Shown: positions 1-20,698 of the stretch, one piece after another
Position numbering within the stretch: position 1 is the first letter of the stretch
Layout of the letters: each line of letters opens with the position of its first letter
IMG/VR virus record: IMGVR_UViG_3300037502_001994
Coordinates: 1 to 20,698 of that record
Source of the DNA: a virus
Length of the DNA stretch: 20,698 bases
Strand: one strand, 5' to 3'
Translations under genes and position numbers: made by a program
The notes under the pieces: generated by a model
The model's input: the letters and a program-made list of their open reading frames with translations, nothing else
What the model was told of the DNA's origin: nothing
The model's database searches: none

Positions 1-7
1 ATGGTTT

Positions 8-13
8 CCTCCT
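8..13 (-). promoter_or_regulatory. Ribosome binding site of a gene beyond the left edge
   Basis: Read on the minus strand, a perfect AGGAGG ends 7 bases before the window edge. This is the spacing used by the other minus-strand genes here, so a start codon very probably lies just outside the window and the leftward operon continues. Between this site and the next gene is a 7-bp inverted repeat (63-69 with 84-90, ACCGTTG/CAACGGT) whose loop is T-rich on the minus strand. It is a weak hairpin and not a convincing terminator. Confidence 0.6.
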
Positions 14-99
14 ATTTGCGGTTGAAAGGGTCGGGTGTCATTATCAAGAGAAGAATAATGAAACCGTTGAACAAAAAGAAAAGCAACGGTGTCATGGTA

Positions 100-300
100 T
101 CAGGTATCGGGGTCTTCATCACTGTGAATTTTGCATGGCTGCCATGCATTTTCTACGAGTCCGAGCCTTCGTAGTTCATCCTCTATGGCGGTCGGCTCCC
201 ATGAGATCTCGCCAGTGTCGGGGTCCTTGAATATGTAGTTGGCCTTTTCGAGCCGGTCATAGTCGGGCCTAAGATGGGCGCAGGACTCATGCCTTTTCAT
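100..300 (-). CDS. Small hypothetical protein, last visible gene of leftward operon
   Basis: This 66-residue protein has no recognised family. The start MKRHESC at 300 is chosen over an upstream in-frame ATG at 336 because it overlaps the end of the preceding gene by 14 bases and has a GGAG about 8 bases upstream. The protein is polar and charged, with a DPDTGEISW stretch in the middle and an acidic tail (HSDEDPDT). No membrane segment or catalytic motif is visible. Its place in a tight run of small leftward genes suggests an early phage accessory function, which is inference only. Confidence 0.6.
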   Translation of the reverse strand: MKRHESCAHLRPDYDRLEKANYIFKDPDTGEISWEPTAIEDELRRLGLVENAWQPCKIHSDEDPDT

Positions 301-487
301 CGCGCTTCTCCACTGCATGGGCAATTGCACAGGCATCGTATTCTACGCCATCACAAGACCAGTCGAGCGTGTATTCTCGCGCGTCATCCAACGCGACATT
401 CTCCGCATCCTCCCTGTTCATTGCACTCACCTGAACCTTTGCGCAGTAGTATTCCGTTTTCCAAACGATGACCATATATTTTGGCAT
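287..487 (-). CDS. Small hypothetical protein (66 aa)
   Basis: The product begins MPKYMVIVWKTEYYCAKVQV and looks like a small alpha/beta protein: an N-terminal strand, then a helix-forming stretch (NREDAENVALDDAREY) around residues 24-39. It contains three cysteines (C15, C45, C53), none in a metal-binding pattern. A GGAGG lies 5 bases before the ATG. It sits two bases from the end of the preceding leftward gene and overlaps the next one, so co-translation is likely. No function is recognised. Confidence 0.65.
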   Translation of the reverse strand: MPKYMVIVWKTEYYCAKVQVSAMNREDAENVALDDAREYTLDWSCDGVEYDACAIAHAVEKRDEKA

Positions 488-489
488 GA

Positions 490-708
490 TTATTCCTCCA
501 CCTTCGGTTCAGTTGGGCGCGGCGCACCAGCTTCAAAGCTGTAGGCACGCCATGCATCATAGACCGCATATAGGTCAGGCCTTCCCTGCATGATACGCTC
601 AAGGTTGCGTAGACTCTCCTCCCCCTCGCGATACACTTCAGGGTCATCGCTCATGGTGTAGAACCAATCGTGTAAACGGCACATAGTCCAGAACTTACGA
701 GCGTCCAT
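490..708 (-). CDS. Small acidic hypothetical protein (72 aa)
   Basis: The protein begins MDARKFWTMCRLHDWFYTMS and is acidic and largely helical, with two aromatic patches (FWTMCRLHDWFY near the N-terminus, YAVYDAWRAYSF around residues 47-58). The ribosome site AGGAGA lies about 6 bases before the ATG. It is followed after two bases by the next leftward gene, so the three small genes here form one unit. A copy of the GTGTAAACG motif (670-678, plus-strand reading) falls inside the start of this gene. I recognise no family. Confidence 0.65.
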   Translation of the reverse strand: MDARKFWTMCRLHDWFYTMSDDPEVYREGEESLRNLERIMQGRPDLYAVYDAWRAYSFEAGAPRPTEPKVEE

Positions 709-724
709 TGTCTTTCTCCTGTTA

Positions 725-756
725 AATTTTGAAACCCCGAAAAGCCCCCCCGGCGA
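725..756. repeat. Copy 1 of a ~32-bp intergenic repeat; hairpin on minus strand
   Basis: The stretch with core TTTTGAAACCCCGAAAAGCC recurs with few changes at 4943-4974 and, more divergently, at 2938-2967. All copies lie between genes. Read on the minus strand, just after the stop of the gene ending at 763, it gives GCCCC, a short loop, GGGGC and then CTTTTC, so this copy may also act as a weak rho-independent terminator. Confidence 0.5.
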
Positions 757-762
757 GGGGCA

Positions 763-1632
763 TCATTTCGACGCCCCTCCAAAAGCTTGTGCCGGAGGCT
801 CAACCCCAACCTGCCTAAGCTGTTCCTCAATCACCGGGCCGATATACTTGAGACATGCGGCAGGGGTCTTGAGGTCCTTGTTACCGGGCCTTATTGAGTT
901 GATTCCGGGGATGATGCACTGGCCCCGCTCAGCCTCGTCAGCCCGGGGGTTGCGGATGTATCCATATGAGTTGCGGCTGAGAATCTGCGAGAGTCCTTCG
1001 GTTGCCTCGAACACTGAGAAGGCAAGGCGGCGGAACATCGACGGGTGAACCATAACGAACGCCATGCGGTCCATCTCGATGGGCTCTTCCGCCCTCTTGA
1101 CCACTACCGTTGTGCATTGATCACCGTCCGAGTGGAAATCACTGGCAAAGCATACAGTGATCTCGCAGCGGAACCCCGCACCTTCCAACCCTTCGACGTA
1201 GGACATGACGGCGGCACCATAGTTCATGAACTCATCCACGTCATATGCGGCAGATCCAGCCCGCTGGATAAGCAACCGCACAACAGGGCGAACCCTGTCT
1301 TCTACCGGCGCAAGGTCCACCATTGAGCAGGGGTCACCAGCGGCAGCCAGCGCAGCGATGGGGTACGCACCGGCAACATCCATCACTATTGAGGGTGTAA
1401 ACGTGGGGGAGGATTGAGCAGCGGCTATTGCGGTCATCAATTTGGCGCGGCCTTCTGGCCAACCCCGCTCAGCCAAAAGCAGGGCGGCATCGAAAGTTGG
1501 GGTGCCTGAAAAGGTATCCTCTTCACGGCCCTCGCGCTTGCTTGATTTAGCGTCGCTGAGAGAGGGGTTACGCGAAGCCTTGATGAACTCCCCAAGGCTA
1601 TCGAAATGAGTCCGGTAATAGGCCTTTGACAT
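763..1632 (-). CDS. Conserved phage protein, possible degenerate vWA-like partner of the AAA+ ATPase
   Basis: This 289-residue protein lies 9 bases downstream of the AAA+ ATPase gene; its AGGAGG ribosome site overlaps the ATPase stop, so the two are surely co-expressed. A variable charged region (residues 20-45) is followed by a hydrophobic strand SIVMDVAGAYP (81-91), a helix, a G-rich turn and NYGAAVMSYVEGLEGAGFRC (137-156), then another strand EITVCFASD. The strand-D-x-x order and the 'helix, aging-G, strand' rhythm resemble a von Willebrand A fold, and CobS/MoxR ATPases are classically paired with vWA proteins such as CobT. However, the MIDAS DxSxS motif is not intact (DVAGAY), so the assignment is inference. 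It has no signal peptide or membrane segment. Confidence 0.6.
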   Translation of the reverse strand: MSKAYYRTHFDSLGEFIKASRNPSLSDAKSSKREGREEDTFSGTPTFDAALLLAERGWPEGRAKLMTAIAAAQSSPTFTPSIVMDVAGAYPIAALAAAGDPCSMVDLAPVEDRVRPVVRLLIQRAGSAAYDVDEFMNYGAAVMSYVEGLEGAGFRCEITVCFASDFHSDGDQCTTVVVKRAEEPIEMDRMAFVMVHPSMFRRLAFSVFEATEGLSQILSRNSYGYIRNPRADEAERGQCIIPGINSIRPGNKDLKTPAACLKYIGPVIEEQLRQVGVEPPAQAFGGASK

Positions 1633-1641
1633 TCTATCCTC

Positions 1642-2871
1642 CTATGCAACCTTAGCGATAACCTTGCCGCGCGTGTCGGCGTCAAGGCCCTTCCAGATCA
1701 CGGCGTCCTCAGTTTCGGCCCACGTAAAGCCAGCGGCCAAAAGCTTGGAACCGTTGACCGTGGCACGGGGCGACACGACATGCCGAATCTTAAGTTCATC
1801 CACTGCCTTGCGGACCTTGCGGACACGCTCAACCCACTGGATGGCAACCGCCTGAACCCGCTCAGCCGGAAGGGGTTCGATGGACCGGGGAACAGGTGCG
1901 CCCTTCGGTGCATCTGCGCCGATCATCGCGGCCTCAAGAGCCTCATCATAGGGCCAATCGATAACCGCATAACGGTCCAGTGATGCGGCGTCTAGTTGGT
2001 TGCGCCCGACATAGAGCCGATCCGCCCCCGTGCCGAACGTGTTCGCGTCAGCGACAACCCGGAAATCAGGGTGACGCTTCACGCACCCGTCCGGGAAATC
2101 CATCCAGTCATTTGCCAGCGCCGTGTTGAAAGCCAGCAGGGCACCGGGCATGGATGCATCCGTCTCGCCGAACAGGAACACCCCGCCATTCTCGAAAGCC
2201 TTGCGGAAGGCCGTCGATACAACCCGGCCCTGTGCATCGATGAACCCGGTCAACTTATACTCGGATGAAACCGCGCCCGTGCCATAGAAGGGGAGATCTA
2301 GAGCCTTGGCAACCTTCTCCACTGCGGTTGTCTTGCCCGAACCAGCAGGACCAACCAGCAGCACGTTTACACGCGCAGCAACAGCAGCAGCCAGCAGCGG
2401 GAACTTGTGATGCATGACGGATTCACCGCTCAGCGTCACGCCCGGTGCCGTGAGGTCAATGGTGACATGCGCGGGACGGGATGCATTGGCGCGGATCAAT
2501 TCCAGCACCCGGGCTTCGGAAACACCCCCGCCAAGCTTGCGGAGTAGTTCGAGTAGCGCCGCTGCATTGTCATCGATGCCAGCGGGCACGGGGTTGACCA
2601 GTACAGGTGCCGGGGCAGGTGCCGGGGTCATGGGTGAGGTCTCCTCTTTTTTGATATCAAGGCCTTGGACAATGAGCGTTCCATCCAGTGCCATGCGGGT
2701 GAGGTTGCGGGTTGCGATTCCGATTTTATCGGCGGGGATCTCAACCGCCAGCGGCGTGCCGTCATAGATCAGGCCAGCGTTTCGCGGCCCAACGCCGGGA
2801 ATAAACTTTACGTCAGCGATAAACGATTCGCGGTTGCGGGCGAAGCCGCCCCGGCTCAAGGTCACGAGCAT
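1642..2871 (-). CDS. CobS/MoxR-like AAA+ ATPase
   Basis: A 409-residue AAA+ ATPase. The start at 2871 (MLVTLSRGG) has AGGAG 8 bases upstream; the longer open frame to 3093 has no such site and runs into the previous gene. Residues 1-75 form a small N-terminal region with an IPGVGPRNAG turn. An Ala/Pro linker (80-95) leads to the ATPase core: Walker A GPAGSGKT (174-181), Walker B region VFLFGETD (231-238), sensor-1 Asn in VVADANTFG (272-280) and an arginine-finger-like LDAASLDR (293-300). The Walker B aspartate position is glycine (G235) while the glutamate (E236) is kept, which is unusual. Family members remodel partner proteins, usually with a vWA protein; the gene immediately downstream may be that partner. 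The substrate in the phage is unknown. Confidence 0.85.
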   Translation of the reverse strand: MLVTLSRGGFARNRESFIADVKFIPGVGPRNAGLIYDGTPLAVEIPADKIGIATRNLTRMALDGTLIVQGLDIKKEETSPMTPAPAPAPVLVNPVPAGIDDNAAALLELLRKLGGGVSEARVLELIRANASRPAHVTIDLTAPGVTLSGESVMHHKFPLLAAAVAARVNVLLVGPAGSGKTTAVEKVAKALDLPFYGTGAVSSEYKLTGFIDAQGRVVSTAFRKAFENGGVFLFGETDASMPGALLAFNTALANDWMDFPDGCVKRHPDFRVVADANTFGTGADRLYVGRNQLDAASLDRYAVIDWPYDEALEAAMIGADAPKGAPVPRSIEPLPAERVQAVAIQWVERVRKVRKAVDELKIRHVVSPRATVNGSKLLAAGFTWAETEDAVIWKGLDADTRGKVIAKVA

Positions 2872-2922
2872 GATGGGTCTCCTTTCGAGTGGAGTTGTAA
2901 ACGTGAATTGATTTCTGGTCAA

Positions 2923-2967
2923 CCGGTTTTCTTGCGGGATTTTTAAAACCCCGCAAGCCGACCGGCG
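2923..2967 (-). other. Intergenic hairpin in leader of the AAA+ gene (contains repeat copy 2)
   Basis: An 8-bp perfect inverted repeat, CTTGCGGG (2931-2938) with CCCGCAAG (2950-2957), has an 11-base loop, and flanking CCGG pairs (2923-2926 with 2962-2965) extend it across a small internal loop. It lies between the metallopeptidase stop and the AAA+ ribosome site. No U-tract follows on either strand, so termination is unlikely; RNA processing or stability is more plausible. Its right half is the divergent copy of the intergenic repeat (2938-2967). Confidence 0.55.
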
Positions 2968-2974
2968 TTTGAGG

Positions 2975-3568
2975 TTATTCTTCCCCCTCATCCTCTTGCA
3001 CAACCATTTCACAGCCCGCCGGGGAGGTGGGAACACCAAAGGCAAGCCACTTCTTGGTGGTCCGAACCGTGTAGCCCGTTTCGGGGCACACAAGCTTGAT
3101 CATGCGCGTGCTTTGCTTTTTGCGCTGAGAAGGATCAACCGCTGCGTGAGGATATGCGCCGAGCATTGGCAGCACCTCATCACGCAACCAAGTGTTGAGA
3201 GCGGCACCCGGCAAGGCCTCAGTTGCTTTTCCGTCGAGACCTACAGCGGCACAGAAAGCCTTGAAGGCGGGGCCGTGTCCGGCCTCAATCCCTACAGCAT
3301 GGTGCCCATATTCATGGCACACAATGCCAAGCGCCAGCACCGGGTCATCGATAAGGGGAGAGACGAACGTCTCGTGATATCCTGCGGCGCTGGCCTTGTG
3401 GGATATGGCCTGTCCGAGAACCTTCTTTCCGCCCCTTGAACCAACGGGGAACCCGCAGGAAATTTTGACGTTCTCCGGGAGGGAATAACCCTGCGAGGCG
3501 AAGCGCCGAGAGACCAAGGCGAGAGCATGCGAAAGCCAGCCCTCGCGTGTATCGTGAAGCTGTTCCAT
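2975..3568 (-). CDS. SprT-like zinc metallopeptidase
   Basis: A 197-residue protein with the zincin motif HEYGH (residues 85-89) and a downstream GHGPAF (97-102) whose histidine H98 is the likely third zinc ligand, the SprT/Spartan arrangement. Family members are metal-dependent proteases or protease-like proteins, some acting on DNA-bound proteins. The C-terminal part resembles the zinc ribbon that normally follows in this family (VCPETGYTVRTTKKW, then GVPTSPAGCEM), but only two cysteines remain (C160, C185), so metal binding there is probably lost. The start is fixed by a perfect AGGAGG 6 bases before the ATG. The upstream junction holds a long hairpin (3584-3635). Its location with the AAA+ gene suggests early protein turnover or remodelling, by inference. 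Confidence 0.75.
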   Translation of the reverse strand: MEQLHDTREGWLSHALALVSRRFASQGYSLPENVKISCGFPVGSRGGKKVLGQAISHKASAAGYHETFVSPLIDDPVLALGIVCHEYGHHAVGIEAGHGPAFKAFCAAVGLDGKATEALPGAALNTWLRDEVLPMLGAYPHAAVDPSQRKKQSTRMIKLVCPETGYTVRTTKKWLAFGVPTSPAGCEMVVQEDEGEE

Positions 3569-3583
3569 TTAATCCTCCTATTG

Positions 3584-3635
3584 TTTGGCGTTAACTAGGT
3601 GAGAGCGTTTAAACTCTCACCCGGTTAGCGTCAAG
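3584..3635 (-). other. Long RNA hairpin (~22-bp stem) between two leftward genes
   Basis: Bases 3584-3605 pair with 3614-3635 around an 8-base loop (CGTTTAAA). The inner arm GGTGAGAG/CTCTCACC is perfect, followed by one A/C mismatch at 3597/3622 and then a further arm with a few G-U pairs. The hairpin covers the stop codon of the gene ending at 3631 and finishes about 6 bases before the AGGAGG of the next gene. There is no U-tract after it, so it looks like an RNase III-type processing or stabilising element rather than a terminator. Confidence 0.65.
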
Positions 3636-4356
3636 CACGTTTCCGTTGCGGCCCATGGTCCACAATTGCAATGGATTTGGCCTTGATGCTTGATCCGCCG
3701 CACAATCCGCAGGAATTGCAGGTAGTGCGGAATCCAGCTTCCTTGCTTGCGGGGCAAAGGATTTCCTTGCCCGTCACAATCTCATACGTGCCACGGATGA
3801 CGCGAAATGTGCGATTGCCATTGGCCCATGCATCGCGGGCTTGTGCCTCGTTATCGGCGGAAATCATCATGAAATCAGGCCTTGCTTGCGCGGATTGCAC
3901 GCCGGATTGGTGCGTGTAGGCTGTATGGCCAGTAGCTTCGGAAATCAGGCTTTCCCATATGTAAGCTGGAACAGCAGCCGGGTCACCATATGTGCCTAGG
4001 CGCACCATGCGGCCCTTGCCGATTGCGGAAATCGCCTTTTGTCCGTTAACTGTAGGATAAAGCCCTCGATTGTATGCTTTCCACACAATGAGCGGCCCCT
4101 GCCCTAGATTGACATAGCACGAGCGGCGTTCCGCAATCTTGCGCTTTGGGTCATCCGTGGCTTCGCCGCGATGCGGACATGAACCGCAGATAGAAAAATC
4201 CGCGCCCGTTTTTGAGGCTTCGAGCGGATTGATATCCGCGCGGATTATGTAGGTCTGTACCATGTTTCCAGTTTTGACATTGCCACTCTTTGCGATGGCA
4301 ATGGCCACAATGGGCTTGCCATCGATAAGTGATGGGCCGGAGTAAATTATAGACAT
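3631..4356 (-). CDS. Cys-rich conserved phage/plasmid hypothetical protein
   Basis: A 241-residue protein. The N-terminal pattern YSGPSLIDGKPIV, the NVKTGNMVQTYII segment and the CGSC...HRG and RSCYVN motifs match a family I remember from phages and plasmids with no established function. Cysteines cluster as C57-x2-C60, C80, C201 and C213-x2-C216-x2-C219, a spread that suggests one or two metal or iron-sulfur sites. No membrane segment is seen. The start at 4356 has AAGGTG 6 bases upstream. It is the first leftward gene after the divergent control region, with an 8-bp hairpin (4384-4404) in its leader. Enzymatic role unknown. Confidence 0.7.
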   Translation of the reverse strand: MSIIYSGPSLIDGKPIVAIAIAKSGNVKTGNMVQTYIIRADINPLEASKTGADFSICGSCPHRGEATDDPKRKIAERRSCYVNLGQGPLIVWKAYNRGLYPTVNGQKAISAIGKGRMVRLGTYGDPAAVPAYIWESLISEATGHTAYTHQSGVQSAQARPDFMMISADNEAQARDAWANGNRTFRVIRGTYEIVTGKEILCPASKEAGFRTTCNSCGLCGGSSIKAKSIAIVDHGPQRKRA

Positions 4357-4383
4357 GTTTCACCTTTTGGTTGCGTTTAATGA

Positions 4384-4404
4384 GCAAGCGCGTGCGGCGC
4401 TTGC
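4384..4404 (-). other. Leader hairpin of the first leftward gene
   Basis: GCAAGCGC (4384-4391) pairs perfectly with GCGCTTGC (4397-4404) around a 5-base loop. On the minus strand it would lie in the 5' leader, about 28 bases before the start codon and 18 before the ribosome site. There is no U-tract, so a role in mRNA stability or regulation is more likely than termination. Confidence 0.45.
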
Positions 4405-4847
4405 CTGTTAAGCGCAATTGGCTTTTCCCATGCTATTGATCCGGTATCGTCCTGAATCTCCGGCTGATGACGGCCCGTCATTTGTGCCGCATATCAATTG
4501 CATTCCCGATAGACGGGCTGGGGGCTGAAACGAGTGGCCTTGCTGCGTGCCTGTGAGGGTCCGATTGACGCTTGCGCGTTTCGCCTCACTAGGGGCTTGT
4601 GTCCGCCCCCGTTCCAGTTTCGCGTTGTTTCAGTGTCGCGATCACCATGGCCAAACAATGGGCCGCGCCGTGGGATGTGTAAACGGGTTTTTTTCTGCCA
4701 GCAATTTCAATGGCTTACGAATGGCGGGAATGGCGAAAACGCCTGAAATTAATTCGGAGTTAGCAGGTGATTTGCCAGTTAAATCAATGGCTTGCGCGTG
4801 ATTTGGCCGATTGATTTGCCGATTGTGTGTAAACGGGCTTTCATGGA

Positions 4848-4878
4848 TGCATAGCTGATATGCGTTTAGTGCATAGCT
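4848..4878 (+). repeat. 9-bp direct repeat TGCATAGCT, two helical turns apart
   Basis: TGCATAGCT occurs at 4848-4856 and again at 4870-4878, a 22-bp period that puts both copies on the same DNA face. The pair lies between the second GTGTAAACGGG copy and the inverted repeat at 4894-4918. This spacing is typical of paired protein-binding sites. Confidence 0.5.
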
Positions 4879-4887
4879 AGTGCTGCG

Positions 4888-4918
4888 TTGGGGAATTGTA
4901 ACGGGAAATGTTACAATT
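4888..4918 (+). promoter_or_regulatory. Candidate promoter with overlapping operator before small terminase gene
   Basis: A perfect 9-bp inverted repeat, AATTGTAAC (4894-4902) and GTTACAATT (4910-4918), has a 7-base spacer. Its right arm contains TACAAT (4912-4917), five of six matches to a sigma-70 -10 box, and 18 bases upstream is TTGGGG (4888-4893), a poor -35. A dimeric repressor or activator bound here would cover the promoter core. The promoter is tentative; the inverted repeat is certain. Confidence 0.45.
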
Positions 4919-4942
4919 AAGGGAAACCATAAGCCGGAAGGG

Positions 4943-4974
4943 AATTTTTGAAACCCGGAAAAGCCGCCCGGCGA
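4943..4974. repeat. Copy 3 of the ~32-bp intergenic repeat
   Basis: This copy matches copy 1 (725-756) at roughly 28 of 32 positions by eye. It lies in the leader of the small terminase gene, ahead of a small GGGC/GCCC hairpin (4979-4992) and the ribosome site. A shorter related stretch (TTTGAAACCCCGCGAAAGGG) lies at 19737-19756 before another gene. Confidence 0.55.
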
Positions 4975-5007
4975 CTGAGGGCATATCAGCCCGTGAGGAA
5001 AGAAAAC

Positions 5008-5517
5008 ATGGATGACGGAAAGCAGAATAACGGATTGCAGGTTATTGAGGGAGGGAAGGGAAAGAAGGGGAAAGCATCCGGGAAGCAAGCCGGAACACTG
5101 GAAGGCCTTACAGTGAAGCAGGAAGCTTTCGCGCAAGGCCTTGCTGATGGGCTTACCAATTCAGAAGCCTATCGGAAGGCATATGGCGCGGAAAATATGA
5201 AACCATCCACAATCCATGTTGAGGCATGTAAACAGGCACAGCATCCTAAGATTGCTAAAAGGGTTGATGCGATTCTCTCAGAAAAAAGAGGGAAACATAG
5301 CATGTTATCGGAAAAGCAATCCGATCGGGTGTGGCGAAACGTTTGGCGATTGGCGGAAGGGGAGAACGTTCCCCCGAGCGTTCAGCAAGCCGCGCTTGCG
5401 CTTGCCGCGAAAATGGCGGGAATGCTCACTGAGCAGGTAAAGATTGAGAACATTTCAGCCACTAGCACGGAGTTAGAAAAGGAATTGCTCGAAAGATTAC
5501 AAAGGCTTACGGCTTAA
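5008..5517 (+). CDS. terS: Terminase small subunit (Terminase_2-like)
   Basis: A 169-residue protein. The start at 5008 is preferred over the in-frame ATG at 4948 because GAGGAAAG lies 5-6 bases before it and the earlier ATG sits inside an intergenic repeat. A basic Gly/Lys-rich leader (residues 1-30) precedes LTVKQEAFAQGLADGLTNSE (34-53) and EAYRKAYG, the signature of the helix-turn-helix DNA-recognition domain of this family, followed by a helical oligomerisation region and a C-terminal LEKELLERLQRL that may contact the large subunit. Small terminases recognise the packaging site and stimulate the large subunit. Unusually, the large subunit gene begins about 5.4 kb downstream rather than next door. 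Confidence 0.75.
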   Translation: MDDGKQNNGLQVIEGGKGKKGKASGKQAGTLEGLTVKQEAFAQGLADGLTNSEAYRKAYGAENMKPSTIHVEACKQAQHPKIAKRVDAILSEKRGKHSMLSEKQSDRVWRNVWRLAEGENVPPSVQQAALALAAKMAGMLTEQVKIENISATSTELEKELLERLQRLTA

Positions 5518-5671
5518 CGTGCTCTAATTGCAAATAAGCGCACCATAGAACGGAACCAGAACGGAGGGTGAATGGAGTGTAAACGCTGCGATTCCGATTC
5601 GTTCTGGCACTCCCCCCTCCACCGTGGGAGCCCCCCTTTCGCGATGGGTCCCGTCTCGTGTGTATACATAC

Positions 5672-5709
5672 TATTCCCCTCAAACAATCCTATTCCTCTC
5701 AAACAATCC
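5672..5709 (+). repeat. Tandem 19-bp repeat, two copies
   Basis: TATTCCCCTCAAACAATCC (5672-5690) is followed directly by TATTCCTCTCAAACAATCC (5691-5709), one difference. The unit is pyrimidine-rich on this strand and lies in a gene-free stretch. Function unknown. Confidence 0.7.
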
Positions 5710-5744
5710 CATGATTTTCCAAAATCCCTGACACCTTTCTTTCA

Positions 5745-5805
5745 CCCCACCCCTAAAATCAATTTAAACGCTTCTATTTGAGAAGGGGTGGGGGGTATTT
5801 TTCAA
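5745..5805 (+). terminator. Possible terminator of the small terminase transcript
   Basis: CCCCACCCCT (5745-5754) pairs perfectly with AGGGGTGGGG (5784-5793) over 10 bp, followed by GGTATTTTTC. The 29-base loop is long for a rho-independent terminator, so this is tentative, though the stem is G/C-rich and a T-run follows on the plus strand. Confidence 0.35.
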
Positions 5806-5821
5806 AAAATGGGGCCCGGTA

Positions 5822-5850
5822 TTGACACACACCCGGCACCCATATATTTG
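5822..5850 (+). promoter_or_regulatory. Sigma-70-like promoter ahead of the late genes
   Basis: A perfect -35 TTGACA at 5822-5827 is followed by TATATT at 5843-5848 (15-base spacer) or TATTTG at 5845-5850 (17-base spacer). The predicted start, about 5855-5857, coincides with the first bases of a long RNA helix (5854-5865), which supports a real promoter. It would drive the leader and, past the terminator, the rightward genes from 6054. Confidence 0.6.
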
Positions 5851-5898
5851 AACGGCGCGGGGATGGGCAGGCCATCATCGCAACGACCAGCGAAGACT

Positions 5899-5930
5899 GC
5901 CGCAGAGGGATGAAGCCGCAGAGGGATGAA
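5899..5930 (+). repeat. Exact tandem 16-bp repeat inside the leader RNA
   Basis: GCCGCAGAGGGATGAA occurs twice back to back (5899-5914 and 5915-5930) without any difference. In the RNA the repeat offers two identical single-stranded or protein-binding units in the apical part of the predicted fold. Confidence 0.8.
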
Positions 5931-5977
5931 TTAGCTACTTGTAGTCTGTCAACCGGTACCCATTCCGGCATCCCTAG

Positions 5978-6005
5978 CGCCCCCTAACGGGGGCGTTTCT
6001 TTTTC
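5978..6005 (+). terminator. Strong rho-independent terminator
   Basis: CGCCCCC (5978-5984), loop TAAC, GGGGGCG (5989-5995), then TTTCTTTTTC. A 7-bp, nearly all-GC stem with a U-rich tail, 49 bases before the next start codon and facing the same way. A terminator placed in front of the genes it would silence, and after its own promoter, suggests attenuation. Confidence 0.85.
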
Positions 6006-6053
6006 AGCCCAAAGCTCTGGTAAAATTAAGAGAAATCATTTCAGGTAAAGCCT

Positions 6054-6890
6054 ATGCCCCCTTCTGGAACAAGATCGTCTTCGAAGTCATCTGGTGCTGG
6101 CCGAGATAGCTCTCGTGGTCTTGGCAAGGGTGCTGGTGGCTCTGCCATTGGTAAGCCTTCTTCTAAAGGCGGTGTACGTGGCCCCACAGGCCCTCAGGGA
6201 CAGGCTAGGACCTCCCCTGCTGGTGGTAAGGCCGGTTCCATTTCCCGGTCTGGCGCTCGTGGGCCTACCGGCCCTAAGGGACAGGCAAGAACATCTCCCG
6301 CTGGAGGCAAGTCTGGTGCCGTGACCCCCAAAAGTGAGTTCCAGAGGTTTCAGGAGCGTTACCCCGGCGGCACTCGCAGCATGAATGTAAAGGACATTCC
6401 TTCCCCGATGCCCGGTGGCTTTGGCCCTGCTGGTAATGCGGTCAGGGGTGTTTTGACTGGTGCCCGTGGTCTCGCTGGTCGGCTTACCGGCCAGACTGCT
6501 GCTGCCACCAAGAAGGCCAAGCAGATTGCCGATATTGAGAAGAAGATCCCCCGGCTTGAGAGGATGAAGCAGTCAGAGGCCATTCGCTTGGGCAAACCCT
6601 CACAACCCGGCAAGCTTCCTGACAAATTGCCTCCGATGGCCTTGAAGCAGATTCGGGAGGCTAACAAGCCTTTTCCCGGATACAAGACATGGAGCAGGAT
6701 TCAGGACCGGATTGACGATGTGACAGAGGGTCTTGGCTTTGGCAAGGGGGAAGTTGCTCGTGGCCTTGCTGCTGGCGTCACTGCTGGCGTTGGTGAAGGT
6801 AGCAGGCGTATTGCCGAGTCTGCTTTGGATGGGTTCAAGCGTGGCGGTCTTGTGAAGAAGCCCGGTAATTTCAAAAGAAAGAAAAAATAA
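6054..6890 (+). CDS. Basic, glycine-rich, low-complexity protein
   Basis: A 278-residue, strongly basic protein of unknown function. Residues 1-90 are Ser/Gly/Lys-rich and disordered, with two near-identical collagen-like units, RGPTGPQGQARTSPAGGKAG (42-61) and RGPTGPKGQARTSPAGGKSG (69-88). The middle has Gly/Ala stretches such as GNAVRGVLTGARGLAGRLTG, then a charged helical region (about 155-180). The C-terminal part has a glycine-zipper-like GFGKGEVARGLAAGVTAGVG and ends in GNFKRKKK. Basic disordered phage proteins can bind packaged DNA or be ejected with it, which is speculation here. The ribosome site is weak (AGGT). The stop overlaps the next start (TAATG), so both genes are translationally coupled. 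Confidence 0.65.
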   Translation: MPPSGTRSSSKSSGAGRDSSRGLGKGAGGSAIGKPSSKGGVRGPTGPQGQARTSPAGGKAGSISRSGARGPTGPKGQARTSPAGGKSGAVTPKSEFQRFQERYPGGTRSMNVKDIPSPMPGGFGPAGNAVRGVLTGARGLAGRLTGQTAAATKKAKQIADIEKKIPRLERMKQSEAIRLGKPSQPGKLPDKLPPMALKQIREANKPFPGYKTWSRIQDRIDDVTEGLGFGKGEVARGLAAGVTAGVGEGSRRIAESALDGFKRGGLVKKPGNFKRKKK

Positions 6891-7750
6891 TGGCTGAAGA
6901 AAAGAAGAAGCGCCGCACGTTTAAATCCCGTCCTGCCAAGGATGTCACAGAGGACAGCAGGCGTTCGCGCTTCCTCAAGCAGGATGGCAATCCCCGTGCT
7001 GCCAAGGATGTGAAGCCCGGTTCCGCGCGTGAGCGTTTGGCGAAAGGCCCGACAAAGAAGTCTGGTGTTCCCGGCACTTCCACTGAGGCCCGCCGGTTCT
7101 CGGATGTGAAGAAGTCGCGGGGTCCCTTCGGCCAGCTTACCGTGCGTAAGGAGAACATGCCCGCCAAGATGGAGCAGCCCAAGCGCGGTGTTGTGAAATA
7201 TGAAGAGCCCAAGCGTGGCGTCACAAAGTATAAGCCCGCGAAGGTTGAAGTGCCAAAGGCTGCTGGTGGTGCCGGTGGTGGTATCGGTGGTACAATCGCC
7301 CGTGGTGCCTTCCGCACCGTTGGTGGCCCCGCAGTTATGCTTGTTTCGATGACCCAGCCCGCTGGTGAGGGTTCTGACAAGCCGACTGGCCCGCTCATGA
7401 AGGGTGGCAAGCTTCCGGGTTACAAGTATCTGGATGAGAAGCGTGGTGGTGGTCCGGAGCGCCGTCAGGGTCCTTCGGCACCCTCTATGGACAAGAAGGG
7501 TGGTCTTGAGAAGCCCGTCAAGGTTGATGCCGACAAGAAGCGCAAGGCTGATGAGTTCCGCGCCAAGCTTCAGGGCCAGCGCCCCGGTGGCAAGGCAAAG
7601 GCTGCTCCCAAGGCCCCTGTGAAGGCTGCCCCGGCCAAGCCGAAGTTCAAGGGGAACTGGGTTGGTGCCGCCCCGACAGAGATGCAGGCTCGTGGTGGTG
7701 CCAAGATTCGCCGCCCGAATCTCTTGGATTTCCTTCGTAAAAAGAAGTAG
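6890..7750 (+). CDS. Second basic, lysine-rich low-complexity protein
   Basis: A 286-residue protein similar in style to its upstream neighbour: it opens MAEEKKKRRTFKSRPAKDV and ends LLDFLRKKK. It contains a repeated PKRGVVKY/PKRGVTKY unit, a central glycine-rich hydrophobic stretch (GGAGGGIGGTIARGAF, then VGGPAVMLVSM) that could insert in or touch a membrane, and a long Lys/Ala/Pro tail reminiscent of histone H1-like proteins (about residues 225-260). No catalytic motif is visible. Translation is probably coupled to the previous gene by the TAATG overlap. A DNA-condensing or ejected virion protein is possible; nothing in the sequence proves it. Confidence 0.65.
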   Translation: MAEEKKKRRTFKSRPAKDVTEDSRRSRFLKQDGNPRAAKDVKPGSARERLAKGPTKKSGVPGTSTEARRFSDVKKSRGPFGQLTVRKENMPAKMEQPKRGVVKYEEPKRGVTKYKPAKVEVPKAAGGAGGGIGGTIARGAFRTVGGPAVMLVSMTQPAGEGSDKPTGPLMKGGKLPGYKYLDEKRGGGPERRQGPSAPSMDKKGGLEKPVKVDADKKRKADEFRAKLQGQRPGGKAKAAPKAPVKAAPAKPKFKGNWVGAAPTEMQARGGAKIRRPNLLDFLRKKK

Positions 7751-7772
7751 TTAAATCAAATCTTAGGGAAAG

Positions 7773-7809
7773 AACCCCGCAGGGCTGCATACCTTGCGGG
7801 GTTTTTTCG
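7773..7809 (+). terminator. Rho-independent terminator after the basic-protein pair
   Basis: AACCCCGCA (7773-7781) pairs with TGCGGGGTT (7795-7803), with an extra GG/CC inside the loop, followed by a run of six T. It closes the two-gene unit 6054-7750. Confidence 0.85.
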
Positions 7810-7829
7810 TTTGACAGCCCGGAACCTGA

Positions 7830-8057
7830 ATGCCAGAAGCACCGAAACAATGGAGATGCCAAGTGTTCACGAGACTTGAACCACCTATTCCAATGAATAC
7901 CGTCAAGGGTGACGGCTATGCTTTCGCTGTGATCGACTATAGCTTTGAGAGTGATCTCATTTGGGTTGTGGCACTTGATGAAAGTCGGGAGATCTGGTGC
8001 GTGCCCAACGCGGAGGTCAGGATGCAGAAGAATTGGACCGCCGGGAGGAGGGATTGA
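7830..8057 (+). CDS. Small conserved phage hypothetical protein
   Basis: The product is up to 75 residues long. The core PPIPMNTVKGDGYAFAVIDY...LIWVVALDESREIWCVPNAEVRMQKNWTAGR looks like a compact beta-rich domain and is reminiscent of small proteins I have seen in many phages, without known function. Two starts are possible: ATG 7830 with a weak GGAA, or GTG 7863 with GGAG 7 bases upstream, giving a 64-residue product beginning VFTRLEPPIP. The GTG start looks slightly better. It is the first of a run of tightly packed genes leading to the transglycosylase, and the next start follows within two bases of its stop. Confidence 0.6.
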   Translation: MPEAPKQWRCQVFTRLEPPIPMNTVKGDGYAFAVIDYSFESDLIWVVALDESREIWCVPNAEVRMQKNWTAGRRD

Positions 8058-8058
8058 A

Positions 8059-8163
8059 ATGTCTCTGATTGAGTTTTTGGTCGGGGTGTCTGTTGGTTTC
8101 TCAATTGTAGCCACCCTCGTGATGTTCGCGATTATCTACGTTCAGTTGTACAAGGGGAAGTGA
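8059..8163 (+). CDS. 34-residue single-span membrane protein, holin/spanin candidate
   Basis: The protein MSLIEFLVGVSVGFSIVATL... is one hydrophobic helix (about residues 4-28) followed by a short basic tail (LYKGK). The start at 8059 has a strong GGAGGAGGG ribosome site 6 bases upstream; a longer frame from 7945 is only a shadow of the previous gene. It is followed at once by a second mini membrane protein and then, within 310 bases, by a lytic transglycosylase, so a role in lysis as a small holin-like protein is plausible but not shown. Confidence 0.6.
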   Translation: MSLIEFLVGVSVGFSIVATLVMFAIIYVQLYKGK

Positions 8164-8259
8164 ATGGATAATTTTTTCTGGTTTCTGGTCATGGCGATGA
8201 TCTTCGCCAATGTCTTCATGTTCGCCGCTTTTGCTGTCGGGGGCGGAGATGACAGTTAA
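8164..8259 (+). CDS. 31-residue membrane protein, second lysis candidate
   Basis: The frame begins MDNFFWFLVMAMIFANVFMF, continues AAFAVGGG and ends with an acidic GDDS tail: a single strongly hydrophobic helix. Its ATG directly follows the TGA of the preceding gene, with GGGGAAG upstream as ribosome site, and its end overlaps the start of the next gene by 11 bases. The tight fit into the gene run argues that it is translated. Two short membrane proteins of opposite tail charge in tandem before a muralytic enzyme fit a holin and partner; other membrane roles are possible. Confidence 0.5.
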   Translation: MDNFFWFLVMAMIFANVFMFAAFAVGGGDDS

Positions 8260-8476
8260 TGTAGTTTCTACGACGATGGTCACATGCAATCGGTGCGGCC
8301 ATGAGGACACATGGATTCCGGAGACCCCGGAGTTTTTGAAATGGGAATGGAGTAAACTGACGCAAGGTGAAGATTCCGGGGGTAAGTTCTTTATCAGCCG
8401 GAACAAGAAAATATCCTTTGATCTGTGCCCCTCTTGCACTCGTGAGGTCAAGGATTGGATAAGGAATGGACGATGA
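8249..8476 (+). CDS. Small zinc-ribbon protein
   Basis: A 75-residue protein starting MTVNVVSTTMVTCNRCGHED. Two CxxC knuckles (CNRC at 13-16 and CPSC near residue 63) form a likely zinc ribbon, with a W/E-rich middle segment (KWEWSKLTQGED). Ribbons like this occur in many small phage proteins that touch nucleic acid or protein partners. The start at 8249 has GGAG directly adjacent, which is too close to be ideal; an ATG at 8276 would remove the first nine residues and keep both knuckles. The stop overlaps the next start as ATGA. Confidence 0.6.
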   Translation: MTVNVVSTTMVTCNRCGHEDTWIPETPEFLKWEWSKLTQGEDSGGKFFISRNKKISFDLCPSCTREVKDWIRNGR

Positions 8477-8925
8477 AGAAATGTATCGCTGCGCTTGCTG
8501 TCGGGGTTTTGATTTTTACAACCCCGGCACTCTCTAACACTGTTCAAAGGATGGTTTCCGTCGAGGCCATGAGACAGGGAGTTCCGGTTGGTCTGGCACT
8601 CTCTATCGCAAAGGCCGAAAGCAACTTCCGGTGCAACGCTGTCGGCAGGGCTGGTGAGCGAGGTGTCATGCAGATCAAGCCATCCACGGCACGGGGGATT
8701 GGTTATAGAGGTCCTGCTTCAGGACTGAACAATTGCGCCACCGGAATCCGGTACGGCATGATTTATCTGAAGATGGCCTATAAAAAGGCTAACGGTAATG
8801 TGTATAGGGCTGCTATTCTGTACAATGCCGGTCTCGGTTCAAAGAGAAAGAAGAGTGCATATGCCCAGAAAATCACAAAGAAATATCATTCCCACGGACG
8901 CTCTGCGACAACTCGACGCAGATGA
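8473..8925 (+). CDS. Secreted lytic transglycosylase (SLT domain)
   Basis: A 150-residue peptidoglycan-cleaving enzyme. The N-terminal MKKCIAALAVGVLIFTTPAL is a signal peptide with a probable cleavage site after ALS. The SLT/goose-lysozyme-like fold follows: catalytic glutamate in IAKAESNF (E49), GVMQIKPSTA (64-73), the repetitive-helix region and ILYNAG (115-120). The C-terminal tail is basic (KKYHSHGRSATTRRR). It would act in the periplasm on glycan strands, in lysis or in wall penetration at entry. The start at 8473 overlaps the preceding stop (ATGA). The 3' end is overlapped by the next gene. Two mini membrane genes upstream make a lysis cassette plausible. Confidence 0.8.
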   Translation: MKKCIAALAVGVLIFTTPALSNTVQRMVSVEAMRQGVPVGLALSIAKAESNFRCNAVGRAGERGVMQIKPSTARGIGYRGPASGLNNCATGIRYGMIYLKMAYKKANGNVYRAAILYNAGLGSKRKKSAYAQKITKKYHSHGRSATTRRR

Positions 8926-9085
8926 ACTCGCGTCTTCGATGATTTTATATATTAACAAGGATGATGAACGGGTGTATCTTCATCCCTTCGAAAGCGACAT
9001 TCATGCTCTTGAGTTTCTTGAGATCATGATTGCTGGCTTGAGAGCAGACATCATGGAACAAATCATGAAGAGGTCGTTAAATTGA
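8861..9085 (+). CDS. Small acidic hypothetical protein overlapping the transglycosylase gene
   Basis: A 74-residue product starting MPRKSQRNIIPTDALRQLDA. The likely start at 8861 lies inside the transglycosylase gene (65-base overlap) with GAAGAG upstream; a shorter alternative at 8939 lacks a ribosome site. The body is acidic and mostly helical (DALRQLDADELAS, HALEFLEIMIAGLRADIM) with a short strand-like YINKDDERVYLHPF between. The stop overlaps the next start (TTGA). No family recognised. Confidence 0.55.
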   Translation: MPRKSQRNIIPTDALRQLDADELASSMILYINKDDERVYLHPFESDIHALEFLEIMIAGLRADIMEQIMKRSLN

Positions 9086-9339
9086 AACAGGTTGACACGG
9101 AAGACTCTTTCGAGTACTGGTTGCGTAAAGCCAAGGTTGGCGAGAAGATCATGTACTATGATGGTTTTCTGATGATGGACAGGGAGCGTCTCATCAAGAA
9201 CGGAACGTTCGTTGAGAATTTCCCCCAAACCGTCAAGACCGCAATCAAGGCTTGGAAGGCTTATCAGGACGGCCTTGTGATCCTAGCGCAAAAAAAGAAT
9301 GATTACTTCTCCTATGACTACATCGCAATCAAGTGCTAA
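9082..9339 (+). CDS. Small conserved phage hypothetical protein (TTG start)
   Basis: An 85-residue protein with FEYWLRKAKVGEKIMYYDGF near the N-terminus, then LMMDRE, a helical AIKAWKAYQDGLVILAQKK and a C-terminal FSYDYIAIKC. The pattern resembles a small winged-helix-like phage protein family of unknown function that I recall from T7-like marine phages. Translation probably begins at TTG 9082, overlapping the previous stop by four bases with AGAGG upstream. No catalytic residues are evident. Confidence 0.6.
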   Translation: MKQVDTEDSFEYWLRKAKVGEKIMYYDGFLMMDRERLIKNGTFVENFPQTVKTAIKAWKAYQDGLVILAQKKNDYFSYDYIAIKC

Positions 9340-9511
9340 GTCTTTTGTCTTGGAGACCCGGTACATCTGGGGTGAGACCATCGCTGATGCGATGAGCCTT
9401 GCCCAAAAGATGGAGGTCTTCGGGTGGAAGGTTCAAGGTAATCCCGCTCCAATGATTTGGAATGGTCGTTACGGAACTGGTGTCTCAATAACAAGGACCA
9501 ATGATGCCTGA
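9299..9511 (+). CDS. Small hypothetical protein
   Basis: Up to 70 residues; the conserved-looking part is FVLETRYIWGETIADAMSLAQKM...FGWKVQGNPAP, a probable beta-alpha-beta unit. The start is uncertain: ATG 9299 and ATG 9314 both lie inside the previous gene and neither has a good ribosome site, and a TTG at 9350 is also possible. Its end overlaps the glycosyltransferase gene by 11 bases. Tight packing on both sides supports a real gene; no function is recognised. Confidence 0.5.
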   Translation: MITSPMTTSQSSAKSFVLETRYIWGETIADAMSLAQKMEVFGWKVQGNPAPMIWNGRYGTGVSITRTNDA

Positions 9512-10307
9512 GAACGAGCTTCAGATTAATGTTGCAAAACTGAAAGGCAAGAAGGTCATGCTTGCCACTCCCATGTATGGTGGGCTTGGCAACACGATGT
9601 ACATGTCCAGCGTCTTGCAGTTGCAGGACCAGTTTTTGCGGCGCGGAATCTCTCTTTATCATTGTTTTATGATGAACGAGAGCCTCATCGACAGGGCGCG
9701 TAATGGCCTTGTTGATGAGTTCCTGACCCGTAGTGACGCTGATTATATGCTCTTTGTGGACGCCGACATCCAGTTCCGGGCGGAAGATGTCCTCGCAATG
9801 ATGTCCTATGAGAAGGACATTATCTGCGGCCCGTACCCAAAAAAGCACATCAACTGGCCTGTCATCATTGGTGCCGTGAAGAGTGGTATTGAGGATGTGA
9901 CAACCCTCGAAAGGCTTGTCGGGGAGTATGTGTTTACACCTCTTGATGAGAAGCCCTTCCACGAAGAGATCGTAAGGGTATCTGAGGCTGGCACCGGGCT
10001 TATGTTGATTCACAGGTCCGTCTTTGCGAAGCTGAAGGAGGCTTACCCGGAGAATTATTACAAGTCCGACGATTCTAAGGGTGGGCACTTCGGTAAGGAG
10101 ATGCACGCATACTTCCGCACTGAAATCTTTGAGAATCGGTATCTCTCCGAGGACTACTACTTCTGCAAGAAGTGGCGTGATTTGGGTGGGGAAATCTGGC
10201 TTTTCCCTTGGGCTCAGACCACGCATTATGGTACGTATGGTTTTCAGGGCTCCGTTGGGCACCTGATCGACACAATCCGTAAAGTTGCAGAGAGTGAAAA
10301 GAAGTGA
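9501..10307 (+). CDS. GT-A-type glycosyltransferase
   Basis: A 268-residue cytosolic enzyme. KKVMLATPMYGG (17-28) starts the nucleotide-sugar-binding fold, FVDADI (85-90) contains the metal-binding DxD motif, and SEDYYFCKKWRDLGGEIW (216-233) with the histidine of AQTTHYG (H242) matches the C-terminal catalytic end of family-2-like phage glycosyltransferases. It may glycosylate phage DNA, virion proteins or a host surface target; the sequence does not say which. AAGGA precedes the start; an ATG one codon later is equally possible. The stop overlaps the next GTG start by four bases, so it is coupled to the DnaA-like gene. Confidence 0.8.
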   Translation: MMPENELQINVAKLKGKKVMLATPMYGGLGNTMYMSSVLQLQDQFLRRGISLYHCFMMNESLIDRARNGLVDEFLTRSDADYMLFVDADIQFRAEDVLAMMSYEKDIICGPYPKKHINWPVIIGAVKSGIEDVTTLERLVGEYVFTPLDEKPFHEEIVRVSEAGTGLMLIHRSVFAKLKEAYPENYYKSDDSKGGHFGKEMHAYFRTEIFENRYLSEDYYFCKKWRDLGGEIWLFPWAQTTHYGTYGFQGSVGHLIDTIRKVAESEKK

Positions 10308-10855
10308 GTGAAGATCTTGAGGCCATGATGGCGAAGGCTCTTTCAGGGCAGTTCTTCTGGGAGCCTACCACATTCGCCTGTTACGGGGCTGGTGAACTTT
10401 CCGATGAAATCCGCAGGGCACAGAAGAAGTTCGTTGATCGCCCGAAGAAGACATACGGGGAAAAGACCCGCCTTGAGCGGGAAAGGATTGACGCCATCAT
10501 CAAGAGGAAGGAGATCATTGCTTCCTTCGTTGACAAGGATCTCTGCTCTGAGATCAAGTTCATCCGGGATTTTATTGCAGACCTACACAAGGTGGGGCCT
10601 CACGAAATTGCCGGTGAAGGCCGGATGAAGAAAGTTGCTGTGGCGCGGCACCATTTTGTGTGGTCTCTGGTTCGCTATTACCCGGAGATTTCCATTGCGG
10701 AGCTTGGGCGGCAGATCAACAAGCACCATACAACCATCCTCCACAGCCGCAACTATTTCGAAAAGGTTAAGGACTCATACGCGGAGATTGTCGCCGCAGT
10801 GGATGAGTTCATGAAGACAAACAGCCGGTTTAGCTCAGTTGGTCAGAGCGCCTGA
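10304..10855 (+). CDS. DnaA domain-IV-like DNA-binding protein
   Basis: A 183-residue protein starting at GTG 10304 (GTGA overlap with the glycosyltransferase stop). Residues about 108-155 (KKVAVARHHFVWSLVRYYPE, ISIAELGRQINKHHTTILHS) match the helix-turn-helix and HTT signature by which DnaA domain IV binds 9-bp DnaA boxes. No AAA+ domain is present, so it is a free DNA-binding module with a charged, helical N-terminal region. It could compete with host DnaA or bind phage sites. The last ten residues (from about S174) are read from inside the tRNA-Thr gene and the TGA lies in its anticodon stem, so excising the tRNA would remove the stop codon from this message. Confidence 0.7.
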   Translation: MSEDLEAMMAKALSGQFFWEPTTFACYGAGELSDEIRRAQKKFVDRPKKTYGEKTRLERERIDAIIKRKEIIASFVDKDLCSEIKFIRDFIADLHKVGPHEIAGEGRMKKVAVARHHFVWSLVRYYPEISIAELGRQINKHHTTILHSRNYFEKVKDSYAEIVAAVDEFMKTNSRFSSVGQSA

Positions 10856-10900
10856 TTTGTAATCAGGATGTCGGGGGTTCGAATCCTCCAACCGGCACCA
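10824..10900 (+). tRNA. tRNA-Thr (anticodon UGU), CCA encoded
   Basis: A complete cloverleaf: acceptor GCCGGTT (10824-10830)/AACCGGC (10890-10896), D-arm GCTC/GAGC, anticodon stem CCTGA/TCAGG with loop TTTGTAA giving anticodon TGT, T-arm GGGGG-TTCGAAT-CCTCC with one G-U pair, discriminator A and genomic CCA at 10898-10900. It would read ACA (and other ACN) Thr codons. It resembles alphaproteobacterial tRNA-Thr as remembered. It overlaps the previous gene's last 32 bases and ends 12 bases before the terL ATG. A tRNA can also serve as an integration site, but no integrase is in the window. Confidence 0.95.
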
Positions 10901-10906
10901 TATAAT
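10878..10906 (+). promoter_or_regulatory. Candidate promoter partly inside the tRNA, possibly giving leaderless terL mRNA
   Basis: A perfect TATAAT (10901-10906) begins directly after the tRNA CCA. Exactly 17 bases upstream is TTCGAA (10878-10883), part of the T-loop, a 3-of-6 match to TTGACA. Transcription would start about 10913, the A of the terL ATG. No Shine-Dalgarno sequence is present before that ATG, which fits a leaderless message. The -35 is weak, so this is tentative. Confidence 0.4.
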
Positions 10907-10912
10907 CAAACC

Positions 10913-12412
10913 ATGAACTATGCAGAGATAATTAACAAGATCCCTGAAAGCGAGAAGCCTGAGATCCTCAGGCTTCTTCGCGCTTTGGATGAGGCAAAGA
11001 AGCGGGAAGCCGCTCAGGAACACTATCTTGATTTTGTTAACCTCATGTGGCCGAGTTTCATTTCTGGTCGGCACCACAAAATCATGGCGGAAGCGTTTGA
11101 GCGCGTTGCAAGGGGTGAGCTTAAGCGGCTCATCATCAACATGCCACCCCGTCATACCAAGTCCGAGTTTGCCTCATACCTCCTCCCAGCTTGGTTCCTT
11201 GGAAAATACCCGAACAAGAAGATTATCCAGACGGCACACACAGCCGAGCTTGCGGTTGGTTTTGGCCGAAAAGTTCGAAATCTTGTCGGTTCTGATGAAT
11301 ATCAGAAGGTTTTTAGCGGCGTTGGGCTCCAGTCTGACTCAAAGGCAGCCGGAAGATGGTCTACCAACAAGGGTGGCGAGTATTTCGCTATCGGTGTTGG
11401 TGGTGCCGTCACTGGTAAGGGTGCCGATCTCCTGATCATTGACGATCCGCACAGCGAACAGGAGGCCATGATGGGCCAGTTCGATGTGTCTGTCTATGAC
11501 AAGGTGTTCGAATGGTACTCCTCTGGTCCCAGACAGCGTTTACAGCCCGGTGGTGCAATTGTCATTGTGATGACCCGGTGGGCTAAAAGGGATCTCACCG
11601 GCCAGATTATCGACGCTTCGATCAAGAAAGAGGGATCATCCGAGTGGGAAGTCATTGAACTTCCTGCGATTATGCCGTCTGGAGAGCCTCTCTGGCCTGA
11701 GTTTTGGTCGATTGATGAGCTTCAGAGGCTGAAAGTCGAGCTTCCGATCTCGAAATGGTCGGCCCAGTACCAGCAGGACCCAACTTCAGAGGAAGGGGCA
11801 CTCATCAAGCGCGATTGGTGGAACGTCTGGGAGGGCGAAAAGGCACCGCCCTGTGACGCTGTTATCGTCGCGATGGACACCGCATTCTCGAAAACAGAGC
11901 GTTCAGACTATTCTGCCTGTGTTTGTTTCGGTGTCTTTAACCATCCAAACTCAATTGGCAAACCAGTCCCCAATCTGATTCTGCTAGATGCTTGGAAAGA
12001 CAAGCTTGAGTTCCCGGAACTGAAGGCTACCGCAGTCCAGTATTACAAGGATTGGCAGCCAGATATGTTCATTGTGGAAAAGAAGGCTTCTGGTGCCCCT
12101 TTGATCGCGGAATTGCGTAATGCTGGTATTCCAGTTCAGGAGTTTACACCAACACGGGCTACCGGCGACAAGATTGTGCGTGTAAACTCAATAACGGACA
12201 TATTCGCATCTGGTGTTGTTTGGGCACCGGATGATCAATTCGCGGAAGATGTTGTCGAGGAGTGCGCTGCCTTCCCATCCGGGGACCACGATGACTACGT
12301 TGACGCCGTCACTATGGCCCTCATGCGGTTCAGACAGGGCGGATTTATGATCCCGACAGATGAAAACGACGAAATTCAACTGCCGCAATTCCGTAAAGAG
12401 CCATATTACTGA
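10913..12412 (+). CDS. terL: Terminase large subunit
   Basis: A 499-residue packaging motor. ATPase domain: Walker A variant MPPRHTKSE (77-85), Walker B LLIIDD (173-178) and TRW (221-223). Nuclease domain: D322 in VIVAMDTAFS, E389 in FIVEKK and D461/D464 in GDHDDYVDAV, the three-acid RNase H-like centre. It translocates and cuts DNA at the portal. A longer frame from 10868 would read through the tRNA and is rejected; the chosen ATG at 10913 has no ribosome site but begins immediately after TATAAT. The length is typical for the family. The portal gene follows after 31 bases. The small subunit gene lies far upstream at 5008. Confidence 0.92.
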   Translation: MNYAEIINKIPESEKPEILRLLRALDEAKKREAAQEHYLDFVNLMWPSFISGRHHKIMAEAFERVARGELKRLIINMPPRHTKSEFASYLLPAWFLGKYPNKKIIQTAHTAELAVGFGRKVRNLVGSDEYQKVFSGVGLQSDSKAAGRWSTNKGGEYFAIGVGGAVTGKGADLLIIDDPHSEQEAMMGQFDVSVYDKVFEWYSSGPRQRLQPGGAIVIVMTRWAKRDLTGQIIDASIKKEGSSEWEVIELPAIMPSGEPLWPEFWSIDELQRLKVELPISKWSAQYQQDPTSEEGALIKRDWWNVWEGEKAPPCDAVIVAMDTAFSKTERSDYSACVCFGVFNHPNSIGKPVPNLILLDAWKDKLEFPELKATAVQYYKDWQPDMFIVEKKASGAPLIAELRNAGIPVQEFTPTRATGDKIVRVNSITDIFASGVVWAPDDQFAEDVVEECAAFPSGDHDDYVDAVTMALMRFRQGGFMIPTDENDEIQLPQFRKEPYY

Positions 12413-12443
12413 TAAAATAGCTACAAACACAGAAAGATAAGTC

Positions 12444-14774
12444 ATGGCAGAGCCTTACATCCCGATTTCACCGGACACACCTCCGATCAATGTCGATCTT
12501 CCTGCGGAAGATCTTGGCCCGAACGTCACGCCCGACGAAGAGGGTGGTGTTACCGTTGATTTTGGCGAAGCTGGCCCGGAACTGGCTCCTCCCGTGGAGC
12601 ATGGGATGAATCTCGCTGAGATCATGGACGCTGGAGACCTTGATGCCATTGCCGGTGACCTCATCTCCAGCTTCGAAGATGACCTAAATACACGCTCTGA
12701 TTGGGAAAAAACCTATATTCAGGGTCTTGATCTGCTTGGTCTGAAGATCGAAGAGCGCACAACGCCGTGGCCGGGTGCCTGCGGCGTGTATCATCCCGTT
12801 CTGACTGAGGCTGTGATTCGGTTCCAAGCCCAGACAATCATGGAAGTTTTCCCCTCTTCCGGCCCCGTCAACACAAAGATTGTCGGCAAGGCCGATGACG
12901 AAATCCTCAAGCAGGCGAACCGCGTCAAAGAGGAAATGAACTACGTTGTTACCGAGAAGATGCCTGATTACCGCTCCGAGACGGAGCAGCTTCTGTTCAG
13001 GCTTCCTCTTGCTGGCTCCGCATTCCGTAAGGTTTACTTCGACACCGTGAATAAGCGCCCCGCAGCCGTCTTTGTGCCTGCGGAGGACTTCGTTGTTGCC
13101 TACGGCACCACAGATCTCGCCGCTTGCCCGCGTTATACACACGTAACGCGAATGTACCCGAATGAACTTCGGAAATTACAGGTGAGTGGTTTCTACCGGG
13201 ACATTGACATTCCTGTGCCGTCCCCGGACTACTCAAGCCTTCAGAAGAAGTACGACAAGGTAAAGGGCGAGACCCCATCATTTTCCGATGATACCCGGCA
13301 CTCCATCCTTGAGATGTGTGTCGATCTTGATCTTCCGGGTTTTGAACACCCGGACGGTATCGAACTTCCGTATGTCGTAACAATTGAAAAGTCTAGTCGT
13401 GAAATTCTCTCAATTCGCCGCAACTGGCGTGAAGGCGATCCGAGCTATGAAAAGCGCCAGTATTTCGTTCATTATCAGTATCTCCCGGGGCTTGGCTTTT
13501 ACGGCACGGGTCTTATTCACCTCATTGGTGGAATCGCTAAGAGTGCTACCTCAATCCTACGTCAACTCGTTGATGCTGGGACTCTCTCCAATCTTCCGGG
13601 TGGTCTCAAAGCCCGGGGACTTAGGATCAAAGGGGATGACAACCCGATCATGCCGGGAGAATTCCGGGATGTGGATGTAGCATCTGGCTCAATCCGGGAT
13701 TCGATCACCTTCCTGCCCTATAAGGAACCTTCAAGCGTTCTTTACCAGCTTCTTGGTAACCTCGTTGATGAAGGACGCCGCATTGGCTCCATCGCTGAGA
13801 TGGATGTTGGTGATGCAAACCCCGAAGCACCTGTCGGCACCACCCTAGCCCTTCTGGAGCGGTCCATGAAGGTCATGAGTGCCGTGCAGGCGCGTGTCCA
13901 TGATTCGCTCAGCAAAGAGTTTAAACTCATTGCAGATGTGATCAAGGACTACATGGGGCCTGATTACGAGTACGTTGTTTCTGAAAACCCCGCGACTGTT
14001 TACAACCGCGCGGAAGATTTTAATGACCGCGTCGATATCATCCCGGTCTCTGACCCGAATGCCGCCACAATGGCGCAGAAGGTCATGCAGTACCAAGCGG
14101 CCATGCAGTTGGCCCAGAACGCGCCCCCGGGAATGTACAACATGGAGCTTCTGCACAGGCAGATGCTTCATGCGCTGAATGTGCAGAATGTTGACCTGAT
14201 CATTCAGGGTCAGGCACAGGCACAGTCTATGGACCCGGTGACCGAAAACATGATGGTCATGTCCGGTAAGCCGATCACGGTGTTCTTGGAGCAGGACCAC
14301 GATGCTCACATCAAGGTCCACACGACATTCATGCAGGACCCGATTTACCAGCAGTTTGTCTCACAGAGCCCCAATGCACAGTCTTTTGTAGGTGCGATGC
14401 AGCAGCATCTTGCTGAGCATTTCGCATATTCCTACCGGCGTCAGCTTGAACTCAAGCTTGGTGTCAGCCTGCCTCAGGTTGGTGAGAAGTTGCCACCTGA
14501 TGTTGAAAATGATATCGCCAAGCTTGCTTCTGTCGCGGCTGACAGGCTCCTCCAGCAGCATAATGCGGAGTCTGCCGCTGCCAAGAAGATTCAGGAAGAG
14601 AATGATCCTTTAACGGTTATGCAGCGTGAAGAGCTTCGTATCAAGGAAGAGGCCGTCAAGGTCAAGGCGGCACAGGCGGAAGCAGATGCCCTTTATAAAG
14701 AAAACAAGATCGCGCTGGAAACGGCTAAAGTTATCGGCTCGACGGTTGATTCAGTTACAAGGCCGTTTAAATGA
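12444..14774 (+). CDS. Portal protein (P22-like family)
   Basis: A 776-residue protein directly after terL. A disordered acidic N-terminus (1-60) precedes a DLNTRSDWEKTYIQGLDLLG segment (80-99) and RTTPWPGACGVYHPVLTEAV, typical of long portal proteins of P22-like and podovirus-like phages. A central region with YLPGLGFYGTGLIHLIGGIA, SILRQLVDAGTLSNLPGG and LLGNLVDEGRRIG fits the portal core around the channel. The C-terminal 120 residues are coiled coil (EELRIKEEAVKVKAAQAEAD). It forms the dodecameric ring through which DNA enters and leaves and docks the terminase. The ribosome site is weak (AGAAAG). The stop overlaps the next start (ATGA). Confidence 0.85.
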   Translation: MAEPYIPISPDTPPINVDLPAEDLGPNVTPDEEGGVTVDFGEAGPELAPPVEHGMNLAEIMDAGDLDAIAGDLISSFEDDLNTRSDWEKTYIQGLDLLGLKIEERTTPWPGACGVYHPVLTEAVIRFQAQTIMEVFPSSGPVNTKIVGKADDEILKQANRVKEEMNYVVTEKMPDYRSETEQLLFRLPLAGSAFRKVYFDTVNKRPAAVFVPAEDFVVAYGTTDLAACPRYTHVTRMYPNELRKLQVSGFYRDIDIPVPSPDYSSLQKKYDKVKGETPSFSDDTRHSILEMCVDLDLPGFEHPDGIELPYVVTIEKSSREILSIRRNWREGDPSYEKRQYFVHYQYLPGLGFYGTGLIHLIGGIAKSATSILRQLVDAGTLSNLPGGLKARGLRIKGDDNPIMPGEFRDVDVASGSIRDSITFLPYKEPSSVLYQLLGNLVDEGRRIGSIAEMDVGDANPEAPVGTTLALLERSMKVMSAVQARVHDSLSKEFKLIADVIKDYMGPDYEYVVSENPATVYNRAEDFNDRVDIIPVSDPNAATMAQKVMQYQAAMQLAQNAPPGMYNMELLHRQMLHALNVQNVDLIIQGQAQAQSMDPVTENMMVMSGKPITVFLEQDHDAHIKVHTTFMQDPIYQQFVSQSPNAQSFVGAMQQHLAEHFAYSYRRQLELKLGVSLPQVGEKLPPDVENDIAKLASVAADRLLQQHNAESAAAKKIQEENDPLTVMQREELRIKEEAVKVKAAQAEADALYKENKIALETAKVIGSTVDSVTRPFK

Positions 14775-14956
14775 CTGAGCTTCAACTCATAAGGCAGAAA
14801 ATCCGCAACAAAATGAACGAGTTAGCCGATGATTTGGCACTCGGTTCTGCCAAGGATTTTGCTGAATATAGGTATCTTACCGGGGTCATTTCCGGCCTTG
14901 CTCTTGTCGAGCGGGATGTGATCGATCTGGAAGAAAGACAGAACCGCGAGGACTAA
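14771..14956 (+). CDS. Small helical protein after the portal gene
   Basis: A 61-residue, fully helical protein starting MTELQLIRQKIRNKMNELAD with a conserved-looking FAEYRYLTGVISGLALVERD near the C-terminus. It is coupled to the portal gene by an ATGA overlap. Small proteins of this type follow the portal gene in related phages as I recall; their role is unknown, perhaps head assembly. Confidence 0.7.
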   Translation: MTELQLIRQKIRNKMNELADDLALGSAKDFAEYRYLTGVISGLALVERDVIDLEERQNRED

Positions 14957-15046
14957 GGCTTCGGGTTTATATTTGTGTGTTGTATCATAAAGTTACATCC
15001 AAGAGATGCAACTCGCCGCAAGGCGCAAAAAACGTGAAGGACACGC

Positions 15047-15412
15047 ATGTATTCCGAAAGCAAGTTGTCGCAAGACATTCTTGATAAGCTGCCTGTTCCG
15101 AAGGGATACAGGATTCTGATCTCGGTTCCCGAGGTCGAGGAAAAAACGAAGGGCGGAATTATTCGCCCGGATGTGTTGAAGACAAAAGAGGAAACGGCCA
15201 GCATTGTTGGTCAGGTCCTCGAAATGGGGCCTGATTGTTTTGCAGACCCCGACCGTTTTCCAAACGGGCCTTACTGCCAAGAAGGCGAATGGGTGATGTT
15301 CCGGGCTTATTCCGGCACCCGGTTTAAACTTGGTGGAAAAGAGTTCCGGCTCATCAATGATGATGTTGTCGAAGCCACTCTTTCTGGACCTGATTGGATT
15401 GAACGGGCATGA
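15047..15412 (+). CDS. GroES-like co-chaperonin
   Basis: A 121-residue Cpn10-type protein. VPKGYRILISVPEVEEKTKG (17-36) and GIIRPDVLKTKEETASIVGQ (37-56) match the GroES strand, mobile-loop and second-strand order, and GEWVMFRAYSGTRFKLGGKEFRLINDDVVEATL gives the C-terminal strands. Phage GroES-like proteins, such as T4 gp31, cap the host GroEL cage so that it can fold a large capsid protein. The gene lies between portal and scaffold, as expected for a capsid-folding helper. GAAGGA lies 6 bases before the start. The 90 bases before it hold no gene. The stop overlaps the scaffold start (ATGA). Confidence 0.8.
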   Translation: MYSESKLSQDILDKLPVPKGYRILISVPEVEEKTKGGIIRPDVLKTKEETASIVGQVLEMGPDCFADPDRFPNGPYCQEGEWVMFRAYSGTRFKLGGKEFRLINDDVVEATLSGPDWIERA

Positions 15413-16368
15413 GCAACGATAATGAATTCGAAGACGGCACCATCGATGCCGTTGAGTCTCCCGAAACGGACAAGAGTGCCGTAGGGGAGTCTGATCTTCA
15501 GGTGGAGGTAGTCGATGATACCCCGCCTGAAGATAAAAACAGGCCCCGCCGTACAGGCGAACCGGATCTTCCTGATGAAGACGAGGTTTCTCAGTACAGC
15601 GACAAGGTCAAGAAGCGCATCAGCAAGCTCAAGTACGAGTTCCATGAGGAGCGGCGTGCAAAGGAGGAGCTAGAGCGCCAGCAGCAGGCTCTCGCTGATT
15701 ACGCAAAGCGCGTGATGAGCGAAAACGCCAACCTGAAGAAGGCGCTGCATTCCGGTCAGTCGATTATCGCTGACCAGATGCAGACCCGGGTTGAGACGGA
15801 GCTTGAGATTGCCAAGCGTCAGCTAAGGGAAGCTGTTGAGCTTGGTGATATCGATAAACAGGTTGAGGCGCACAAGTCTATCGCGCGGCTCACCTTTGAG
15901 GCGGATAAGGTCAAGAGTTTCCGTCCGATGCAGATTGAGGAGACCCCGGAAGAACCGGAGATTCCCCAGTATGTGCAGCAGACACCGCCTCCGCAGCCCG
16001 ATGAAAAGACGATGTCTTGGGCGCGAAAGAATACGTGGTTCGGGCGTGATCGTGAAATGACCGATTATGCCCGGCACATACATGACCGACTTGTTGTTTT
16101 TGACCGGGTTGATCCCAAGACCGATGAATACTGGGATAAGCTCGACTCTGAACTTCGTAAGCGGTATCCGCATTTGGTTTCTGGAGAGGAAACAGAGGGT
16201 AGCAAGGCCCCTCCCCAGAAGCAGAGTGTCGTGGTGGCTCCGGTTAAAAGAAATTCTACACCGCCACGCAAGGTCCAGCTATCCGCGTCTGAGGTCGCCA
16301 TCGCTAAGCGCCTTGGGCTTACAATCGAGCAGTATGCTGCCGAGAAACTGAGGTCCATGAATGGATAA
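15409..16368 (+). CDS. Capsid scaffolding protein
   Basis: A 319-residue protein with a very acidic, disordered N-terminus (1-60), a long coiled coil (about 62-180, KVKKRISKLKYEFHEERRAK, ELERQQQALADYAKRVMSEN), a Pro/Gln-rich hinge (190-205) and a C-terminal helical segment ending LTIEQYAAEKLRSMNG. Composition and place between portal and capsid genes are those of a scaffold that guides procapsid assembly and leaves before maturation. It overlaps the GroES-like gene by four bases and the next gene by eight. No protease domain is seen. Confidence 0.75.
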   Translation: MSNDNEFEDGTIDAVESPETDKSAVGESDLQVEVVDDTPPEDKNRPRRTGEPDLPDEDEVSQYSDKVKKRISKLKYEFHEERRAKEELERQQQALADYAKRVMSENANLKKALHSGQSIIADQMQTRVETELEIAKRQLREAVELGDIDKQVEAHKSIARLTFEADKVKSFRPMQIEETPEEPEIPQYVQQTPPPQPDEKTMSWARKNTWFGRDREMTDYARHIHDRLVVFDRVDPKTDEYWDKLDSELRKRYPHLVSGEETEGSKAPPQKQSVVVAPVKRNSTPPRKVQLSASEVAIAKRLGLTIEQYAAEKLRSMNG

Positions 16369-16813
16369 GCGCACCCCTCGCGAAAGCGAAACCCGCGAAG
16401 CAACTTCGCGCAAGAAGTCTTGGGCTCCGCCTACAGTACTTCCAGAACCCACGAAGAAGGACGGCTGGCGCTATCGCTGGATTCGTACTTCTACGCTGAA
16501 CAGCAACGATAACACAAATGTTTCGTCTAAGTTCCGTCAGGGTTGGGAGCCTGTAAAGGCAGAGGAGCATCCTGAAATCACCGTGATGCGTGACCGCAAC
16601 TCGGATTTCAAGGAAAACATTGAGGTTGGTGGTCTCTTGCTCTGCAAGGCCCCGGAAGAGGTTATGGAAGAGCGTGACGCTTACTATCGTGACGTTGCCC
16701 AGAACCAGATGGTTTCCGTTGAAAACAACTTCATGCGTGAAAACGATCCGCGAATGCCTCTGTCTAAGCCAGAGATGTCAACGCGGGTAACTTTTGGCAA
16801 GGGGCGGGGATAA
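16361..16813 (+). CDS. Probable virion protein between scaffold and capsid genes
   Basis: A 150-residue protein. After a basic disordered start (1-25) comes KKDGWRYRWIRTSTLNSNDN (32-51), NVSSKFRQGWEPVKAEEHPE and, after residue 85, GGLLLCKAPEEVMEERDAYYRD followed by NQMVSVENNFMREND. The layout is one I associate with small conserved proteins next to the major capsid gene in several podovirus-like phages; function is not established. The start overlaps the scaffold by eight bases. The stop codon sits in the loop of a GC hairpin. Confidence 0.65.
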   Translation: MDKRTPRESETREATSRKKSWAPPTVLPEPTKKDGWRYRWIRTSTLNSNDNTNVSSKFRQGWEPVKAEEHPEITVMRDRNSDFKENIEVGGLLLCKAPEEVMEERDAYYRDVAQNQMVSVENNFMRENDPRMPLSKPEMSTRVTFGKGRG

Positions 16814-16820
16814 CCCCGCC
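16803..16820 (+). other. GC hairpin over a stop codon before virion gene
   Basis: GGCGGGG (16803-16809), loop ATAA containing the TAA stop, CCCCGCC (16814-16820). A 7-bp perfect stem with no U-tract, followed by a second small repeat CTCATAATGAG. It probably stabilises or marks the upstream end of the highly expressed capsid messages. Confidence 0.5.
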
Positions 16821-16841
16821 TCATAATGAGGTAACAAAAAC

Positions 16842-17456
16842 ATGGCTTCTACAGCAGCCCCGTATGGTCTGCGCCCTGTTAATCTTATCGGCGGTCAGCC
16901 CTATGCTGGTTCGACTCGCATGTTTAAGATTGCAAATGCGTATGCCGCGAATATCTTCTACGGTCAGCCTGTCGCGTCCAACGGTAACGGCTTTATTCAG
17001 GCCGATACAAGCACCACAGCCCTTCCGGCGACTGGTGTGGTTGGCGTCTTCATGGGTTGCACCTACACAGACCCGTCTCTCAAGATCAAGGTCTTCCGTC
17101 AGTCTTGGCCCACCGGCACCGTTGCTACGGACGCCGAGGCTTATGTCGTGGATGACCCGGATGTGGTCATGCAGGCTCAGGCCAACGGCATCATCGCTCA
17201 GGCTGATCTTGGCCTGAACATTGGCTTCGCCACATTTGCTGGCGACACCAACACCGGCAATTCGATCACGCCCCTGAGCAACGCTAGCAAGGCCGCCACA
17301 GCGACCCTCCCGCTGCGTATCGTGGGCTTTGTTGATGGCCCTGATTCGGCTGTTGGCGATGCCTTCACGGATGTTCTTGTGAAGTGGAACATGCCCTCCA
17401 CGAACGGCACTGCCATCATTGGCGGTCATTCGTACATGAATCCGCTCGGCGTGTAA
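16842..17456 (+). CDS. Probable capsid decoration / head structural protein
   Basis: A 204-residue, beta-rich protein starting MASTAAPYGLRPVNLIGGQP. The sequence GQPYAGSTRMFKIANAYAAN and the later VVGVFMGCTY, VFRQSWPTGT and DVLVKWNMP are typical of a small structural protein preceding the capsid gene in related phages. Codons are strongly biased to GGC/GGT, CTT/CTC and AAG, as in the major capsid gene, indicating high expression. TGAGGT precedes the start. Decoration is the most likely role, inferred from position. Confidence 0.65.
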   Translation: MASTAAPYGLRPVNLIGGQPYAGSTRMFKIANAYAANIFYGQPVASNGNGFIQADTSTTALPATGVVGVFMGCTYTDPSLKIKVFRQSWPTGTVATDAEAYVVDDPDVVMQAQANGIIAQADLGLNIGFATFAGDTNTGNSITPLSNASKAATATLPLRIVGFVDGPDSAVGDAFTDVLVKWNMPSTNGTAIIGGHSYMNPLGV

Positions 17457-17472
17457 TAGGAGAATATAAAAA

Positions 17473-18384
17473 ATGGCTATTTCACGCGCACAACTTCTCA
17501 AGGAACTGCTCCCGGGTCTAAACGCCCTGTTCGGTCTTGAGTACAAGAAGTACGAAAACGAGCATGAGGCTATCTACGAGACAGAGACCTCTGAGCGTTC
17601 GTTCGAAGAAGAACTGAAGCTGTCTGGCTTCGGCACTGCCCCCGTCAAGTCGGAAGGCATGGCCATTCGCTATGACAACGCTCAGGAAGCTTGGACGGCT
17701 CGTTACAACCACGAGACCATCGCTATGGGCTTCTCCATCACCGAAGAGGCGATGGAAGACAACCTGTACGACTCGCTGTCCTCGCGTTACACCAAGGCCC
17801 TCGCTCGTTCGATGGCTTACACGAAGCAGGTCAAGGCGGCTTTCCCGCTGAATAACGGCTTCTCTGGTGGTTCGTTCCTGACAGGTGATGGCGTCACTCT
17901 GTTCAACACCGCCCACCCGCTGGTGTCTGGTGGCACGAACAGCAACACGCAGTCCACCCCCGCCGATCTGAACGAGACCTCGCTTGAGGCCGCTGTCATT
18001 CAGATTGCTGGTTTCAAGGATGAGCGCGGTCTGCTTATCGCGGCCCGCCCGCGCAAGCTGATCGTTCCGCCGGGTCTGATGTTCGTTGCTACCCGCCTTC
18101 TGGAGACTGAACTCCGCACTGCGACTGCTGATAACGACATCAACGCGATCAAGGTGAACGGCACGATTCCGGAAGGTTACTCGGTCAATCACTATCTGAC
18201 CGATGTGGACTCGTACTACCTGATCACGGATGTGCCGAATGGCATGAAGCACTTTGTTCGTACCCCGATGTCCACCTCTATGGACGGAGATTTCGATACA
18301 GGGAACGTTCGTTACAAGGCAAGAGAGCGGTTTTCTTTCGGAGCATCGGACCCCCTTGGAATTTGGGGAAGCCCGGGCGCCTAA
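17473..18384 (+). CDS. Major capsid protein (Mu gpT-like, HK97 fold)
   Basis: A 303-residue protein: an N-terminal helical arm (LLKELLPGLNALFGLEYKKY), FGTAPVKSEGMAIRYDNAQE, then ITEEAMEDNLYDSL, LTGDGVTLFNTAHPL, RPRKLIVPPGLMFVATRLLE and the C-terminal VRYKARERFSFGASDPLGIW, the pattern of the Mu gpT-like major head proteins. It forms the shell. AGGAG lies about 10 bases before the start. Codons in the first 271 positions never use GGA, GGG, AGA or CGG, but the last 32 codons (18286-18381) use GGA/GGG for five of six glycines and include AGA and CGG. This abrupt change lies beside the HNH gene. Confidence 0.85.
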   Translation: MAISRAQLLKELLPGLNALFGLEYKKYENEHEAIYETETSERSFEEELKLSGFGTAPVKSEGMAIRYDNAQEAWTARYNHETIAMGFSITEEAMEDNLYDSLSSRYTKALARSMAYTKQVKAAFPLNNGFSGGSFLTGDGVTLFNTAHPLVSGGTNSNTQSTPADLNETSLEAAVIQIAGFKDERGLLIAARPRKLIVPPGLMFVATRLLETELRTATADNDINAIKVNGTIPEGYSVNHYLTDVDSYYLITDVPNGMKHFVRTPMSTSMDGDFDTGNVRYKARERFSFGASDPLGIWGSPGA

Positions 18385-18409
18385 AAACGCTTGAATTACA
18401 AATACATAG

Positions 18410-18437
18410 GGCCGGGTTGACAAAACCCGGCCTTTTT
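18410..18437 (+). terminator. Rho-independent terminator after the capsid gene
   Basis: GGCCGGGTT (18410-18418), loop GACAA, AACCCGGCC (18424-18432), then TTTTT. A 9-bp perfect stem 25 bases after the capsid stop and 15 before the HNH start, so most capsid transcripts should end here. Confidence 0.9.
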
Positions 18438-18452
18438 GATACGTAAGTAAGT

Positions 18453-19097
18453 ATGAAAGAAAAATGCAAAGCAAACGAATGTTCAAGTTCTGTCTCCAAG
18501 GGAGGCTTTTGCAATAAGCATTACATTAGAAACAGAAGGCACGGCGACCCAAATGTGCAGTTGAGAAAATCGCCCGGAACCGCCACTGAGGAAGATAAAA
18601 AGCTTTGGAAAAAGCGTGAATATGAGCGCCACAAAGATGCATACAAGGTTAACGCTGCTCGTTGGAGAATTGAAAACGCAGAGCGTTATGAGGCGGTAAA
18701 AAGGGAATATTTTTCCCGAGAGGATGTAAAAGAGCGGTCCAGAAAAAGGACTAGGGAGTGGGCATCCAAAAACAAAGAAAGAAAGCGCGAGGCAGATAGA
18801 GCGTTTGTAGAGAATAATCGGGCTGTTGTCCGGAGCTACAAGGCCAAGCGCCGCGCCAAAGAACGGCAAGCAACACCCGCTTGGCTTACAGAGGCCCACC
18901 TTGAGGCAATCAAGGCCATCTACATTGAGGCTGAGCGCCTCTCAAAGGAGACCGGGATCCCATATCAGGTCGATCACATCGTCCCGCTAAGCGGCAAGAC
19001 CGTCTCAGGCCTCCATGTGCCGTGGAACCTCCGGGCAATTCCAGCCCCGGAGAACAACAGAAGACCCCGCATCTGGGACCACAACACCCAAATATAG
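18453..19097 (+). CDS. HNH endonuclease with N-terminal zinc finger, probable homing enzyme
   Basis: A 214-residue protein. Residues 5-23 (C5, C10, C20, H23) form a small zinc finger, followed by a long basic coiled, DNA-wrapping region (45-140). The C-terminus carries the HNH core: YQVDHIVPLSGKTVSGLHVP (171-190) and WNLRAIPAPENN (191-202), with DH174-175, H188 and N192/N201 as likely catalytic and structural residues. Freestanding HNH genes of this type are mobile homing elements. It is isolated by terminators on both sides, has a poor ribosome site (TAAGTAAG), and its first two thirds are AT-richer with AGA/AAA codons unlike the neighbours, all consistent with insertion. Confidence 0.85.
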   Translation: MKEKCKANECSSSVSKGGFCNKHYIRNRRHGDPNVQLRKSPGTATEEDKKLWKKREYERHKDAYKVNAARWRIENAERYEAVKREYFSREDVKERSRKRTREWASKNKERKREADRAFVENNRAVVRSYKAKRRAKERQATPAWLTEAHLEAIKAIYIEAERLSKETGIPYQVDHIVPLSGKTVSGLHVPWNLRAIPAPENNRRPRIWDHNTQI

Positions 19098-19121
19098 CCC
19101 GCTTCGGCGGGCTTTCTTTTT
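19096..19121 (+). terminator. Rho-independent terminator of the HNH gene
   Basis: AGCCCGC (19096-19102), a UUCG tetraloop, GCGGGCT (19107-19113), then TTCTTTTT. It overlaps the stop codon of the HNH gene, so the mobile gene ends with its own terminator. Confidence 0.92.
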
Positions 19122-19139
19122 ATGCTAAAATTCAAATAT

Positions 19140-19228
19140 CCCCAATACTTGGGCTTCCGGGTAACCCGGCCTTGAGAGACAGTCCCGGCTGACGCTTGCA
19201 GAGACTCCAAGGCTACATCCTGCAAGGA
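19140..19228 (+). promoter_or_regulatory. Folded leader with possible pseudoknot over the ribosome site
   Basis: The leader before the gene at 19237 holds the hairpins CCCAA-TAC-TTGGG (19141-19153) and CCGGG-TAA-CCCGG (about 19157-19169), and two interleaved helices: GCCTTG (19169-19174) with CAAGGC (19208-19213), and CTTGCAG (19195-19201) with CTGCAAG (19220-19226). The last arm overlaps the AAGGA ribosome site (19224-19228). If both interleaved helices form they make a pseudoknot that hides the ribosome site. Confidence 0.4.
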
Positions 19229-19236
19229 ATGTTTAA

Positions 19237-19710
19237 ATGGCTCGCACAACTTTTTCCGGCCCCGTAGTATCGCAGGCCGGTTTCATCACTGGCACTGACG
19301 CTGTCGCCGCTTCGGTTACTTCCGCCACCCTCGCCGTCACGGACGCCTACAATGGCCAGAGCATCCCGCTCAACCGCGCTGGCGGCATGACAGTCACTCT
19401 CCCGGCTGCTACCGGCTCTCAGGCCGTGTACAAGTTCCTCGTCGGCACCACGTTTACATCCAACGGCGTCATTCAGGTTGCCAACGCGACAGATGTGATG
19501 AATGGTCTTGCTTCGGTTGGTGGCACAACCGGTAGCGTTTTCTCGACAACTGCCACATCCGATACGATCACCATGAACGGCTCAACGACCGGTGGCTTGG
19601 CTGGTAGCTACATTGAGCTTGTTGATGTGTCTGCCGGTGAGTGGCTTGTCCGGGCTGCTCTTGTTGGCTCTGGCACTCCCGCCACGCCCTTCAGCGCCGC
19701 CGTTTCTTAA
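19237..19710 (+). CDS. Beta-rich virion structural protein
   Basis: A 157-residue protein starting MARTTFSGPVVSQAGFITGT and rich in Thr, Ala, Gly and Val. The segments NGQSIPLNRAGGMTVTLPAA (39-58), YKFLVGTTFTSNGVIQVANA and DTITMNGSTTGGLAGSYIEL form alternating strands of a beta-sandwich; similar small proteins are virion components in marine podovirus-like phages as I recall. The ribosome site AAGGA lies in a possible regulatory pseudoknot. Codon bias is as in the capsid genes. It may be a head fibre or decoration protein, with position and composition as the only evidence. Confidence 0.6.
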   Translation: MARTTFSGPVVSQAGFITGTDAVAASVTSATLAVTDAYNGQSIPLNRAGGMTVTLPAATGSQAVYKFLVGTTFTSNGVIQVANATDVMNGLASVGGTTGSVFSTTATSDTITMNGSTTGGLAGSYIELVDVSAGEWLVRAALVGSGTPATPFSAAVS

Positions 19711-19714
19711 TGAG

Positions 19715-19730
19715 CGGGGCGCAAGCCCCG
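19715..19730 (+). other. GNRA-capped hairpin after virion gene
   Basis: CGGGGC (19715-19720), GCAA loop, GCCCCG (19725-19730), then TTCTAATTTG. The U-tract is broken, so it is at best a weak terminator; it may be an mRNA 3'-end stabiliser. The bases just after it (19737-19756) resemble part of the 32-bp intergenic repeat. Confidence 0.45.
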
Positions 19731-19763
19731 TTCTAATTTGAAACCCCGCGAAAGGGCTATTTC

Positions 19764-20087
19764 ATGACAGACATTGTTCTCCCGACAGACAAGCTTAACA
19801 ACCCCATTCAGGCAATGGGCGTTGGCACTACGCAGGTCATCTCGTTTGGTCCCGTAAGCTTTGCCATTGCAAACGCACTGAGCAAGAACACGATCATTAT
19901 CCGGCTGGTTGCCACGGCACCCTGCCATGTTGCCATTGGAACTGGAACCCCGACAGCCACCTCCACGAGCATGTACCTTCCCGCTGGTGTTCCTGAGTAT
20001 TTCTCTGTTAACGGCTTCCAGACATTGAAGGTTGCCGCCGTTCAGAATGCCACTGCTGGCGTTCTCTATGTGACAGAGATGACCTGA
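19764..20087 (+). CDS. Small beta-rich virion protein
   Basis: A 107-residue protein starting MTDIVLPTDKLNNPIQAMGV. Alternating strands (TTQVISFGPVSFAI, NTIIIRLVATAPCHVAIGTG, STSMYLPAGVPEYFSV, TLKVAAVQNATAGVLYVTEM) suggest a jelly-roll-like fold, similar in style to its upstream neighbour. AAGGG precedes the start. The stop overlaps the next start (TGATG). It is probably a structural accessory protein; no family is recognised. Confidence 0.6.
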   Translation: MTDIVLPTDKLNNPIQAMGVGTTQVISFGPVSFAIANALSKNTIIIRLVATAPCHVAIGTGTPTATSTSMYLPAGVPEYFSVNGFQTLKVAAVQNATAGVLYVTEMT

Positions 20088-20425
20088 TGCATATGTACAT
20101 CGGAAGGCTTGGGCTTCGCTCTCTGGCTGGAGGCGCTGGCGGGGCATATGAGCCCGGTGCCGTTGTTCTGCTTGGTGACGAGCTTGAGGGCTTTACGCTC
20201 GATTTTCTTGACAATACTTACGCTATCCGCACGGTGACCGACCAAGAGCTTCTCCTTTTGCAGCTTGGCGATGTGTGGGACGGATTGGCGATGGATTTCA
20301 CGACAAACCTGTATGCAATTAGGCAAAGCGTTCCCGCTGAGACATTGCTTGGCCCCGGCCCCGAGCGGGTTGAAGATGGCGTTGGCATTGATTTTACGAC
20401 AAACACTTATGCTGTGAGGATTTAA
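20087..20425 (+). CDS. Repeat-containing protein with three DFxxNxYAxR units
   Basis: A 112-residue protein starting MHMYIGRLGLRSLAGGAGGA. After a Gly-rich leader it carries three repeats with the core D-F-x-x-N-x-Y-A-[IV]-R: LDFLDNTYAIR, MDFTTNLYAIR and IDFTTNTYAVR, the last being the C-terminus. The unit is about 31-34 residues, each core preceded by a G-h-x-h strand. Such repeats suggest a stacked beta structure such as a short fibre or an adaptor. It is coupled to the previous gene (TGATG) and lies just before a fibre-like gene. No known family is recognised. Confidence 0.6.
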   Translation: MHMYIGRLGLRSLAGGAGGAYEPGAVVLLGDELEGFTLDFLDNTYAIRTVTDQELLLLQLGDVWDGLAMDFTTNLYAIRQSVPAETLLGPGPERVEDGVGIDFTTNTYAVRI

Positions 20426-20427
20426 AC

Positions 20428-20698
20428 ATGCCTACAACTACAACGGGCAACGCAACGCAACTCATCACCTTCTCGCGCGGCAGCCTAGCGACCGTGACGG
20501 ACGCGGATGGCCGCATCAAGTGGGCTCCGCATAATCTGCTCACTCATTCTGAGCAGTTCGACGCGAGTAGTTGGCTAAAGACACATGGCACAAGCGCCAC
20601 TCCAGTCGTGACGGCAAACGCGGGCGCTGCTCCGAACGGAACGAGCACTGCAGACCGAGTTGACTTTGGTGCAATTGACGCTGCTGGCGATTACTCTG
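20428..20698 (+). CDS. Phage fibre/tail-type protein, N-terminal part only
   Basis: The frame opens MPTTTTGNATQLITFSRGSL and runs off the right edge after 90 codons. The string FSRGSLATVTDADGRIKWAP followed by HNLLTHSEQFDASSWLK is a motif that recurs in phage fibre and carbohydrate-binding proteins, typically before a lectin-like (LamG/concanavalin-type) domain. GAGG lies 8 bases before the ATG. Codons are richer in GCG/ACG than those of the preceding genes, which may mark a mosaic host-range gene. The rest of the protein is outside the window, so the assignment to receptor binding is tentative. Confidence 0.6.
   Translation, partial: MPTTTTGNATQLITFSRGSLATVTDADGRIKWAPHNLLTHSEQFDASSWLKTHGTSATPVVTANAGAAPNGTSTADRVDFGAIDAAGDYS

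What the first reader, a model, noticed from the sequence alone, without database searches (positions are those of the whole stretch)
18286..19121. Codon-usage break at the 3' end of the capsid gene next to an HNH gene
The first 271 codons of the capsid gene contain no GGA, GGG, AGA or CGG. The last 32 codons switch abruptly: five of six glycines are GGA/GGG, with AGA, CGG and several A/T-ending codons. The HNH gene starts 68 bases after the capsid stop and is bracketed by two terminators. This looks like a homing event that replaced the 3' end of the host gene (co-conversion), or silent recoding of the cut site to make it resistant.
Basis: partly seen in the sequence, partly recalled or inferred. 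Interest (0 to 1): 0.72.

Follow-up and report, generated by a model that had tools for sequence, protein, structure and literature searches.

The report
Recoded capsid-gene end beside homing nuclease
Next to the main shell-protein gene of this phage sits a probable DNA-cutting 'homing' gene, and the last thirty codons of the shell gene have been silently rewritten, most likely so that the cutter does not recognise its own carrier; the same pairing recurs in many related phages and looks like a natural gene drive that carries its own protection.

Summary
The codon break is real: 0/19 rare Gly and 0/12 rare Arg codons in capsid codons 1-271, against 5/6 and 2/3 in codons 272-303; 0 of 3000 synonymous shuffles reach it. 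Relatives explain it. The slot between capsid and cement genes is empty in 131 of 198 distinct related capsid loci and holds a sense-strand endonuclease in 33: GIY-YIG, EndoVII, or an HNH family that includes the window's. Carriers lose codon adaptation abruptly at codons 269-271; empty relatives do not. The effect held in 64 unseen capsids found through the HNH protein alone (p=1e-11) and in phylogenetically independent pairs. Three close carrier/empty pairs differ 2-3% up to codon 250-270, then 15-23%, all synonymous. HNH and GIY carriers recode partly different codons. Best reading: free-standing homing endonucleases that target the capsid 3' end; carriers hold a silently recoded, presumably uncleavable target that spreads by co-conversion. 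Cleavage is untested. Against: an antisense HNH family in the same slot shows no recoding (11 of 11), 11 of 94 sense carriers show little, and relaxed codon selection within a driven tract is not excluded.

The parts
17473..18384 (+). Major capsid protein gene (Mu gpT-like head protein)
   Evidence: Pfam Phage_capsid_4 9e-11 and Mu-like_gpT 1e-9; PHROG major head protein 4e-22; annotated as capsid or head protein in related isolates
18286..18381 (+). Recoded 3' end, codons 272-303: rare Gly/Arg codons, mostly synonymous with empty relatives
18277..18309 (+). Codons 269-279: block in which HNH carriers differ most from empty relatives; inferred core of the nuclease target
   Evidence: per-codon tests with 81 HNH carriers; held-out AUC 0.94 for 269-279 against 0.57-0.68 in the four upstream blocks tested
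18410..18433 (+). Terminator-like hairpin between capsid and nuclease gene; part of the extra DNA relative to L002
18453..19097 (+). HNH/EndoVII-type endonuclease ORF (214 aa), probable free-standing homing endonuclease
   Evidence: PHROG 26577 4e-23, a PHROG matched by 7 of 7 members of the HNH family found in the slot; alignment with that family
18969..19055 (+). Conserved DHIVPL...GLHVPWNL...N region (residues 173-201), probable catalytic core
   Evidence: core residues invariant in 7 of 7 aligned members; that this is an HNH active site is inferred
19096..19113 (+). Second terminator-like hairpin; aligns with the capsid terminator of empty-site relative L002
19096..19266 (+). Right flank shared with empty-site relative L002 (78.5% over 172 columns): places the insertion within about 22 nt of the capsid stop
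19237..19710 (+). Next structural gene (annotated 'cement protein' at this position in isolate DSL-LC04), right neighbour of the slot

Best explanation
The window's HNH gene is a free-standing homing endonuclease whose target lies in the last ~30 codons of the neighbouring, essential and highly expressed major capsid gene (strongest footprint codons 269-279). Empty phages keep that stretch in optimal codons, so as DNA it is a conserved target. The nuclease cuts it in a co-infecting empty phage; repair from the carrier copies the nuclease, a terminator and the adjoining capsid 3' end. The carrier's own 3' end encodes nearly the same protein in different, often rare, codons and is therefore not cut. 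SHOWN: the link between sense-strand nuclease and recoding, its sharp start, its recurrence in many lineages and for several nuclease types, partly nuclease-specific codon patterns, and an empty site. INFERRED: cleavage, target position, uncleavability of the recoded allele, transfer by double-strand-break repair.
For: Codon adaptation (tail minus head): sense carriers -0.26 (n=94), empty -0.07 (n=131), p=2e-19. Drop starts at 269-271. 79 of 79 further loci retrieved by the HNH alignment alone have a capsid gene of this family, with the HNH 80-139 nt downstream on the same strand; their 64 unseen capsids repeat the effect, p=1e-11. 32 supported independent carrier/empty pairs: the drop goes with the nuclease in 17.5 and against in 0.3 on average (threshold -0.10; with -0.15: 15.3 and 1.8; with -0.20: 15.2 and 0.4). 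Pairs L226/L244, L058/L069, L001/L002: breaks at codons 251/271/268, all changes beyond them synonymous, similarity resumes past the nuclease. Nuclease-specific codons: ACA276 HNH 41/81, GIY+EVII 0/17; rare Arg284/286 GIY+EVII 13/17, HNH 22/81. Tail distance tracks nuclease distance given head distance, r=0.30, p=0.0002; control segment r=-0.02 (27 carriers). 127 marine-clade capsids in which no such nuclease was found show no drop. No intron match.
Against: No cleavage data. 11 of 11 insertions with an antisense HNH-like ORF (PHROG 3106/2255 in the 7 scanned) are not recoded, so a nuclease in the slot is not sufficient. 11 of 94 sense carriers, including GIY carrier L044, are not below -0.1; 46 of 131 empties are. 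Within the HNH family alone, tail does not track nuclease better than a control segment (p=0.06-0.15). Carrier tails match the empty consensus codon in 42%, more than the 36% expected from the codon usage of other genes, so mere loss of codon selection is not excluded. The structure model was poor and gave no PDB match.
Confidence: 0.8

Rival explanations
1. Hitch-hiking without immunity: homing drags along whatever capsid 3' end the donor had; inside this driven tract codon selection is weak, so codons drift to genome-average usage. The rare codons do not protect against cutting.
For: Rare Gly 41% in carrier tails is near the 32% of other genes of these phages, rare Arg 32% is below their 44%; close pairs show replacement-like tracts; L085 (GIY) and L089 (HNH) are sister phages with nearly the same tail.
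Against: Loss of adaptation is confined to codons 269-300, while divergence tracts extend further up in some pairs (codons 228-251). HNH and GIY carriers change partly different codons, and specific codons (GGG272, GGG277) recur across lineages.
Confidence: 0.3
2. Mutagenic repair: repeated cutting and error-prone repair raise the mutation rate at the cut site, as proposed as one option for yeast mobile introns (PMC5378118).
For: Divergence is local to the nuclease side of the gene.
Against: Changes are almost all synonymous and favour particular codons per nuclease type; nothing here measures mutation rate.
Confidence: 0.1
3. Regulatory overlap: the nuclease gene needs a promoter or RNA signal inside the capsid 3' end, which forces the codon changes.
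For: Nuclease genes lie close behind the capsid stop (aligned start 80-139 nt after it).
Against: In the window, promoter-like sites in the region are at chance level (2 found, 2.0 expected) and none lies in the tail; a terminator-like hairpin separates tail and nuclease. Codon changes differ between nuclease types.
Confidence: 0.05
4. Artefact: chimeric metagenome contig, or a general feature of capsid gene ends.
For: The window is a single virus record of 20,698 bases, possibly a fragment.
Against: The pattern recurs on dozens of contigs from many samples; empty relatives and 127 marine-clade capsids lack it.
Confidence: 0.02

Closest known systems
Intronless homing by free-standing T4 endonucleases (seg and mob genes); segD beside T4 gene 23 (passages of PMC2988022 seen)
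   Same: Free-standing nuclease genes beside conserved essential genes, co-conversion of flanks, marker exclusion in mixed infection; segD lies between the major capsid and vertex protein genes.
   Different: Here several unrelated nuclease types use one slot, and natural populations show a synonymous recoding signature; segD is antisense and called uncharacterised there; no cutting data here.
Skunavirus HNH endonucleases (PMC12724721, abstract and two passages)
   Same: Free-standing HNH genes; the text says the recipient is assumed to become resistant because the cut sequence is replaced by the donor's.
   Different: Other phages; the main text has no occurrence of 'codon', 'synonymous', 'silent' or 'capsid'.
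F-CphI, EndoVII-type homing endonuclease of cyanophage S-PM2 (PMC6083498, search listing only)
   Same: EndoVII-type free-standing homing endonuclease; the slot HNH family matches PHROG 'endonuclease VII'.
   Different: Different phage and target gene (target gene recalled, not read).
gp210 of phage PhiPA3 against PhiKZ gp178 (PMC11620839, abstract start and one passage)
   Same: Nuclease aimed at a gene that a competing phage needs; a laboratory-recoded copy of that gene escapes recognition and restores viability.
   Different: Intron-encoded; recoding was artificial there, natural here.
Elevated SNP density beside mobile introns in yeast mitochondria (PMC5378118, parts of two sections read)
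   Same: Excess polymorphism in coding sequence next to a mobile nuclease element, absent beside immobile ones.
   Different: Introns; a SNP gradient; no codon-adaptation loss or nuclease-specific codon pattern in the parts read.
Synthetic home-and-rescue gene drive HomeR (PMC7968924, passages)
   Same: Design: target the 3' coding end of an essential gene, carry a re-coded 22 or 27 codon end and a foreign 3' UTR, then the drive.
   Different: Engineered CRISPR in flies; here natural, about 32 codons, phage, a single nuclease gene.
HEGs near essential phage genes (PMC10448857, abstract and one section)
   Same: Phage homing nucleases cluster near terminase, ribonucleotide reductase and capsid genes.
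   Different: That section does not treat codon usage of the neighbouring gene.

Membership tests
Free-standing (intronless) homing endonuclease | ORF with a homing-nuclease catalytic domain | tested here: met
   Slot ORFs: Pfam GIY-YIG above cut-off in 7 of the 15 ORFs scanned, Endonuclease_7 in 1; HNH family: PHROG 'endonuclease VII' in 7 of 7 members, phrog_144 'HNH endonuclease' in 3 of 7. For the window ORF itself only PHROG 26577 (unknown function) and a weak HNH hit (E 0.005); Pfam gave none.
Free-standing (intronless) homing endonuclease | Not inside an intron or intein | tested here: met
   Capsid ORF ends before the nuclease; Rfam finds only a tRNA in the window.
Free-standing (intronless) homing endonuclease | Empty alleles exist in close relatives at the same site | tested here: met
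   L002 for the window; L244, L069 for others; 131 empty loci; 9 of 9 isolate records viewed show no annotated insert.
Free-standing (intronless) homing endonuclease | Co-conversion of flanking sequence | tested here: inconclusive
   Sharp tracts in three close pairs and tail-nuclease covariation over all families, but not within the HNH family.
Free-standing (intronless) homing endonuclease | Cuts the empty allele, not its own | not testable with these tools
   Needs biochemistry.
Free-standing (intronless) homing endonuclease | One-way inheritance in mixed infection | not testable with these tools
   Needs phage crosses.
Group I intron-encoded endonuclease | Self-splicing intron interrupting the host gene | tested here: not met
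   Capsid reading frame is intact and no intron family matches.

The most novel reading that the evidence does not exclude
The capsid 3' end of this phage clade is a natural home-and-rescue drive site: unrelated nucleases (HNH, at least two GIY-YIG groups, EndoVII) have repeatedly become linked to a recoded, cut-proof version of the same ~30 codons plus their own terminator. Codon optimisation of the most expressed gene keeps the target constant and so creates the niche, and rare codons are the price of immunity.
Probability: 0.45. Interest if true: 0.78.

Novelty: new variant of a known kind. Interest (0 to 1): 0.64.

Why it matters
Homing endonucleases beside phage genes are known mostly one enzyme at a time. 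Here a natural population of phages allows the target to be read from synonymous sites, shows how a selfish nuclease reshapes the codons of its most conserved neighbour, and offers a natural counterpart to engineered drives that protect themselves with a recoded gene end. The signature (local loss of codon adaptation next to a slot) could be scanned for across phages to find homing nucleases and their targets.

Tried and rejected
Tried without result: single-protein search for the window's HNH in viral contigs (none confirmed); PF01844 on the window (none); profile search of PDB sequences (none); structure prediction and Foldseek (uninformative); NCBIfam (searches failed on coordinates and were not repeated); HNH relatives in 28 bacterial genome loci have no such capsid beside them at a meaningful E-value.

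Rejected: group I intron, assembly artefact (recurs on dozens of contigs), general 3'-end effect (marine-clade capsids), passive effect of any insertion (11 antisense-HNH and 3 other insertions are not recoded).

Corrected on the way: my 'non-endonuclease insertion' class turned out to hold an antisense HNH-like ORF in 11 of 14; of the rest L146 is methyltransferase-like, L232 and L245 are undetermined. L135 and L085 were relabelled as GIY-YIG after reading their ORFs, when L135's strong drop had already been seen; the first test, before relabelling, gave p=3.5e-13. The three-codon marker was picked after seeing the data; the codon-adaptation thresholds are the fairer test. Empties nearest to carriers are not significantly more recoded than other empties (p=0.14). 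An HNH-versus-NUMOD3 codon-pattern test on the first set was borderline in the tail (p=0.06) and not clearly different from the other blocks tested (p=0.07-0.25) before the script failed after five of nine blocks.

Rows dropped before counts: 17 loci too short downstream, 3 uncertain, 1 without stop, and duplicates of identical capsids; 4 of 98 carriers with short heads left out of the counts; 1 of 65 new HNH capsids left out of the test. In the marine set two loci had no stop, three were too short to see the slot, and only forward ORFs similar to my nuclease seeds were sought. Slot ORFs were classed by me: those of 15 of the first 33 carriers (window included) were scanned with Pfam, the rest judged by reading and blastp similarity.

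Full report
OBSERVATION. The capsid gene of the window (17473-18384) has no GGA, GGG, AGA, AGG, CGA or CGG among its first 271 codons (19 Gly, 12 Arg); in codons 272-303 five of six Gly and two of three Arg are of that kind. No synonymous shuffle of 3000 reaches the observed break when all breakpoints are scanned. The nuclease ORF starts 68 bases after the stop. It is preceded and followed by terminator-like hairpins. The region is a phage structural operon: terminase, portal, GroES-like, capsid, cement-position gene.

RELATIVES. Four capsid queries (window, L073, L037, L063) gave 259 loci and, with the window, 198 distinct capsid genes. Between capsid and the next structural gene lies a slot. 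It is empty in 131; it holds a sense-strand endonuclease in 33: 12 GIY-YIG, 4 LEM-3-like GIY-YIG (the two scanned are below the Pfam cut-off), 1 EndoVII, 15 of an HNH family that begins 'PKTR..A', and the window's HNH, which shares that family's C-terminal core (L085 and L135 moved to GIY-YIG after reading). 14 have other inserts, 17 are too short to tell, 3 uncertain.

CODON ADAPTATION. With weights taken from the first 240 codons of empty relatives, carriers fall at codons 271-300 and empties do not. Over all data the tail-minus-head value is -0.26 for 94 sense carriers and -0.07 for 131 empties (p=2e-19); 83 of 94 carriers and 46 of 131 empties are below -0.1. A wider set of 127 capsids, mostly of marine clades, in which no nuclease similar to the seeds was found, averages -0.03.

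OUT-OF-SAMPLE. The HNH family alignment alone, without capsid information, retrieved 80 loci in viral contigs. All 79 new ones carry a capsid gene of this family on the same contig, with the HNH 80-139 nt downstream on the same strand; the list is the best 80 of 592 confirmed, so more distant members may live elsewhere, as 28 bacterial loci do. Of these, 64 capsids not seen before average -0.215 against -0.066 (p=1e-11). A codon model for eight columns of codons 269-279, trained on 15 HNH carriers without the window, separates 65 held-out carriers from empties with AUC 0.94; all columns of that block give 0.94, other blocks 0.57-0.75. The empties served for training too.

PHYLOGENY. On a tree of capsid codons 1-255 the carrier/empty state changes 44 times; in 32 independent well-supported pairs the drop (below -0.10) goes with the nuclease in 17.5 and against it in 0.3 on average; at -0.15 it is 15.3 and 1.8, at -0.20 15.2 and 0.4.

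TRACTS. Compared with the nearest empty relative, synonymous difference in carriers is 0.28 in the head and 0.50 in the tail (31 of 33 higher in the tail); for empty-empty pairs 0.32 and 0.38 (86 of 131). In the three closest pairs (L226/L244, L058/L069, L001/L002) divergence jumps from 2-3% to 15-23% at codon 251, 271 and 268, with no amino-acid change beyond the break, and similarity resumes after the nuclease at 88-95%. The window against L002 is less clean: best single change point codon 228, three amino-acid changes in the tail. Its insertion lies within about 22 nt of the capsid stop: L002's terminator and leader reappear right after the HNH stop.

WHICH CODONS. With 81 HNH carriers, differences from empties begin at codon 269 (TCA) and peak at 272 (GGG/GGA 56/76 against 23/125 Gly) and 277 (GGG 40/81 against 5/131), with 273, 275, 276 and 279 also changed; codons 256-268 show no p below 0.03. 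GIY and EndoVII carriers share GGG272 but also recode Arg284/286 (13/17; HNH 22/81; empty 19/131) and never use ACA276 (0/17; HNH 41/81). Tail distance follows nuclease distance across families after allowing for head distance (r=0.30, p=0.0002; control segment -0.02), but not within the HNH family.

RESULTS AGAINST. Eleven inserts with an antisense HNH-like ORF (PHROG 3106/2255 in the 7 scanned) leave the capsid end untouched (mean +0.01), so orientation or target matters and a nuclease in the slot does not suffice; I had first called these 'non-endonuclease'. L044 carries a GIY-YIG without rare codons, although its tail is synonymously divergent (0.55 against 0.39). Ten HNH carriers show little drop. 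Some empties are recoded (L214, L049, L108), which a cycle of gain and loss would produce but which does not prove it. Simulated tails with the usage of other genes match the empty consensus less (36%) than real carrier tails do (42%), so the data do not by themselves demand selection beyond lost codon preference; the focal position and the nuclease-specific codons are what favour protection.

MECHANISM. Best reading: homing endonucleases aimed at the capsid 3' end, with a carrier allele that is protected by silent recoding and spread by co-conversion. This is intronless homing as known from T4 (PMC2988022, passages), in a form that resembles engineered home-and-rescue drives, which deliberately target the 3' coding end of an essential gene and carry a re-coded 22 or 27 codon end and a foreign 3' UTR (PMC7968924, passages). 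In PhiPA3/PhiKZ, a laboratory-recoded target gene avoided recognition and restored phage viability (PMC11620839, passage). Four library searches combining homing endonuclease with synonymous, silent, codon or capsid terms listed no paper whose title or abstract start reports natural synonymous recoding beside a free-standing phage nuclease; the library lacks most subscription papers.

VERDICT.

Noticed in passing
L030, L084, L086, L114, L138, L150, L230, L234, L243, L255, L257 (slot after capsid): A second kind of cargo in the same slot: an antisense small HNH-like ORF (PHROG 3106/2255 in the 7 scanned), often with acidic D/E-rich ORFs or an HslV-like peptidase ORF, without capsid recoding.
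   Followed up: partly
L085 and L089: Sister phages (95% capsid head identity) with nearly the same recoded tail but different nucleases (GIY-YIG and HNH): apparent turnover of the enzyme at one site.
   Followed up: partly
L049, L108, L214: Recoded capsid ends without a nuclease: candidates for immune alleles that lost or never had the enzyme.
   Followed up: partly
window 19114-19236: Leader of the cement-position gene is conserved in sequence between the window and L002 (ACTTGGG and CTTGCAGAGACT motifs); possible RNA element.
   Followed up: no
window 10824-10897: tRNA gene overlapping the end of an upstream ORF just before the terminase gene.
   Followed up: no
window 10304-10855: ORF whose C-terminal part resembles DnaA domain IV by eye (recalled motif, no PHROG hit).
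   Followed up: no
window 763-4356, minus strand: Block with an ATPase (PHROG 249 'porphyrin biosynthesis', 4e-52) and neighbours of unknown function.
   Followed up: no
L146:3976-4653: Methyltransferase-like ORF in the slot (Pfam Methyltransf_24) instead of a nuclease.
   Followed up: no
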